From Thermococcus sp. M39 (GTDB lineage Archaea > Methanobacteriota_B > Thermococci > Thermococcales > Thermococcaceae), in contig NZ_SNUG01000007.1 in NCBI RefSeq assembly GCF_012027325.1, positions 1 to 64,000 on the forward strand: DNA of 64,000 nt, written 5' to 3'. Made by a program: the position numbers and the translations under genes. This document shows positions 1-64,000 of the stretch, piece after piece. The notes beneath the pieces are model-generated. The model searched no databases. It worked only from the letters and a program-made list of their open reading frames with translations, and had not been told where the DNA came from. Numbering within the stretch: the stretch's first letter is position 1; every line of letters begins with the position of its first letter.

Positions 1-83
1 GAGGTTCGTATTAATGGATGTAAGCTTTGCCTCAAGGTGGAACTCCGCTAGAGACCAACTCCTATATGACATCCCTCACTATT
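1..83 (+). ncRNA. 3' part of a second copy of the structured RNA element
   Basis: These bases align with the 3' half of the element at 10711-10889: both carry a conserved GCTTTGC block, the loop core AACTCCGCT and the terminal CCCTCACTAT. The 5' half would lie before the window. In the 3' hairpin the stem closing pair is G-C here and A-T in the other copy, a compensatory change that favours an RNA structure over mere DNA similarity. The element ends just before the stop codon of the convergent nucleotidyltransferase gene. Strand is inferred from the other copy, which has a TATA box on the plus strand. Confidence 0.45.
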
Positions 84-84
84 C

Positions 85-1080
85 TTAATCTCCCCTCTGT
101 ATCTTCGCATGCCCACCAACTAAGCTCTTCTTAAGCTCCAAATTCCTAATCTCACACTTCTCATCAATAATCGAACGCCAAATCGTTGAATTCCTTATTA
201 TTGTGTCCTTAAAGATTATCGAATCACTTATATCAGAGTTCTCTATCATACAGTTCTCACCAATGTATGCATAAGGCCCAATAATTGATCTTCCAAGAAT
301 CTTCGCACCCCTTTTTATTACAACAGGAGGAATGATCTTCGCATAAGGACTAATCTGAATCTCCTCAATCTGGCTCTCCTTTAAAAGAGTCTTCAAAGCT
401 TCTAAATAGCTGTCCGCAGAACCTATATCGTACCAGTAGTCATCAAATTTATACGCATGAATCTCAATTCCTTTCTTGAGAAGCCACTGAATAAAATATC
501 CCGGCGAGTCTCTATTACCCTCCTCCAAGTATTGAGGAATCATCTCCATAACTTCCCTTGGAAACACATAGACTCCAGTACTTATCCAAGTTGACTTCGG
601 CTTTGCAGGCTTCTCTTCAAAATCAATTACCTTATTACCTTCAAGGAGAACAACCCCATACCTCTTTGCGAGCTCAAAATCACCGACATCATAAACAGCG
701 ATGAGCGTATTTCCATCGAATCTATCCAAAAAATCCCTCAAGCTGAAAGAGAACAAATTATCCCCAGCGATGACTAGGTAATCATCCAAGCCAAGCCTTT
801 CAAGAGCCTCATTTAAAGCCCCAATCGTGCCGAGCTTCTCCTCCTCATGGAGAGTGTCCTCAATTAAAAGCTCAACATCTTTATCTTTGCTCCACTCCTC
901 AAAGTACTTCGCAAAAAATCGGTTCGTTGAAACATAGACCTTCAAATCAAGCTCTTTCGTTTTTTCAATGATATAGTCAAGAATCACTTTGTCCCCAACG
1001 GGAAGTAAAGCTTTTGGGTTATCTTTTGTGATAGGCCATAGGCGAGTAGCGTAACCACCTGCCATAATCAAAACCTTCAT
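85..1080 (-). CDS. Sugar-1-phosphate nucleotidyltransferase
   Basis: The 331-residue protein transfers a nucleotide to a sugar-1-phosphate to make an activated sugar for glycan synthesis. The N-terminus has the pyrophosphorylase signature (GGYATRLWPIT near residues 8-18, then NPKALLPVG), a metal/nucleotide-binding AGDN at about 105-108 and EEKPAKPKS near 155. From about residue 240 the hexapeptide-like repeats of a left-handed beta helix follow (AKIIPPVVIKRGAKI, GPYAYIGENC). The sugar and nucleotide cannot be read from sequence; glucose-1-P thymidylyl- or mannose-1-P guanylyl-transferase are both possible. A GGTGGTAAT ribosome site precedes the ATG, and a TATA-like TTAAATA lies upstream. A fragment of its 3' end is duplicated at about 10890-11003. 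Confidence 0.9.
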   Translation of the reverse strand: MKVLIMAGGYATRLWPITKDNPKALLPVGDKVILDYIIEKTKELDLKVYVSTNRFFAKYFEEWSKDKDVELLIEDTLHEEEKLGTIGALNEALERLGLDDYLVIAGDNLFSFSLRDFLDRFDGNTLIAVYDVGDFELAKRYGVVLLEGNKVIDFEEKPAKPKSTWISTGVYVFPREVMEMIPQYLEEGNRDSPGYFIQWLLKKGIEIHAYKFDDYWYDIGSADSYLEALKTLLKESQIEEIQISPYAKIIPPVVIKRGAKILGRSIIGPYAYIGENCMIENSDISDSIIFKDTIIRNSTIWRSIIDEKCEIRNLELKKSLVGGHAKIQRGD

Positions 1081-1164
1081 ATTACCACCAAGATATGGAG
1101 TAAAGAATGAGATATTTAAGCATTTTTCTCTTTATGCTACTATGTTGAATAATTGCACTATTTA

Positions 1165-1222
1165 GCGGCGCGAAGCGCTGAGATAAAGAAATAAAAACGA
1201 GGTCTAAGGGGCTTCGCCCCTT
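1165..1222. repeat. 58-bp double-hairpin repeat, copy A
   Basis: The repeat has two perfect or near-perfect hairpins, GCGGCGC-GAA-GCGCTG and AAGGGGC-TTC-GCCCCTT, separated by about 25 A-rich bases. About 51 of 58 positions match copy B at 2606-2662. Read on the minus strand it directly follows the stop codon of the ATPase gene and has T-runs after the first hairpin, so it may act as a terminator. The two copies flank the ATPase gene as direct repeats. Confidence 0.85.
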
Positions 1223-2548
1223 TTATTCCAACAGCAAGAACTTCCACAATGGGATGTATCTTATACGTTTTCCTTTAATTTCCTCTAATCCTTCATAGGC
1301 TGATGTTATTATCACTCCCTCCTCCAGTGAAAACTCTTCCATAGCCTCTAGCAAACCTTTAACTTCCCTATCCCTACTTTCACTTAAATCCCAGCTCACT
1401 TGAATTGCTTTTGTTACCTCCAAGCCTTTTTTAATTAAAAAATCGACTTCTCTATCTCCTTTATAATAAAACACATTCTCTTTTCCGAATCTTTTTATTA
1501 AATGCAGTGCCACAATATTCTCAGCTAACCGTCCAATATTCTTAGAAAACCTGAGTGTTACAGCATTTATGATACCAGTATCAACCACATAGAGTTTCCT
1601 CGGGTGCCGTTTAATATCACTAACCTTATATGAAAGCGGTGGAATTCTAAAGATCAAATAGCTCCCCTCCAGTGCTTCTAAAACTTCTATCACAAAATTT
1701 GGAGAAACTTTTCTCTTTACAATCCCAGCAACTTCATTCCTAAGAGAACTTCCACTTACAAGCGAAGCGAACCTGTTCACTGCTAATTCCGCAATCAGCT
1801 TCACAGTATTTAACTCTTTAAATCCATAACGAAAAGCGACATCCCGGATAACTATTCCCTCAAAAAGTTCTTTCAAAATTTCCCTTTTCAAATATTCATC
1901 CTCGACCAGCACAACTTGTGGAAAACCACCAAATTCCATATACTCAGCCAAAAGACGCTCAATTTTTATTTTATTTGCAACGATTTCTGCAAAGCTTCTC
2001 AAATTTAACCCCCTAAAACTTAAAAACTCCCTGAAGGTTAAAGGAAAAACTTCCAAAGTTAAGCTCCTCCCTGTCAACACTCTAGAAACTTCAGTTTTAA
2101 GCAAAGAAGACGTTGAGCCAGTTACAATTACTTTAACATTCTCCTTTTCAGCTATGCTCCTGACCCATCGTTCCCAATTTGGAAGGTTTTGCACCTCATC
2201 TAAAACTATAAGGGAAAAATCTTCGTCATTGATGTGGATCTTATACGCCCTATAAATTTCATCAAGGAGCTCCAAGCTAAGGTATGCGTGGAACTTAGGA
2301 TCTTCGAGGTTCACATACAGGGTTTGTTTAGGATTCAACCCTTGTGATATTTTCCTTTTTAAAAACTGTCTCGCCAAAAATGTCTTTCCAGCTCTCCTTG
2401 GACCTATAATTGCTATTATAAAATTCCCAGCCCTACAAAAAGTTTCAATCTTTTCCAGATATTCTTCTCTTTCAATACCAGTTTCCTGAGGTTTCCCCCA
2501 AAAATTATAAGGGACTAATGCCTCCAATATCTCTTCATCCCTCAGCAT
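1223..2548 (-). CDS. AAA ATPase with DUF4143-type C-terminal domain
   Basis: The 441-residue protein belongs to the archaeal AAA_14/DUF4143 ATPases, whose physiological role is unknown. Walker A is GPRRAGKT at 49-56, Walker B LIVLDEVQ ends near 120, and a sensor-like VTGSTSS lies near 142-148, followed by the family's GRSLTLEVFPLTFREFL segment. The C-terminal part has a DREVDFLI motif and a downstream QVS, which resemble a PD-(D/E)XK nuclease fold, as is usual in this family. It starts with ATG after GGGGAT. The gene has its own A/T-rich promoter region between the two hairpin repeats and appears to be a self-contained cassette. Such genes are patchily distributed and often horizontally mobile, so recent acquisition is plausible but not shown. 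Confidence 0.88.
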   Translation of the reverse strand: MLRDEEILEALVPYNFWGKPQETGIEREEYLEKIETFCRAGNFIIAIIGPRRAGKTFLARQFLKRKISQGLNPKQTLYVNLEDPKFHAYLSLELLDEIYRAYKIHINDEDFSLIVLDEVQNLPNWERWVRSIAEKENVKVIVTGSTSSLLKTEVSRVLTGRSLTLEVFPLTFREFLSFRGLNLRSFAEIVANKIKIERLLAEYMEFGGFPQVVLVEDEYLKREILKELFEGIVIRDVAFRYGFKELNTVKLIAELAVNRFASLVSGSSLRNEVAGIVKRKVSPNFVIEVLEALEGSYLIFRIPPLSYKVSDIKRHPRKLYVVDTGIINAVTLRFSKNIGRLAENIVALHLIKRFGKENVFYYKGDREVDFLIKKGLEVTKAIQVSWDLSESRDREVKGLLEAMEEFSLEEGVIITSAYEGLEEIKGKRIRYIPLWKFLLLE

Positions 2549-2605
2549 TTTATATCCCCAATAATATAAATCATCACACTTTTTATATTTTTTGGAATAT
2601 ATGTT

Positions 2606-2662
2606 GCGGCGCGAAGCGCCGAGATAAAAGAATAAAAACGGGGTCTAAGGGGCGAAGCCCCT
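2606..2662. repeat. 57-bp double-hairpin repeat, copy B
   Basis: This is the second copy of the repeat at 1165-1222, in the same orientation. Its first hairpin is a perfect CGGCGC-GAA-GCGCCG. In the second hairpin the three loop bases are GAA where copy A has TTC, that is, the loop is inverted while the stem is unchanged. It lies 21 bases beyond the stop codon of the TauE-like gene, where on the minus strand it could terminate the sulfate operon. Confidence 0.85.
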
Positions 2663-2683
2663 TAACTCATAATTGAGAACAAC

Positions 2684-3424
2684 TCAAGCCACCCTCTGAA
2701 TGAGTATCAAGAGTCCAATAACCAAAATTATCACGTTAATAACCCTCTTCAACCTATCCCTATCTGCTTTCGTATTTACATGAGTCCCCAAATACACACC
2801 CGGTAAAGTGCCAGCAATCAAAACCAAAGCCAAACGATAATCTATGCTCCCTAGAAATGCATAGTTCAAAGCACTGAAAGCTGACAAACCTAAGCCATAA
2901 AATATCGTAACACCAACAACTTCTCTCGGGCTGAGCTTAGCTAAATTCATTAATGCAAAGCTCACTATGACTCCAGCACCAACTGAAGTGAACTGAACAG
3001 TTAAGCCGACAATGAATCCTAAAAGATACAAATACTCTCTCCTAGGTCTTATGGGAACGTGAATTTCTCCCTTAATTAAGCTGAGGAAAGAACTAAGGAC
3101 AAGAATTGCACCTAGTAATAAGGTAAGATAATTATTAAGCGTGCTTTTATCAATAACCCTAAGCAGAACAGATCCGAGTAAAATTGCGGGTAAACTTCCC
3201 GCAAAAAGCCTCAAAGACAAATCGAACCTAATGCTTCCCTTCTTATGATGGAAGAACACACCAAAAATTCTCGTAACAGTTGCATATAAAAGGTCAGTCC
3301 CAACAGCTGTCAGAGGCTCAACTCCCAAGAAAATAAGCGAAGGAGTCATCAAAGCTCCTCCACCAATACCAGTTAGTCCAACCAAAAATCCAACTAGAAA
3401 GCCGAGAAAAATAAAAGAGAGCAT
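2684..3424 (-). CDS. TauE/SafE-family anion permease
   Basis: The 246-residue protein is almost entirely hydrophobic, with about eight predicted membrane spans. It shows the two-fold repeated pattern of the TauE/SafE (DUF81) family: the N-terminal segment has LVGLTGIGGGALMTPSL and the second half has FIVGLTVQFTSVGAGVIVS. Family members move sulfite, sulfonates or other small anions across the membrane. The start is the ATG at 3424, five bases after AAGGTGAG; the longer frame from an upstream GTG runs through that ribosome site. It is the last gene of the sulfate-activation operon, 10 bases after the APS kinase stop, which suggests transport of a sulfur oxyanion. Direction and substrate are inference. 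Confidence 0.85.
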   Translation of the reverse strand: MLSFIFLGFLVGFLVGLTGIGGGALMTPSLIFLGVEPLTAVGTDLLYATVTRIFGVFFHHKKGSIRFDLSLRLFAGSLPAILLGSVLLRVIDKSTLNNYLTLLLGAILVLSSFLSLIKGEIHVPIRPRREYLYLLGFIVGLTVQFTSVGAGVIVSFALMNLAKLSPREVVGVTIFYGLGLSAFSALNYAFLGSIDYRLALVLIAGTLPGVYLGTHVNTKADRDRLKRVINVIILVIGLLILIQRVA

Positions 3425-3434
3425 GGAGCTCACC

Positions 3435-3959
3435 TTAAGGCAGATAGCCTAATTCCCTAGCCTTCCTCAGCACTGCTTCAGCCTCTTCCTCGGGGGTCAT
3501 CTTTGAGCTGTCAACCTTAACCTCTGGATTCTCCGGTTCCTCATAAACTCCATCGTAACCAGTCAATCCCTTTATTTCACCGCGCATGGCTTTCTTGTAC
3601 AGCCCCTTTGGATCCCTCTGAATCCTAACCTCTAAAGGTGCATATACATAAACCTCAATAAAGCGGCCAATTTCCTTTCTTGCATATTCTCTAACAGCCC
3701 TATAAGGAGAGATTAGAGAAACTATTGCTATGACCCCATTCCTTGACAAGAGTTTGGCCATGTAGATCACTATTCTATTGTGCATCTCCCTCGCTTCTTT
3801 GGAAAAGCCAAGCTCGGGGTAGAGAGTTTTCCTTATGACATCTCCATCAAGAATTTCAACTTTATATCCAAGCTCTTTGAGCTTCTTCTTTAAAGCATGA
3901 GCTAACACTGTTTTTCCAGCACCGCTCGGACCGGTGAGCCAGATTGTAAAGCCCTCCAT
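3435..3959 (-). CDS. cysC: Adenylylsulfate (APS) kinase
   Basis: The 174-residue enzyme phosphorylates APS at the 3' position to give PAPS, the universal sulfuryl donor. It has a P-loop GPSGAGKT at 10-17, the DGDVIR motif near 39-44, the FSKEAREMHNR substrate segment near 53-63 and a GLTGYDGVYEEPENPEV segment near the C-terminus, all typical of APS kinases. The length matches single-domain enzymes. A GGTGA lies eight bases before the ATG. It sits in the operon with Sat, which makes its substrate. Confidence 0.94.
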   Translation of the reverse strand: MEGFTIWLTGPSGAGKTVLAHALKKKLKELGYKVEILDGDVIRKTLYPELGFSKEAREMHNRIVIYMAKLLSRNGVIAIVSLISPYRAVREYARKEIGRFIEVYVYAPLEVRIQRDPKGLYKKAMRGEIKGLTGYDGVYEEPENPEVKVDSSKMTPEEEAEAVLRKARELGYLP

Positions 3960-3969
3960 AACATTTCAC

Positions 3970-4185
3970 CTAAGGAGCGGCTTGTTCTTCTATTTTTATG
4001 GTGATCTCGCTCAGGGGTTTCGATTTAATTCTCACCGATGCGTTAATTATCTCTATACCTACGATTTCTCCATGCTCTCCGTAGTCTATGATAATCCCCT
4101 CATCGACTTCCACTGTATCCGCTATCTTTGTATCTGAAAACTTGATGTACATAACATCATACTTTGGATCATATGAAATTTTCAT
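3970..4185 (-). CDS. DUF2283 protein, putative antitoxin-like partner
   Basis: This 71-residue protein begins MKISYDPKYDVMYIKF and contains VDEGIIIDY and GEIVGIEIINAS, the hallmarks of DUF2283. The start is ATG 4185 placed after GAGGTGAT; earlier GTG and ATG codons lie inside that ribosome site. It follows the DUF4258 gene directly, and DUF4258/DUF2283 pairs are widely found in archaea and bacteria and are suspected toxin-antitoxin modules. Its position inside the sulfate operon is unusual. Function is unproven. Confidence 0.8.
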   Translation of the reverse strand: MKISYDPKYDVMYIKFSDTKIADTVEVDEGIIIDYGEHGEIVGIEIINASVRIKSKPLSEITIKIEEQAAP

Positions 4186-4190
4186 TTGCA

Positions 4191-4439
4191 TCACCTCAAG
4201 TATTTATCAACTTTCGAAGTTATATAGACTGTTATCACAATGATGCTATCTTCGTGCTCTTCGTAAATGACTCTGATCAATTTTCCATCTATAACCTTCT
4301 GAGCGACCTTCCTCCCAAAATACCCCTCTCCAACTTTGTCCGGGTTGGCCAAAGCCTCAACCACAAGCTCTTTTGAAATTCCTCTCTCCTTCATTCTTTC
4401 CAGTGCATGAGGGATAAAGACTATGTTTTCTTTGTTCAT
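4191..4439 (-). CDS. DUF4258 protein, putative toxin-like partner
   Basis: The 82-residue protein has the DUF4258 pattern: HALERMKERGISKELVVEAL at about 11-30, ANPDKVGEGYFGRK, and a beta-rich C-terminus (LIRVIYEEHEDSIIVITVY). The fold is probably RelE/BrnT-like. Its ATG overlaps the TGA of the upstream phosphodiesterase gene by four bases, with GGAGGAG eight bases before it, so the two are translationally coupled. The DUF2283 gene follows with only the ribosome site between them. Confidence 0.8.
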   Translation of the reverse strand: MNKENIVFIPHALERMKERGISKELVVEALANPDKVGEGYFGRKVAQKVIDGKLIRVIYEEHEDSIIVITVYITSKVDKYLR

Positions 4440-5851
4440 ACAACACTCCTCCCCCTGAGAGGCTTTTTCATTCCAAAGAGCTTGAGCACAGTTGGGGCAA
4501 AGTCGTAGATTGTGAGCTGTGTTCTCTTTTCGCTTTCCATTCCAGGCAGATAGAGAGAGAAAACTCCATACTCGGCATGAACTGCATCATCCGGCCCTAA
4601 ATCATTCTCCAACAGATAGGGACTCTCATAGCCGAGAGTTCCAGCAGCACGCCAGTTCAAATCATCCAAGTAAACCATCATGTCTGGCTTATCACCTTTG
4701 GCAACTGGATAAATTTCTTCAGGATAGAACACCTTCGTGTCCCACTTTTCTCCGTTTGGTCCTCTTATGCTCTTTATCAGCTCAGCAACTTCATCCCTAA
4801 CCTGGTGATACTTTTCGGGCTCAATGATTCCTTGAGGCTCTCTTCCCTTCACGTTGAGGAAAACTCTGGAGTAATAGCCGCCCCAGGCCCAAGCTATTGT
4901 TCTGCTCCAGTCAACTTTGAGCTCGTTAAATCTGACCTGCCTTCCTTCCTTCAAAATCTCTGGATTCTTAATCTTCAGCAGTCCCTCTTCAATGAGCCAC
5001 TGGTTGATTGCAAAAGCTCCCTTCATTGCCTTTATTCCGTGGTCTGAAACGATTATTACAGCCGTCTCATCCAAGTCCAAAAGCTTCAAAGTCTTTCCAA
5101 TTTCTTTGTCAAGGAGCTTATAATAATCGGGAATAACGTTCTTGTAGGGGTTGTCGTCGCCAGGATAGAGGTGATGGTTCTCATCGAAGTACTTCCAGAA
5201 TGCGTGGTGGACTCTATCAAGGCCAATTTCAACGAACTCAAAGTAGTCCCAGTCCTTCTCTTGAATGAGGTATCTAATCACTTCAAACCGCTTTTCTGTC
5301 ATCTCCCAGAGCTGCTCTTTAACCTCATCCCTGTTCTCTTTCCTAAAGACAACATCAAATATATATTCCCCAACTAAGCGTTCAATCTCTCCCTTAAGCT
5401 CCTTTGGATACGTATAATCAACGGAAGCATCTGGTGTAATGAAACATGAGACAAGCCAGCCGTTGATTGGCTTTGGAGGATAGCTCGGCGGAACTCCAAC
5501 CAAAACCGATTTTTTACCTTTTTCAGCTATGTAATGCCAGACAGCTGGTTCTTTCACCATTAAGCTGTGGGCAATCCAGATGTCATTGTAAGTTCCCTTT
5601 TTCCTATGCCTAAAACCATACAAACCGAGCTCACCAGGAGTTTTCCCAGTTGCCATTACCATCCAAGCTGGGATTGTAATGGCTGGAATTGTGCTCTGCA
5701 TCGGACCGTAAATTGACCTCTCCACCAGCCACTTTATGTTAGGCAAATCATCCAAAAACCTATCAAACAAAAGCTCAGGAGGAGCGGAGTCAAGACCAAT
5801 CACAAAGACCTTCTTAACGTTCTCTAAATATTCTCTAATTTCCTCATTCAT
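4436..5851 (-). CDS. Alkaline-phosphatase-superfamily phosphodiesterase/nucleotide pyrophosphatase
   Basis: The 471-residue protein has the metal-binding layout of type I phosphodiesterase/nucleotide pyrophosphatases: VIGLDSAPPELLFDR near the N-terminus, TIPAITIPAWMVMATGKTPGELG with the probable nucleophile threonine near residue 60, GLDRVHHAFW in the middle, and IIVSDHGIKAMKG and DAVHAEYGVFSL later. The substrate is not known; in this operon a sulfur nucleotide or its product is a reasonable guess. The start is ATG 5851 after GAGGTGATC, not the GTG within the ribosome site. The preceding DHH gene ends six bases before. Confidence 0.86.
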   Translation of the reverse strand: MNEEIREYLENVKKVFVIGLDSAPPELLFDRFLDDLPNIKWLVERSIYGPMQSTIPAITIPAWMVMATGKTPGELGLYGFRHRKKGTYNDIWIAHSLMVKEPAVWHYIAEKGKKSVLVGVPPSYPPKPINGWLVSCFITPDASVDYTYPKELKGEIERLVGEYIFDVVFRKENRDEVKEQLWEMTEKRFEVIRYLIQEKDWDYFEFVEIGLDRVHHAFWKYFDENHHLYPGDDNPYKNVIPDYYKLLDKEIGKTLKLLDLDETAVIIVSDHGIKAMKGAFAINQWLIEEGLLKIKNPEILKEGRQVRFNELKVDWSRTIAWAWGGYYSRVFLNVKGREPQGIIEPEKYHQVRDEVAELIKSIRGPNGEKWDTKVFYPEEIYPVAKGDKPDMMVYLDDLNWRAAGTLGYESPYLLENDLGPDDAVHAEYGVFSLYLPGMESEKRTQLTIYDFAPTVLKLFGMKKPLRGRSVV

Positions 5852-5856
5852 TCTGA

Positions 5857-6780
5857 TCACCTCAGATGAGCGTTAATTATCTCTAAAACTTCATCAGCTT
5901 TGGATTTTTCACATATACAGCCTAAAACTTCCCTCTTTCCACCAGCATTGAAGCCTTTTTCCTTGAGGAGTGAAATTATTTTCCCCATGTCTACTTTATC
6001 AGCAAGCTCAGGTGAAATTCTAAAGTATATCTGAGCTTTTCCATGAAAGTCTCTGTTCACAACCACTGCTCCTTTATATCCAAGCTCCCAGACCGCTTTC
6101 CTTGCGACTTTGGAGATCACATTGAAAGGACTCTCAAAAGTTATGAAGGCAAATCCATCTCTAAGCTCTAAACTACCAATTGCATCATTTATTGTCTTTT
6201 CAATCGCCTCAGCTTTCTTAACCCAAGGCTCATATTCCAAAAGCTCTCTTAGGTTATGTGTTAGGAGAACCTTCACGGCTTTTTCCACACCCTCCCTATC
6301 CATAACCACATAGTTTGAATCAATGAGCTGAACCAGTCTAAGGGCCTCCTCCGTGTTTATCGTTAAGAGCTCTCTAACCTTGGGAATTTCAAGTGCTTTC
6401 TTGCCTATGTCGCCCAAAGCTCCCAAAGCAGTCCATTCATTCCAGATACCAAAATATTGGGAAACAACGAAAGAGGCTGAGGGAACATATTCCCCATTCA
6501 AAGCTGGGTTTATCTGCTTAACTTTTGGATTTTGAATTCTTGGCTGTATGTGGTGATCGATGAAGATTGTCTCCTTGCTGATTCCTTCAACTTCACTAGG
6601 CAGATTTAGATCGAGCACGTAAATCTTGTCAGCTTTCTCAATTGCATTTCTGATTCTTTCATCAAATCTGAATTCTCCAATGGGGAGAGTTAAATTTTCA
6701 AATTCCTCTAAGCTAAGAGCTTTAGCAACTAAAGCTGCTGATGTTATGCCGTCGGTGTCCCAGTGGTGGATTATTAACAT
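5857..6780 (-). CDS. DHH-family phosphoesterase
   Basis: The 307-residue protein has HHWDTDG at 5-11, VLDLNLP near 55-61 and the name-giving DHH at 75-77, followed by a C-terminal DHHA1-like half ending GFNAGGKREVLGCIC. DHH phosphoesterases act on short oligonucleotides or on 3'-phosphoadenosine-5'-phosphate (pAp). Beside Sat and APS kinase the attractive inference is removal of pAp, the by-product of PAPS use. GGAGTGAT precedes the ATG and overlaps the Sat stop codon. Confidence 0.85.
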   Translation of the reverse strand: MLIIHHWDTDGITSAALVAKALSLEEFENLTLPIGEFRFDERIRNAIEKADKIYVLDLNLPSEVEGISKETIFIDHHIQPRIQNPKVKQINPALNGEYVPSASFVVSQYFGIWNEWTALGALGDIGKKALEIPKVRELLTINTEEALRLVQLIDSNYVVMDREGVEKAVKVLLTHNLRELLEYEPWVKKAEAIEKTINDAIGSLELRDGFAFITFESPFNVISKVARKAVWELGYKGAVVVNRDFHGKAQIYFRISPELADKVDMGKIISLLKEKGFNAGGKREVLGCICEKSKADEVLEIINAHLR

Positions 6781-6785
6781 TTAGA

Positions 6786-7925
6786 TCACTCCACGAATGG
6801 ATTTTCAAAGCCCCTTATCACTTCATAAACTTCTGGTCTCATCATATATTCAGGAGGCTTTTCACCACTCATTATCATCTTCCTAAGCTTTGTTCCACTT
6901 ATCCTCACGTGGAACTCTTCGCTGTGGGGGCATATCTTAGCGTTGACCATTCCGCCACATCTTTTGCAGTAAAAAGCTTCTCTGATGAACATTGGAGTTA
7001 TGCCTAAATCCGGAAACTCATCGAACAGGTCCCATGCCTCATAAGGTCCGTAGTAGTCACCAACACCTGCATGGTCTCTTCCAACTATGAAGTGAGTTGC
7101 ACCAAAGTTCTTCCTCATGATTGCATGGTGTATTGCTTCTCTTGGCCCAGCATAGCGCATTTCATATCTGACAGTTGCGAGTGTAGCTGCATCCTTTGGA
7201 TAGTAGTGCTTGAATAGAACTTCATAAGCCTTGATGATTACTTCATCCTTGTAATCCCCCTTCTTCTTCTTTCCTAACACTGGATTTATGAAGAGACCAT
7301 CAACGAAAGTCAATGCAGCTTTTTGAACGTATTCATGTCCCATGTGAGGAACATTTCTCGTCTGGAAGGCAACTATCGTCTTCCATCCCCTCTCCTTGAA
7401 TAAAACTCTCGTCTCAACTGGTCTGAGAGTGTATTTGGCAAAAGGATTAGGTAACTCGTTCAAAAGCTCAATCTCACCGCCGACTAAATATTTACCCATT
7501 GCATAGACTTTAGCGACGCCAGGATGATTAGGATCAGTCGTCTTGAAAACCTTCTGAGCGAATTCTTTCTTATCATAGGTGTAGATTTCCTCAACATGCA
7601 TCCTCGCTATAGGCAAATCATCATAGTAAAGCAGAATCGCATCTCCCTCTTCAAATTCGGGCTTTTCTACGTCAAGAACAATTGGAATTGTCCATGGGGT
7701 ATCATCACTCAGTCTCATATGGTCTAAAACAGATTGAAAATCATCACTTGTTAAGAATCCTCTAAGCGGTGAGTAAACACCGTGGGCTATGTTCTCAAGA
7801 TCAATTGCCCTTCCATGATCAATTTCAGTCCTTGGGTATTCTTTCTGCTCGCTTAGAATTCTCTCTCTTGTCTTTGGAGCAGCTATTCTTCTAACTAATT
7901 TTCCACCATGTGGCTTAGAAACCAT
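6786..7925 (-). CDS. sat: Sulfate adenylyltransferase (ATP sulfurylase)
   Basis: The 379-residue enzyme makes APS and pyrophosphate from ATP and sulfate. It has the QTRNVPHMGHEY motif (the QxRN and HxxH signatures of the family), VGRDHAGVGDYYG and a C-terminal CKRCGGMVNAKICPH segment with cysteines and histidines suited to bind zinc, as in thermophilic Sat enzymes. ISGTKLRKMI near the end is the conserved C-terminal block. The start is ATG 7925 after GGGTGATTAGA. It is the second gene of the operon, 30 bases after the RHH gene. Confidence 0.95.
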   Translation of the reverse strand: MVSKPHGGKLVRRIAAPKTRERILSEQKEYPRTEIDHGRAIDLENIAHGVYSPLRGFLTSDDFQSVLDHMRLSDDTPWTIPIVLDVEKPEFEEGDAILLYYDDLPIARMHVEEIYTYDKKEFAQKVFKTTDPNHPGVAKVYAMGKYLVGGEIELLNELPNPFAKYTLRPVETRVLFKERGWKTIVAFQTRNVPHMGHEYVQKAALTFVDGLFINPVLGKKKKGDYKDEVIIKAYEVLFKHYYPKDAATLATVRYEMRYAGPREAIHHAIMRKNFGATHFIVGRDHAGVGDYYGPYEAWDLFDEFPDLGITPMFIREAFYCKRCGGMVNAKICPHSEEFHVRISGTKLRKMIMSGEKPPEYMMRPEVYEVIRGFENPFVE

Positions 7926-7955
7926 TCTAATCACCCAAATAAAAATTAACAGAAG

Positions 7956-8186
7956 TCAGTCAAGGTATCCAAGAGCCCTAAGTCTTTCCTTAACTTTCTC
8001 CTCTTCCTCTTCGCTGAAGACTTCCTCTTTCTCTTCCTCCTCTAAGCTCGCCAATACTTCCCTCAGAACATAAGTAACGTAGTCAGAGACTGATGTAAAG
8101 CCTGTTCCCTCAATCCTCTTCTTTATCTTCTCATAGAGGGGCTTTGGAATTGAAACTGTTGTGTATTTCCTTTCATCCTCCATCAT
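7956..8186 (-). CDS. Ribbon-helix-helix protein, putative regulator
   Basis: The 76-residue protein has an N-terminal strand (KYTTVSIPKPLYEKIKKRIE), GFTSVSDYVTYVLREVL as the two helices, and an acidic Glu-rich tail. This is the ribbon-helix-helix layout of CopG/Arc-like DNA-binding proteins. It is the first gene of the sulfate operon and may regulate it, though the homologous family is often of unknown role. GGAGGTGG precedes the ATG; a second ATG follows immediately. Confidence 0.75.
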   Translation of the reverse strand: MMEDERKYTTVSIPKPLYEKIKKRIEGTGFTSVSDYVTYVLREVLASLEEEEKEEVFSEEEEEKVKERLRALGYLD

Positions 8187-8240
8187 TCAAACCACCTCCA
8201 GCTTTAATGATATTTAATTACATTTAATTAAGCACTGCGG

Positions 8241-8260
8241 AGAATATATAAACTTTTTGC
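8241..8260 (-). promoter_or_regulatory. TATA box of the sulfate-activation operon
   Basis: Read on the minus strand, AAAAAGTTTATATATTCT is a good archaeal BRE/TATA element about 55 bases before the first start codon. The leader contains a repeated TTAATTAAATGTAATTAAAT stretch. No other strong promoter is seen inside the operon. Confidence 0.7.
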
Positions 8261-8336
8261 TCATTTAAGAAGTAACAATTAAGATATCAAAATAGCGTAA
8301 AGCCAACTGACCTAAAACTCGATTGTGATAATCAAC

Positions 8337-8798
8337 TTATCCCTCCCTCCACTCATCCCAAACATCAGCCATTTCACGCAGCAGCTCACTAAATTTCTTT
8401 GTGGTTCTATAGTAATTTCCTGATTTGTATATCATTCGGGCATTTTGGAGCGTTTTTATAACAATATTATAGTTAGTCTTCGCAGTCCCAAAAGGAACAC
8501 CCAATTCTTTCGCTTTCTTTCCAATCCTCTTATGAATCTCCGTTCTGGGCAAACGCTTTCTGACTAGTATAATGTAATAAGCGATAAGTTCCTTATTGCC
8601 GAGATATTCCAAAATAAATCCTAACCACTCTTCTGCTCGAAATCCCTTTTTCTTCTCATCCTCATGAATACGCATCAGCAGAAGTAGAGCCAGCTTCTGC
8701 CTTTCTAAGTTGTTGGGAAACAACAACTTCAGAAGCTCTTTCAAATCTTTTGGTTTTTTCTTAGGAATAATAATTTTAGCTGGTGGAATATATGGCAT
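8337..8798 (-). CDS. Conserved Thermococcales protein, putative winged-helix, copy 1
   Basis: I do not recognise this 153-residue family by name. The N-terminus has a basic PAKIIIPKKKP patch, then alpha-helical segments, and the C-terminal half (FGTAKTNYNIVIKTLQNARMI, then YKSGNYYRTTKKFSELL) looks like a helix-turn-helix followed by a wing. It is about 60 percent identical by eye to the protein at 11075-11542. Both are divergent from a DUF257 gene across a promoter carrying a shared palindrome, so a role as local regulator is inferred. The start is ATG 8798 after GAGGTGAAAGCA. Confidence 0.7.
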   Translation of the reverse strand: MPYIPPAKIIIPKKKPKDLKELLKLLFPNNLERQKLALLLLMRIHEDEKKKGFRAEEWLGFILEYLGNKELIAYYIILVRKRLPRTEIHKRIGKKAKELGVPFGTAKTNYNIVIKTLQNARMIYKSGNYYRTTKKFSELLREMADVWDEWREG

Positions 8799-8876
8799 TG
8801 CTTTCACCTCTTGATACATATTGGTTTACTTGATTTACAACATGTAACCGATGATTACTAACAAAACGATTGCATT

Positions 8877-8899
8877 ATATCGTAGGTTTTATACTATAT
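8877..8899. promoter_or_regulatory. Imperfect palindrome in the divergent promoter, copy 1
   Basis: ATATCGTA and ACTATAT form an inverted repeat with the same spacing as the perfect palindrome at 11613-11635. It lies between the two divergent start codons, next to TATA-like A/T-rich sequence. Conservation between two otherwise diverged intergenic regions suggests a protein-binding site. Confidence 0.5.
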
Positions 8900-8982
8900 A
8901 CCAAATACATAACCAAAAATTATTAAAAACCAACAATCGATAACTACGTGCTATAAAATAACTTGTTTTGAGGTGTATAAAT

Positions 8983-9630
8983 ATGTATGGTATGAATATT
9001 GAGGATGTATGGAGTTCGCTGAAACATGGAGAAATTGTGTTGATAAAATATCCCTCAAATGCTACGCCATACCTCGAGCTCTACAATCTAGTGCAATGGG
9101 CTAAAAATAAGAATTATCAAGTTGTTGTAGATGACATATTGGACACTTTATATGTATACAAGACCCACCTAACATTAGCGGGTTTTGATTTGAATTTACT
9201 CAACGATGTATTGGTCATAAAAGAGGGGGGCAGGTTAGATATTGAAAATGCTGTTGGTCGTACAGGAATCAAAGAATCTGCTATACAACAGAGCAACTAT
9301 GAAAAAATAGCAAGACAGATTTTTGAGAAATCCGATAAATTTATTATCAATATTGTCCTTGGACTAGAGAAAATATTCATACTAACCGATACCAAAAGGG
9401 AAATTCTCAATGCCATAAACAATATTCTATCCCAAATGGGAAATAGAAACAAGCTTACCTTTTATTTCATTAATCTCAGTGTGATAGAGTCTCTGGAGTC
9501 TGGAGTACTCCCTCTTCTCGAAGAGTTAACAAGCACGATTATTAAAATTAAAAAAACAGGGAAGGAAAAACGACTCTTAGTAATAAAATCAATGAGCAGT
9601 ACATTAGACGGGCTGGAGATCCCGCTTTAG
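8983..9630 (+). CDS. DUF257 family protein, copy 1
   Basis: The 215-residue protein matches the Thermococcales-specific DUF257 family: an N-terminal FEDLW/NIEDVWSSLKHGEIVLIKYPS block, LVQWAKNKNYQVVVDDILDTLYVY and VIKEGG, and a C-terminal FYFINLSVIESLESGVLPLL. The alternating strands and helices recall a degenerate RecA/KaiC-like fold, but no Walker A motif is present, so ATP use is doubtful. The ATG at 8983 follows GAGGTG by seven bases. The length equals the paralog at 11722-12369. Function is unknown. Confidence 0.8.
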   Translation: MYGMNIEDVWSSLKHGEIVLIKYPSNATPYLELYNLVQWAKNKNYQVVVDDILDTLYVYKTHLTLAGFDLNLLNDVLVIKEGGRLDIENAVGRTGIKESAIQQSNYEKIARQIFEKSDKFIINIVLGLEKIFILTDTKREILNAINNILSQMGNRNKLTFYFINLSVIESLESGVLPLLEELTSTIIKIKKTGKEKRLLVIKSMSSTLDGLEIPL

Positions 9631-9673
9631 ATTTTTTCTTTAATTTGTTCAAAGACAAGACCCACACATGCTG

Positions 9674-10507
9674 CTAACTACCGATATCACGAATATTTGA
9701 GAACTCCCTCGTAATTAAGGCAACTTCTCTCTCATCATGTACATCTTTGATGATTGGAACTAAAATTACTGCATTATTTATAATCGCATAATCTTTAAGC
9801 TTGGTTAGAAACTTAAACACTGCATCAAAGCCGTTCTCTAAAATCAAATACTCTATCCCATCTAACAAGATAACCTTTGGAATATTTTCCTTTTTCATGA
9901 AATCAATTAGAACATGCATTAAATAATTTAACCGAGTGGGATAAATCGTGTTGTTGCCCTCAATTTTGCTAAGCCACAATATTGGGGTTTCTTTTAGTCC
10001 AAATTTCTTTTTAATAATAGCTGCAGGTTTTCTGGAAACTATCAATCCGGGCCTTTCTTTAAGAAGCTCTAAAAACAGGAGATAACACTCCCCTTCATTA
10101 TTGCACAAATAAACCCCGGGTGAGATTTGCTTCAAAGCTTTACTCTTCATTTTTTCTTCTTTAAATTCCATGACAACGGGAATTAGCTCATATTTCTTCA
10201 AGAGTGTTGAGAAAAGGCAGCCAAATCCAATTATAAACAGTAAAACAGACAATGCATAAATTAAATCCCCAATCAGCTGGATTTCTTCAAGCTGCTGTTC
10301 ACTAAGAGGAAGGGTAACATAATCTGGGAGATAAAAGAACTCTGACATAAAATCGAGAGTTATGCTGGCTAAGATAATGTCATAAAACTTTTTCAATTGA
10401 GGATACCTCTCAATAAATCGTCCTCTAAAGTTCACTGCCAAGACTAGAATAACAAAAAGACCTATTATTGTTATAAGTTCAATACCATCAAGGATCATGT
10501 CCAACAT
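9674..10507 (-). CDS. Membrane-anchored DUF835 protein
   Basis: The 277-residue protein has about three hydrophobic spans (near 5-25, 40-60 and 85-105) followed by a cytosolic DUF835 domain from about 125: GVYLCNNEGECYLLFLELL, ILWLSKIEG, then VILLDGIEYLILENGFDAVFKFL and NNAVILVPI. DUF835 domains are common in Thermococcales and often sit in signalling-like proteins; no activity is known. The start is ATG 10507 following GGTGATATGG. It lies convergent to the DUF257 gene, between the two DUF257 modules. Confidence 0.8.
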   Translation of the reverse strand: MLDMILDGIELITIIGLFVILVLAVNFRGRFIERYPQLKKFYDIILASITLDFMSEFFYLPDYVTLPLSEQQLEEIQLIGDLIYALSVLLFIIGFGCLFSTLLKKYELIPVVMEFKEEKMKSKALKQISPGVYLCNNEGECYLLFLELLKERPGLIVSRKPAAIIKKKFGLKETPILWLSKIEGNNTIYPTRLNYLMHVLIDFMKKENIPKVILLDGIEYLILENGFDAVFKFLTKLKDYAIINNAVILVPIIKDVHDEREVALITREFSNIRDIGS

Positions 10508-10682
10508 CCATATCACCGTATATAATTGATGTGACTATTAAAGAGTACTTTAATGTTTTTTTTATAAATATTCCTTCCTCTACTTGGCCCCTTTAATATC
10601 TCCAAGAATTTATTATTTTCCAAAGTTGCCTTTTATTATTTTAAATTTAAAACTTTAATTAAAACAAGAATTAAAAACTAGA

Positions 10683-10697
10683 AAGGTTTATATATGT
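10683..10697 (+). promoter_or_regulatory. TATA box for the structured RNA
   Basis: AAAGGTTTATATATG is a strong archaeal TATA element on the plus strand. It is placed about 20-25 bases before the 5' arm of the long inverted repeat at 10711, the usual distance to a transcription start. The remaining 10508-10682 is A/T-rich and holds no recognisable gene. Confidence 0.65.
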
Positions 10698-10710
10698 TAA
10701 GTGTGAGTAT

Positions 10711-10889
10711 ATAGTGAGGGGCACCGTATAGGGAGAGATCAAGGCGAAAGCTTCATCTCGATTCAAAGCCCATATCTGAACAAATCCTGCAACTTACCCA
10801 GAGTTGTAAGGGTTTGTGATAGAGATGTGAGCTTTGCTTCAAGGTGAAACTCCGCTGTAGGTCACTTTCTATAGGGTGTCCCTCACTAT
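10711..10889 (+). ncRNA. Candidate structured non-coding RNA, about 179 nt
   Basis: The ends form a 21-bp stem with two mismatches (10711-10731 with 10869-10889). Inside, three helices can be drawn by hand: a hairpin GAGAT/ATCTC capped by a GAAA tetraloop; a long arm CAAAGC/GCTTTG, CATATC/GATGTG, ACAAATCCT/AGGGTTTGT, CAACT/AGTTG; and a 3' hairpin AAGGTGA/TCACTTT. The long arm is interrupted by GA opposite GA with extra bases, close to a kink-turn, so L7Ae binding is possible. A TATA box precedes it. No open reading frame fits. I do not recognise the family; known Thermococcales RNAs such as the Hgc and Ssc groups should be compared. Confidence 0.6.
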
Positions 10890-11003
10890 CCTTCTGTCTA
10901 TGTATTTTTGCATATCCACCAACTAAGCCTTTCTCAAATTTCAAATCCCTGATTTCGCATTTCTCATTAATAATCGAACGCCATATCGTGGAGCTTCTTA
11001 TTA
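10890..11003 (-). pseudogene. Duplicated 3' fragment of the sugar nucleotidyltransferase gene
   Basis: On the minus strand the frame reads STIWRSIINEKCEIRD followed by FEKGLVGGYAKIH, matching the C-terminal end of the protein encoded at 85-1080 (STIWRSIIDEKCEIRN, KKSLVGGHAKIQ). Similarity stops near 11003. At the other end it runs through the former stop codon into the RNA element at 10711-10889, so a block containing both was copied as DNA. The original stop is lost here and the frame runs on to 10753; it has no start and is not a gene. Confidence 0.8.
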
Positions 11004-11022
11004 ACTGGCTTTTTCCTCAAAC

Positions 11023-11070
11023 TGACCTCCCCCACCCTAAAAGACGAGGCTTGAAAAAAGAGAATGTCAT
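11023..11070 (-). mobile_element. Decayed right-end remnant of an IS605-type (TnpB) element
   Basis: TGACCTCCCCCACCC, an AAA loop and GAGGCTT followed by GAGAATGT resemble the 3' end / guide-RNA scaffold of TnpB elements common in Thermococcales (minus strand GGGCGGGGAGGAGGTCA-like). It aligns with the better preserved copy at 23855-23902. Its hairpin is damaged and no transposase gene is near. It sits exactly at the junction between the duplicated fragment and the next gene. Confidence 0.5.
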
Positions 11071-11074
11071 TGAG

Positions 11075-11542
11075 CTAGCCAGTAGCTAGCCAGTCATTCC
11101 AAACTTCAGCTATCTCACAAAGCAGTTCGCTAAATTCTTTTGTGGTTTTGTAATAGTTCTTTGATTTGTATATCATTCGGGCATTTTGGAGTGTCTTTAC
11201 AACGATATTATAGTTGGTCTTTGTAGTTCCAAAGGGAACACCCAACTCCTTTGCCTTCTCCTCAACCCTCCTATGGATCTCGGTCCTAGATGTTTTTTTC
11301 TTGACAAGCGTTCGATAATAGCAAATCAGCTCTTCACTACCAAGGTATTCTAGGATTAGCTCCAGCCACTCTTCTGCTCGGAGTCCATCCCTTTTCATCT
11401 CAGCATTGTGAATCCTCTCTAATAAAAATCTAGCCAACCTCTGCCTCTCAGGGTGATTAGGAAATAGTAATTCCAAAAGCTCGTCTAAATTTCTCGGCTT
11501 CTTTTTAGGAATAATGATTTTAGCATTTGGAACATATGGCAT
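11075..11542 (-). CDS. Conserved Thermococcales protein, putative winged-helix, copy 2
   Basis: The 155-residue paralog of the protein at 8337-8798 keeps the basic NAKIIIPKKKP start, RAEEWLELILEYLGSEELI and the C-terminal FGTTKTNYNIVVKTLQNARMIYKS helix-turn-helix-like block. The last residues (WLATG) are read from a tandem repeat of GCTAGCCAGTA next to the TnpB remnant, so the C-terminus may have been altered by that event. The start is ATG 11542 after GGGGTGGAGTTA. It is divergent from the second DUF257 gene. Confidence 0.7.
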   Translation of the reverse strand: MPYVPNAKIIIPKKKPRNLDELLELLFPNHPERQRLARFLLERIHNAEMKRDGLRAEEWLELILEYLGSEELICYYRTLVKKKTSRTEIHRRVEEKAKELGVPFGTTKTNYNIVVKTLQNARMIYKSKNYYKTTKEFSELLCEIAEVWNDWLATG

Positions 11543-11612
11543 TAACTCCACCCCTATTATGCGTGTTTTCCCTACTACTGATGACTAAAAGTATTAAAAA
11601 AAATTTGGAATA

Positions 11613-11635
11613 TATCGTAAGTTTTTTACGATATA
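11613..11635. promoter_or_regulatory. Perfect 9-bp-arm palindrome in the divergent promoter, copy 2
   Basis: ATATCGTAA and TTACGATAT are separated by five bases. The palindrome is followed by a TATA-like CTAAATATATACC. The same arrangement, slightly decayed, occurs at 8877-8899 before the paralogous gene pair. Confidence 0.6.
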
Positions 11636-11721
11636 CTAAATATATACCAAAAGGTATTAAAGTTGAAAAATGTTCTAATTAATATGTATAACTGTTGCTA
11701 AAATATATGAGGTGGCTAGGT

Positions 11722-12369
11722 ATGTATAAGGCAGGTTTTGAAGATTTGTGGAACGCACTAAAACGCGGGGAGACTGTACTTATAGAACATCCATCAGACT
11801 CTATGTCATGTAAAGGACTTTATAGTTTAGTTCAATGGGCCAGAAGTAAGGATTATCCAGTTGTTATTGATGATATCCTAGACACCTTGTATATATACAA
11901 GGTGAACATAGAGCTAGCAGATCTTGATTCAAGTTCGCTTAATGAAGCATTGGTGATAAAAGAGGGGGGCAGACTGAAAGTCGGAAACGTTGTTGGCCAT
12001 ATAACCCTCAAGGAATCTGCTATACAGTGGATGGAATATGAAAGGGTAGCGAGACCTATCTTTGAAAACTCTGAAAAATTGATTATTAATGTTGTTTTAG
12101 GTATAGAAAAGCTGTTCATGTTAGCTGATAGCAAAAGAGAACTAATCACAAACATTAACAATCTCTTATCATGGATAGGAAATAAAAAGAGGATAGCATT
12201 TTATTTCGTGAACCTCAGTCTGATAAATGCCATCGAATTTGGCGTGCTCCCACTTCTTGAGGAGCTGGCAAGCACTATCATTAAAATTGAGAAAATTGGA
12301 AACGAAATAAGAGCAATAATAACAAAATCCGCGAATGATGAACTGAATAACCTTGAGATAAGACTTTGA
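11722..12369 (+). CDS. DUF257 family protein, copy 2
   Basis: This 215-residue protein is the paralog of the one at 8983-9630, sharing LVQWARSKDYPVVIDDILDTLY, VIKEGGRL and INAIEFGVLPLLEELASTI. It lacks a recognisable Walker A. The ATG at 11722 follows GAGGTGG; earlier in-frame starts lie in the leader. The identical length and the same divergent partner indicate duplication of the whole two-gene module, after which the copies diverged considerably. Confidence 0.8.
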   Translation: MYKAGFEDLWNALKRGETVLIEHPSDSMSCKGLYSLVQWARSKDYPVVIDDILDTLYIYKVNIELADLDSSSLNEALVIKEGGRLKVGNVVGHITLKESAIQWMEYERVARPIFENSEKLIINVVLGIEKLFMLADSKRELITNINNLLSWIGNKKRIAFYFVNLSLINAIEFGVLPLLEELASTIIKIEKIGNEIRAIITKSANDELNNLEIRL

Positions 12370-12423
12370 AATTTAATTTATTTTTTCAAAGCATTTAAAA
12401 GGTACTGCGAAATGGTATTACCG

Positions 12424-12440
12424 AAAAATTTATAAATTTG
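12424..12440 (+). promoter_or_regulatory. TATA box of the tRNA pair
   Basis: AAAAATTTATAAATTTG lies about 30 bases before tRNA-Glu, the usual archaeal spacing, and no second promoter fits in the 7-base gap between the tRNAs. Confidence 0.7.
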
Positions 12441-12462
12441 GTAAAGCTTAGGATTGATCGAC

Positions 12463-12540
12463 GCCCCGGTGGTGTAGCCCGGTCAATCATGCGGGACTCT
12501 CGATCCCGCGACCCGGGTTCAAATCCCGGCCGGGGCACCA
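12463..12540 (+). tRNA. tRNA-Glu (CTC)
   Basis: A complete cloverleaf is seen: acceptor GCCCCGG/CCGGGGC, anticodon stem CGGGA/TCCCG with loop CTCTCGA (anticodon CTC), T-arm CCGGG-TTCAAAT-CCCGG, and an encoded CCA at 12538-12540. There is no intron. Confidence 0.97.
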
Positions 12541-12547
12541 GCGAAGA

Positions 12548-12625
12548 GGGCCCGTGGCTCAGCCTGGTTAGAGCGCCCGCCTGATAAGCGGGAGGTCCGG
12601 GGTTCGAAGCCCCGCGGGCCCACCA
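12548..12625 (+). tRNA. tRNA-Ile (GAT)
   Basis: Acceptor GGGCCCG/CGGGCCC, anticodon loop CTGATAA (anticodon GAT), T-arm with GGTTCGAAGCC and an encoded CCA at 12623-12625. It follows tRNA-Glu by seven bases and is probably cotranscribed with it. Confidence 0.97.
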
Positions 12626-12759
12626 AAAACAACTTTTCTGCGGAGTTAAGTTTGGCTTATCTTTGGATAGGGAATTTTGAGTTCTATGCACCACTGAATT
12701 ATTTAAACTTAAATAACCTCAGATTAACATGATAAAGACCTCAAAAATTGGTGAGCAGA

Positions 12760-14721
12760 ATGAACCTAATTCGATATATTAATCATCTCAAAGAGCTCGT
12801 CGAGCTTGAGCGAGAGGCAGAGATAGAAGCTATGCGAGGAGAGATGAGAAAGCTAACTGGCTATGAGAGAGAAAAAGTAGGAAGAGCTGTTCTAGGCTTA
12901 AATGGGAAAATCATCGGTGAAGAGTTCGGATACAAACTCGTTAAATACGGCAGAAAGCAGAAACTAAAGACTGAAATCAGCGTTGGAGATTTGGTTGTGA
13001 TAAGCAAGGGAAATCCCTTAGCGAGTGATTTAATTGGAACTGTAACTGAAAAGGGAAAGCGCTTTCTCGTTGTTGCTCTTGAAACAGTTCCTTCTTGGGC
13101 CTTGAGAAACGTTAGAGTTGATTTATATGCTAACGATATAACCTTTAAGAGGCAGATAGAAAACCTTGAAAAGCTCAGCGAAAGCGGAAAACGAGCATTG
13201 AGATTTGTCCTCGGATTAGAAAAACCTAAAGAAAGTACTGAGTCTGAATTTAAGCCATTTGATAAGCAGCTGAATGAGAGCCAAAAGAAGGCTGTAAGCT
13301 TAGCTCTAGGAAGTGAGGACTTCTTCCTGATACATGGTCCCTTCGGCACTGGAAAGACGAGGACAATCGCTGAAGTTATCCTCCAAGAAGTGAAGAAAGG
13401 AAAGAAAGTTTTGGCAACTGCGGAGAGCAACGTAGCTGTTGATAATCTAGTCGAGCGCTTATGGGGGAAGGTTAAGCTCGTTCGCTTAGGACATCCTTCT
13501 AGGGTATCAAAGCACCTAAAGGAGTCAACATTAGCTTATCAAGTTGAAGCCCACGAAAAGTATAGAAGAGTAAGAGAGCTTAGAAACAAGGCTGAAAGAT
13601 TAGCAATGCTTAGAGACCAATATACAAAACCAACGCCCCAATGGCGGAGAGGTCTTACAGATAGGCAAATTCTAAGGCTCGCAGAGAGAGGAATCGGAGC
13701 AAGAGGAGTCCCAGCAAAGGTTGTAAAGTCAATGGCTCAATGGCTGATTTTCAATGAAAAAGTCCAGAAGCTGTATGATGAGGCTAAAAAGATTGAGGAG
13801 GAAATAATAAGAGAGATAATAGAACAAGCTGATGTTGTTTTGAGCACAAACTCTTCGGCAGCCCTTGACTTTATAAAAGATGTTAAGTTTGACGTCGCTG
13901 TTGTGGATGAAGCTTCTCAGGCAACAATTCCAAGCGTTCTAATTCCCATAGCAAAAGCTGATAAGTTCATCTTAGCTGGCGACCACAAACAATTACCCCC
14001 AACGATTTTGAGCGAGGATGCAAAGGAGCTAAGCGAAACTCTCTTTGAAAAGCTCATTGAACTCTATCCATCAAAAGCAAAGATGCTTGAAATCCAGTAC
14101 AGAATGAATGAAAGGCTCATGGAGTTCCCAAGCAAGGAGTTCTACAATGGGAAAATTAAAGCTTATGATGACGTTAAAAACATAACTTTGCTCGATTTGG
14201 GCATTAGAGTTTTCCATTTTGGAGAGCCTTGGGATTCAATCCTAAACCCAAAAGAACCCTTAGTCTTTGTTGACACATCTAAACATCCAGAGAAATTGGA
14301 AAGACAAAGAAAAGGCTCGCTTTCAAGGGAGAATCCGCTGGAAGCAAAGCTCGTTAGGGAGATAGTAAGGAGACTGTTAAGAATGGGAGTTAAGCCTGAA
14401 TGGATTGGCATCATAACACCCTACGATGACCAAAGAGATTTGATAAGCTCACTCCTAGAAAACGATGAAATTGAAGTAAAAACTGTTGATGGATATCAAG
14501 GAAGAGAGAAAGAAGTTATTATTCTTTCGTTTGTTCGCTCTAACAAAAAAGGTGAGCTCGGGTTTTTAACTGATTTAAGGAGGCTCAATGTTTCTCTAAC
14601 AAGGGCAAAGCGCAAATTAATAGCTATTGGGGATAGCGAGACTTTAAGTGTACATCCAACCTACAAGAGGTTTGTGGAGTTTGTTAAGAAGGAAGGTCTC
14701 TTTATGCAACTCAACCAATGA
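12760..14721 (+). CDS. SF1 (UPF1/IGHMBP2-like) helicase
   Basis: The 653-residue protein has an N-terminal helical and beta-barrel-like region (about 1-165) and then the full set of superfamily 1B motifs: LNESQKKAVSLAL (Q motif), HGPFGTGKTRT (Walker A, near 193-203), ATAESNVAVDNL, VAVVDEASQATIPS (Walker B, DEAS), AGDHKQLPPT, QYRM, GIITPYDDQ, VDGYQGREKEVI and NVSLTRAKRKLI. It resembles the SMUBP-2/DNA2-type helicases of archaea, which unwind DNA or RNA 5' to 3'; the biological role is uncertain. The ATG at 12760 follows GGTGAGCAGA. Confidence 0.92.
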   Translation: MNLIRYINHLKELVELEREAEIEAMRGEMRKLTGYEREKVGRAVLGLNGKIIGEEFGYKLVKYGRKQKLKTEISVGDLVVISKGNPLASDLIGTVTEKGKRFLVVALETVPSWALRNVRVDLYANDITFKRQIENLEKLSESGKRALRFVLGLEKPKESTESEFKPFDKQLNESQKKAVSLALGSEDFFLIHGPFGTGKTRTIAEVILQEVKKGKKVLATAESNVAVDNLVERLWGKVKLVRLGHPSRVSKHLKESTLAYQVEAHEKYRRVRELRNKAERLAMLRDQYTKPTPQWRRGLTDRQILRLAERGIGARGVPAKVVKSMAQWLIFNEKVQKLYDEAKKIEEEIIREIIEQADVVLSTNSSAALDFIKDVKFDVAVVDEASQATIPSVLIPIAKADKFILAGDHKQLPPTILSEDAKELSETLFEKLIELYPSKAKMLEIQYRMNERLMEFPSKEFYNGKIKAYDDVKNITLLDLGIRVFHFGEPWDSILNPKEPLVFVDTSKHPEKLERQRKGSLSRENPLEAKLVREIVRRLLRMGVKPEWIGIITPYDDQRDLISSLLENDEIEVKTVDGYQGREKEVIILSFVRSNKKGELGFLTDLRRLNVSLTRAKRKLIAIGDSETLSVHPTYKRFVEFVKKEGLFMQLNQ

Positions 14722-14802
14722 AAGAACGTTTCCCAATACTTTTCTTTGTGCTTTGAATAATATCAAATATTACTTTGCTCTAAATAAAAATAATAAAGCA
14801 GT

Positions 14803-14818
14803 AAAACTTTATATAGTT
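14803..14818 (+). promoter_or_regulatory. TATA box of the protease gene
   Basis: AAAACTTTATATAGTT lies about 60 bases before the start codon, in the 157-base gap after the helicase gene, which otherwise holds nothing recognisable. Confidence 0.65.
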
Positions 14819-14878
14819 TGAGGATGAACTACATATATATCAACTTAAATATTAACTTTAGTATATGGAGGGATCTAA

Positions 14879-16147
14879 ATGAATAGGAGAGAGATTATAT
14901 CCACATTATTGATTGTTTTAGTAGTTTTTTCGTACGTTGGAGTAACAATGGCAGAGCCTGTAGAAAAGGTGAGAGTTATAGTAACAATAGACAAATCAAG
15001 CTTTGATGAGAGAGCCATAGATGATGTTGGAGGACAAGTAAAAATACGCTACAAAATTATTTCGGCTGTTGTTGTCGAAATTCCAAAACATGCTGTAAAA
15101 AAGCTCAGAGCAGTTAGAGGAGTTAAGAAGGTTGAGTATGACAGTGAAGTTTACCTCCTAGGCAAGCCATCCGGAGTAGGAAAACCAAAGCCACCACAAC
15201 CACCACAGACAATCCCATGGGGTATCGACAGAATTAACGCTTCTGAGGCTTGGAACATAACCACTGGAGAATCAAATGGCACAATAGAAGTCGCAATTCT
15301 AGATACTGGAATTGACTATGACCACCCAGACTTAGCAGACAACATTGCATGGGCAGTTAGTGTTGTTAGAGGAAAAGTTTCTACAAATCCTGCGCTCTAC
15401 AAGGATAGGAATGGCCACGGAACTCACGTTGCAGGGACAGTTGCTGCTTTAAACAACGACATTGGCGTCGTTGGAGCGGCACCTGAAGTTGAGATCTATG
15501 CAATCAAGGTTTTAGGAAATGGCATCATAAGTTCGTGGAGTGATTTAATTCTCGGAATTGAGCAGGCCTTACTTGGTCCAGATGGTGTCCTTGACTCAGA
15601 TGATGATGGCATAATTGTTGGAGACCCAGACGACGATGCAGCAGAAGTAATATCAATGAGCCTTGGTGGAGATGCACCTCCAGATGCCCTTTGGGACGTT
15701 ATAGAGGCAGCATACACCTATGGTGTGGTTTTAGTTGCAGCAGCTGGAAATGAAGGAGCAGACAACCCAAGCTATCCTGCCGCTTACCCAGAAGTCATAG
15801 CAGTTGGAGCAACTGACATAGAGGATCAAGTCCCCGACTGGAGCAACAGGAATCCAGAAATAGCAGCCCCAGGAGTTGACGTCTTAAGCACATACCCAGA
15901 TGACACATACGCAACGCTCAGCGGTACCTCAATGGCAGCTCCACACGTTAGCGGAGTAGTCGCATTAATCCAAGCAGTATACTACAATAACAACGGAATC
16001 GTCCTTCCAGTTGGAACAGAGGATGATTCAACAACAGATACAGTTAGAGGAATCTTACACACTACAGCAGACGACATGGGAGACTCAGTACTTTACGGTT
16101 ATGGCATAGTAAGAGCAGACCTAGCAGTCCAAACCGCTTCAGGGTGA
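14879..16147 (+). CDS. Secreted subtilisin-like serine protease
   Basis: The 422-residue preproprotein has a signal peptide (about 1-25), a propeptide of roughly 80 residues with the I9-inhibitor pattern (KVRVIVTIDKSSFDER, VRGVKKVEYDSEVYL), a Pro-rich linker and the mature peptidase S8 domain. Catalytic residues are Asp142 (AILDTGID), His180 (NGHGTHVAG) and Ser351 (SGTSMAAPH), with Asn291 as the oxyanion residue. An Asp-rich insertion near 235-253 (DSDDDGIIVGDPDDD) resembles the calcium-binding loop of Thermococcus subtilisin, and the overall length matches that enzyme. GGAGGGATC precedes the ATG. Confidence 0.95.
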   Translation: MNRREIISTLLIVLVVFSYVGVTMAEPVEKVRVIVTIDKSSFDERAIDDVGGQVKIRYKIISAVVVEIPKHAVKKLRAVRGVKKVEYDSEVYLLGKPSGVGKPKPPQPPQTIPWGIDRINASEAWNITTGESNGTIEVAILDTGIDYDHPDLADNIAWAVSVVRGKVSTNPALYKDRNGHGTHVAGTVAALNNDIGVVGAAPEVEIYAIKVLGNGIISSWSDLILGIEQALLGPDGVLDSDDDGIIVGDPDDDAAEVISMSLGGDAPPDALWDVIEAAYTYGVVLVAAAGNEGADNPSYPAAYPEVIAVGATDIEDQVPDWSNRNPEIAAPGVDVLSTYPDDTYATLSGTSMAAPHVSGVVALIQAVYYNNNGIVLPVGTEDDSTTDTVRGILHTTADDMGDSVLYGYGIVRADLAVQTASG

Positions 16148-16234
16148 TCTCCACTTTTCTTTTAATTTTTATAAAGCTCATAAAGCTCATATATCAAGGT
16201 CAATCTTTTTAAAGGTGTTTACAAACTTACCTCC

Positions 16235-16831
16235 ATGTTCCTTTATGAAAAGAACTTTGAGCTGCAGAAGAAAAAAGCAATGGAAAGCTTGAAAGAGGCT
16301 TTAGAAAAAAGATTAGTTGATGAAGACATAATACCTCTTTTGGAGAAAATAAACTCCATTTCAAATTATTTCACAACCTCTTCATGCTCCGGAAGGATAA
16401 CCGTAATGCAGATGCCGGAGTTTGGAGATAAGGTTAACGCTGAATGGCTTGGCAAGTGGCACAGAGAAGTTTCTCTTAAAGAGGTTTTGACAGCAATCAA
16501 AAAGCACAATTCAGGAATGCTCTGGTTCATGCTTCACAGCCCGATAATTCACGTTTCTGCCAAAACATTAGAAGATGCTGTTGAGCTTTTAAATCTGGCA
16601 ATAAACTGCGGCTTCAAGCATTCAAACATTAAAAGCATCAGCCACAAGAAGCTTGTAGTTGAAATACGCTCAACAGAGAGAATGGACGTCCCTCTTGGAG
16701 AAAATGGTGTACTTTGGGTGAGTGAAGAATATATCGCAAAAATAGTTGACTTAGCCAATGCCCAGCTGAGAAGAGCCAAGGAGAAGCTGAAGAGAATTGA
16801 GGAAGAGATTGAAAAACTCAAAAAGAATTAG
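16235..16831 (+). CDS. taw3: tRNA wybutosine-pathway methyltransferase Taw3 (TYW3 family)
   Basis: The 198-residue protein carries the TYW3 signatures: SISNYFTTSSCSGRI near 40-55, LWFMLHSPIIHVSA near 95-108 and FKHSNIKSI, plus a charged coiled-coil tail. The family N-methylates the tricyclic guanosine at position 37 of tRNA-Phe. A TATA-like CTTTTTAAA lies only about 28 bases before the ATG and no clear ribosome site is present, so the message may be leaderless. Confidence 0.9.
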   Translation: MFLYEKNFELQKKKAMESLKEALEKRLVDEDIIPLLEKINSISNYFTTSSCSGRITVMQMPEFGDKVNAEWLGKWHREVSLKEVLTAIKKHNSGMLWFMLHSPIIHVSAKTLEDAVELLNLAINCGFKHSNIKSISHKKLVVEIRSTERMDVPLGENGVLWVSEEYIAKIVDLANAQLRRAKEKLKRIEEEIEKLKKN

Positions 16832-16836
16832 AGAGA

Positions 16837-18474
16837 TCAGAATTCAGTTTCTTCTCCTCCGGTTTCTCCGCCCTTGCTTTCTTTCTCCTTCTCGAGCTTG
16901 CTTGCTGCAATGACGTCGTCGATTCTGAGGATCATAATTGCTGCTTCGCTTGCGCTCTTGATTGCCTGCTTCTTGACTCTCACTGGCTCAATGACACCTC
17001 TCTCGAACATGTCAGCTGGCTCTCCTGCGAAGACGTCAATACCGATTGTTGGTCCCTTCTCCTTGTGTGCTGCAATGACCTTAACGAGTGTCTCAATTGG
17101 GTCAAGTCCAGCGTTCTCTGCGAGTGTCCTTGGAATGACCTTGAGTGCCTCAGCGAATGCCTCGATAGCGAGCTGCTCCTTTCCACCGACTTCCTTAGCA
17201 TACTCATCGAGCTTCACTGCGAGCTCGATCTCGCTTGCTCCACCACCAGCAACGATCTTTCCGTCCTCAATGATGTCCTTGACGACCTTAATTGCATCCT
17301 CCATTGCCCTCTCGACTTCATCAACGACGTGCTCTGTTCCACCTCTGATGAGGATTGTTACTGCCTTTGGATTCCTGCAGCCCTCAACGAAGATCATGTT
17401 CTCGCCAGCGACTTTTCTCTCCTCAACAACTTCTGCGTAACCGAGGTCGTCTGGTGTGAGGTCTCTGATGTTTGTGACGATCTTAGCTCCTGTGGCCTTT
17501 GCGAGCTTCTCCATGTCGCTCTTCTTAACTCTTCTTACTGCCAAGATTCCAGCCTTGGCCAAGTAGTGCTGTGCCAAGTCGTCAATTCCCTTCTGGCAGA
17601 AGACAACGTTTGCTCCTGTTGCAACGATCTTGTCAACCATCTCCTTGAGCATTCTCTCCTCTTGCTCGAGGAATGCCTGGAGCTGCTCTGGGCTTGTGAT
17701 CCTGATCTCAGCATCTGTCTCTGTCTCTTTGACCTCGATTGCGTCGTTAATGAGTGCAATCTTTGCATTCTCGACTCTCTTTGGCATTCCTGGGTGGACT
17801 CTCTCTTTGTCGATTACAACACCCTTGACGAGCTTGGTGTCCTTAACACTTCCACCTTCCTTCTTCTCGAGCTTGATGTTGTCAATGTCAACGTGGTACT
17901 TGTCACCAACCTTCTCTGCAACCTGCTTGACTGCATCAACAGCAAGCTTAGCTAAGTACTCCCTCTCCTCTTCAGCTGCCTTTCCGGTGATTGAGGTGAT
18001 AGCTGCCTTGAGGAGTGTCTCCTCATCATTGACATCAACGTCTTTTGCAATACTGTCGAGGATTTCTTGTGCCTTCTCGGCAGCCATTGTGTAACCCTTG
18101 ACGATAATGCTTGGGTGGATGTTCTGGTCAAGCAACTCCTCAGCCTTTCTTAAGAGCTCACCAGCGATAACAACAGCTGTTGTTGTACCGTCACCAGCCT
18201 CTTTGTCCTGGGTCTTTGCGACCTCGACCATCATCTTTGCAGCTGGGTGCTGGATGTCCATCTCATCGAGAATAGTGGCACCATCGTTGGTAATGACGAT
18301 GTCACCAAGGCTGTCAACAAGCATTTTGTCCATACCCTTTGGTCCTAAGGTTGTTCTAACAGTCTCAGCAACAATTCTTGCAGCAAGAATGTTCAACCTT
18401 TGGGCATCTCTACCAACGTATCTCTGGGTTCCTTCGGGGAGAATTAAGATTGGTTGTCCTGCGAGCTGGGCCAT
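16837..18474 (-). CDS. ths: Thermosome subunit (group II chaperonin)
   Basis: The 545-residue protein is a full-length group II chaperonin: [14 protein letters not shown] near 41-54, NDGATIL near 63, [10 protein letters not shown] near 96-105 and [10 protein letters not shown] near 410. It folds proteins in a double-ring ATP-driven cage. The C-terminal tail is [11 protein letters not shown] rather than a Gly-Gly-Met repeat. GGAGGTG lies 7 bases before the ATG. Codon use is strongly biased, as expected of a highly expressed gene, and this produces long antisense open frames that are not genes. Confidence 0.97.
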
Positions 18475-18560
18475 CTCCGCCCACCTCCTTTAATTTTATA
18501 AATTACCCCACAAGAACTTTTATTCACAATTTGTTGTTTCCATCTATAGGTTCCTTTGGA

Positions 18561-18580
18561 CTATTTATAAATTTTTCGGT
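18561..18580 (-). promoter_or_regulatory. TATA box of the thermosome gene
   Basis: Read on the minus strand, CCGAAAAATTTATAAATAG lies about 90 bases before the start and overlaps the last codons of nrdG. No heat-shock operator could be assigned with confidence. Confidence 0.6.
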
Positions 18581-19308
18581 TTATACCTATAGCAAGATTT
18601 AACAAAAACCGTAATTTCAAAGGATTTAATAAAATCTAAAATTCTCTTAATCTCTTCTTTACTTGGATTGCAGTGTTCTCTGCTCCATTCAGCGCTTCTC
18701 GGACTTGTGATCGGAAAGCCCAAAAGGGGATTCACGACGACATAGAAATCATCGTACCTCAGCCTCTTAATTGCCTGTTCGATGTACCTCTCTATCCCAG
18801 TGATGTTTCTCGGAACCGGAATCCTCAGCTCGAGCGGAATTCCATAATCTGAAATCATCTCCAAGTTTTCTAAAAAGAGATTCCAGAGCCTCTCAGAAGC
18901 GTAAGGTGGAAGACCATAGAGCTCTTGAGGCGGGGCTTTCAAGTCAGTTGCTATATGATCAATGATGTCATCAGAAATTAATCTCTCCAGAGGCTTCTTC
19001 AGAGTGCAGTTCGTGTTCAAGCTAATATCAATCCTCAGCTCTTTAACTTCCGAAAACAGCTCGCGCAGAGAGCGCCACTGGAGCAGAGGTTCTCCTCCAG
19101 TCACATGAAAGTAGTCAATTAAAAACTTTGATGCTTCCAAATCTTCGAGTAGTTTTTCCTTGTCAAGCTTTTGACAGTCTAACCTATCGGCAATTTTCCA
19201 GTTGTGGCAAAAAGGACATTTGAGGTTGCAACCGCAGAGCCAGAGAGTAAAGGTTACTTTTCCGTGAACATCAACCATGCTAATTGATTTCCAGCCACTT
19301 ATGAGCAT
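18565..19308 (-). CDS. nrdG: Anaerobic ribonucleotide reductase activating protein (radical SAM)
   Basis: The 247-residue radical SAM enzyme installs the glycyl radical on NrdD. The [4Fe-4S] motif is CNLKCPFC (CX3CX2C) near residues 27-34, followed by the GGEP-type motif VTGGEPLLQW near 69-78 and late SAM-binding strands. GGAGGTGAT precedes the ATG. It lies 40 bases after nrdD on the same strand. Confidence 0.93.
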   Translation of the reverse strand: MLISGWKSISMVDVHGKVTFTLWLCGCNLKCPFCHNWKIADRLDCQKLDKEKLLEDLEASKFLIDYFHVTGGEPLLQWRSLRELFSEVKELRIDISLNTNCTLKKPLERLISDDIIDHIATDLKAPPQELYGLPPYASERLWNLFLENLEMISDYGIPLELRIPVPRNITGIERYIEQAIKRLRYDDFYVVVNPLLGFPITSPRSAEWSREHCNPSKEEIKRILDFIKSFEITVFVKSCYRYKPKNL

Positions 19309-19348
19309 TGTATCACCTCCCTGAGATAACTAAAAAATAGAAAAAGGA

Positions 19349-22165
19349 CTATTCTCTATAGTGTCTCCTCGTCCAGAACTCCTTTTTCCTGAAGGGGTTC
19401 CAGTTCTTTAAAGGCCTGTAATAGCCGATAATCCTGCTCCATATCTCGACGTCCTCGCTTCCACACTTTAAACAATGACTATGCAAGCCCGTTGTCGAGT
19501 GACCGCAGGTGTTGCAGACTGTAATGGCTGGAGTATAGCTCCAATAGACGAGGTTTGTTTTCATAAGCCTCTTCGTCAGCTTCGCTAAAGCTTCTGGATC
19601 CGGCTCTTCTCCAAGGAAGATGTGCATCATGACTCCACCAGTAAAGCTCCTCTGAACCCTCTCCTCCACCATGATTCTATCAGCAAGCTCAAGTGCACCA
19701 TAGTAGGGAGCTATGCTCGTTGAGTAAATTGGATTGCTGGCATCGTAGAGATAATCTTTAAGCTCTGGAAACTCTCTCAAGTCTTTTATTGCAAGCTTTG
19801 CTGCAGCGCTTTCTCCTGGAATTTCCTCAACGTTCCATGGAACTCCACTCTCACGCATCCACTCTCTCGCTTTAGCTGTTGCAAATTCGACCATCTTCTT
19901 CATAAGCTCTGCTGCCTCCTTCCAGTCTTTTCTACTTCCTTCAATCCAGAGGTCAGGCTCATTCAGGTAAATAGCAACTGCCTCTGGCAAGCCGAGGATT
20001 CCGATAGTATTGAAGTGACTTGATGGGAACTCCTCAAGATAGCGATGTATCATCTCAAACATAGCGGGGTAGTTCTTAATCAGCATCATATATCTGTTCC
20101 TGAACCAGTCCGTCGTTGTCCTGACGACAGCTAAAACACGCTCGTACTCTTCCCAGAACCTGTCATCATCGCCTTTTGCCTTAAGCGCAAGCCTTGGGAG
20201 ATTGATGGTGGTGACGTTCACAGAACCAGTCACATCAGGCATAGCCCATAATCCTCCAAAGCGCTGGCGCTCAAGTCTCTCTATGGCTTCTTCCTCAACG
20301 CTTTTCTCAGAAACACCAAAAGCAAACTGCATTTCTGTCTTGTCTATAGCTATTCTACAGCACATAGCATAGCTTGCATCGGGATCAACAACGTTAGTAT
20401 TAAGCCAGTAAAAGCTTCCCCTCTTGGCTGCTGTTGTGAACACTGCCTCAAACACTTCTGGATCATTCCAGAGCATGTCCGCTGTAACCATGAGTGTTGG
20501 AATCGGAAACGTAAATGGCTGTCCTATTGCATCTCCCTCTTTAAGGACATTTGTAAGAGCAATTATGAACCTCTTTGCTTCATTCTCGTACTCCCCCAAG
20601 GGCTCAACTTTTTTCCCGGCGTAGATGGCACAGTCGCCTTCGAGCATCCTCCTGGGAGCGTCAAGCGTTACAGTGAAGTTGGTAAACGGGGTATTTCCAG
20701 TTATGAAAACACTCCCGTTCCTCATAGCTATTACTGTTTCGTTTTCTGTGTTAACTGACCAAATAACTCCTGAATACTCTATCTCTTCAATAGTCTGAAT
20801 ATACTCATGTTTAGTTTCGGTTAGAGTTATAATGTACTGCTTCCTCTTGGAGGGAGGATGCGGTTCTCTTTCACTAACTGAGACATTGTACCCAGCAATG
20901 ACCCCTACACCAACAATGACATCCCTAATGTCCTCATCCGTGGTGGTTATCCGAAGCCTAGACTTGCCCTTTTCTCTAAAACCATCCCCTTTGATGTAAG
21001 TATCAATGAATATCCTTGCCTGTTCCCGGTTCATCATATACATCCACTTAGGGGGCTTCTTGTCTCTTAGTTTGAGTTTTTCAAGGACTTTCCTTGATGA
21101 TTCCGCATTGAGACGTATTGACTTAGCGTATCCCCACCCAGGATTTTCTTGAATGGAGTATGTTAAGCCAAGCGAATTGAGCAACTCAATTATTTCCTCA
21201 AAATACATGGGATGTGCTTTGTCGGATTGTACTATGGTTATCCTCACGTGTGATTCTTTTCCCCTCTCTATACTTCCCTCGGAGAGTATCCATGCCAATA
21301 ATTTTATCCATTCATCTTCAATATCCACGCCATATCCTTCAAATTCTGTGGCGGCTGGTGTTGGTATCGGTACAGGAGACTTTAATTTAAGGACATCCTC
21401 TATTGGCTCCAGTACATATTTGCCATCGCTGTTGAAGACCTTTCTAACAACCCTATGGCGGGGTGATATGATCTGGTCTTGGGTTCTGTTCTTCAACCTA
21501 TACATCTTTCCCTCATAGTGAGAAACAAAAATGTGACGAACAACTTTTGGTTCAATCGTTCTTGTTTCTAAATTAAAGGTGTATATAACATCCCCCACCT
21601 TAATCTCGTCGTATCTTTTCCATCCTTCCGGGGTTAGTATTAGAGTGTCCTCTGAGAGGCACTGCATTCCAATCCTGCTTGGATAGTTCAAGTTGAAGAC
21701 AAGTCTTTGAATGTGCTGCTGAATCTTTTTGTCATCCAGTCCATCTTTTCTGATGAATGGTCCAGCATACCACTCAACGCTCGATAATGCTTGAGCACCG
21801 CTAAAGTAGTGTTGCATCGTTATGAGGTAGTTGGCTATATGGTCAACGTAGGTGTCAAAGTGCTTGGCTGGTCTTGAGATTACTGTAGGTGTTCTCAATC
21901 CCTTCTCAAGGAGCCTCGCTGTGCTGTGTCCAGTGCAGTACGGTATGTAGAGGCTGTAGGGAAGCTTGTGGATGTAGATATCTCCGTGAAAATGGGCTTC
22001 TCGACCTTCCTTAGGTATGAGCGCGAGATGCTCCTTCAGGGCTTCCTCCATTATGTAGGCAAAGAAGCCAGTAGGACCTGGATAGCGGTTCGCATTCTCA
22101 AGGACATCTAAACTGTTCCATCTTGCATATTCTTCAATGCTGCCAAACCCAACGCTCTCAGTCAT
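19349..22165 (-). CDS. nrdD: Anaerobic ribonucleoside-triphosphate reductase, intein-containing
   Basis: The 938-residue precursor consists of a class III ribonucleotide reductase (about 615 residues) split by a 323-residue intein at residues 169-491. The extein shows SRIGMQ/TPFTNFT at the junction, a C-terminal zinc site (VCNTCGHST and HCLKCGS) and the glycyl radical site SRIIGYYRP with Gly near 914. The enzyme makes dNTPs anaerobically and is activated by NrdG encoded next to it. No ATP-cone domain is seen at the N-terminus. I chose ATG 22165 after GGTGAGG over the ATG four codons upstream. The promoter lies in the A/T-rich gap after 22165. Confidence 0.95.
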   Translation of the reverse strand: MTESVGFGSIEEYARWNSLDVLENANRYPGPTGFFAYIMEEALKEHLALIPKEGREAHFHGDIYIHKLPYSLYIPYCTGHSTARLLEKGLRTPTVISRPAKHFDTYVDHIANYLITMQHYFSGAQALSSVEWYAGPFIRKDGLDDKKIQQHIQRLVFNLNYPSRIGMQCLSEDTLILTPEGWKRYDEIKVGDVIYTFNLETRTIEPKVVRHIFVSHYEGKMYRLKNRTQDQIISPRHRVVRKVFNSDGKYVLEPIEDVLKLKSPVPIPTPAATEFEGYGVDIEDEWIKLLAWILSEGSIERGKESHVRITIVQSDKAHPMYFEEIIELLNSLGLTYSIQENPGWGYAKSIRLNAESSRKVLEKLKLRDKKPPKWMYMMNREQARIFIDTYIKGDGFREKGKSRLRITTTDEDIRDVIVGVGVIAGYNVSVSEREPHPPSKRKQYIITLTETKHEYIQTIEEIEYSGVIWSVNTENETVIAMRNGSVFITGNTPFTNFTVTLDAPRRMLEGDCAIYAGKKVEPLGEYENEAKRFIIALTNVLKEGDAIGQPFTFPIPTLMVTADMLWNDPEVFEAVFTTAAKRGSFYWLNTNVVDPDASYAMCCRIAIDKTEMQFAFGVSEKSVEEEAIERLERQRFGGLWAMPDVTGSVNVTTINLPRLALKAKGDDDRFWEEYERVLAVVRTTTDWFRNRYMMLIKNYPAMFEMIHRYLEEFPSSHFNTIGILGLPEAVAIYLNEPDLWIEGSRKDWKEAAELMKKMVEFATAKAREWMRESGVPWNVEEIPGESAAAKLAIKDLREFPELKDYLYDASNPIYSTSIAPYYGALELADRIMVEERVQRSFTGGVMMHIFLGEEPDPEALAKLTKRLMKTNLVYWSYTPAITVCNTCGHSTTGLHSHCLKCGSEDVEIWSRIIGYYRPLKNWNPFRKKEFWTRRHYRE
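20693..21661 (-). other. NrdD intein with LAGLIDADG endonuclease
   Basis: The intein begins with Cys (CLSEDTLILTPEGW, block A), has block B ISPRHRVV, two DOD-type endonuclease motifs (LLAWILSEGSIE and FIDTYIKGDGF, with acidic Glu and Asp in place), and ends SVFITGN before Thr+1. The boundaries were checked against codons: TGC at 21659-21661, AAT at 20693-20695. The penultimate residue is Gly instead of the common His. Both endonuclease acids are present, so homing activity is plausible. Confidence 0.93.
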
Positions 22166-22425
22166 GTTCCTCACCATCCAATTATTTGGATAAAATATCC
22201 AACATCTACGGAGGCTTTTGAAGGTTAAAACAGTTGCTTATTACTACAATGATTAGTTGACAATACCTTTTTAGATTAATCAGTAGAAAATAACATAAAA
22301 ATCAGTAGATATTGGGAAAATGACAGGACATATTTTACATGAATTTTTATTGTAATTTTCAGATTTCAAGAATCTTGTCATTACGACAATTTCTTTCTAT
22401 ATTTATTATTTGGTGATAAGAGAGA

Positions 22426-22640
22426 TTATTTCAAATTGATTGACCTCGAAACTCTTCCTTTTAGTAATCTCTCAAGGAGTTTGACCCATAAAGTTCAAAT
22501 AATTCAGAAATTATCCTTCTTTTAAGCTTTACTACCTCTAACATTTCGATAAACTTCAGCTCAACTTTATCTCCCGATTTCTTAAAAAGCCATCATCGAA
22601 CATACTAATTCTCCTAGATGAGAAGAAAGAGAGCAACAAA
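22426..22640 (-). pseudogene. Frameshifted remnant of an unidentified gene
   Basis: The 538-base gap between nrdD and the TPR gene holds protein-like sequence in alternating minus-strand frames: RRISMFDDGFL, then KKSGDKVELKFIEMLEVVK and RRIISELFELYGSNSLR, then LLLKGRVSRSINLK and a stop. At least two frameshifts separate these pieces and no start is seen. I cannot name the family. The rest of the gap (22166-22425 and 22641-22690) shows only A/T-rich sequence. Confidence 0.4.
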
Positions 22641-22703
22641 TTTACCTTACTTTACCATAGGTTTTTAACCCTATGAAAATTAAACTTTTCTTTGGTGAGA
22701 AAG

Positions 22704-23711
22704 GTGAAGGAGTTTGAAAAAGCTTTAGAAAGGAAGGATTGTGAAGCAGTCCTCGAGTACCTTGACGATTACCTCGAAAGGATTGAAAAAGAAGACGAGC
22801 TTAGAGAACTGCTCAAAAAACTTGAAGAACTAGCTTTAGAATGCGAAGGCGAATCAGCCTACGAGCTCGCCCATGAGATTGCACACATCTACGCACACCT
22901 TGATGAGGTTGAAAAAGGTATTGAAGTCTACAGGAAGATTGCAGAAAAATATAGGGGAGATGAAGAGAAGTACAGTGAAGCGCTGTATTATCTGGCAGAT
23001 GCTTATGAGCACTTCGGCATGCCCGATAAAGCGATAGAAGTCTATGAACAATTATTAGAGCTGGAAAGGGGAAGAAGGGACAAAAAAGAGGAAGCATTAA
23101 CCTTGGCACACATAGCAATAAACTACGAAGAGCTCGGCGATTTAGATAAGGCAATTGAGCTCATGGATAGAGCGAGAGAACTGTTTGAAGAACTAGGAGA
23201 TGAGAAGAACTACCTAATAAGCCTAATCGATTTGGCTCACTTCTACTATGAGAAGGGAGAAGATGAGAAAGCTGAAGAGTTCATAAGAGAGGTCCTCAAG
23301 AGTCCGAGGGATAAAGAGATTGAAGTGAACGCAAGGCTCGTTGAAGCAGAGATTTACTCAAGCAGGGACGATTACAAGAGTACATTTAAATCTTTGAGCA
23401 AAGCCCTCCTAAAAGCCCAAGAAGATGAGGAGCTTTTCGGATACACTTTTGAGACAGTCACTGATTTTATAAAGAGCCTCTTTGATGAAGGCCTTTACAA
23501 AGAGCTTAAAGACACATTGGATGTGTTCGTGAATGCCTTTGAAGAGGATGAGGAGTATAAAACTTTCTTTGAAGCTTTGAGAGAGCTTGCAAAGTTCAAG
23601 CTCAGCGAGGAGAACAAATTTGAAGAAGTTTACAATAGGGTTCCAGAAGAACTCAGAGAGTTCATTGATAATCTGAAAAAGCCTAAATTAGGGCTGAATT
23701 TGTCCCTTTAG
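22704..23711 (+). CDS. Tetratricopeptide-repeat protein
   Basis: The protein of about 335 residues consists of helical pairs with the TPR pattern, for example SEALYYLADAYEHFGMPDKAIEVYEQ near 93 and ALTLAHIAINYEELGDLDKAIELM near 133. It is acidic and cytosolic and probably a scaffold for protein-protein contacts. I favour the GTG at 22704, five bases after GGTGA, over the TTG at 22692 and the GTG at 22695, which lie on the ribosome site. No enzymatic domain is seen. Confidence 0.85.
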   Translation: MKEFEKALERKDCEAVLEYLDDYLERIEKEDELRELLKKLEELALECEGESAYELAHEIAHIYAHLDEVEKGIEVYRKIAEKYRGDEEKYSEALYYLADAYEHFGMPDKAIEVYEQLLELERGRRDKKEEALTLAHIAINYEELGDLDKAIELMDRARELFEELGDEKNYLISLIDLAHFYYEKGEDEKAEEFIREVLKSPRDKEIEVNARLVEAEIYSSRDDYKSTFKSLSKALLKAQEDEELFGYTFETVTDFIKSLFDEGLYKELKDTLDVFVNAFEEDEEYKTFFEALRELAKFKLSEENKFEEVYNRVPEELREFIDNLKKPKLGLNLSL

Positions 23712-23725
23712 AGTTTCAAACTTAA

Positions 23726-23854
23726 TTAATTCACAACAACTTCAATTCCCTCAATTTTTTCCTTCTTGTTTATATTTATCATCCATTCGTTTGGATCTAG
23801 GAGTATCTCAGTTGGTTTATCGTTCAGTTCAAAATTTACCTTAGCTTTATCCTC
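23726..23854 (-). pseudogene. C-terminal remnant of an M1-type aminopeptidase gene (probable)
   Basis: A 42-codon minus-strand frame, without a start, reads KVNFELNDKPTEILLDPNEW followed by a short Lys-rich tail and a stop. The pattern of a substituted KPxxxxLDPxxW strand is what closes many M1 metallopeptidases. The frame begins exactly where the IS605-type right end at 23855 stops, so the gene was probably cut by insertion or deletion. The family assignment rests on a short motif and is tentative. Confidence 0.45.
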
Positions 23855-23902
23855 TGACCTCCTCCCCGCCCCAAAGGGTGAGGTTTTCAAGAGAAAATGT
23901 AA
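23855..23902 (-). mobile_element. Solo right end of an IS605-type (TnpB) element
   Basis: TGACCTCCTCCCCGCCC, CAAA loop, GGGTGAGG and then TTTTCAAGAGAAAATG form the hairpin and flank typical of the 3' end of Thermococcales TnpB elements, where it also serves as the guide-RNA scaffold. The copy is well preserved, yet no tnpA or tnpB is in the window. A decayed relative is at 11023-11070. It abuts a truncated coding fragment. Confidence 0.6.
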
Positions 23903-23975
23903 TTAATTAACAAACGAACTTAAAACAGTTTACGGTTACCACACGACAGTACAATAAAAGATAAAGAACAGAGAA

Positions 23976-24251
23976 TCAAATTCTTGAAACGCTTTCTACC
24001 TCAGCGCTCTCAACGTCTTCAACCTTTCTAAATGCCTCAGCAACTTCGTCAAGGGAGTAGCCTTCCTCGTCCTTGGCAAGGACGTAAACCTTGAGGGCAA
24101 CCAAACCGAAAGCTATTGGCTCCCTCTCAATCTTAACGAAGCCGTACTTCTCTGGAATTGCCTTCTTTATGTTTTCCTCAAGCTTGTCTAAATCAACTTC
24201 TGGACTTGTGGGCATAACCTTAATAACACCAACAATGTTGAAATCACTCAT
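23976..24251 (-). CDS. ef1b: Elongation factor 1-beta
   Basis: The 91-residue archaeal EF-1beta catalyses GDP/GTP exchange on EF-1alpha. It has the family core VIKVMPTSPEVDLDKLEENI and IAFGLVALKVYVLAKDEEG, then the C-terminal VEDVESAEVESVSRI. It follows the zinc-ribbon gene by 14 bases, an association conserved in Thermococcales, and is probably cotranscribed with it. Confidence 0.95.
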   Translation of the reverse strand: MSDFNIVGVIKVMPTSPEVDLDKLEENIKKAIPEKYGFVKIEREPIAFGLVALKVYVLAKDEEGYSLDEVAEAFRKVEDVESAEVESVSRI

Positions 24252-24265
24252 TTTAAATCACCTCT

Positions 24266-24442
24266 TTATGGTCCTACCCATCCGCACTTGGGGCACTTGT
24301 ATGTTGCCCCCAACACGCGGCAGCTTTCACATCTCCAGATTATCTCTTCCCCACAGTTGGGGCAGATGAAGTGTGTCGCGTGCTCTCTTGGGGTTATTTC
24401 CTTTCCACATGATGTACAGATGGGTATCTTGACAGCCTCCAT
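24266..24442 (-). CDS. Small zinc-ribbon protein
   Basis: The 58-residue protein has four CxxC knuckles (CTSCG, CPNCG, CESC, CPKCG), enough for two zinc sites, and ends CPKCGWVGP. Such HVO_2753-like mini zinc-finger proteins are encoded beside EF-1beta in many euryarchaea; their role is unknown. The ATG at 24442 follows GGAGGTG; the longer frame starts inside that site. Confidence 0.88.
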
Positions 24443-24512
24443 TTCTAACACCTCCAAGAAGCGGGGTTTTTAATCCCATTATCGTGAAGTTCCTTAGGCT
24501 GTTCATGGAGAG

Positions 24513-24527
24513 TGTTTATAAACCTTT
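24513..24527 (-). promoter_or_regulatory. TATA box of the zinc-ribbon/EF-1beta operon
   Basis: Minus-strand GAAAGGTTTATAAAC lies about 75 bases before the first start codon. The gap 24443-24762 otherwise holds an inverted repeat and a C/D sRNA gene, described separately. Confidence 0.6.
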
Positions 24528-24534
24528 CTCTAAC

Positions 24535-24556
24535 AAACTTCGCGAAGGCGAAGTTT
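24535..24556. repeat. Inverted repeat with 9-bp arms
   Basis: AAACTTCGC-GAAG-GCGAAGTTT is a perfect hairpin, placed just upstream of the TATA box of the minus-strand operon. It could be an operator, or the terminator of the C/D sRNA transcript, which runs toward it on the minus strand. Confidence 0.5.
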
Positions 24557-24669
24557 GATCAAGGTTTGTATGTCCTTTTTGATTCTCTCTTTCCCAATTA
24601 AATTACTGTCTAAACAACGCTGATTTTAAAGTAAGAGCATCCAAGGGATGCCAAAATAAGAATTCAAGT

Positions 24670-24730
24670 GAGAGGTCAGCCCATGCGAGTGTCCTCATCC
24701 ATCGGGCGAAATCTCCATCATCATCCCAAG
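24670..24730 (-). ncRNA. Box C/D guide sRNA
   Basis: On the minus strand the order is box C ATGATGA (24718-24724), a first guide, D'-like CCGA, C'-like ATGAGGA, a second guide CACTCGCATGGG, and box D CTGA (24676-24679), with GGG and CC bases at the ends for the terminal stem. C to D spans 49 nt, normal for archaeal sRNAs. A TATA box lies about 25 bases upstream. The complements of the guides, which would be the 2'-O-methylation targets in rRNA or tRNA, cannot be placed without rRNA sequence. Confidence 0.85.
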
Positions 24731-24745
24731 AATAATAGAAGAGAG

Positions 24746-24760
24746 AAGGTTATAAACCTA
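24746..24760 (-). promoter_or_regulatory. TATA box of the C/D sRNA
   Basis: Minus-strand TAGGTTTATAACCTT ends a few bases after the stop codon of the upstream gene and about 25 bases before the sRNA. Confidence 0.65.
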
Positions 24761-24762
24761 CC

Positions 24763-25035
24763 TCAACCATATACAACTTTGACAAGTTTCTCTCTGTATG
24801 CCAGAATTTCCTTTATCTGTTCTTCGCTGACTTTTTCTGACATGCTGATTTCCTTGTAAAGCCCTTCTAGCTCTTTCAAAAGTCTCTCAATTTCAAGTCT
24901 TGCATCTTCACTTGCACCGTTGAGCTTCGCTACTTCACTCAAAAGTTTGCCCCTCAAAAACGGCAGCACCTCAAACGGACGGCCCATAAAAGCCCAATAA
25001 ATCCCTTCTCTTAAAATCTCTTCCAAAATCTCCAC
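24763..25035 (-). CDS. Small helical protein of unknown function, 5' end probably frameshifted
   Basis: The 90-residue frame opens with GTG and reads EILEEILREGIYWAFMGRPF, then helical, charged sequence with heptad character (LEIERLLKELEGLYKEI). I cannot name it with certainty; it resembles the small DUF357-like helical proteins. The GTG has no ribosome site. Coding-like sequence (KPIRKEIRKAYSEV) continues upstream in frame, and an ATG at 25093 with GGTGG five bases before it would join that frame if one G were removed from the run of six Gs at 25081-25086. The true gene is therefore probably 24763-25093, interrupted by a one-base slip. Confidence 0.7.
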   Translation of the reverse strand: MEILEEILREGIYWAFMGRPFEVLPFLRGKLLSEVAKLNGASEDARLEIERLLKELEGLYKEISMSEKVSEEQIKEILAYREKLVKVVYG

Positions 25036-25231
25036 TTCAGAATAGGCTTTTCTAATCTCCTTTCTAATTGGTTTCGTACTCCCCCCTTACCATGGAAACC
25101 ACCGCTAAAGGATAAGCTGGTTGTTTATTATATCTTTTGGCAAATTCATTGTCAGATATTTAATGTATGATGGAATAGAAAAGAGAAAAGACAAAAATTT
25201 GGAATGAATAATGAGCGTGATTGTCAGATCT

Positions 25232-25306
25232 TCATGCAAGTGCCAGCAAGACTAAGACGATTGCGATTGGTGCTATATGGGCAAGTATTATTTTTGTCTT
25301 GTTCAT
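25232..25306 (-). CDS. 24-residue single-span membrane peptide
   Basis: A 24-codon frame starts MNKTK and continues with an uninterrupted hydrophobic helix containing one His and one Pro, ending LVLLALA before TGA. The start is supported by GAGGTGGA five bases upstream, a TATA box at about 25350-25362 and two flanking palindromes. No larger gene fits here. It looks like a regulated small membrane peptide that may modulate a partner or be toxic. The family is unknown to me. The rest of 25094-25585 shows nothing further. Confidence 0.65.
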   Translation of the reverse strand: MNKTKIILAHIAPIAIVLVLLALA

Positions 25307-25320
25307 TGTCTCCACCTCGA

Positions 25321-25375
25321 AGGAATGTTCATTCCTAAGCATCGCCTCGGGTTTATAAGCTTTACCTTTGTAAAG
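25321..25375 (-). promoter_or_regulatory. Promoter of the small peptide with two palindromes
   Basis: The minus-strand TATA AGCTTATAAAC (about 25350-25362) is bracketed by AGGAATG-TT-CATTCCT at 25321-25336, near the expected transcription start, and CTTTAC-CTTT-GTAAAG at 25360-25375, on the BRE side. Palindromes at both places are what a repressor and an activator or cooperative repressor would use. Confidence 0.55.
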
Positions 25376-25561
25376 TTGACAAACTGTGCAAAAACCTTCG
25401 AGAAATATCAATTATGTTAAAAAACTGCCACTAAAAATTGCTTTGCATTGAAACTCAAACAGTTGATTCATTTTTCACGAATTCCTTATTTTCTGAGAAA
25501 TTTCATAAGTCTCTAATTTGTAGACAAAAACCTTAAAAATCCCTTATCAAGTTCATGTTAA

Positions 25562-27043
<1,482 letters not shown>

Positions 27044-27052
27044 AAAAGAAAA

Positions 27053-29194
27053 TCACTCGCCTAAAAGCTTTGGAAGTGAGTTGTAAATTTCATCTGCCTC
27101 TTTTAAACTTATTCTTATGATTTCTGTTTCATTGTCCGTGAAAATCAGTTCTTTTCCCTTCACTTTTCCAATGACTGCAAAGTCTTTGAAAATTTCCCTG
27201 AGCTTTTGAAGATCCTCTTTTTCAAAGCTGATTATAAAGCGAGCTTGACTTTCTGAAAACAGCACTTCTAATGGCGAGAGCACCATTTCCACTGGCACTC
27301 TACTTATGTCAACCTCAAAGCCCAATCCGCTCGCTATTGCCATCTCAGCTAAAGCTACTGCCAAACCTCCTCTGCTGACGTCGTGGACAGCGTTAACCAG
27401 CTTCAGCTCGATCGCCTTCAGAATTCCCTCAATGTTCTTCTTTTCCCTATCAAGGTCGACTTTTGGAGCGATTCCACCTTCAATGCCTAAAGCCCTGTAG
27501 AGCTCACTTCCTCCTAATTCCTTCTTTGTTACTCCAACCACGGCAATCAAATTACCTTCATCTTTAAAGTTCATTGTCGTCACGTGCTCAAGCTTGACCT
27601 TTCCTAAAGCCGCCACGACAGGGGTGGGCTTTATAGGCTTTCCGTTGACCTCGTTGTAAAAGCTCACATTTCCGCTAACATAAGCTAATCCAAAAGCATT
27701 TGCCGCATCCCTAAGGCCTTTAATCGTCTCGATAAAGCTCCAATAAACCTCAGGTCTCTCTGGGGAGGCAAAGTTTAGGTTGTCAACTAAAGCTAAAGGT
27801 TTAGCACCAACGGAAGCCAAGTTTCTTATAGCTTCAACCACACAAGTCATTGCACCGTGATAAGGGTTCAGGTAGCAGTAGCTTGGATTTCCATCGCTCA
27901 CAAAAGCTAAGCCGTATTCATCGTTTATTTTTAATACAGCCGCATCTAAGCCCGGTTTTAAAACTGTTCTACCTTGAACTCCATGGTCATACTGTCTATA
28001 AACCCACTCTTTGCTTATGATGTTTGGGCTTGAAAGAACTCTAAGAAATGCCTCCTCAACGCTTATTTCAGGTGTTTTAACATCTTTTTCAAGGTTGTAG
28101 GGCTTAGTTTCCCATGTAATAGTCGGAACTTCCGTTAGTATATCAATCGGCAAATCAGCAACTTTTTCTTTGCCCCAATAGACAATAAACCTAGGCTCGT
28201 CTATTATCTCTCCAACAACTGTCCACTCAAGTTCATATTTTTCAAAAATCTTTGTTATCTCTTCCAAATCCTCCTCTCTAATAGCGAAGAGCATTCTTTC
28301 TTGGCTCTCTGAAATCATTACTTCCATTGCATTCATGTTCGGCTCTCTCTGTGGCACTCTATCTGCATAAATGACTGCACCAAAGCCTTTCTTTCCAGCC
28401 ATTTCTGAGGATGCACAAGTTAAGCCTCCGCCGCCTAAATCTTTGAGGGCCTTAACTTTACCAGTCTTTACTGCCTCGAGAGTTGCTTCAATTAAAAGTT
28501 TTTCAGTGAAAGGATCTGGAATTTGGACTGCTGAGCGATCCTCTTCTTCGGCATTTTCGCTGAGCTCTTCACTTGCAAAAGTCACTCCATGAATGCCATC
28601 TCTTCCAGTTTTGTTCCCAACTAAAACTAAAAGCAGACCTCTCTCAGTTACATAGCTGTGGACTAACTCATTGGGATGCATTATACCAATGCACGCAACA
28701 TTCACTAATGTATAGCCGTCCAAGCTCTCATCAAACTCCGTTTCGCCGCCAACAGTAGGAACTCCTATCCTGTTTCCATAATCAGCTATTCCCTTGACAA
28801 CATACTCAAAAAGATATCTATTGCGTTCCTTCTCCAAAGGTCCAAAGCGAATTGGGTCGAGTAAAGCTATAGGACGAGCGCCCATGCAGAGGATATCTCT
28901 TACAATTCCCCCAACGCCTGTTGCTGCTCCACCATAGGGCTCAACGGCAGAAGGGTGATTGTGACTTTCAATTCCAACGACTATAGCGGTGTTCTCATCA
29001 AACTTTACAACACCAGCGTCTTCTCCCGGACCCAAAATCACGTGCTCGTTCTTAGTAGGTAAAAGCTTAAGCCATTGGCGGCTTGACTTATATGAGGCAT
29101 GCTCGCTCCACATTACTTCAATCATTGCCCATTCCAATTCATTAGGCTCTCTTCCAAGCTTTTCGCGGATAAATTTTTCCTCGCGAGGAAACAT
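27053..29194 (-). CDS. purL: FGAM synthase large subunit
   Basis: The 713-residue ATP-dependent synthetase of the small-PurL type converts FGAR to FGAM with ammonia from PurQ, in complex with PurS. Motifs include MWSEHASYKSSRQWLKLLP, VGIESHNHPSAVEPY, GGGLTCASSEMA and the second-half VSRGGLAVALAEM. The start is the second of two ATG codons after AAGGTGATT. It lies five bases after the purQ stop, and purS-purQ-purL read together after purD-purP. Confidence 0.96.
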   Translation of the reverse strand: MFPREEKFIREKLGREPNELEWAMIEVMWSEHASYKSSRQWLKLLPTKNEHVILGPGEDAGVVKFDENTAIVVGIESHNHPSAVEPYGGAATGVGGIVRDILCMGARPIALLDPIRFGPLEKERNRYLFEYVVKGIADYGNRIGVPTVGGETEFDESLDGYTLVNVACIGIMHPNELVHSYVTERGLLLVLVGNKTGRDGIHGVTFASEELSENAEEEDRSAVQIPDPFTEKLLIEATLEAVKTGKVKALKDLGGGGLTCASSEMAGKKGFGAVIYADRVPQREPNMNAMEVMISESQERMLFAIREEDLEEITKIFEKYELEWTVVGEIIDEPRFIVYWGKEKVADLPIDILTEVPTITWETKPYNLEKDVKTPEISVEEAFLRVLSSPNIISKEWVYRQYDHGVQGRTVLKPGLDAAVLKINDEYGLAFVSDGNPSYCYLNPYHGAMTCVVEAIRNLASVGAKPLALVDNLNFASPERPEVYWSFIETIKGLRDAANAFGLAYVSGNVSFYNEVNGKPIKPTPVVAALGKVKLEHVTTMNFKDEGNLIAVVGVTKKELGGSELYRALGIEGGIAPKVDLDREKKNIEGILKAIELKLVNAVHDVSRGGLAVALAEMAIASGLGFEVDISRVPVEMVLSPLEVLFSESQARFIISFEKEDLQKLREIFKDFAVIGKVKGKELIFTDNETEIIRISLKEADEIYNSLPKLLGE

Positions 29195-29199
29195 CATAA

Positions 29200-29871
29200 T
29201 CACCTTTTAGCATACTCCACCATAGATTTGAAGACCCTCAACCCATCCTCACTTCCCAGCCATCTGTCGCTCGCTCTCTCTGGATGAGGCATCATGCCGA
29301 GAACGTTGCCCTTCTCGTTGCTTATTCCCGCTATATTTAACAGAGAACCGTTTGGATTAGCCTCTTCTGTAATGTCGCCATTCTCATCACTGTATTGAAA
29401 GGCTATCCTAACTTTGCTCAGATCATTGGCGTAATAATTACCCTCCGCATGAGCTATTGGCATTCTAATGACTTCTCCTTCTTTGTAAAAGCCTGTAAAA
29501 GCCGTTTCAGTGTATACAACTCTAAGATAGACCCACTTACATAGGAATCTTGGAACTTTGTTTGGTCTCAAGGTTCCAGCTAAAAGTCCGCTCTCAGTTA
29601 AAATTTGAAAACCGTTGCATATTCCAAGCACTGGTTTTCCATCTTTAGCAAGCTCCTTGACTTCCTCCATTATCTCAGCTCTTGCGCTTATCGCTCCAGC
29701 CCTTAGATAATCAGCATAGCTAAAACCGCCAGGCAAAACAACACCATCAAAGTCTTTCAAGCTTTCCTTATACCAAACTCTCTCCACTTTTCCCCCAGCT
29801 TTTCTAATTGCTTCAACAGTCTCAAAATCACAGTTTGTCCCTGGAAACACTATGACAGCGAACTTTGGCAT
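29200..29871 (-). CDS. purQ: FGAM synthase glutaminase subunit
   Basis: The 223-residue class I glutamine amidotransferase supplies ammonia to Pur[11 protein letters not shown] at the N-terminus, [13 protein letters not shown], the nucleophile Cys in [11 protein letters not shown] near 84 and HAEGNYY and MMPHPER near the end give the complete Cys-His-Glu set. The ATG at 29871 follows GGTGAGTGAG, which overlaps the purS stop. Confidence 0.96.
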
Positions 29872-29872
29872 C

Positions 29873-30118
29873 TCACTCACCCAAGGGTTCTATTTGATAC
29901 TCGTAAGTGTGGATAACTGGATTTGCAAGCAAGCGTTTGCACATCTCCTCGACATCTTTCTCTGGATTTTCACTCTCAAAAACCACCTCAAAGTACTTTG
30001 GGACCTTTAAGTCTTCAACTTTATAACCGAGGTTTTTGAGTGCCTTTCCAATTACCCTCCCCTCCGGGTCGTTAAGCCCTTCCTTTAAGCGAACGATAAT
30101 TTTTGCCTTATATTTCAT
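29873..30118 (-). CDS. purS: FGAM synthase subunit PurS
   Basis: The 81-residue ferredoxin-like protein couples PurQ to PurL. It has [20 protein letters not shown] and [16 protein letters not shown], as in all PurS. The start ATG 30118 follows GAGGTGAT. Confidence 0.95.
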
Positions 30119-30136
30119 GAGCATCACCTCACGGCT

Positions 30137-31276
30137 TCAAGTAACAACTTTCTCAAGCTCATCCAGCTCAATAGCCCTCTTAATCTCAAGCGCAATTCTC
30201 CTTCCAGTGCTCATCGGCTTTCTCCACAGTGCATTTCCATACGGATGACCCATAGCCATGTGAATATTTGTCCCGCCGCCAGTTCTTGGGGCTACATCGT
30301 AGATGTAGAAGTTCAAATCCTTGTCAAGAGCTGTTTGCAAAGTGAAGGGCCCAATTATTCCAGGCGGATAGTATTTTTGTGTCACCTCAACGTACTTTTC
30401 TGCCATATCAAAGACCTTCTCAAGCAAAGACTCCCTCAAAGTCGAGCTTGCATGACCGCAGACAGTATATTCAGGCTCGAATTGATGCTCAGGCAAAGTC
30501 AATTGTTGATGAGCTGGCAACCTAACATGACCATCTAAGCTCGTCTCAAAGCGCCAGTCAATGCCCAACAGCTCAATCTCTTCATCTATGGGCGAATAGA
30601 AGAAGTCAAAGTTAAAGACTGGTCCGATAATATAGCGTTCTATCCTCGCTTTAGCTAAGTCTTCTTCCGTTATTACGCCAAGCTTTATTAAGCGCTCTGC
30701 TTTCTCCCTAAACTCTTTATAAGATGCTGCTGTAAAGAATCCTCTCTCCAAGCGTTTCTTGGCGTGCGGGAGCTTGACAATAACGAGCTCGTTTATATCT
30801 TTTGGATCTTCAATCGGTTCTGGATAGGGAAGCCCAGCTTTTTCAAGGAGCCAGTAGTAGCTCTTCTCTTCACTTCTTTCTTCGCTCCTTAACAAATTTC
30901 TGCTTCCAAAGAGCGGCACTAAAAAGTCGTTTTCAACTTTGTCAATGCCCGTATAAACCACAAACGAACGGTTCGGAATAAAAATTACATTCCTTTTTCT
31001 GAGCTCTTCCTGAATCTCAATTATCTGGGCAAACTTCTCCAAAATAATTACTTCATCAATGAAGCCCTTAGTTAAGCCATCTTTTGTCCTCGTTTCCTTG
31101 AAGTAATGAGCATAAGTTCTGTGTCTTCCTTTTTGAGAGACTATGAGTGTTTTAAATCCTTCTTCCTTAGCACCATCTGCAATATCTAGAGCGGAATGGC
31201 TTCCAATGACACCAATTCTGATGTTCTCCTTATCGTATCTTTCTAAAACTTCTAAAATCTGTTCTCTCGTAATCAA
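30137..31276 (-). CDS. purP: Formate-dependent AICAR formyltransferase PurP
   Basis: The 379-residue ATP-grasp enzyme makes FAICAR from AICAR, formate and ATP in archaea that lack PurH. It has the family opening IRIGVIGSHSALDIADGAKEEG, GRHRTYAHYF, VPLFGSRNLLRSEE, AHQQLTLPEH and PRTGGGTNIHM near the C-terminus. The start is probably the TTG at 31276 after GGGTGAGTGAG, the same spacing as used by purQ. It is the longest of three PurP-type proteins in the window and most like the characterised enzyme. Confidence 0.92.
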   Translation of the reverse strand: MITREQILEVLERYDKENIRIGVIGSHSALDIADGAKEEGFKTLIVSQKGRHRTYAHYFKETRTKDGLTKGFIDEVIILEKFAQIIEIQEELRKRNVIFIPNRSFVVYTGIDKVENDFLVPLFGSRNLLRSEERSEEKSYYWLLEKAGLPYPEPIEDPKDINELVIVKLPHAKKRLERGFFTAASYKEFREKAERLIKLGVITEEDLAKARIERYIIGPVFNFDFFYSPIDEEIELLGIDWRFETSLDGHVRLPAHQQLTLPEHQFEPEYTVCGHASSTLRESLLEKVFDMAEKYVEVTQKYYPPGIIGPFTLQTALDKDLNFYIYDVAPRTGGGTNIHMAMGHPYGNALWRKPMSTGRRIALEIKRAIELDELEKVVT

Positions 31277-31277
31277 C

Positions 31278-32576
31278 TCACTCACCCCTAAGCTCTCTCA
31301 TCATCTTAATCCTCTTCTCAATGCTCTCTTTGGTGCCAACATCTCTGCGGTAGAAGATTTCGCCCTTAACGTGCTTTATTCCTTGAGAAGCTATTCTTTC
31401 AGCCTCCTCAATGCTTTCAGCAATTCCAACAATTGCTAAAGCCCTTGAGCCGAGAAGAGTTAGGTTCTCATCAATTGAAGCGTAGTAAATTTTCGCTCCG
31501 CTTTCCAAAATTTTAGCTTCATCGACTTGGATTTGAACCCCTCTTACTGGATTCTCTGGATAGCCTTTTGGAGCTATGTACTTCACAACAGTAGCTTTCT
31601 CTTGGAATTTGGCTTTACTGAGTGTTCCATCAACTATTCCCTCAGCTATTTCAAGCAGAGGTGTCTCCAAAATCGGTAGAACGTTGATAGCCTCCGGATC
31701 TCCAAAGCGAGCGTTGAATTCAATTATTTTCGGCTCATCCTTTGCGAGCATGAACTGCCCATAGAGAATTCCTTTGTAGGGAGTTCCCTCTTTTCTCATA
31801 GCTTCTATAGTTTTTTCTAAAGTCTTCAAGGCTCTCTCATAGTCTTCTTCTGTAATAAACGGCAATAAATGATCTTTACACGAATAAGAGCCCATACCAC
31901 CAGTTATCGGTCCAACATCGCCATCGTAAGCGTGCGGATAGTCCTGAGCTAATGGCATGGGAATAACTCTCTTCCCATCTGTGAAGACTTGGAAAGTAAA
32001 TTCAATGCCATCCGTTCTCTCTTCAATCAAAACCTTTCCATCCTTCTCAATTAGCTTTTTTGCATATTCTTTTGCTTCATCGTTGTCTTTCAGCTGATAG
32101 CCGACTACTTTAACTCCTTTACCTCCAGTTAAGCCAAGGGGTTTTACTACAACAGGCTTTCCAAACTCGTCAATCCAGCTTTCCATCTCCTTCACGTCAT
32201 CAAAGACTTTGAAGAGCTTTCTTCCAGGAATTTTGTACTTCTCCATTATTTGCCTTGCAAAGGCTTTGTTCGTCTCAAGTTGAGCCGCTTCTCTTGACGG
32301 TCCAACTGTTGGAATGCCGTTCTCTTCTAAAAGATTCACAATCCCCTTCTCTAAAGGAGCTTCCGGGCCAATGAAAGCCAAATCAACGTCCCACTTTTTG
32401 GCAAACTCCAAGACTTTTTCAACATCTGTCTCTTTTGCCACTCCATAATCTTCAGCTAATCTTTTAATTCCAGGATTAACGTGCTTTGCAACTACGTAAA
32501 GCTTAGCACCGCTTTTTACGAGGGCTTCAGCAATGGCATTCTCCCTTCCACCAGCACCAACTAAAAGAACTTTCAT
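31278..32576 (-). CDS. purD: Phosphoribosylamine-glycine ligase
   Basis: The 432-residue ATP-grasp enzyme makes GAR. It begins MKVLLVGAGGRENAIAEAL and has FIGPEAPLEKGIV, VVKPLGLTGGKGVKVVG, GPITGGMGSYS and EFNARFGDPEA. The start ATG 32576 follows GGTGAAGAGA. It is the first gene of the purD-purP-purS-purQ-purL operon and is divergent from purE over a region with a palindrome. Confidence 0.96.
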   Translation of the reverse strand: MKVLLVGAGGRENAIAEALVKSGAKLYVVAKHVNPGIKRLAEDYGVAKETDVEKVLEFAKKWDVDLAFIGPEAPLEKGIVNLLEENGIPTVGPSREAAQLETNKAFARQIMEKYKIPGRKLFKVFDDVKEMESWIDEFGKPVVVKPLGLTGGKGVKVVGYQLKDNDEAKEYAKKLIEKDGKVLIEERTDGIEFTFQVFTDGKRVIPMPLAQDYPHAYDGDVGPITGGMGSYSCKDHLLPFITEEDYERALKTLEKTIEAMRKEGTPYKGILYGQFMLAKDEPKIIEFNARFGDPEAINVLPILETPLLEIAEGIVDGTLSKAKFQEKATVVKYIAPKGYPENPVRGVQIQVDEAKILESGAKIYYASIDENLTLLGSRALAIVGIAESIEEAERIASQGIKHVKGEIFYRRDVGTKESIEKRIKMMRELRGE

Positions 32577-32625
32577 TCTCTTCACCAAAAATTTGTTAAA
32601 ATTTTTGATTTTTAAGCTTTATTTT

Positions 32626-32639
32626 AACATAAAAATGTC
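32626..32639. promoter_or_regulatory. Candidate pur operator, purD/purE intergenic
   Basis: AACAT-AAAA-ATGTC is a near-perfect 5-4-5 palindrome between the divergent purD and purE genes. Sites of the same design occur at 34424-34437 and 53664-53677, also beside purine genes. Confidence 0.4.
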
Positions 32640-32685
32640 GAAAACTTTATAAGATAGCTGAGGTTAAAAAGCCTTAGGTGATAGT

Positions 32686-33117
32686 ATGAAGGTGCTCGTT
32701 GTTATGGGAAGCAAAAGCGATTCTCACATTGCTGAAAAAGTAACCCAAGTTCTGGATGAGTTTGGTATTAGCTACGACGTTGAAGTTGCCTCTGCTCACA
32801 GAAATCCAAAGAAAGTTGAAGAGCTAGCAAAAAAAGACTACGACGTTTTCATAGCAATAGCTGGCTTAAGCGCCGCTTTACCCGGAGCTATAGCCTCTCA
32901 CACAACAAAGCCCGTTATAGGCGTTCCAGTCTCTGCTAAGCTTGGAGGATTGGACTCTCTCTTAAGCATAGCTCAGATGCCCCCCGGAGTTCCAGTAGCT
33001 ACTGTGGGAATAGATAATGGAAAGAACGCCGCTTTGCTAGCGATTGAGATTTTAGCTTTGAAAGATGAAAGCTTAAAGAGAAAGCTTGAGGAGTACAGAG
33101 AAAGAATGAGAAGCTAA
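32686..33117 (+). CDS. purE: N5-CAIR mutase / AIR carboxylase PurE
   Basis: The 143-residue protein has [29 protein letters not shown] and [24 protein letters not shown], the complete PurE signature. It carboxylates AIR to CAIR. No purK is in the window, consistent with direct use of CO2 or bicarbonate. GGTGAT precedes the ATG. Its stop overlaps the convergent purT stop by four bases. Confidence 0.95.
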
Positions 33118-34403
33118 AGCAGGTGCTTGTCTTTTATGAATTCTTGACTTTGCCATTCTCCACTTCTCACTTTAAGCTCTATTAAGTGAGCAACTTGTTC
33201 CGCTTTTCTCTTAGCAACTTGGACATCTTTGTCCCAAGCTAACGCAACTCCTAATCTCCTCCCTTTGTAAGCTTCTGGCTTTCCAAAGAGCCTAACCGTT
33301 GTGTTCGGAATGCTCAAAGCCTTAAATATTCCTCTAAACTTTGGTGCATAGCCCTCTTGGTTTGCTAAAATTACATGAGTTGCCGCTGGAGTTAAAATTG
33401 GAAACTTTCTAACGCCGTTCTCTTCAACAGCAGGAATTGGCAAGCCGAGAACAGCTCTAACGTGAAGACCAAACTCTGAGAATCCAGTAGGATGAGAGGC
33501 TAAAGTTACCATTCCAGTGTCGTGAGGCCTTGGAGAGACTTCGTTAGCCCAAACTTTATCTCCTTTAACGAACATCTCAACCCCAAATAAGCCCAAACCT
33601 CCGAGAACGTCAGTTATTCTTTTTGCTATTCTGTAAACTTCTTTCTCAGCTTTCTCACTTATCTCAGCAGGCTGCCAGCTTGCATGATAATCACCTTTGA
33701 TTTGGTAATGACCTACAGGTTTTGGAAATGTTGTAACGATTTTGCCGTGCTCGTCGAAGTGCCTAACCGCTAATTCAGTAATCTCAACCTCAAAATCTAT
33801 GTGTTCCTCAACTATTATCTTGTCAGCACTGCCGCGAGCTTTCTTCTTTGCTTCTTCCCAAGCCTTTGGAATATCTTCTGGACCCTTAACAAAGTAGGAA
33901 CCCTTTCCGCTTGAGCTCATTATTGGCTTTGTGTGGCAGGGATAACCAATCTTTTCACAAGCTTCATAAAGCTCGTCTAAGGTTGTAGCATACATGTATC
34001 GTGATGTAGGAACTTTTGCCTCCTTTGCCAAGGTTTCCCTCGTTCTTTCCCGATGCATAGCGATCCAAGTTGCTTTTGCATTTGGAACAACAAAATAACC
34101 TTCTTTTTCAAATTCAAAAAGCGCATCAAGATTTATTGCCTCAATCTCTGGAATTATTGCGTCAGGCTTTTCCCTCTCAACAACACTCCACAGGAAGTCT
34201 TTATCCTTCATATTTCCAACGTAGCTTTTGTGGGCAACTTGCATCGCGGGAGCATTAGCGTAGCGGTCAACGGCAATAACCTCAACTCCAAGCCTTTGGG
34301 CTTCTATAGCTATTTCCTTCCCAAGCTCGCCACTTCCAAGGAGGAGAATCTTAACAGCAGAATCTGTTAGAGGAGTTCCCAACTCGTTTCTTATCTCAAT
34401 CAT
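33114..34403 (-). CDS. purT: Formate-dependent GAR formyltransferase
   Basis: The 429-residue ATP-grasp enzyme formylates GAR with formate and ATP, so no folate is needed. It shows [21 protein letters not shown] near 20, [41 protein letters not shown]-like and [13 protein letters not shown]. The start ATG 34403 follows GGTGATTGAGA. It is divergent from purM. Confidence 0.96.
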
Positions 34404-34423
34404 TCTCAATCACCAAATTAATT

Positions 34424-34437
34424 GACATTAGAATGTT
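34424..34437. promoter_or_regulatory. Candidate pur operator, purT/purM intergenic
   Basis: GACAT-TAGA-ATGTT has the same 5-4-5 design as the site at 32626-32639 and lies 21 bases before the purT start, in the divergent purT/purM promoter region. Confidence 0.4.
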
Positions 34438-34523
34438 AAAATTAACCATATATTTAAGCATTTTTAAACATAGATATGACAAAACTTTTAAACCTATGCC
34501 ACTATTCTCCCTTGGTGAGGCTT

Positions 34524-35528
34524 ATGATGACCTATGCTCAAGCTGGCGTGGATGTTGAGAAAACAGAAAAAGCTCTAAAAGGTTTAATCTCACTCGCAAA
34601 GGCAACATTTGAGTTTAGAAAAAATAAATTGGGTCAAGTTGCGGCAGATATAGGTCACTATGCAGGTCTAATTGATTTTGGAGATTTCTACTTGGCTATA
34701 ACAACAGACGGAGTTGGAACTAAAGTTTTAGTTGCTGATGCAGTGGGAAAATACGACACCATTGGAATTGATATGATTGCAATGAATGTAAACGACTTAA
34801 TCTGTGTTGGAGCTGAACCTGTAGCTTTGGTGGATTATTTAGCTGTGAGAGAGCCCAATGATAAAATTTTCGAAGAAATAGCTAAAGGACTCTACGAGGG
34901 AGCTAAGCAAAGTGGGATTGCAATTGTGGGTGGAGAGACTGCAGTAATGCCCGATTTAATAAATGGCCTCGACCTAGCTGGCACTGCTATTGGGATTGTT
35001 GAAAAGGGAAAAGTTATTACTGGGAAAGAAATAAAGCCCGGAGATATTGTCATTGGCATTGAGAGCTCAGGGATTCACTCCAATGGCTTAACCTTAGCGA
35101 GAAAGCTTTTAATTCCAAAGTATGGGCTCGAATATGAGTTTGAAGGTAAGAAGCTTTGGGAGCATTTGCTCGAGCCAACAAGGATTTATGTGAAGCCGAT
35201 TTTAGAGCTTTTGAAGAGCGTTGAAGTTAGAGGATTAGCTCACATAACTGGTGGCGGGCTTTTAAACCTAAAGAGACTTACAAAATATGGATTCTCCCTT
35301 GAAATGCCGCCAATTAGTGGAATTTTTAAATTAATATATGAAGATGGTGTTCCCCTAGAAGAAATGTTTAGGGTTTTCAACATGGGAATAGGTTTTGTTG
35401 TGATAGTTCCACAAGAAGACAAAGAAGAGGCACTGCACATTCTCAACAAGCACTATCCGAGTTACGAGATTGGAAAAGTCATTGAAGAATCTAAGATAAA
35501 AGTTGAAAACTACAAAATCGTGCTCTAA
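34524..35528 (+). CDS. purM: AIR synthetase
   Basis: The 334-residue enzyme closes the imidazole ring to give AIR, the common precursor of purines and of the thiamine pyrimidine. It begins [17 protein letters not shown] and has [41 protein letters not shown] and [17 protein letters not shown] place the start at ATG 34524, five bases after GGTGA; the longer frame adds 16 codons that include this site. Confidence 0.95.
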
Positions 35529-35536
35529 AAGTTTCA

Positions 35537-36226
35537 TTAACCCATTATCCTTTTATAAATCTCCTCATAAGCTGAAATCAAGTCACCCTTGTCGAACCTA
35601 AAGACGTCCTTATCCAAGCTTTTCTTTGTCTCCGCATCCCAAAATCTGCATGTGTCTGGGCTTATCTCATCGGCTAAAACTATTTCACCTCTGACATTTT
35701 TGCCAAACTCAAGCTTAAAGTCAACAAGTAAAATTCCCCTCTCTTTGAAGTACTCTTTTAGGATTTCGTTTACTTTCAATGCAATTTTTTCCATTTCTTT
35801 AATTTCCTCCTCACTTATCCCAAGAATTTTTGCGTGATAGTAGTTTATCATCGGATCACCAAGCTCATCGCTTTTATAGTAAATCTCAACAATTGGCTCA
35901 TTTAGCTCTGTTCCCTCTCCCAATGGAAGCCTCTTCTTCAAACTACCAGCGACAATGTTTCTAACAACAACTTCAATTGGATACATTTCCAACCTTTCCA
36001 CAATCAACTTATTCTCCCCAGCAATGCCAATAAAGTGTGTCTTAATACCGTGCTCCTCCAAAAGCTTGAATAATTTTGCTGAAATCTGAGCATTGTAAAA
36101 GCCTTTCCCTTTGAATTGTGCTTTTTTCTTGCCATCAAAAGCTGTTGCATCATCTTTAAATTCCATCAAGAATTTCCCCTCATCTAAGGGGATCATTTTC
36201 TTAGCTTTTCCTTCATAGACCTCCAT
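35537..36226 (-). CDS. purC: SAICAR synthetase, main copy
   Basis: The 229-residue enzyme joins CAIR and aspartate. It has VYEGKAKKMI, FKDDATAFDGKKK, VVVRNIVAGSLKKRLPLGEG, YYKSDELGDP and ILLVDFKLEFGKN, then DEISPDTCRFWD. The start ATG 36226 follows GGTGAAGATT. It is convergent with purM and divergent from purF. A shorter paralog is encoded at 48106-48768. Confidence 0.95.
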   Translation of the reverse strand: MEVYEGKAKKMIPLDEGKFLMEFKDDATAFDGKKKAQFKGKGFYNAQISAKLFKLLEEHGIKTHFIGIAGENKLIVERLEMYPIEVVVRNIVAGSLKKRLPLGEGTELNEPIVEIYYKSDELGDPMINYYHAKILGISEEEIKEMEKIALKVNEILKEYFKERGILLVDFKLEFGKNVRGEIVLADEISPDTCRFWDAETKKSLDKDVFRFDKGDLISAYEEIYKRIMG

Positions 36227-36381
36227 AATCTTCACCAAAAATTTGTTAAAATTTAAAATTTAAAAGCCTTTTTTAAACAAATTTATGTAAAACAAGGAGC
36301 AAAGTTTTTTAAGCATGAGAATGTAAAGTTCCAGTGGAAATAGGACTCTCTTTGACTACTATGTGTTAAGCTGGTGGTTAT

Positions 36382-37710
36382 ATGAAGGAGAAGTGCGGAG
36401 TATTTGCGGCAAAAGCAGAGAATGCAAATCAAAAAGCATACTATGCCCTTCTCGCTTTGCAGCATAGAGGTCAAGAAAGTGCAGGAATCAGCGTTTGGAG
36501 GGGTAGAATAAGGACATACAAAGGATTAGGGCTGGTAACCGAAGTTTTCAAAGGACATATTTTAAACAAGCTGAAATCAAAGGTTGCAATAGGACATGTG
36601 AGATATTCAACTTTTGGAGGTCTGAACGAAGCTCATCCTCTTGAAGTTGAATGCTGTGGAAAAAGGCTTGCCTTAGTTCATAATGGAACTTTAACTAATT
36701 ATCTGCCATTAAGGAGGAAGTATGAAGGAAAATTCAAATTCAAAACAAGTGTTGATAGCGAGCTTTTGGGATTGATTTTTCTCAAAAACTATTCCGAGAC
36801 AAAGGATGAATTCGAAGCCATGAAGATGCTTTTTAATGAAGTTAAAGGAGCATACTCATTAGCTTTCCTATTTGACGGCAAAATTTTAGTTGCTAGAGAT
36901 CCCCTAGGCTTTAGGCCCCTAACCTTTGGAATTGGCGATGGATATTATTTTGCCTCTGAAGATTCAGCATTAAGGATGTTTGATGTCAAAACGAGAGATG
37001 TAAAACCAGGAGAGGTTTTTGTTGTCTCAGATGATGCTGAAAGCAAAGTCCTAGCTAAAGAGAAACATGCTCACTGTGTTTTTGAGTTTATTTATTTTGC
37101 TCGTCCAGACAGCGTTATTGAGGGGAGAACTGTTTACAAAGCAAGGGTCGAAATGGGAAAGCAATTAGCAAGAGAAGATGATATCAATGCAGATGTTGTC
37201 ATAGCAGTTCCAGATTCAGGGAGAGCCGCAGCAATAGGCTATTCCATGGAAAGTGGAATCCCATATGAAGAAGGCTTAATAAAGAACAGATACATCGGTA
37301 GGACATTTATAATGCCAACTCAATTTGAGAGGGATTTTAAAGTTAGGCTTAAGCTCTCCCCAGTTAAGGAAGTCATCAAAGATAAGAGCATAGTTTTAAT
37401 TGATGACTCAATTGTAAGGGGTACCACAATGAAGAGAATAATTGCGATGCTGAAGAGAGCTGGAGCAAAAGAAGTTCACGTTAGAATAGCATCGCCGCCG
37501 ATACGGTATCCCTGCTACATGGGGATTGACATCCCAACACGACACGAGCTTATTGCCTCTTGGAAGAGCATTGAGGAGATAGGAAAAGAGATTGGAGCAG
37601 ATTCTTTAAGGTATTTGAGCATTGAAGGATTAATAAAAGCAGTTGGACTGGATGATTTATGCTTGGCTTGCTTAAATGGGATTTATCCAGAATGGGCTTT
37701 TGAATTTTAA
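36382..37710 (+). CDS. purF: Amidophosphoribosyltransferase
   Basis: The 442-residue enzyme starts purine synthesis by making phosphoribosylamine from PRPP and glutamine. After a four-residue leader the nucleophile Cys5 begins the glutaminase domain ([10 protein letters not shown]), followed by [21 protein letters not shown] and HNGTLTNY; the phosphoribosyltransferase loop is [12 protein letters not shown]-like ([17 protein letters not shown]). Late cysteines including CYMGID and CLACL match the iron-sulfur type. The ATG follows GGTGG. Confidence 0.95.
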
Positions 37711-37748
37711 GCTATAATTCTTAACCAATAAAGCTTTAAGAAGGAACT

Positions 37749-37764
37749 CCGAACATTTGTTCGG
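37749..37764. promoter_or_regulatory. Palindromic candidate operator before nadB
   Basis: CCGAACA-TT-TGTTCGG is a perfect palindrome with 7-bp arms that ends eight bases before the nadB GTG and overlaps the ribosome site GGGGAG. Its position suits a repressor that senses NAD status, or a small hairpin limiting translation. Confidence 0.55.
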
Positions 37765-37772
37765 GGAGAATT

Positions 37773-39158
37773 GTGAAAATAGGAATAGTCGGGAATGGAA
37801 TAGCAGGATTAACAGCAGCTATATCACTTGCGAAAAAGGGATTTGATGTTTACATGATTGGAAAAAGCATAACAAAGACAAACTCTTATTTAGCTCAAGC
37901 TGGAGTGGCATTTCCAGTCTTAAAAGGGGATTCTATAAAAGCTCACGTTTTCGATACAATAAGAGCAGGTAGATATTTAAACGACGAGGAAATTGTTTGG
38001 AGTGTTATTTCAAAGTCAAGCGAAGCTTACGATTTTTTGCTCTCACTTGGATTGAAATTTGAAAGGAATGAAGTTGAAGGAGGACATAGCTTCCCAAGAG
38101 TTTTCACTATTAAAAATGAGACTGGAAAACATATGACAAAGATCCTTTACACAAGAGCTAAAGAGTTAGGCGTTCACTTTATCAAAGGACTTGCAGAATC
38201 ATTAGCCATTGAAAATAGAAAGTGTTATGGGGTGTTTCTTGACGGTGAGCTCTTAAGATTCGATGCAACAGTTTTAGCAACTGGTGGCTACACTGCCTTG
38301 TTCAAATACACAGCTGGTTCCCCGCTTAATCTCGGTACGTTAATTGGAGACGCAGTTATGAAGGGGGCTTTAGCAAGGGATTTAGAATTTGTTCAGTTTC
38401 ATCCTACTGGATTCATTGGAAAAAATGGAGTAAAGCTCATAAGCGAAGCAGTAAGAGGAGCTGGAGCTAAGTTGGTCAATTCAGACGGAGAAAGGTTTGT
38501 CAATGAGCTTGAACCGAGAGACATCGTTGCAAGAGCAATTTATATGCAAATGCAGGAAAGAAAAGAGGTTTATTTAGATGCTACCCATATAGAAGACTTC
38601 AAATTAAGATTTCCTCAGATATATGCATTTCTCAAGCAAGAGGGCATAAATCCCGAAAAAGACTTGATACCAGTCTCTCCGATAGCTCACTATTCAATTG
38701 GCGGCTTAAGTGTTGACGCCTACTACAGAACAAACATAAAAAGCTTGTATGCTATCGGAGAAGCAGCTGACAATGGTTTTCATGGTGCAAACAGATTGGC
38801 AAGCAATTCGCTCTTAGAGTGCATTGTGAGTGGTCTTGAAGTTTCAAGAACCATTTTTAGGGAGAGACCAAAGCTTAGAGAAAATATAGAGCCAGCAAAT
38901 ACTAGTCAAGAAGCGGGAGATATAGAGCAGATTAAAGAGATACTTTGGAAGCATGCGGGAATTGTGAGAAGTAGAGAAGGACTCAAAGAGGGAATTAGAA
39001 AGCTTGAAAATATTGAAGCAGATAAGAGAATCAAATGCCTCGCAAAGGGCGTTTTAGAGAGTGCTCTCTGGAGAGAGGAGAGCAGAGGCGCGCATTATAG
39101 GATAGATTTTCCGTTCATGAGAAAGGAATTTGAAAGACCAAGTTTTTGGAGGTGTTAA
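37773..39158 (+). CDS. nadB: L-aspartate oxidase
   Basis: The 461-residue flavoprotein oxidises aspartate to iminoaspartate, the first step to NAD. It has the FAD-binding start [56 protein letters not shown] and [17 protein letters not shown]. It is somewhat shorter than the E. coli enzyme in the C-terminal helical part. It starts with GTG, and ends one base before nadA. Confidence 0.95.
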
Positions 39159-39159
39159 T

Positions 39160-40059
39160 ATGGATTTAGTGAAAGAAATTATTAAGCTTAAGGAAGAAAA
39201 GAACGCGATAATCCTAGCTCATAACTATCAGCTACCTGAGATTCAGGATATAGCCGACTTCATTGGGGACAGCCTCGAATTGGCAAGAAAAGCTGTAAAT
39301 GTTGATGCAGACATTATTCTCTTTGCAGGGGTTGATTTCATGGCTGAAACTGCTAAAATATTAAATCCTGACAAAAAAGTTCTTCTCCCTACTAAAAGGG
39401 CCACATGTGCAATGGCAAACATGCTTAAGGTCGAGCACATTCTTGAGGCCAAAAAGAAGTACCCAGATGCTCCTGTTGTTCTCTATGTGAACACAACTGC
39501 AGAGTGCAAAGCCTACGCTGATGTAACGGTAACCTCAGCTAATGCCACAAAGATAGTGAGCAAGCTCGATGCAGATACGATAATATTCGGTCCCGATAAC
39601 AACCTCGCTTATTATGTCGCAAAGCGCACGAACAAGAAGATAATCCCAATTCCGGAAGGGGGCCACTGCTACGTTCACAAGAAGTTCACACTGGAGGACG
39701 TTGAAAGAGCTAGAAAGCTTTATCCAAATGCTAAGCTGATTGTTCATCCCGAGTGTAACCCAGAGATCCAAGAAAAAGCCGATCTAATCGCGTCAACCGG
39801 TGGAATGATCAAGAACGCTTGCCTACATAATGAATGGGTTGTGTTTACAGAAAAAGAAATGGTGTATAGACTGCAAAAGCTCTATCCAAACAAGAAGTTC
39901 TATCCCGCTAATGAAGATGCCTTTTGTATTGGAATGAAAGCAATAACACTCAAGCACATCTATGAATCCCTGAGAGATGAAAAATACGAAATTGAAGTTC
40001 CTAAGGACATAGCAGAGAGAGCAAGAAAAGCAATAGAGAGAATGCTTGAGCTCAGCTGA
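39160..40059 (+). CDS. nadA: Quinolinate synthase
   Basis: The 299-residue iron-sulfur enzyme condenses iminoaspartate and dihydroxyacetone phosphate to quinolinate. [19 protein letters not shown], the cysteines in [18 protein letters not shown] and [10 protein letters not shown] (the three cluster ligands), VHPECNPE and [11 protein letters not shown] identify it. The ATG follows GGAGGTGTTAAT, which overlaps the nadB stop; the longer frame starts inside nadB. Confidence 0.96.
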
Positions 40060-40068
40060 GGTGATCTC

Positions 40069-40899
40069 ATGATTTCCCTCTCATACCTTCTCCGCTTTTT
40101 GGAAGAGGATGCGCCTTTTGGAGACGTTACGAGTGAAGCTGTAATTCCGGAGACTTTAAACGCTAAGGCAGTTATTATAGCAAAGCAGAGCGGCGTTATA
40201 GCTGGTCTTGAGGAGGCAAGGCTTTTATTCGAGTACTTTGATGTTAAAGTTGAGCAGAAAGTTAAAGATGGCCAAAAAGTGGAGAAAGGGCAAATTTTAA
40301 TGGAGCTCGAGGGCAACGCGAGAAAGATCTTGCTCGTTGAGAGAACTGCCTTAAACATCATAGGAAGAATGAGCGGGATAGCGACCCAAACGAGAAAGCT
40401 CGCTGAAAAAGTTAGAGCCGTTAATCCAAGAGTTAGAGTAGCGGGCACGAGAAAAACCCTCCTAAAACCTCTAGACAAGAAGGCAATACTCATAGGAGGC
40501 GGTGAGCCTCATAGATTTTCCCTAAGTGATGCGATTCTCATAAAGGACAACCATCTTGCTTTGGTCTCTCTCGACGAAGCTATCAAAAGAGCGAAGAGCT
40601 TCAGCATTTATAAGGTTGTTGAAGTCGAAGTTGAAAGCTTAGAAGACGCTTTAAGAGCAGCAAAACTTGGTGCTGATGTTATAATGCTCGACAACATGAC
40701 GCCAGAGCAAGTTGAAGAAACACTCAAGGCTCTAAAGCGTGAAGGTTTAAGAGAGAAAGTGAAAATCGAAGTAAGCGGTGGGATAACAGAGGAGAATATT
40801 CAAGATTACGCAAAGCTCGATATCGACGTTATAAGTCTTGGAGCCCTTACACACAGTGTGAAAAACTTTGACGTGAGCTTGGAGATTGTGAGAGATTAA
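40069..40899 (+). CDS. nadC: Nicotinate-nucleotide pyrophosphorylase
   Basis: The 276-residue enzyme converts quinolinate and PRPP to nicotinate mononucleotide. It begins LRFLEEDAPFGDVTSEAV and has GIATQTRKLAE, VRVAGTRKTLLKPLDKKA, GGGEPHRFSLSDAILIKDNH and VEVEVESLEDALRA. GAGGTGATCTC precedes the ATG, 10 bases after nadA. Confidence 0.96.
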   Translation: MISLSYLLRFLEEDAPFGDVTSEAVIPETLNAKAVIIAKQSGVIAGLEEARLLFEYFDVKVEQKVKDGQKVEKGQILMELEGNARKILLVERTALNIIGRMSGIATQTRKLAEKVRAVNPRVRVAGTRKTLLKPLDKKAILIGGGEPHRFSLSDAILIKDNHLALVSLDEAIKRAKSFSIYKVVEVEVESLEDALRAAKLGADVIMLDNMTPEQVEETLKALKREGLREKVKIEVSGGITEENIQDYAKLDIDVISLGALTHSVKNFDVSLEIVRD

Positions 40900-40926
40900 A
40901 TTTTGCCCTTATTTTTATTTTAGATG

Positions 40927-40965
40927 TGTTCCATTTTTGGAACAAAATTTTTTAAATTTGGAACA
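40927..40965 (+). promoter_or_regulatory. rib promoter with three TGTTCC/GGAACA half-sites
   Basis: TGTTCC (40927-40932) and GGAACA (40939-40944) form a palindrome, and a further GGAACA lies at 40960-40965. A TATA-like AAATTTTTTAAATTT sits between the second and third half-sites, about 30 bases before the ribD start. A repressor bound here would cover the promoter. Confidence 0.6.
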
Positions 40966-40986
40966 TCTATTGAATTACCGATAGCT

Positions 40987-42030
40987 ATGAATGATGAATA
41001 CTTCATGAGCTTAGCTTTGGAGTTAGCCAAAAAAGGCGAGGGAAGAGTGAACCCAAACCCAATGGTTGGCGCTGTTATAGTCAAAGATGGCAAAATAATC
41101 GGTAAGGGCTACCATCAATACTTTGGAGGGAAACATGCAGAGATTAACGCCATAGAAGATGCAAAGAGCAAAGGTTATTCTCTCAAAGGAGCAACAATGT
41201 ATGTCACTTTAGAGCCCTGTTCTCACTGGGGAAAGCAGCCGCCTTGTGTTGATAGAATAATAGAAGAGGGCTTCTCAAGAGTTGTAATAGCAATGAAAGA
41301 TCCTAACCCCTTAGTTAATGGAAAAGGCATTGAAAAGCTCGAAAAAGCAGGCATTGAGGTTAAAGTTGGTGTTCTTGAAGATGATGCAAGAAAGCTGAAC
41401 GAAGTGTTTCTTAAGTACATAACCACGAAAATGCCTTTTGTAGCAATAAAGCTTGCTTTGACCTTGGATGGTTTCATAGCAACAAGAAACTTCTCTTCAA
41501 AATGGATTACTGGCGAAAAAGCAAGGAAGAAAGTGCAAGAGCTTAGAAGAAAATACATGGCAATAATGGTTGGAGCTAATACAATCCTCAAAGACAACCC
41601 AAGGTTGACTTGCAGAATAGAAGGGTGCAGTGAAAAGGTGAAAGTAATTCTCGATAGGCATGGATTAACTGCTAATGGAAATTTTAGGGCTTTTAAGGAT
41701 GGAAGGGTTATAGTCTTCACTGAGAGCGAAAAAGAGTGGGATAATGCGGAAGTCATTAGGGAAGCAAATCCTGAGAAAATACTAAAAATCCTTGGCGAAA
41801 AAGAAATAGACAGCGTTTTAATTGAGGGAGGAAGAATAGCATGCCAGTTCTTGCCCTTTGCAGATAAGCTACATTTATTTTATGGGAACAAGCTCTTTGG
41901 AAAAGGGATTTCTCCATTTGAGTGCTTAAACGTTGATAAGGTTAGTGATGCCTTTAAAGTCGAGTTTCTTAAGTTTGAAAGCTTTGAGGACAGCTTTTAC
42001 GTGGAGGCAAGGCCATGTTCTCAGGGATAG
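40987..42030 (+). CDS. ribD: Riboflavin deaminase/reductase RibD
   Basis: The 347-residue bifunctional enzyme has an N-terminal deaminase (PNPMVGAVIVKDG, GKHAEINAIEDA, VTLEPCSHWGKQPPCVDRI, with all zinc ligands) and a C-terminal reductase (FVAIKLALTLDGFIA, ITGEKARKKVQELR, VLIEGG). I start it at the ATG at 40987; a frame from 40924 would run through the promoter. A clear Shine-Dalgarno is lacking and the distance to the TATA box is short, so the message may be leaderless or nearly so. Confidence 0.93.
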   Translation: MNDEYFMSLALELAKKGEGRVNPNPMVGAVIVKDGKIIGKGYHQYFGGKHAEINAIEDAKSKGYSLKGATMYVTLEPCSHWGKQPPCVDRIIEEGFSRVVIAMKDPNPLVNGKGIEKLEKAGIEVKVGVLEDDARKLNEVFLKYITTKMPFVAIKLALTLDGFIATRNFSSKWITGEKARKKVQELRRKYMAIMVGANTILKDNPRLTCRIEGCSEKVKVILDRHGLTANGNFRAFKDGRVIVFTESEKEWDNAEVIREANPEKILKILGEKEIDSVLIEGGRIACQFLPFADKLHLFYGNKLFGKGISPFECLNVDKVSDAFKVEFLKFESFEDSFYVEARPCSQG

Positions 42031-42584
42031 TAGAGAAGGTTGCAAAGGCACGCTACTCAAGGGGAAAGCTCTACGTGGAGAAGGTTCTAGATGTGAATTT
42101 AGGAGACAGCGTTGCCGTTAATGGAGCATGCCTAACGGTGAGTGAAATTAGAGATCAAATAATCTTTGACGTTGGTGAGGAAACGCTAGAGAGGACTAAC
42201 TTAGCGAAAGCTAAGCTTGTTAACCTTGAAAGAGCCCTAAAGTTTGGCGATAGGATTGACGGACATTTGGTTACTGGACATGTCGATGGGACTCTAAAGC
42301 TGAGGAGAACTCTAAAGAGGGGAAATACTTACTGGCTGGCCTTTGAAATGCCCAAGGAAAGGTTTGGCATAGTGGAAAAGGGAAGCATAGCCCTGAATGG
42401 GATAAGCTTAACGATTGCCAAAGTTGAGAAGAGCCAATTCTGGGTTCAGGTAATCCCCTACACTTGGGAAAACACCAACTTGAAGTTCCTAAAGGTTGGA
42501 GAGGAAGTAAACTACGAGATAGACGTTGTTGCGAGATATTTGAAGGGTATTTTGGGTGATAGATATGGACTTGGAAAAGCTTAG
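42015..42584 (+). CDS. ribE: Riboflavin synthase, bacterial alpha type
   Basis: The 189-residue protein has the two lumazine-binding barrels of bacterial riboflavin synthase: MFSGIVEKVAKARY, SVAVNGACLTV and DGHLVTGHVDGT in the first half, then FGIVEKGSIALNGISLTIA. It dismutates two lumazines to riboflavin. Many archaea use an unrelated synthase instead. It overlaps ribD by 16 bases with GGAGG before the ATG. Confidence 0.94.
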   Translation: MFSGIVEKVAKARYSRGKLYVEKVLDVNLGDSVAVNGACLTVSEIRDQIIFDVGEETLERTNLAKAKLVNLERALKFGDRIDGHLVTGHVDGTLKLRRTLKRGNTYWLAFEMPKERFGIVEKGSIALNGISLTIAKVEKSQFWVQVIPYTWENTNLKFLKVGEEVNYEIDVVARYLKGILGDRYGLGKA

Positions 42585-43734
42585 GAAAAGCCTTCTTGAA
42601 GGTAAACCAATAGTTCTAATTGACGAAGATAGAGAAGTTGAAGCGGATTTGGTTTATCCTGCCGAAATAATAACTCCCCAAACATTAAACTTCATGCTCC
42701 AAGCTAAAGGAATGCTCTGTCTGGCTATGGATGAAGAAGAAGCTTTAAGGAGAGGCTTCTTTAAGCTTCCCTCAAAAGACAACGAGACGAACTTTTTAAT
42801 AAGCGTTGATTATAAAGAAACGTTTACAGGAATTAGCGCGGAAGATAGGGCTTTAACTGCTAAAAAGATTGCCGAAGGGCTAAGCATTGAGTACTTTCGC
42901 TATCCAGGTCATCTGCATCTTTTAGGGGGAGTTGGCATAAATAAAAGAAAGGGACACACAGAAGCTTCCCTTGAACTTATGGAAATGCTTGGGTTTAAGA
43001 GATATGCACTAATAATTGAGCTCTTAGATGAAGAAGGGAATTCTCACAACTTTGAGTTTATAAGAAACTTTGCAGAGAAGCATGAGTTACCAGTGATCAC
43101 AATTAAAGAAGTGCTTAAAGAAGTCGTGAAGAGGAAGAGCTTCGTTAGAGTTTTTGCTGAAGCAAAGCTGCCCAGTAAATACGGGGCCTTTAAGATAGTC
43201 GCCTTTGAGAACCAGCTTGACTTTAAAGAGCATATAGCCATAATAAAAGAGCCCTATGATGTGCCTTTGGTTAGAATACACTCCGAGTGCTTAACAGGGG
43301 ATACTTTAGCTTCTCTAAAGTGCGACTGTGGAAGTCAATTAGCTAATGCATTAAAGATGATTGCCCAGGATGGAGGAATTTTACTTTATTTAAGGCAGGA
43401 AGGGAGAGGAATCGGATTAAAAAACAAGATCAAAGCCTATGAACTTCAAGATAGAGGCCTTGACACTGTTGAAGCGAATAAAATGCTAGGCTTTAATGAA
43501 GATGAGAGGGATTTCAGTGTTGCCTACCAACTGCTCAAAGCTTTAGGAGTCTCAAAAGTTAAGCTTTTGACAAACAATCCAGGGAAGGTTAAAGCTTTGG
43601 AGGAGTTTGGGATAGAGGTTGTTGAAGTTATTCCGATTTTTGGAGAAGTTAACGAGGTTAACAGACCTTATTTAGAGGCTAAGATGCTCAAGCTTGGACA
43701 CAATTTAAAACCTCTTTTGGAGGGGGAAGAATGA
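42565..43734 (+). CDS. ribBA: Bifunctional DHBP synthase / GTP cyclohydrolase II
   Basis: The 389-residue fusion has an N-terminal DHBP synthase (VLIDEDREVEADLVYPAE, then SAEDRALTAKKIA and FRYPGHLHLL) and a C-terminal GTP cyclohydrolase II with zinc ligands in HSECLTGDTLASLKCDCGS and the RQEGRGIGLKNKIKAYELQD motif. It provides both precursors of lumazine. The start ATG 42565 follows GGTGATAGAT inside ribE. Confidence 0.95.
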   Translation: MDLEKLRKSLLEGKPIVLIDEDREVEADLVYPAEIITPQTLNFMLQAKGMLCLAMDEEEALRRGFFKLPSKDNETNFLISVDYKETFTGISAEDRALTAKKIAEGLSIEYFRYPGHLHLLGGVGINKRKGHTEASLELMEMLGFKRYALIIELLDEEGNSHNFEFIRNFAEKHELPVITIKEVLKEVVKRKSFVRVFAEAKLPSKYGAFKIVAFENQLDFKEHIAIIKEPYDVPLVRIHSECLTGDTLASLKCDCGSQLANALKMIAQDGGILLYLRQEGRGIGLKNKIKAYELQDRGLDTVEANKMLGFNEDERDFSVAYQLLKALGVSKVKLLTNNPGKVKALEEFGIEVVEVIPIFGEVNEVNRPYLEAKMLKLGHNLKPLLEGEE

Positions 43735-44192
43735 TTTACGAAGGGGAATATAAAGGTGAAGGCTTGAAAATAGGGATACTTGTAAGTAGATTTAACGATT
43801 TGCTCACTAAGGAACTTTTAGATGGTGCATTAGACTGTTTTAAGCGACATGGCGTTGAGAACATAGACATCTTCAAAGTTCCCGGAGCTTTTGAAATTCC
43901 ATTTATCGCAAAAGAATTGGCGAAGAAGGGAAGCTACGATGCGATTTTAGCGTTAGGAGCCGTTGTTAAGGGCGAAACATACCACTTTGAACTTGTTGCC
44001 AATGAAGTTGCAAAAGGAGTAGCCCATATAAACTTAACATACGAAACTCCGGTAATATTTGGTGTTATAACCGTTGATGACGAAATTCAAGGACTAGACA
44101 GGGCTGGAATAAAATCAAATAAAGGCTTTGAATATGCTTTAGCGACTTTAGAGATGGCAAATTTAAAGAAAAAACTAAAGAAGATGCCCTAG
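43731..44192 (+). CDS. ribH: 6,7-dimethyl-8-ribityllumazine synthase
   Basis: The 153-residue enzyme has IGILVSRFNDLLTKELLDGAL, KVPGAFEIPFIAKEL, ALGAVVKGETYHFELVA and PVIFGVITVDDEIQ, as in all lumazine synthases. Its ATG overlaps the ribBA stop (ATGA). Its end overlaps the convergent purO gene by four bases. Confidence 0.96.
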   Translation: MIYEGEYKGEGLKIGILVSRFNDLLTKELLDGALDCFKRHGVENIDIFKVPGAFEIPFIAKELAKKGSYDAILALGAVVKGETYHFELVANEVAKGVAHINLTYETPVIFGVITVDDEIQGLDRAGIKSNKGFEYALATLEMANLKKKLKKMP

Positions 44193-44791
44193 AGGTTTTT
44201 CACTCCTCTTATTCCTATTTTAAATTTATCCCCAAAATCAACAACTCCAATTGCCAAAACGGGGTGAGCAAATTTTAGTTCCAAAACCTTTTCAGCTAAG
44301 GCATTTTCATCTTTAAAGTCTAAGCTCAGAGTTTCAATGCCTTCAACGTTGTAAGTTGCTGTGAAAAATGCTTTTCCTTCCTCGAGCTTAACTCTTTTGA
44401 CCCAAAGCTCATCTTTTCCCACGAAACCCAAAAACGCCTCATCTTTGTCTCTTTGGATTATCCCAGCAATTCTTGGCGTGTTTAGGGCGTCTCTCTCATA
44501 ATCCATAGCGTCCAAAACGTGAATTAAAGCTTTCTTTGGCTTTTCCCACTCCAAAGCATGAGCAATAAATGTCGTGTGAGAGCCATTACTAACCACTGCA
44601 TAGTCCTTGAAAATTTTCACAGCTGTGTAGCTCACATATGGATTAGTTGTCTCCGTTAGATTTAGCACGACAACTTCGTCTCCTCTAAGTTTTGCCGTTC
44701 TATTAGGAAAAGAGCGAGAGCTAACACGATAGAAAGCGAAAGGCTTACCCTCCTTTAGCCCAACGCCCAGCATTCTCCCAACGTACCTCAT
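44189..44791 (-). CDS. purO: Archaeal IMP cyclohydrolase PurO
   Basis: The 200-residue enzyme closes FAICAR to IMP, the last step of IMP synthesis in archaea without PurH. It has YVGRMLGVG, FAFYRVSSRSFPNRTA, NPYVSYTAVKI and VSNGSHTTFIAHALE, then TPRIAGII. GAGGTGATAAC precedes the ATG, which overlaps the stop codon of the PurP-like gene upstream. Confidence 0.94.
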   Translation of the reverse strand: MRYVGRMLGVGLKEGKPFAFYRVSSRSFPNRTAKLRGDEVVVLNLTETTNPYVSYTAVKIFKDYAVVSNGSHTTFIAHALEWEKPKKALIHVLDAMDYERDALNTPRIAGIIQRDKDEAFLGFVGKDELWVKRVKLEEGKAFFTATYNVEGIETLSLDFKDENALAEKVLELKFAHPVLAIGVVDFGDKFKIGIRGVKNL

Positions 44792-45720
44792 GTTATCACC
44801 TCATCTAAGCGGTTCTCATCTAACGCTAAGCGAATCTCTTTGGCAATTCTCTGACCCATCATGATTTCCTCACTCCAGTAAAGTGAGGAATACCAGTGTT
44901 TGACATTACTCCCGCCGTCTATACGAGAAGCGAAGCCTATGCATCTAAACTCACCGTCGTAAGCGAAATGCAGGGCAAAAGGCCCTATAACCCCCGGAGG
45001 TTCGAGCTTTTTCATCGCTTCAACGAAAGCTAAGCCGTAGTCATAGAGCTGGGGGAGGAGGGATTCTCTCAAAGCTATGGGTTTGTTTCCAACTATTGTA
45101 TACGGCAGAGCTTTGAAAGGCCCCCTCTTGTTTGCATCCGCTATAACCAATCGCTCATCAACGCCGAAGAGCTCAAGCCTCTCTAAAATCGGTGAGTAGA
45201 AGAAGTGCACATAGATAAAAACCCCATTAACGAAACGCTCAATCTGGTAGGGTTCTTTAATCTCATTAAGCTTTTCTTCGAGTTCTCTTCCGTAGGCTAT
45301 GAAGTGCCCGCTTCCTCCTTTTGGACCCTCAATCCTAACGAAGTAAAGCTCGTCCTCCTTAACCTCGCTCAAATCAAAGCTTTCAACTTGTGGGATGCCA
45401 GCTTTCTTTAATGCTTTATCAACTAATTCAAACTTCGTCTCCCATTTTAAAAACCTCTTATTCCCAAAGAACTTCGCTTTACTCTTTTCAATCGCATCAA
45501 TGCCGAGATAAGCCACAAAAGAGCCGTGAGGGACTATTATTCCATCATCGGACAGTATCTCTTTCATGTCAGCAGTGACTTTAAGCTCATCAACTATTGG
45601 AAGCGAAGAGTAGAAGTTCTTTCTCTTTGGAGAAGCATATAAACGGGTTTTGAAGCCTTCTTTCTTTGCGCCTTGAATTATTTGGAGTGAGGAGTGAGAA
45701 GCTATTGTTGAAATTATCAT
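44788..45720 (-). CDS. PurP-like ATP-grasp protein, paralog 2
   Basis: The 310-residue protein begins MIISTIASHSSLQIIQGAKKEG and keeps VPHGSFVAYLGID, GGSGHFIAYGRELE, FVNGVFIYVHFFYSPI and IGPFALHFAYDG, all recognisable from PurP. It is shorter than the main PurP by about 70 residues. Its coupling to purO suggests a role in the AICAR-FAICAR-IMP steps, either as the actual formyl ligase in some condition or as a modified subunit. The start ATG 45720 follows GAGGTG; the longer frame adds a hydrophobic stretch from the A/T-rich leader and is unlikely. Confidence 0.85.
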   Translation of the reverse strand: MIISTIASHSSLQIIQGAKKEGFKTRLYASPKRKNFYSSLPIVDELKVTADMKEILSDDGIIVPHGSFVAYLGIDAIEKSKAKFFGNKRFLKWETKFELVDKALKKAGIPQVESFDLSEVKEDELYFVRIEGPKGGSGHFIAYGRELEEKLNEIKEPYQIERFVNGVFIYVHFFYSPILERLELFGVDERLVIADANKRGPFKALPYTIVGNKPIALRESLLPQLYDYGLAFVEAMKKLEPPGVIGPFALHFAYDGEFRCIGFASRIDGGSNVKHWYSSLYWSEEIMMGQRIAKEIRLALDENRLDEVIT

Positions 45721-45846
45721 AAACCCAACACCTCTAAAACTTGGTTTTAAATTTTCAAAAACAAGTTTTAAAAGTAGAGTTAAAAGTTTTATTTTGAAAA
45801 TTAATAGCAAAAATAAGATAAAAACTATCCATAAATAAACAAAAAT

Positions 45847-46017
45847 ATGCCAAAAGAAACAGTTTCCCTATTTAAGACATTGAGGTTTGCCCTTCTCTTC
45901 TTACTCTTTAAGTTCATTAAGCTTGAAAATCTTCTGAAACTCGAGCTAGTTTTTAGTATCTTTATCCTAGTAAATAATGATCATTTGCATGGCCCTTTCA
46001 CAAAAGTGCGATCCTAG
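45847..46017 (+). CDS. Doubtful 56-residue hydrophobic ORF
   Basis: In the 432-base gap between the PurP-like gene and the OYE-type gene a 56-codon frame reads MPKETVSLFKTLRFALLFLL and continues hydrophobic with basic residues. No ribosome site or clear TATA box precedes it. It may be a real small membrane protein or chance. The rest of the gap shows only the TATA region of the next gene. Confidence 0.2.
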   Translation: MPKETVSLFKTLRFALLFLLFKFIKLENLLKLELVFSIFILVNNDHLHGPFTKVRS

Positions 46018-46152
46018 CTTTAATATTAACAGAGTGCTCGACTTTTAGAGTGATAGTATGATAACTGGAAGAGTTTAACCTTTATTTTTGAACTTTAAGT
46101 TGCGGAAATATTTAATTTGCCACTTTTACAAACATAAAGTGGTGATATTTCT

Positions 46153-48081
46153 ATGAATTTTGAGAAGTTGTTTGAACCTATTAAGATTGGAGGAGTAACA
46201 GTCAGAAACAGAATAGTTATGCCACCAATGGTAATGTGCTACGCTGGTCCAAATGGAGAAGTTACTGAGGAAGTAATTTCACATTTTGAAGCTAGGGCCA
46301 GAGGAGGAGTAGGACTTATAATAGTTGAAGCATCATACATCCACACCTCCGGCAAAGGGTTTGAAGGCCAAATTGCCATAGATAAGGATTACCTTATTCC
46401 CGGGCTTAGTAGGCTTACTGACGCTGTAAAGAAATACGGTGCCGCTATTGCCATACAATTGTACCACGGTGGAATTCAAGCACATGTAGACCAACCCGTA
46501 GGCCCAAGTGCAATAGGCAGAAAGATCGTCCCACCAGTAAAAACTCCGAGAGAGCTCACCACTGAGGAAGTTGAGCAACTTGTAGAAGAGTTTGCCAATG
46601 CAGCCCTTAGAGCTAAGAAAGCAGGCTTTGATATGGTAGAGGTTCACGGGACTCATGGATACCTGATAAACGAATTTTTATCCCCATTAACAAATAAGAG
46701 AACCGACAAGTATGGAGAGGATAAAGTTCTCTTTGCTGAGGAGATAGTTAAGCGTATTAAGGAGAAGTGTGGTAAAGACTTCCCAGTAATATTCAGGCTT
46801 TGTGCTGACGAGTTCCTTGAGGGAGGCATAACTGTAGAGTATGCAAAAGAGATTGCTAAGAGGCTTGAAAAAGCTGGAGTAGATGCCTTTGATATAACTG
46901 GAGGAAACTATGACACATGTGACCATATAATTCCTCCAGTCCATTATGACAAGCAAGGATACTTCTTTGAATATGCCGCCGAAATAAAGAAAGTTGTTAG
47001 TGTCCCTGTCATTAGCGGTGGAATGATAACAGACCCAGAAATTGCTGATAAAGCAATAAGAGAGGGTAAAGTAGATTTAGTATTTGTAGGTAGACAATTA
47101 TTAGCAGACCCAGAGTGGCCAAATAAGGTAAAACGTGGTAAGATCGAAGACATAAGACCATGTATTGCATGTAATGAGGGATGTATTCATAGAATCTTCA
47201 ATGACCTACCCGTTGTTTGTGCAGTGAATCCTCTAAAAGGGTTTGAATATAGATATCTCCTAGAAAGTGAAATTCCAAAGGCAAAAGAGAAGAAGAAAGT
47301 TCTTATTGTTGGTGGGGGTATTGGAGGATTAGAGTTCGCTAGGGCAGCAAAACTCAGAGGGCACGAGGTTGTGATATTCGAAAAATCCGACAAATTAGGT
47401 GGACTATTATGGCTCGCTAGTGTACCAGAATTTAAGAGGGAGAGATTACAACGTCTTATCAAGTGGTATGAGAAACAAGTCGAGAAATTAGGAATAGAGG
47501 TTAAACTAAACACAGAAGTCACGCCAGAAGTTATTAAAGAATACTCCCCAGATGTCGTAGTCCTAGCTACAGGGTCAGAACCCATAATACCAAAAATCCC
47601 AGGAGTAGAGAATGCTGTATTGGCTGATGATGTCCTACTCGGAAGGGCAGATGTCGGGGAGAGCGTAATTATCATTGGTGGCGGAATGGTCGGATGTGAG
47701 TTAGCAATAGAACTCGCTAAGAAAGGCAAGAAAGTCACAATAGTAGAAGCATTATGCGATATTGCTCCAAATGAGCCAGCAATAAATAGGATAGCACTTA
47801 TAAAGTTCCTCACCAAGTATCAAGTGGAAGTTAGAACCAAGAGCCCAGTAATCGAGATTCGCAAGGGAGAGGTTGATGTCGTTGATTCTCTCGGCAGAAG
47901 AAATACTTTGAAGGGAGACACTATTGTCTTAGCAGTTGGTAGGAAAGCTCATGTAGATGAGAAGCTTCTAGAAGTAGCTAAGGAGGTTGCCGAAGACATA
48001 TTTATAATTGGTGATGCTAAAGAGCCGCGCAAAATAATAGATGCAGTAAGAGAAGGATTCTGGACAGCGATTAACATTTAG
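46153..48081 (+). CDS. NADH oxidase / 2,4-dienoyl-CoA reductase-like flavoenzyme
   Basis: The 642-residue protein has an N-terminal old-yellow-enzyme barrel (KIGGVTVRNRIVMPPM, GFDMVEVHGTHGYLINEFLS, SGGMITDPEIADKA), a four-cysteine iron-sulfur motif (CIACNEGC and a later VVCAVNP) near 337-358, and a C-terminal FAD/NAD(P) module (VLIVGGGIGGLEFARAAK and VIIIGGGMVGCELAIELA). It transfers electrons from NAD(P)H to an unsaturated or other acceptor. The physiological substrate is not evident. GGTGATATTTCT precedes the ATG. Confidence 0.88.
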   Translation: MNFEKLFEPIKIGGVTVRNRIVMPPMVMCYAGPNGEVTEEVISHFEARARGGVGLIIVEASYIHTSGKGFEGQIAIDKDYLIPGLSRLTDAVKKYGAAIAIQLYHGGIQAHVDQPVGPSAIGRKIVPPVKTPRELTTEEVEQLVEEFANAALRAKKAGFDMVEVHGTHGYLINEFLSPLTNKRTDKYGEDKVLFAEEIVKRIKEKCGKDFPVIFRLCADEFLEGGITVEYAKEIAKRLEKAGVDAFDITGGNYDTCDHIIPPVHYDKQGYFFEYAAEIKKVVSVPVISGGMITDPEIADKAIREGKVDLVFVGRQLLADPEWPNKVKRGKIEDIRPCIACNEGCIHRIFNDLPVVCAVNPLKGFEYRYLLESEIPKAKEKKKVLIVGGGIGGLEFARAAKLRGHEVVIFEKSDKLGGLLWLASVPEFKRERLQRLIKWYEKQVEKLGIEVKLNTEVTPEVIKEYSPDVVVLATGSEPIIPKIPGVENAVLADDVLLGRADVGESVIIIGGGMVGCELAIELAKKGKKVTIVEALCDIAPNEPAINRIALIKFLTKYQVEVRTKSPVIEIRKGEVDVVDSLGRRNTLKGDTIVLAVGRKAHVDEKLLEVAKEVAEDIFIIGDAKEPRKIIDAVREGFWTAINI

Positions 48082-48105
48082 CTTTCTATTTTTTTACTTT
48101 ATCAT

Positions 48106-48768
48106 TTAGCTCTTCAACACATCCAAAATCTCTTCCTGCTTCAAAACTCTCCCATCTCTCATAACTCTCATAGTATCACCGCTTATTTCGTCAATAATCA
48201 AAAGTTCACCATTTTTCCGCCCAAACTCGAGCTTGAAGTCAATTATCTCGAGGCCTCTGCTTTTGAAAAATTCTTTCAAAATTTGAGCAACTTTTCTTGT
48301 TGTTTTTTTCATCATCTCAATCTCTTCCTTAGTTGCAATGCCGAGCGTTTCTATGGCTTCTTCACAAATGAGAGGATCGCCTAAAGCGTCGCTTTTTAGC
48401 GTAAACTCAACGATGTTCAGCTCTTGGAGAGGCTTAACGAATTCACCATAGCGCCTCAAGAAGCTTCCATAAGCTTTGTAGCGGTAGATCACCTCAAGAG
48501 GTATTTTTTCAGCTTTTAAAAACTTCGCTCTTCTCTCATCAATTCTCTCGACGAAGTGCGTTTTTACACCTTTTTCATTCAAAAGCTGGAAGAAAAAGGT
48601 AGTTTGCTCTAAGACGGCACTACCTTTTCCTTGCCTTTCGCCAATTACCTCGTTTCCTCCTGTGTCTTCTTTATTCCCAAAGCCCAAGATGCTGTCCTTA
48701 AAGTAAAAGATTAGAAAGTCGTCGTCTTCATAGACATCCTTAGTCTTCCCTCTGTAAATTAAACGCAT
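48106..48768 (-). CDS. SAICAR synthetase paralog linked to thiC
   Basis: The 220-residue PurC-fold protein has YRGKTKDVYEDDDFLIFYFKD, EVIYRYKAYGSFLRRYGEF, KSDALGDPLICEEA, EIIDFKLEFGRKNGELL and DEISGDTMRVM. It differs from the main PurC in the ATP/aspartate regions (for example SGDTMR for SPDTCRFW). Its ATG overlaps the thiC stop by one base, and GGTGAGG precedes it. PurC and ThiC both draw on the AIR branch point, so a role in thiamine synthesis or in regulating AIR use is possible. Simple redundancy is the alternative. Confidence 0.8.
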   Translation of the reverse strand: MRLIYRGKTKDVYEDDDFLIFYFKDSILGFGNKEDTGGNEVIGERQGKGSAVLEQTTFFFQLLNEKGVKTHFVERIDERRAKFLKAEKIPLEVIYRYKAYGSFLRRYGEFVKPLQELNIVEFTLKSDALGDPLICEEAIETLGIATKEEIEMMKKTTRKVAQILKEFFKSRGLEIIDFKLEFGRKNGELLIIDEISGDTMRVMRDGRVLKQEEILDVLKS

Positions 48769-50057
48769 TAAACCTCACCTTTTCCTCTAAGCATATCGTT
48801 GATAATTTTTATTGCACACAAATCACCGCACATACTACAAGCTTCAGTTGAGGTTGGCCTCTCCTTCCTAATTTCCACAAAGCGCTCTTTATCCATCGCC
48901 ATTTCAAACTGCTTTGCCCAGTTTAGGGAGCCTCTGGCTAAGCTCATAATGTAATCTTTCATATAGTCTTCTTCAAAGCGAGTTAAGTTCACAGCATGAG
49001 CCGCTATCTTTGAAGCTATCACTCCCAAGCGCACGTGCTCCTTATCTGGTAATCCTAAGTGCTCCGCTGGCGTAACATAACAGAGGAAATCGGCACCATT
49101 TAGAGCAGCTATCGCTCCCCCAATTGCTCCAGCTATGTGATCGTAGCCAGGGAATATGTCCGTAACTAAAGGCCCAAGGACGTAGAAGGGAGCGTTGTCC
49201 GTCGCGACCTTCGCTATCTTTATCTGCATGGGAATTTGGTCTATTGGCACATGCCCTGGTCCTTCAACCATCGTTTGAACTCCAAATTCTCTAGCTCTTT
49301 TTACCAAGCGCCCTAAGGTAAAAAGCTCGCTCATTTGAAGCTCATCACCAGCATCTGGCAAACCACCGGGCCTTAAACCATCCCCTAAGCTCAAAACTAC
49401 GTCATATTCCTTAGCAAGCTCTAAGAGATAATCATAGTCCTTATAGAAGGGATTCTCTTTTTCCCAATGGAGAATCCAAGCTGCTAAGAAAGTGCCACCT
49501 CTCGAGACCATTCCAACAACTCTCTTAACTCTTTTCATCTTTTCTACAACTTCTTTAGTAACTCCAACGTGGATTGTTGCGTAATCAACACCATCTTTGA
49601 AGTGCTTTTCTACTGCCTTCCACATATCGTCCTCGGTCATCTCAATGATTGCCTTGCCTTTTGCCAACATTTCTTCGGCAGCTTGATAAATTGGGACTGT
49701 TCCGATTGGCACATCTACAGCTCTCATGATTTTCTTTCTAATTTCATCTAGATCTCCGCCAGTTGATAGATCCATGATAGTATCAGCACCATACTGGACA
49801 GCTATCTTGGCTTTCTCTATCTCACCCTCAACGTCTATTATATCTCTTGAAGTTCCAATATTAGCGTTGACTTTGACTCTCACACCTCTGCCAACGGCAA
49901 CAGGTTTAACCCAGTCGTGATTGACGTTTCTAAAGATAACAGTGTAACCTTTAGCTACGTTTCTCCTGAGCTTTTCGGCACTTATGCCCTCCCGCTCGGC
50001 GATGAACTTCATTTCCTCTGTTATTATCCCACGTTTAGCTTCATCCATCTGGGCCAT
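48768..50057 (-). CDS. thiC: HMP-phosphate synthase ThiC
   Basis: The 429-residue radical SAM enzyme converts AIR to hydroxymethylpyrimidine phosphate. It has VNANIGTS, GADTIMDLSTGGDLDEIR, MVSRGGTFLAAW, SLGDGLRPGG, MVEGPGHVP and the C-terminal cluster motif CSMCGDLC (CX2CX4C). The start ATG 50057 follows GTGGTGAC. No TPP riboswitch is visible in the 81-base space before the divergent thi4. Confidence 0.96.
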   Translation of the reverse strand: MAQMDEAKRGIITEEMKFIAEREGISAEKLRRNVAKGYTVIFRNVNHDWVKPVAVGRGVRVKVNANIGTSRDIIDVEGEIEKAKIAVQYGADTIMDLSTGGDLDEIRKKIMRAVDVPIGTVPIYQAAEEMLAKGKAIIEMTEDDMWKAVEKHFKDGVDYATIHVGVTKEVVEKMKRVKRVVGMVSRGGTFLAAWILHWEKENPFYKDYDYLLELAKEYDVVLSLGDGLRPGGLPDAGDELQMSELFTLGRLVKRAREFGVQTMVEGPGHVPIDQIPMQIKIAKVATDNAPFYVLGPLVTDIFPGYDHIAGAIGGAIAALNGADFLCYVTPAEHLGLPDKEHVRLGVIASKIAAHAVNLTRFEEDYMKDYIMSLARGSLNWAKQFEMAMDKERFVEIRKERPTSTEACSMCGDLCAIKIINDMLRGKGEV

Positions 50058-50138
50058 TTTTGTCACCACATATAACAAGGTTTTTAAATTTCAATACTAA
50101 GTTTTAGCTGACCTTTATGAAATTTTCGGGTGATGGTG

Positions 50139-50897
50139 ATGCTGAAGGATATCGTGATAAGCAGGGCGATAATCGAAACCTATTTCAGAGAGCTTTTGGA
50201 ACACTTAAACCTCGACGTTGCTATAGTTGGAGCCGGCCCATCAGGAATGGTTGCTGCCTATTATCTTGCCAAGGGCGGTGCAAAGGTGGCGATCTTCGAG
50301 AAGAAGCTGAGCATAGGCGGGGGGATATGGGGCGGAGCAATGGGCTTCAATAAGATAGTTGTGGAAGAGGAAGCTAAAGAAATCCTTGACGAGTTCGATG
50401 TAAGGTATGAAGAATTTGAGAGAGGTTATTATGTTGCCGATGCTATTGAAGCGGCAACAACGATAGCGAGCAAGACAGTAAAGGCTGGAGTAAAGATATT
50501 CAACATGATAGAGGTCGAGGATTTAGTTGTCAAGAAAAACCGCGTAGCTGGAATCGTCATAAACTGGACGCCCGTTAAAATGACAAGCCTTCACGTTGAC
50601 CCGCTTACGGTTGAAGCTAAGTTTGTGATTGATTCGACAGGTCACGGAGCGCAGATAGCCCAGTTCCTCGAGAAGAGAGGTTTAATAGAGAGGGTTCCTG
50701 GCGAGGGTGCGATGTGGGCGGAGATGGGAGAGAAGCTCACGGTAGAGCACACCAAAGAGGTTTACCCAGGCTTATACGTCACCGGGATGGCTGCCAATGC
50801 TGTTGCTGGAGCGCCAAGAATGGGGCCAATATTCGGAGGCATGTTCCTGAGCGGAAGGAAGGCGGCCTTAGAGATACTTGAGAAGCTTAAGAAATGA
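50139..50897 (+). CDS. thi4: Thiazole synthase Thi4, sulfide-using archaeal type
   Basis: The 252-residue protein has an FAD/NAD-binding VAIVGAGPSGMVAAYYLAKGG, the FEKKLSIGGGIWGGAMGF motif and VAGAPRMGPIFGGM. At the place where yeast THI4 has its sacrificial Cys it reads MTSLHVDPLTV, with His. Archaeal Thi4 proteins with His use free sulfide and are true catalysts. It makes the thiazole carboxylate from NAD and glycine. The start ATG 50139 follows GGGTGATGGTG; an overlapping frame at 50117 is a shadow. It is divergent from thiC. Confidence 0.92.
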   Translation: MLKDIVISRAIIETYFRELLEHLNLDVAIVGAGPSGMVAAYYLAKGGAKVAIFEKKLSIGGGIWGGAMGFNKIVVEEEAKEILDEFDVRYEEFERGYYVADAIEAATTIASKTVKAGVKIFNMIEVEDLVVKKNRVAGIVINWTPVKMTSLHVDPLTVEAKFVIDSTGHGAQIAQFLEKRGLIERVPGEGAMWAEMGEKLTVEHTKEVYPGLYVTGMAANAVAGAPRMGPIFGGMFLSGRKAALEILEKLKK

Positions 50898-50960
50898 GGT
50901 CCTTCAGTTTTTGTCTTCCATTGACATCTTTTTCTGCTATTTCTAATCGCAAATTTTATA

Positions 50961-51002
50961 TTCAAGTTTTAACTTGAAATATATTGAAAAGCTTAACTTG
51001 AA
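50961..51002 (+). promoter_or_regulatory. Palindrome and half-site before pdxST
   Basis: TTCAAGTT-TT-AACTTGAA at 50961-50978 is perfect with 8-bp arms, directly after the TATA-like AATTTTATATT. A further half-site AACTTGAA lies at 50995-51002, 13 bases before the pdxS start. This is the expected place for a repressor of PLP synthesis. Confidence 0.6.
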
Positions 51003-51015
51003 TTAGGTGATGAAC

Positions 51016-52017
51016 ATGTTTGAGATAATTGATCAGAAGGGGACTGAACGCTTGAAAAGAGGATTTGCGAAGATGGTTAAAGGCGGAGTTATTATGGATG
51101 TCACAAATGCTGAGCAAGCCCAAATTGCCGAAGAAGCTGGGGCTGTTGCAGTTATGGCTTTGGAAAAAGTGCCAGCAGATATAAGAAAGGCCGGTGGAGT
51201 GGCAAGAATGGCCGATCCAAAGAAGATCGAGGAAATAATGGATGCAGTGACAATTCCAGTTATGGCAAAAATTAGAATTGGACATTATGCAGAAGCTTAC
51301 GCTTTAGAGGCTTTGGGTGTTGACATGATTGACGAAAGTGAAGTTTTAACGCCAGCTGACGCTTACTTCCACGTGGACAAAAGAAAGTTCAAAGTGCCCT
51401 TTGTTTGCGGTGCAAGGAACTTAGGAGAAGCAGTTAGAAGAATTTGGGAAGGTGCCGCAATGATAAGAACAAAAGGTGAAGCTGGAACAGGAAACATAGT
51501 TGAGGCTGTAAGACACGTTCGCTTAGTTAATGAGAACATTAGGCTTTTGAAAAGGCTGACAGATGAACAGATTTATCAAGTTGCTAAAAAGTTCGCAGAG
51601 CCTTACTTGAGGTTAGCTTTGGAAGTTAAACAAATAAGCGGTTTAGAACCTAGAATTTTAGAGAACGAACCAGTTTATGAGGAATACACCTATCAAGAGA
51701 TTGTTGATGGCATTTACAAGATTCTTCTCGAAATTAAGAAATTGCAAAGATTACCTGTAGTTAACTTCGCTGCTGGTGGTGTGGCGACACCAGCTGATGC
51801 CGCGTTAATGATGCAAATGGGCATGGATGGCGTTTTCGTTGGAAGCGGAATTTTCAAGAGCTCAAATCCAAAGAAGATGGCAAGGGCAATAGTTGAGGCG
51901 GTTAACCACTATGACGAGCCAGATGTGATAGCAGAGATAAGCAAGGACTTAGGAGAACCTATGAGAGGTCTCGATATAGCCCAGCTCGAAGTTCGCCTGG
52001 AGGAGAGAGGTGTATGA
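51016..52017 (+). CDS. pdxS: PLP synthase subunit PdxS
   Basis: The 333-residue TIM-barrel lyase makes pyridoxal phosphate from ribose-5-P, glyceraldehyde-3-P and ammonia. [63 protein letters not shown] and [12 protein letters not shown] are diagnostic. It is about 35 residues longer than most bacterial PdxS because of an insertion near 190-225 ([16 protein letters not shown] and following), a feature of archaeal homologues. The start ATG 51016 follows AGGTGATGAAC. Confidence 0.96.
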
Positions 52018-52601
52018 AAGTTGGCGTTGTAGGAGTTCAAGGGGCTGTAAGCGAGCACATTGAAACTGCTAGGAAAGCCATGGAAAATCTCAAAGTTAGC
52101 GGAGAAGTTTTCTGGCTTAAAAAAGCTGAGCAACTGAAAGATGTTGACGCCCTAATAATCCCCGGCGGCGAAAGCACAACGATTTCAAGGCTAATGATTA
52201 AAAACAACCTCTTTGATAAAGTTAAAGAGCTTGGAGAAGAAGGATTGCCAATTATGGGCACCTGTGCAGGGCTAATACTCTTAGCAAAGCAAGTTGAAGG
52301 GGCAGTTGAGGGTCAAAGATTTCTCGAGCTTTTGGATGTGAAAGTTTCAAGAAATGCCTATGGAAGACAAGTTGATTCCTTTGAGGCACCACTAAAGCTA
52401 ACTTTTGATGAAAAACCTTTCCTAGGGGTTTTTATTCGAGCGCCAAGAATTCTCGAAGTCTTTGGGAAAGCAAAGCCATTGGCATTTTACAAAGACGAGG
52501 TAGTTGGTGTTGAGCAAGAAAATCTTATTGGGCTAGCATTTCATCCAGAGCTGACTGATGATACAAGGATTCACGAATACTTCTTGAGGAAAGCTCTCTA
52601 A
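52014..52601 (+). CDS. pdxT: PLP synthase glutaminase PdxT
   Basis: The 195-residue class I amidotransferase feeds ammonia to PdxS. It has [30 protein letters not shown], the nucleophile Cys in [12 protein letters not shown], and the late [17 protein letters not shown] with His and Glu. The ATG overlaps the pdxS stop (ATGA) and follows GGAGAGGTG. Confidence 0.96.
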
Positions 52602-52668
52602 TTTTTTACATATTTTTGTTAAAACAAAGCTTAAAAATATAAAATTTTAACATTTTCTTGGTGAGTAA

Positions 52669-53677
<1,009 letters not shown>

Positions 53678-53707
53678 GACTGATATTCATATCTTTCCCA
53701 ATCTGGG

Positions 53708-53724
53708 CATAAATTTATAAATTT
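53708..53724 (+). promoter_or_regulatory. TATA box of the guaA genes
   Basis: GCATAAATTTATAAATT lies about 40 bases before the start of the ATP-pyrophosphatase subunit gene. Confidence 0.6.
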
Positions 53725-53757
53725 ATGAAATCCACGCAAAAGAAAAAGGTGAGAGAA

Positions 53758-54681
53758 ATGTGGGAAAGCTTCATTGAAGAAAAGATTGGGGAGATTAGAG
53801 AGAAAGTTGGAGATGGAAAGGCGATTATAGCTCTATCTGGAGGAGTTGACAGCTCAACGGCTGCAGTTTTAGCGCATAAAGCAATTGGCAACAGACTCTA
53901 TGCTGTTTTTGTGAATACTGGATTTTTAAGAAAAGGAGAACCAGAGTTCGTGATAAAAACATTTAGGGATGAGTTTGGATTAAACCTAATCTACGTTGAT
54001 GCTCAAGAGCGCTTTTTCAACGCTTTGAAGGGTGTAACTGATCCTGAAGAGAAAAGAAAGATAATCGGAAAGACTTTCATTGACGTCTTTGAAGAAGTTG
54101 CTAAAGAGATATATGCAGAGTTTTTAATTCAAGGAACAATTGCTCCGGACTGGATTGAGAGTCAAGGGAAAATTAAGAGCCACCACAACGTTGGTGGTTT
54201 GCCCGAAAGATTAAATCTAAAGCTGATTGAACCTTTAAGAGATCTCTACAAAGATGAGGTAAGAGAATTAGCGAAGGAACTCGGATTGCCAGAGAAAATC
54301 TATAACAGGATGCCTTTCCCAGGGCCAGGATTAGCCGTTAGGGTTTTAGGTGAAGTAACTCCCGAAAAAGTTGCAATCGTTAGAGAGGCAAATGCCATAG
54401 TAGAGGAAGAAGTTGAAAAGGCTGGCTTAAAACCTTGGCAGGCTTTTGCCGTGCTCTTAAATGTGAAGACTGTTGGAGTTCAAGGTGATATAAGGGCTTA
54501 CAAAGAGACAATAGCTGTTAGAATCGTTGAGAGCTTAGATGGGATGACTGCAAACGCAATGAACGTTCCCTGGGAAGTTCTGCAGAGGATAGCTTTTAGG
54601 ATTACAAGCGAAATTCCAGAGGTCGGAAGAGTGCTGTATGATATTACAAATAAGCCTCCAGCGACAATTGAGTTTGAGTGA
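53758..54681 (+). CDS. guaAB: GMP synthase ATP-pyrophosphatase subunit B
   Basis: The 307-residue subunit adenylates XMP and aminates it to GMP using ammonia from subunit A. It has [20 protein letters not shown] (PP-loop), [35 protein letters not shown] and the C-terminal KPPATIEFE. In archaea the two halves of GuaA are separate proteins, as here. The start ATG 53758 follows GGTGAGAGAA. Confidence 0.95.
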
Positions 54682-54691
54682 GGGAGTAAAG

Positions 54692-55258
54692 ATGATAATC
54701 ATAATGGACAATCACGGGCAATACGTTCACAGAATTTGGAGAACTTTACGGTATTTAGGCGTTGAGACAAAGATAATACCAAATACGACTCCTCTTGAGG
54801 AAATCAAGGCAATGAATCCAAAAGGGATTATCTTCAGCGGAGGGCCAGACATTAACAGGACAGGCAACTGTGAGGCAATACTTGAGCACTATGATGAGTT
54901 AAACATCCCAATCCTAGGAATCTGTTTGGGCCACCAGCTAATAGCAAAGTATTTTGGCGGAAAAGTCGGGAGAGGAGAAAAAGCAGAATACAGCTTAGTT
55001 GAGGTCGAGATCTTAAAGGAAAACGACATCTTCAAAGGTTTGCCCAAGCGCTTGAGGGTCTGGGAAAGCCACATGGACGAGATAAAAGAACTGCCAAAGG
55101 ATTTTGAGCTTTTAGCAAGGAGTGAGTTTTGTGAAGTTGAGGCAATGAAGCACAAAAAACTGCCAATCTATGGAGTCCAGTTCCATCCAGAGGTTGCACA
55201 CACAGAAAAAGGGAGTGAAATCTACAGGAATTTTGCTAAGCTTTGTGGTGAGTTATAG
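54692..55258 (+). CDS. guaAA: GMP synthase glutaminase subunit A
   Basis: The 188-residue class I amidotransferase has [35 protein letters not shown], the nucleophile in [16 protein letters not shown] and [17 protein letters not shown]. The ATG at 54692 follows GAGGGAGTAAAG, 10 bases after subunit B, so the two are cotranscribed. The following 217 bases hold only the TATA region of the next gene. Confidence 0.95.
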
Positions 55259-55475
55259 GATAGAGATTTTTATAGTTCCCCACTTCTTTTGGCAGAAAAT
55301 GACTCTGTCTAGGCCATCTTGGAATAAAGCGGATCAATTTGGGAAACCCAATGAATAGTGCCATAGATTAGACTTTAGATTTTACTTTTTTGAATTATTT
55401 AATCTGGCAGTAAGATAGAAAACTTTTTAAAGTTGTTATTCTTACTATTTTTAGGAGTACTAATGGGGATCTAAG

Positions 55476-55769
55476 ATGGGCTACACAATTTACTATAGAA
55501 TGGAATTTGGAGAGAGGAAAAGAGCTATAAAAGTGATAAAGCCAATTTTAGAAGAACTTGGCTTTACAGTATATGAAAAGGATGCAGAGATATTGATAAA
55601 ACCTCCAACTAACTCTGTGGAGCCAATGATAATTAAAGAAAAAGAATGGCTCTCCGTAAAGACCTACAAAAGACAGCCTTGGACTGGGATCTATAAGCTA
55701 CTGTTAGTTTCGCTATCTTCTTTTGCTTCCGTTGAGGCCTTTGATGATGAAGGCTGGTCGCTTAGATAA
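55476..55769 (+). CDS. Small conserved Thermococcales hypothetical protein
   Basis: The 97-residue protein begins MGYTIYYRMEFGERKR and is an alpha-beta protein with KPILEELGFTVYEKDAEIL and LSVKTYKRQPWTGIYKLLL. I do not know a function. A TATA-like AACTTTTTAAAG and GGGGATC before the ATG support expression. Its last 79 bases overlap the convergent DUF2101 gene. Confidence 0.65.
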   Translation: MGYTIYYRMEFGERKRAIKVIKPILEELGFTVYEKDAEILIKPPTNSVEPMIIKEKEWLSVKTYKRQPWTGIYKLLLVSLSSFASVEAFDDEGWSLR

Positions 55770-56458
55770 ACCTCGATTATTTTCGTCGGCACAGCTCCTC
55801 TAAGGGGTCTTTCCTCAACTAAAACTTTCACTACTCTTCCGATTTTCACATCTGGAACCTTATCAACCCAGTATTCACCGGGCTTAACATTTGCTCTAAT
55901 GTCATCATGAACACTTATTTTTACAACATTTTCTTTAATCTCCTCTATGACACCATAAGTCCAGTTTCTGCCGTATTTTGACTTAAAGTAAAAGCGGAAC
56001 ATCATAACTACAATGAAAACAAAAACAAGGTAGCCCAATGAATAATGAATACCTAAAGCAAATCTTTTCAGAAGTGAGTATCCAAAAAACGCTAGGAAGC
56101 CTATGACGCTGATTGAGTAATAGAACATTTGATACGGCTTATACTCGATGAAGAATTCTCTATACTTGCGGAATATTGTTCTCAAATAGAGGAAATACAC
56201 AACCGTTAAGGCAACCAAATATAACTCGTTTGGCAAGAAAACTACGAGGAGTAAGGATAGAAGCAAATAGAAGATAAAAGCTAACTGAAGCTTTAGAACT
56301 AATAATTCATGAACTGTAACTTTTCTTTTTACAACTTTCCTCAGAAGTTTAAAGGCCGGAGGCTTCTCTTGAGGTCTTGGATTTATGAATTCTCTTATCT
56401 TTTCCCATGCTGATTCTACAAACTCACCCACTTTATAAAATACCTCTTCAATATTCAT
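55691..56458 (-). CDS. DUF2101 membrane protein
   Basis: The 255-residue protein has a charged N-terminal region, four or five membrane spans (about 55-75, 80-100, 115-130, 140-165) and a C-terminal soluble beta-domain (GVIEEIKENVVKISVHDDIR, KPGEYWVDKVPDVKIGRVVKVLVEERPLRG) that looks like an OB/NfeD-like barrel, ending in a Ser/Glu-rich tail. This matches DUF2101. It follows the pilin-like operon by six bases with GGTGAAATCA before the ATG, so it is probably part of that unit. Confidence 0.78.
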   Translation of the reverse strand: MNIEEVFYKVGEFVESAWEKIREFINPRPQEKPPAFKLLRKVVKRKVTVHELLVLKLQLAFIFYLLLSLLLVVFLPNELYLVALTVVYFLYLRTIFRKYREFFIEYKPYQMFYYSISVIGFLAFFGYSLLKRFALGIHYSLGYLVFVFIVVMMFRFYFKSKYGRNWTYGVIEEIKENVVKISVHDDIRANVKPGEYWVDKVPDVKIGRVVKVLVEERPLRGAVPTKIIEVYLSDQPSSSKASTEAKEDSETNSSL

Positions 56459-56464
56459 TTGATT

Positions 56465-58840
56465 TCACCTCTGGAGTAAATCCTGAGCTCCTTGTGCTCC
56501 AAATATAGCTACAGCTGTCTGATTATCTAGGAAGAAATAAACACTACTCCTGTCTGGGCTGTCTGAGATCCCATAAACTCTATAGCCCGAAACCTTGGAA
56601 CCCCCTCCAAAGTAATATTGAAGGAAATAATAGTCAAAGCTCGTTTGACCTTCTTCTGGAGTTATTCCCAGCGTATTAAACAAATTAAATAGCTTTTCAT
56701 CGTAAGTCGCATGAGGTATCATAAAGCTTACTAATCCAATTGGATAATACTGGTCTCCATATTTAATTCCCAATTCATCCTGAATTTGATGAGCTAATGT
56801 CTCATACTCATCATGGTTTATAGTACTACCCTCTAAGCGCTCAAAGAAAGAGGGAGCATTGTAAATACCAAAGTAGCGTTGATCCATGATGCAGTTTATA
56901 AATGATTGTATATCATAAGCTCTTGCACCTGACCATGCTCGTGTAGTTGTCACTGTGGAAGAGGGTCTTGTTTCTATATTTTGGAAAGTCTCCACTGGGA
57001 GATTTTGAACATATTTCCTAATAAATATCCATTCAAACACAGCATCATTGTTATTGTTGTTATTGAAATTTACCATATAAAGATACTCTAGCGGGGCAGT
57101 ATAATGCCGTAAAAGTCCATCTGGATTCTCCCTCGCGGGATTCGGATAGTTGCTGTAGTCAGTGCCGTAATCCAGAAAATCCACATACGCACCATTAAGA
57201 TCAGGCTCTATAACCGCTTCATATGTATGGAGCCCCGTATCACCTCTTGCCCCGTCATTTGTTGAAGTTCCCTGTACCCGTATCCAGAACCACCACCACA
57301 AAATATAATACTCATCCCAGACCTCCAATGAATTTGAAATATCCACAGTATCATCAATGAAATAAACCCATTGAGGATTGCCATTTGAATCTGTCGTTTC
57401 AACATAGATCCCGCTGTCCCACTGTTGGTTGGTACTTCTCTTGCTTGGTTTCGCTCTAAATCTTATTGCAATATTGCCATTTATGTTTAATGAACTTAGA
57501 TCAAATTGCTTCTCGTTGCCATCCGGAATAATCTCTTCAGTATCGTGGAACCACTCAAATACTTTGTTCCCATTACCTCTCGTTGCATAAGCTGGATCAC
57601 TTCCGAAGTACATTGTATACTCCATTGAAGCCGTCGCCTTTATCCACACTATGGCTTTTGTACTACTCCAGTACTCAATCCAGAATGGAACTTCATTGCA
57701 TGTTCCTTTTTCAACAATCCTAATCGAGGCGTTATTCCCAATGCTATATATCTTGCCAAGAATACTTGTATCAGTTATTACAATTGGTATCTGATAGCCG
57801 TTATAATTAGAGAGACTTCCTCCACTGAGTGTGAGGTTAACTCTATATTCCAAGGAGGGATAACACCAATTAGTGTTCCCTCCATCACCCACATTTTCAA
57901 ACACTAAAACTCCCATATCATTTTCATTGAAAACACTTAGTGGGGAGGTTCTTACTCCATTTAACGTAGTATTAACAACAATTGGCACCGTAACATTTTG
58001 GTCAGGTTCATTCAATAAAACATAAGCCTTAGCACCTTCTCCAGGATAGTAATCCCCAAAGAATATTTTTTCTGCATCTACTGTTCGCGAGAGAAGTCCA
58101 ATTACGTGGGAAACTGTACTGCTGCCATTACCTTCCAAAACTTTAATTGGCTTTTCTAAAATCTCTGGAAATGAATACGGACAGGCTCTGATAGATCTAT
58201 AATACCTTCCCCCCGTCATTGCTGAAAACAGAGGATCTTCAAGATTTTGCAAATTGACTATAGAGTATATATAACCCCCATTGCTCGGTATTGAACCTGT
58301 ATACACTATTCTCCCAGAAACATCTTGAATAGTTATATTCGGTATTCTCGCTTTTATGACTATTCTGAAAGAGTCCAAAGGAGCTACTGTAAGCTCCATG
58401 CTACTTAGGATATCATTGATAGAAGGGAATACCTCAAAACCCTGTTTATTAAGTTCTTCAGTTATGTTCATAAGCCATTTTCTTAATGACTGGTCTCTCA
58501 TGACTCTGTTTGGATCATATCCTGCTAAACTTGGAGAAGTCCCTTCAAGAATTAAATCCCGGATTGTATTATTTACCATATATGTAGGAGATATGAAATT
58601 ACCAGTACCAGAGACATAATCAATAACAGCAACAATTGCTCTTTTTCCTGAAATCTCTAAAGCTTTTTGAAAATCCAATTCTAAATAAGAGGCGACTCTA
58701 TACGTTCTTTCAGCTTGAGTTCTTATGGTCTGGGCTTGAATCACCTGGGAAGAAACATCCTCATAAGTAGCCAGAAGCAGAAGGAGTGGAATTAAAAGCA
58801 ATAAAACTACAGAATTTAAGAAAAAACCTCTCCTCTTCAT
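56465..58840 (-). CDS. Large pilin-like surface protein with DUF2341 domain
   Basis: The 791-residue protein starts MKRRGFFLNSVVLLLLIPLL, a basic leader plus hydrophobic helix like a class III (pilin) signal. The large exported part contains a DUF2341-type region in the middle (LTLSGGSLSNYNGYQIPIVI, PFWIEYWSSTKAIVWIKA, YTMYFGSDPAYATRGNG), followed by a concanavalin-like segment with many Asn/Thr, and numerous N-glycosylation sequons. The ATG overlaps the stop of the preceding gene by one base. It could be a tip adhesin or an S-layer-linked fibre protein; carbohydrate binding is inferred only from the domain. Confidence 0.75.
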   Translation of the reverse strand: MKRRGFFLNSVVLLLLIPLLLLLATYEDVSSQVIQAQTIRTQAERTYRVASYLELDFQKALEISGKRAIVAVIDYVSGTGNFISPTYMVNNTIRDLILEGTSPSLAGYDPNRVMRDQSLRKWLMNITEELNKQGFEVFPSINDILSSMELTVAPLDSFRIVIKARIPNITIQDVSGRIVYTGSIPSNGGYIYSIVNLQNLEDPLFSAMTGGRYYRSIRACPYSFPEILEKPIKVLEGNGSSTVSHVIGLLSRTVDAEKIFFGDYYPGEGAKAYVLLNEPDQNVTVPIVVNTTLNGVRTSPLSVFNENDMGVLVFENVGDGGNTNWCYPSLEYRVNLTLSGGSLSNYNGYQIPIVITDTSILGKIYSIGNNASIRIVEKGTCNEVPFWIEYWSSTKAIVWIKATASMEYTMYFGSDPAYATRGNGNKVFEWFHDTEEIIPDGNEKQFDLSSLNINGNIAIRFRAKPSKRSTNQQWDSGIYVETTDSNGNPQWVYFIDDTVDISNSLEVWDEYYILWWWFWIRVQGTSTNDGARGDTGLHTYEAVIEPDLNGAYVDFLDYGTDYSNYPNPARENPDGLLRHYTAPLEYLYMVNFNNNNNNDAVFEWIFIRKYVQNLPVETFQNIETRPSSTVTTTRAWSGARAYDIQSFINCIMDQRYFGIYNAPSFFERLEGSTINHDEYETLAHQIQDELGIKYGDQYYPIGLVSFMIPHATYDEKLFNLFNTLGITPEEGQTSFDYYFLQYYFGGGSKVSGYRVYGISDSPDRSSVYFFLDNQTAVAIFGAQGAQDLLQR

Positions 58841-61020
58841 TATTGTTCCCTCCATACTCTCAATGTAATTGTTATTGGTTTAAGCAACCCAGGAATATCC
58901 CCCATTGAGGCAAATTCAATATTAACATCCGATGGAAGTTCAATCAGTAGGGGGTTTGTACTTGTACCATCTCCTCCAAGGTTATTAAACAACCTTATTA
59001 TTGCATCATCGACAGCATATGTATCTCTTCCAGTCATTAAGTCTGCCACAGTTACACTGCAATATGGATCATTTCCTGCAAGAACATGTCCCACATTTGG
59101 ATTTTTAGAATCTCCCCAATAGTATGTTATATTGTACCCATTGCATCCACTTCTAATGAGTTTTGGAAATACGTCTCCATAGCCAGCGTAGGCTTGGATT
59201 ATGTACGTAAACTCACCGGAGGACAACTCCTTCGCAATTTCGTACGCTGTATCAGTATAGGCATGTATATAGTTAATTCCTGAGGCAAAAACGGGATCAA
59301 TTGGATTCCCATTAACATCTTTAGTCAGAGGACTTATTCCTATAAAGGAAATACTATTCGAGCTATCCCAGATTTTAGTCACTGTAATATTGGGATTGCT
59401 TATCTCTACTGTCATGTGAGTATTCAGATCATCAACATTGTAGAGGATTATAAAATGAAACTTCGTCCATACCGGGGATACCCTCTGAGGGATAACATAA
59501 CCCCACGTTAAATCCCTACATAGAGTGACCTCATATGTTGAATTGTATTTACAATTTGATGAGTCCATTATATCACTAGAGGTTACCTGCTTTGTTAGAT
59601 CAATGGAATAGGGAGTCAATATTACAGGATTAAATATATAATCAATTTCAATATATGAATTCTCACCATCAAGCTGTAATGGAGGATCTAGATTTCTAAG
59701 AGAGCTACCAGCCGTAACTATTATGTAGGGATAAGTCTGTGAAAGTGCAGAGTAATTTGCATTTGCCGAAATTGTGGCATTGTCCCACACAAATACTCCC
59801 GGTGAAATTTCTCTTCCAGTTCCGATGTAGTATCCATCGACATATAGCACGGGCTTTACACCACTTGGGAAATTTTTAAAAGTCAATTGAACTTTCATGT
59901 AAGTCAAATTCCCAGGTATAAATATTGCCCTACCGAGATATAGGGGTAAGTGATATGATGTAACATTGTCGAAATAAAATCTCTTCTGATACCTAAATGT
60001 CGTGAAGGATGAAGTTGTGTATGAGATTGATATAAAGTTATTCACTATACCTGCAGTGTACATAGGATTATATTCACCAGCCGGATTGTATACCCTAATT
60101 TCGAAAACATGCTGTTTTAGGTTTGAATGTTTCAAAAGTATCTCAAGCATATTGCATGTCTCTGGATTGTTGGGATCATTATCTACAAGTATCTCCCATT
60201 TTTTCACATCAATCCATTGATTTGCTTTGAACTGACCACAGGTAACACCTTCTCCATCAATATACAATTGCATTTTAGTGTAATATGTAGTGTAATGATA
60301 TGTTACTTCAGCCCATTTGGGAAGAGGCAACCAACGCACCTCAGTTATGTTAACATCCGACGGCAAGATACTGTCATGAGGAACAGGTTGTTTAATTGTT
60401 AAATAATCAGTTGTTGTCCACCCAGGTGCTTCATAGTACATGCCAACATAGGTATATTCCGTTTCCTTGCTCCCTAATTTAGTTAGAAATGCTCTTGCCA
60501 TATATCCTCTAGGAGTTTGATTATACGCATAACCACTCAAAGTTAATGTAGCAGTAGAGACATCGGAAGTGCTTAAATAATTTGCCTCGATTTTCCTCAA
60601 ATAGGGACTTGTATAGTTGTTTATCAGCAGTTCATAGTTGTAGCCCTTCAGTGTGTTGTTCAGAATATACCCAAGGATTACCTCAGCTTTATGCCGTAAA
60701 TCTGCAGATGGGTATAACGGCTCAGTAGCCCAATATGTGGCAACTATTTCCAAAGGACTCATATCTGGAGAAACGAGAGTGGTATTTAAAGTTCCATCAG
60801 CAAGCCACTCTTCAATTTTCTGAGGCGGCACTAGTTCCTTTAAACTGACAGTTCTAAGAGTTGTTAATGTATCTTCAGCTATGTACTTGCTCTGTTCTCT
60901 CATATAGGTGGTATATACTTGAGTATTATCCTCTATCGCAACTATGCTCATCACAAATATCATAACCAGAAGCAATGAGAGCAATGCATCTAGAGGGAAT
61001 ACAAATCCTCTCCTCCTCAT
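58840..61020 (-). CDS. Large pilin-like surface protein
   Basis: The 726-residue protein begins MRRRGFVFPLDALLSLLLVM, the basic-G-x-x-x-LDALL pattern shared with the next gene upstream. The exported part is rich in Tyr, Thr and Asn with many sequons, and contains beta-rich stretches such as YMKVQLTFKNFPSGVKPVLY. The C-terminal region (SGEFTYIIQAYAGYGDVFP, VTVADLMTGRDTYAVDDAI) resembles a repeated surface domain. I do not recognise a named domain. Its ATG overlaps the stop of the preceding gene (ATGA). Confidence 0.72.
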   Translation of the reverse strand: MRRRGFVFPLDALLSLLLVMIFVMSIVAIEDNTQVYTTYMREQSKYIAEDTLTTLRTVSLKELVPPQKIEEWLADGTLNTTLVSPDMSPLEIVATYWATEPLYPSADLRHKAEVILGYILNNTLKGYNYELLINNYTSPYLRKIEANYLSTSDVSTATLTLSGYAYNQTPRGYMARAFLTKLGSKETEYTYVGMYYEAPGWTTTDYLTIKQPVPHDSILPSDVNITEVRWLPLPKWAEVTYHYTTYYTKMQLYIDGEGVTCGQFKANQWIDVKKWEILVDNDPNNPETCNMLEILLKHSNLKQHVFEIRVYNPAGEYNPMYTAGIVNNFISISYTTSSFTTFRYQKRFYFDNVTSYHLPLYLGRAIFIPGNLTYMKVQLTFKNFPSGVKPVLYVDGYYIGTGREISPGVFVWDNATISANANYSALSQTYPYIIVTAGSSLRNLDPPLQLDGENSYIEIDYIFNPVILTPYSIDLTKQVTSSDIMDSSNCKYNSTYEVTLCRDLTWGYVIPQRVSPVWTKFHFIILYNVDDLNTHMTVEISNPNITVTKIWDSSNSISFIGISPLTKDVNGNPIDPVFASGINYIHAYTDTAYEIAKELSSGEFTYIIQAYAGYGDVFPKLIRSGCNGYNITYYWGDSKNPNVGHVLAGNDPYCSVTVADLMTGRDTYAVDDAIIRLFNNLGGDGTSTNPLLIELPSDVNIEFASMGDIPGLLKPITITLRVWREQ

Positions 61021-62471
61021 CTGTCATCCCACACCCAGAGCTTTATTAGAACTGGCTCAAACTTCGGCTCCAAGAGCAAACCGATATTGCCTAGATCTCT
61101 CAAAATCACATTTCCACTAAAGTTATTTTCATAGAGCCAGAATTCCACAGGTTTTGCACCATTTTCTGGATTAAACTCACCAAATATGTCCTCCCAAGGT
61201 ATCATAATAGTAGTTGTGTTTCCTTCATAGGACTTTACAATGTTTTGTGTTCCCTCTTTCCAAGCCAAAACCGCTGTAACATTCGAGTTAGAGGAATCCT
61301 TTTTAATCAATAATCCCTTTGGAATTTCACCATCTAATACAACGAATGTCACATTGCCTGCCTCTTGAGGAACTTCAATCTCAAGATAAGCATAGCTAGG
61401 AACACTTTGCTTAAGTTTTCCAACTATTAGCTCCTTCTTTTGGTTTTGCATTATTTCTAGGGTTTTATTATAAATCAACTTTGCAACTACAAAGCTTCTC
61501 TCTTGGTATTCAATCCAAGGTGAAGCTTTCTTAGATTCAATAATAGTGTCAGTATCGTTAATAACAGTTCCATTAATGATAGCAAAGCTAAAAGTTGGTT
61601 CTGACGAATTGGTAGGGTATATAAACTTCGATGAGATTGATAAATCTCCCGAACTTTCAGCTTGGAATTTAACTCTGACATTACCTTGACCAACAACCTT
61701 AAACTCGTAAGGACATGACCCCCCGCCATAATTCATTTCAATGTTACTTCCTTGACCGATATTAACATTCAATATCTCAATCGTCACTATAGTGCCCGGG
61801 GGTAAATTATAGCTTGCTTGAACTCCCTGTCTTATTGCAGATACATAGATTGTTTCATTTGTTTCGAAGCTCAAAATATCTCCAACTGCTAAATCCACTT
61901 TTGCACCTTGTACAAGGGTACATATATCCTCATTTTCATAAACTCCTCCTTCCTTATTAAGGATGACCCATCTAACATTAAAGGCTCTACCATTCTCCCC
62001 TTCTATTTTTAAGTTGACGCCTCCAGAGCCAGAAGAACTCTCCAGAACTACATTAATTATTTCCGGAAAACTTCCACTCACACTAACATTCTTTGTCGTT
62101 AGGTAAAACTCTAGCTGAAAGTCCTTCCACTCGCTCAAGTTTACAAGACTATTCTTAATATTGACAACATTATTTATTGATGAATTTAACTTCATAAGCT
62201 TATCATAATCCAAGGCATGAGAATATTCGGTGCTTCTTAGCCCAACAACTTTAACTGTCGTCACACTTTCTTCCCAATCTTTTGGGTATCCCGGACTTTT
62301 CGTCAGGATATCAAGCATATTATTAGCTATGTTAGCTCTATCATACCACTCAACTAAATTCGTAATCTCAGCTTTTATCATATCGTTTGCATTTATAACT
62401 ACACCAATAACCATGATAACAATTACAAGCGAAAGTAAAGCATCTAAAGATAAAATTTGACCTCTCTTCAT
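61017..62471 (-). CDS. Pilin-like protein, medium size
   Basis: The 484-residue protein begins MKRGQILSLDALLSLVIVIM, a class III signal with the probable cut between G and Q. It is then extracellular and beta-rich with many N-x-S/T sites (VSGSFPEIINVVLESSSGSG, FEAESS-like segments, a Gly-rich GSGGVNLKIEGENG). It is likely an unusually long minor pilin. The ATG overlaps the previous stop codon (ATGA). Confidence 0.72.
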   Translation of the reverse strand: MKRGQILSLDALLSLVIVIMVIGVVINANDMIKAEITNLVEWYDRANIANNMLDILTKSPGYPKDWEESVTTVKVVGLRSTEYSHALDYDKLMKLNSSINNVVNIKNSLVNLSEWKDFQLEFYLTTKNVSVSGSFPEIINVVLESSSGSGGVNLKIEGENGRAFNVRWVILNKEGGVYENEDICTLVQGAKVDLAVGDILSFETNETIYVSAIRQGVQASYNLPPGTIVTIEILNVNIGQGSNIEMNYGGGSCPYEFKVVGQGNVRVKFQAESSGDLSISSKFIYPTNSSEPTFSFAIINGTVINDTDTIIESKKASPWIEYQERSFVVAKLIYNKTLEIMQNQKKELIVGKLKQSVPSYAYLEIEVPQEAGNVTFVVLDGEIPKGLLIKKDSSNSNVTAVLAWKEGTQNIVKSYEGNTTTIMIPWEDIFGEFNPENGAKPVEFWLYENNFSGNVILRDLGNIGLLLEPKFEPVLIKLWVWDDR

Positions 62472-62938
62472 CTTTCTACCCTCACAGCAATATTTACTAT
62501 AGTGTCTCCATAGACTAGAGTTCCATTTGAAAGAGCTAGGTTTGTCGTTGTACTCAAGTCATGCACAATAAAACTCTCAATTGCAGAAGCTAAAGTTTCA
62601 TTGTCTATAGCAGAATAGGGAGTTGTCAAGACAACTGTAATTGTTATAGTGTTGTTAAGTTGTGAAGTTTCAAGTCTGAGCACTCTTAGATTTGGGTTAA
62701 CTCCGTTTAATCTTTCAAGAGCAGGATTTAAGACAGAATACCTTGGATCATCTGTAAACACACCCATATTTAGATAATCACAAGCACGAGAAGCTGAGGC
62801 TCTAACATAAGTAACTACAGAAGTTACCTTATTTTCTTCAAAATAGGAAGGTACAACTAATGCAATGCCTAAGAGGATTATACCTGCAATGAACATCATT
62901 TCAAGAGCAGTTTGGGCTTTATTTTTCGACCTTAACAT
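62468..62938 (-). CDS. Small pilin-like protein
   Basis: The 156-residue protein starts MLRSKNKAQTALEMMFIAGI, with KAQ-TALE corresponding to the QXSXE core of archaeal class III signal peptides. A single N-terminal helix and a beta-rich head follow, as in minor pilins. I chose ATG 62938 over one seven codons upstream, because GGGATG lies four bases before it. It overlaps the upstream gene by 20 bases. Confidence 0.72.
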   Translation of the reverse strand: MLRSKNKAQTALEMMFIAGIILLGIALVVPSYFEENKVTSVVTYVRASASRACDYLNMGVFTDDPRYSVLNPALERLNGVNPNLRVLRLETSQLNNTITITVVLTTPYSAIDNETLASAIESFIVHDLSTTTNLALSNGTLVYGDTIVNIAVRVER

Positions 62939-63350
62939 AGAGCATCCCTTCAGTTTCATTGTAGTAAGCTACAAGCCAAAATTTTTCACCACTATTTAAG
63001 GTTACAGCAGAGTCATACAATGGCACAGTTGAATTTTTTGTAATCCAAAAGCTCCTACCATTAACTGTCGCATTTACTATTATCCTATTTGTTGTGCCAT
63101 CGAAAATAATCCTAATTGTTCCACCATTTAAATCTGGAGCAACCTCTCTTATCTTATACCCTTCTCCAATTGCATAAACCTTAGCAGTATGATCCACCAA
63201 TGTAGAAGAGAACAGCTTAACTTTTGTAATGGTATCAAAGCTCTCAGCATGACTAATCTCACTGGTGGCTAGGTAAGTGATATTTGTAAGAGTTACCGTT
63301 ATTAACAAGACTGCAAATAAAAGGTCAAGACTTAATTGGCCTCTTTTCAT
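62919..63350 (-). CDS. Small pilin-like protein
   Basis: The 143-residue protein begins MKRGQLSLDLLFAVLLITV: RGQ-LSLD is a good class III signal. Its head has sequons NGT-like NATVNGRSFWI and NETEG. The ATG at 63350 follows GGTGGATGAGG. It probably forms part of the same filament. Confidence 0.74.
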   Translation of the reverse strand: MKRGQLSLDLLFAVLLITVTLTNITYLATSEISHAESFDTITKVKLFSSTLVDHTAKVYAIGEGYKIREVAPDLNGGTIRIIFDGTTNRIIVNATVNGRSFWITKNSTVPLYDSAVTLNSGEKFWLVAYYNETEGMLYVKVEK

Positions 63351-63352
63351 CC

Positions 63353-63964
63353 TCATCCACCGGGATCTATGTTTATTCTAAGCTCACCAGTCGTTACATT
63401 AAGTGCCCAAGTATTACCATTTCCAGGAATCCATTCAACAATAATTACGAGATTTGTAGGGAGCTGATCTGGATTTGCAATCAAAATGCCGTTAACTGTA
63501 CTCCCATTATAAATAGCGATTCCAATTGGTGTGAAATTCGTACTCCCCATGAGATTAGTTTCATATAAAGATCGGCTCCAAAAAGTGTTTTTTGCAGTAC
63601 CTGATGTCACAAGAGTGTTATCGGTTGTATCAATAATCCCAACATAGGTTCCATTGAGATAAGTTATGAATATCTCAGGATCCCCACTTAAGTTAAAGGA
63701 TTTTTTCAAGTAATTTTCATCACTGAGATATCTTAAAGTAACATAAGTTGTCGCCTTAGAACCTGGACCTTGAGCATAGACTTGTGAAATTGTATTTGAA
63801 ATAGAATTGGCAAAGCTCTTGGCTTCTAAACTAACTTGAACGCGAAGGAGTTCCGAGGATTGTGAACCTTGATTAAAAGTAACATTTTCTACAGAATAAG
63901 CCAACAGTATGAGCATTATGCCAAATATCAGCATAAACTCTAATGATATCTGCGCCTTTTTCAT
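63353..63964 (-). CDS. Pilin-like protein with class III signal peptide
   Basis: The 203-residue protein starts MKKAQISLEFMLIFGIMLIL, a textbook QXSXEF class III signal cut before Gln by the archaeal prepilin peptidase. The head domain contains several N-x-S/T sequons. It is the first gene of the six-pilin operon within this window; the ATG at 63964 follows GGGAGTGAGATAC, and a TATA-like TTATATGTTATAA lies at the window edge, so this may be the promoter. Confidence 0.78.
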   Translation of the reverse strand: MKKAQISLEFMLIFGIMLILLAYSVENVTFNQGSQSSELLRVQVSLEAKSFANSISNTISQVYAQGPGSKATTYVTLRYLSDENYLKKSFNLSGDPEIFITYLNGTYVGIIDTTDNTLVTSGTAKNTFWSRSLYETNLMGSTNFTPIGIAIYNGSTVNGILIANPDQLPTNLVIIVEWIPGNGNTWALNVTTGELRINIDPGG

Positions 63965-64000
63965 GTATCTCACTCCCCTACTCTCACTTATAACATATAA

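What the first reader, a model, noticed from the sequence alone, without database searches (positions are those of the whole stretch)
10711..10889. Candidate new structured RNA with its own promoter
Seen: a 21-bp terminal stem with two mismatches, an internal hairpin with GAAA tetraloop, a long four-segment arm with a GA-opposite-GA internal loop resembling a kink-turn, and a 3' hairpin; a TATA box lies 20-25 bases before it. No coding frame explains it. Inference: it is a stable non-coding RNA, possibly bound by L7Ae. I cannot match it to a known family from memory.
Basis: partly seen in the sequence, partly recalled or inferred. Interest (0 to 1): 0.75.

Follow-up and report, generated by a model that had tools for sequence, protein, structure and literature searches.

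The report
New structured RNA in sugar-coat locus
This 170-base stretch is almost certainly the gene of a previously uncatalogued, strongly folded non-coding RNA that about half of the heat-loving Thermococcus-group archaea carry, always inside the gene region that builds their cell-surface sugars, and its job is still unknown.

Summary
Window 10715-10885(+) folds far better than shuffles (z -10.6). It belongs to an RNA family that no Rfam 15 model recognises. Covariance models built here find it in 40 of 94 Thermococcaceae genomes, in all 6 genera, and nowhere else in the phylum. In two separate alignments 16 of 55 and 24 of 53 base pairs change on both sides while staying paired. In stems common to both possible folds, G-U outnumbers A-C 82 to 5, so selection acts on the + strand RNA. 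A TATA box lies 27-29 nt before the stem in 46 of 47 copies. The consensus is a closing stem, a near-invariant GAAA hairpin, a long variable arm and a 3' hairpin. The kink-turn is not conserved, and this copy folds best as a rod. The gene sits in the surface-glycan/sulfate-activation locus, often at an island edge; extra copies are direct repeats flanking glycan genes. It was not found on plasmids, phages or viral contigs, and shows no antisense match to neighbours beyond chance. Best reading: an autonomous non-coding RNA, probably protein-bound, serving that locus. The RNA gene is near certain; the function is inferred. Transcription could not be tested.

The parts
10680..10694 (+). A/G-rich BRE-like stretch (10680-10686) and TATA box TTTATATA (10687-10694) of the RNA gene
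   Evidence: TATA element begins 27-29 nt before the stem base in 46 of 47 family copies
10715..10885 (+). RNA gene (conserved core, 171 nt)
   Evidence: Fold z -10.6; covariance model hit 162.8 bits (this copy is one of the model's own 13 members); covariation; G-U 82 vs A-C 5 in the stems common to both folds
10715..10731 (+). Closing stem P1, 5' strand (TGAGGGG...); pairs with 10869-10885; extended outward by about 4 bp in this copy
   Evidence: 98% of cells paired, 4 pairs changed on both sides
10742..10753 (+). P2 hairpin AGGC-GAAA-GCUU; near-invariant GAAGC-GAAA-GCUUC in the family
   Evidence: Alignments A3 and A4; not in the minimum-energy fold of this copy
10764..10836 (+). Long arm P3, apical half variable between genera; apical segment UGCAACUUACCCAGAGUUGUAAGG at 10788-10811
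   Evidence: 97% of cells paired in both P3 helices, 8 pairs changed on both sides
10837..10861 (+). P4 / 3' hairpin region; complementary to the P2 region in an alternative rod fold
   Evidence: 84% of cells paired overall; supported mainly by the other clades (92% in A4)
10869..10885 (+). Closing stem P1, 3' strand (...CCCTCA)
10886..10899 (+). Pyrimidine-rich tail (CTATCCTTCTGTCT), likely transcript end
   Evidence: Pyrimidine/T-rich 3' flank in nearly all copies; inference
10890..11003 (-). Remnant of the 3' end of a sugar-1-phosphate nucleotidyltransferase gene lying convergent to the RNA
   Evidence: 10824-11003 aligns at 77% with window 17-200, where an RNA fragment adjoins the intact gene at 85-1080
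1..78 (+). 3' part (model positions 96-173) of a second copy of the RNA, cut by the contig end
   Evidence: R1 hit 39.5 bits, E 8.4e-8

Best explanation
SHOWN (about 0.95): a free-standing gene for a ~170-nt structured non-coding RNA of Thermococcaceae, conserved as RNA on the + strand, with a TATA promoter fixed relative to the closing stem, carried in 1-3 copies in the cell-surface glycan / sulfate-activation locus. INFERRED: transcription starts at the closing stem and ends in the pyrimidine-rich tract, giving a compact, end-sealed RNA. The RNA then acts as a protein-bound particle that helps set expression or assembly of the surface-glycan pathway encoded around it (about 0.35 for the locus-linked function, lower for any detail). 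Its direct-repeat copies at island edges also offer homology by which glycan gene blocks can be duplicated, swapped or lost (about 0.5 as a side effect, about 0.1 as the selected function).
For: Fold z -10.6. 40 of 94 family genomes by R1, with R2 finding 39, and none beyond the family among 115 genomes of the phylum. 16 of 55 and 24 of 53 pairs with double changes, 0 of 500 shuffles reaching them. G-U 82 vs A-C 5. TATA spacing 27-29 nt in 46 of 47 copies. A nucleotidyltransferase orthologue lies within about 42 kb of an RNA copy in every genome where both are on one contig. Neighbours are an AglB-like protein, RmlA/RmlB, nucleotide-sugar enzymes and the sulfate-activation operon. The part shared between diverged copies in one genome is close to promoter + RNA: in G085, 59 bp upstream to 7 bp downstream.
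Against: No transcript was examined. Half of good genomes lack the RNA while keeping the nucleotidyltransferase (70 of 74), so it is dispensable for the pathway as such. Presence is only weakly associated with RmlC. No base-pairing with flanking genes beyond chance, so no target is indicated. Linkage could reflect shared ancestry of the locus instead of function.
Confidence: 0.4

Rival explanations
1. A general housekeeping or stress RNP RNA (translation, protein export or RNA metabolism) that only happens to sit in the glycan locus.
For: Compact end-sealed architecture, near-invariant GAAA hairpin, own promoter and conservation over a whole family look like an RNP RNA rather than an antisense regulator.
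Against: Absent from half of high-quality genomes; it is in the glycan region in all the genomes where this could be checked.
Confidence: 0.25
2. A DNA element: a MITE-like palindrome or recombination site that flanks glycan islands, its RNA-like look being incidental.
For: Long terminal inverted repeat; direct-repeat copies flank glycan genes (10-28 kb apart in G000, G004, G082, G085) and occur in tandem in three genomes; an empty site exists.
Against: G-U wobble 82 vs A-C 5 in the common stems is RNA-strand selection; internal arms covary; promoter spacing fixed; not dispersed over genomes, and not found on plasmids, phages or viral contigs.
Confidence: 0.08
3. A local cis regulator: antisense RNA to, or transcriptional barrier for, the gene that converges on its 3' end.
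For: In 30 of 44 loci a minus-strand gene ends within about 120 nt downstream.
Against: The convergent gene belongs to several unrelated families; no antisense complementarity beyond chance (11.0 vs 10.9 nt longest match); a barrier would not need conserved internal arms.
Confidence: 0.15
4. A guide RNA (H/ACA, C/D) or transposase-associated RNA (HgcC / TnpB type).
For: Such RNAs are common in Thermococcales (PMC3124441, PMC4247193); TnpB-type genes lie near a few copies.
Against: No Rfam match to any guide family, no conserved kink-turn, no ACA after the stem, TnpB in only 4 of 44 neighbourhoods.
Confidence: 0.05

Closest known systems
sRk48/sRk52 repetitive ncRNAs of Pyrococcus abyssi (Phok et al. 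2011, PMC3124441)
   Same: Repeated intergenic RNAs of Thermococcales with their own BRE/TATA promoter, primary transcripts of 177-180 nt and several conserved stem-loops.
   Different: They have six copies in P. abyssi plus a K-loop bound by L7Ae; the P. abyssi-sized genome G012 (1,765,118 bp, identification by length from memory) has no match to either model.
HgcC/HgcE/HgcF/HgcG and SscA (Rfam families of hyperthermophile ncRNAs)
   Same: G+C-rich orphan structured RNAs in A+T-rich hyperthermophile genomes.
   Different: No match in the window or in ten diverse relatives.
EAR RNA of bacterial exopolysaccharide operons (general knowledge)
   Same: A conserved structured RNA tied to surface-polysaccharide gene clusters.
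   Different: EAR lies inside and on the strand of its operon and acts on that transcript; this RNA is a separate gene usually facing a convergent gene. No homology claimed.

Membership tests
Independent structured ncRNA gene | Base pairs maintained by compensatory change | tested here: met
Independent structured ncRNA gene | Structure selected on one strand as RNA | tested here: met
   G-U 82 vs A-C 5 in stems common to both folds
Independent structured ncRNA gene | Own promoter at fixed distance | tested here: met
   46 of 47 copies at 27-29 nt
Independent structured ncRNA gene | Transcript detected | not testable with these tools
   No RNA data held; the supplement listing the T. onnurineus ncRNAs (PMC5316973) could not be read
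Any Rfam 15 family, including HgcC/E/F/G and SscA | Covariance-model match at gathering score | tested here: not met
sRk48/sRk52 | Present in Pyrococcus abyssi | tested here: not met
   G012 has no hit with R1 or R2; identity of G012 inferred from its length
Kink-turn / L7Ae-binding RNA | Conserved tandem G-A pairs beside a 3-nt bulge | tested here: not met
   GA replaced by AA in most relatives (A3); binding itself not testable
H/ACA guide RNA | ACA box just 3' of the stem | tested here: not met
   3' flanks read CTATTCT, TTTTTATT, CTTGTTC etc.
MITE / IS element | Dispersed copies in genomes and mobile DNA | tested here: not met
   1-3 copies in the glycan region; none found in plasmids, phages or viral contigs

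The most novel reading that the evidence does not exclude
A new class of archaeal RNP RNA dedicated to the cell-surface glycan locus: it controls or assembles the glycosylation machinery in trans, can switch between a four-way-junction and a rod fold, and its gene copies at island edges drive swapping of surface-glycan gene blocks.
Probability: 0.12. Interest if true: 0.88.

Novelty: new member of a known kind. Interest (0 to 1): 0.6.

Why it matters
It adds a covariation-supported RNA family, absent from Rfam, to a group of genetically tractable hyperthermophiles. Because the RNA is present in some close relatives and cleanly absent from others, and lies in the surface-glycan locus, its function can be tested by simple deletion and complementation. 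If the link is functional it would be, as far as I know, the first non-coding RNA tied to archaeal surface glycosylation.

Tried and rejected
Rfam at gathering and relaxed thresholds, window and ten relatives: no match. Kink-turn: GA pairs not conserved. Coding explanation: overlapping ORFs are small and indels ignore frame. Antisense to flanking genes: not above shuffles. Carriage on plasmids, phages or viral contigs: none by these searches (blastn with this divergent copy and one exact 21-mer, so distant members could be missed). Link to the rhamnose enzyme RmlC: 25 of 40 RNA+ and 23 of 54 RNA- genomes, weak. Relic copies next to the conserved 76-aa gene in 11 genomes without a hit: none. 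Literature: no paper found describing it; T. onnurineus NA1 has 57 intergenic ncRNAs, 35 of them unassigned by Rfam (PMC5316973), and this RNA may be among them, but the supplement was not readable here.

Full report
OBSERVATION. The stretch 10705-10895(+) folds to -96.5 kcal/mol against -50.2 +/- 4.4 for dinucleotide shuffles (z -10.6); the other strand is weaker (z -6.8). Rfam 15 finds only two tRNAs in the window and nothing credible at relaxed thresholds here or in ten relatives. No ORF explains the stretch.

FAMILY. BLAST found copies in 12 of 61 related genomes. A covariance model from 13 copies (R1) found 40 of 94 Thermococcaceae genomes in all six genera (36 of 74 good-quality genomes). 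A second model (R2) from 24 other, much more diverged members (alignment A4) found 39 genomes, all among those 40, and nothing outside the family among 115 genomes of the phylum. E-values from these short-calibrated models are rough, but the two models agree. Eight of nine genomes of genus g2 lack it; g2 includes genomes with the lengths I remember for P. abyssi and P. yayanosii (species names here rest on genome length, from memory).

RNA, NOT DNA. In A3 16 of 55 pairs, and in A4 24 of 53 pairs, show changes on both sides that keep pairing; no shuffle of 500 reaches the observed counts, and sliding the partners destroys the signal. In the 38 pairs shared by both candidate folds there are 82 G-U but 5 A-C cells, so the + strand transcript is what selection sees. 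A TATA box starts 27-29 nt before the first stem base in 46 of 47 copies, and the 3' flank is pyrimidine-rich.

STRUCTURE. Consensus: closing stem P1 (17-22 bp), P2 hairpin GAAGC-GAAA-GCUUC (near invariant), long arm P3 whose apical half differs between genera, and P4 hairpin. P2 and P4 are also complementary to each other, giving a rod. In the window copy and its closest relatives the rod is favoured by about 5-7 kcal/mol at 37 C; in most others P2 forms in the best fold. Whether this is a switch is open. The proposed kink-turn is not conserved.

CONTEXT. The gene lies in the surface-glycan locus: between or beside the sulfate-activation operon (ATP sulfurylase, APS kinase and neighbours), a sugar nucleotidyltransferase, RmlB, nucleotide-sugar enzymes and a 790-aa protein that I read as an AglB-type oligosaccharyltransferase (the 793-aa relative on contig C13 had no Pfam match at the strict cut-off used, so this name is my reading of the sequence; the names of the sulfate-activation genes are likewise read from the sequence). 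Wherever RNA and nucleotidyltransferase are on one contig, a copy of the RNA is within about 42 kb of it. A convergent gene ends within about 120 nt of the RNA in 30 of 44 loci. A tRNA-Glu/tRNA-Ile pair lies near it in 13 loci. Extra copies are direct repeats: G004 (15 kb apart), G082 (22 kb), G085 (28 kb), and tandem in G071, G081 and G083. In this genome contig C13 (22 kb) has a piece of the RNA at each end in the same orientation and holds rmlA, B, C, D, a flippase and glycosyltransferase genes; contigs C1 and C7 also end in pieces. The assembly breaks inside the RNA, so C1-C13-C7 in a row or C13 as a separate circle cannot be told apart. In G073 the two flanking genes lie 73 bp apart with no RNA: a natural empty site.

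FUNCTION. Not shown. Antisense action on neighbours is not supported, nor is mobile-DNA carriage. The compact sealed architecture suggests a protein-bound RNA; constant residence in the glycan locus suggests it serves that locus; dispensability in half the genomes shows it is not essential to the pathway. Repeats at island edges would also promote exchange of glycan genes, as cause or consequence.

VERDICT. A real, uncatalogued RNA gene family (about 0.95) with unknown, probably glycan-locus-related function (about 0.35-0.4). Transcription remains to be shown.

Noticed in passing
window 1-78, and ends of contigs C1 and C13 (L014-L017): Three contigs of this genome end inside copies of the same RNA; the 22-kb contig C13 with rmlABCD, flippase and glycosyltransferase genes has a piece at each end in direct orientation, so it may be a repeat-flanked or even circular glycan island.
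   Followed up: partly
window 8337-9630 and 11075-12369: A gene pair (160-aa protein without Pfam match, minus strand, plus DUF257 protein, plus strand) occurs twice, once on each side of the RNA, suggesting local duplication.
   Followed up: partly
window 11031-11052 and L014 1293-1325: A short repeat (CCCCACCCTAAAAGACGAGGCTT / CCCCGCCCTAAAGGACGAGGCTT) near two RNA copies; looks like a transposon-end remnant.
   Followed up: no
L074, L076, L078 (G083, G081, G071): Two diverged RNA genes in tandem about 160 bp apart, each with its own TATA box; the upstream copy is a distinct subtype.
   Followed up: partly
L112 about 1700-1800 (G073): Natural empty site: the 76-aa gene and the nucleotidyltransferase that flank the RNA elsewhere lie 73 bp apart.
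   Followed up: partly
window 12463-12622: tRNA-Glu and tRNA-Ile pair downstream of the RNA; the same pair sits about 300-400 bp upstream of the RNA in several other Thermococcus genomes, i.e. at the opposite side.
   Followed up: partly
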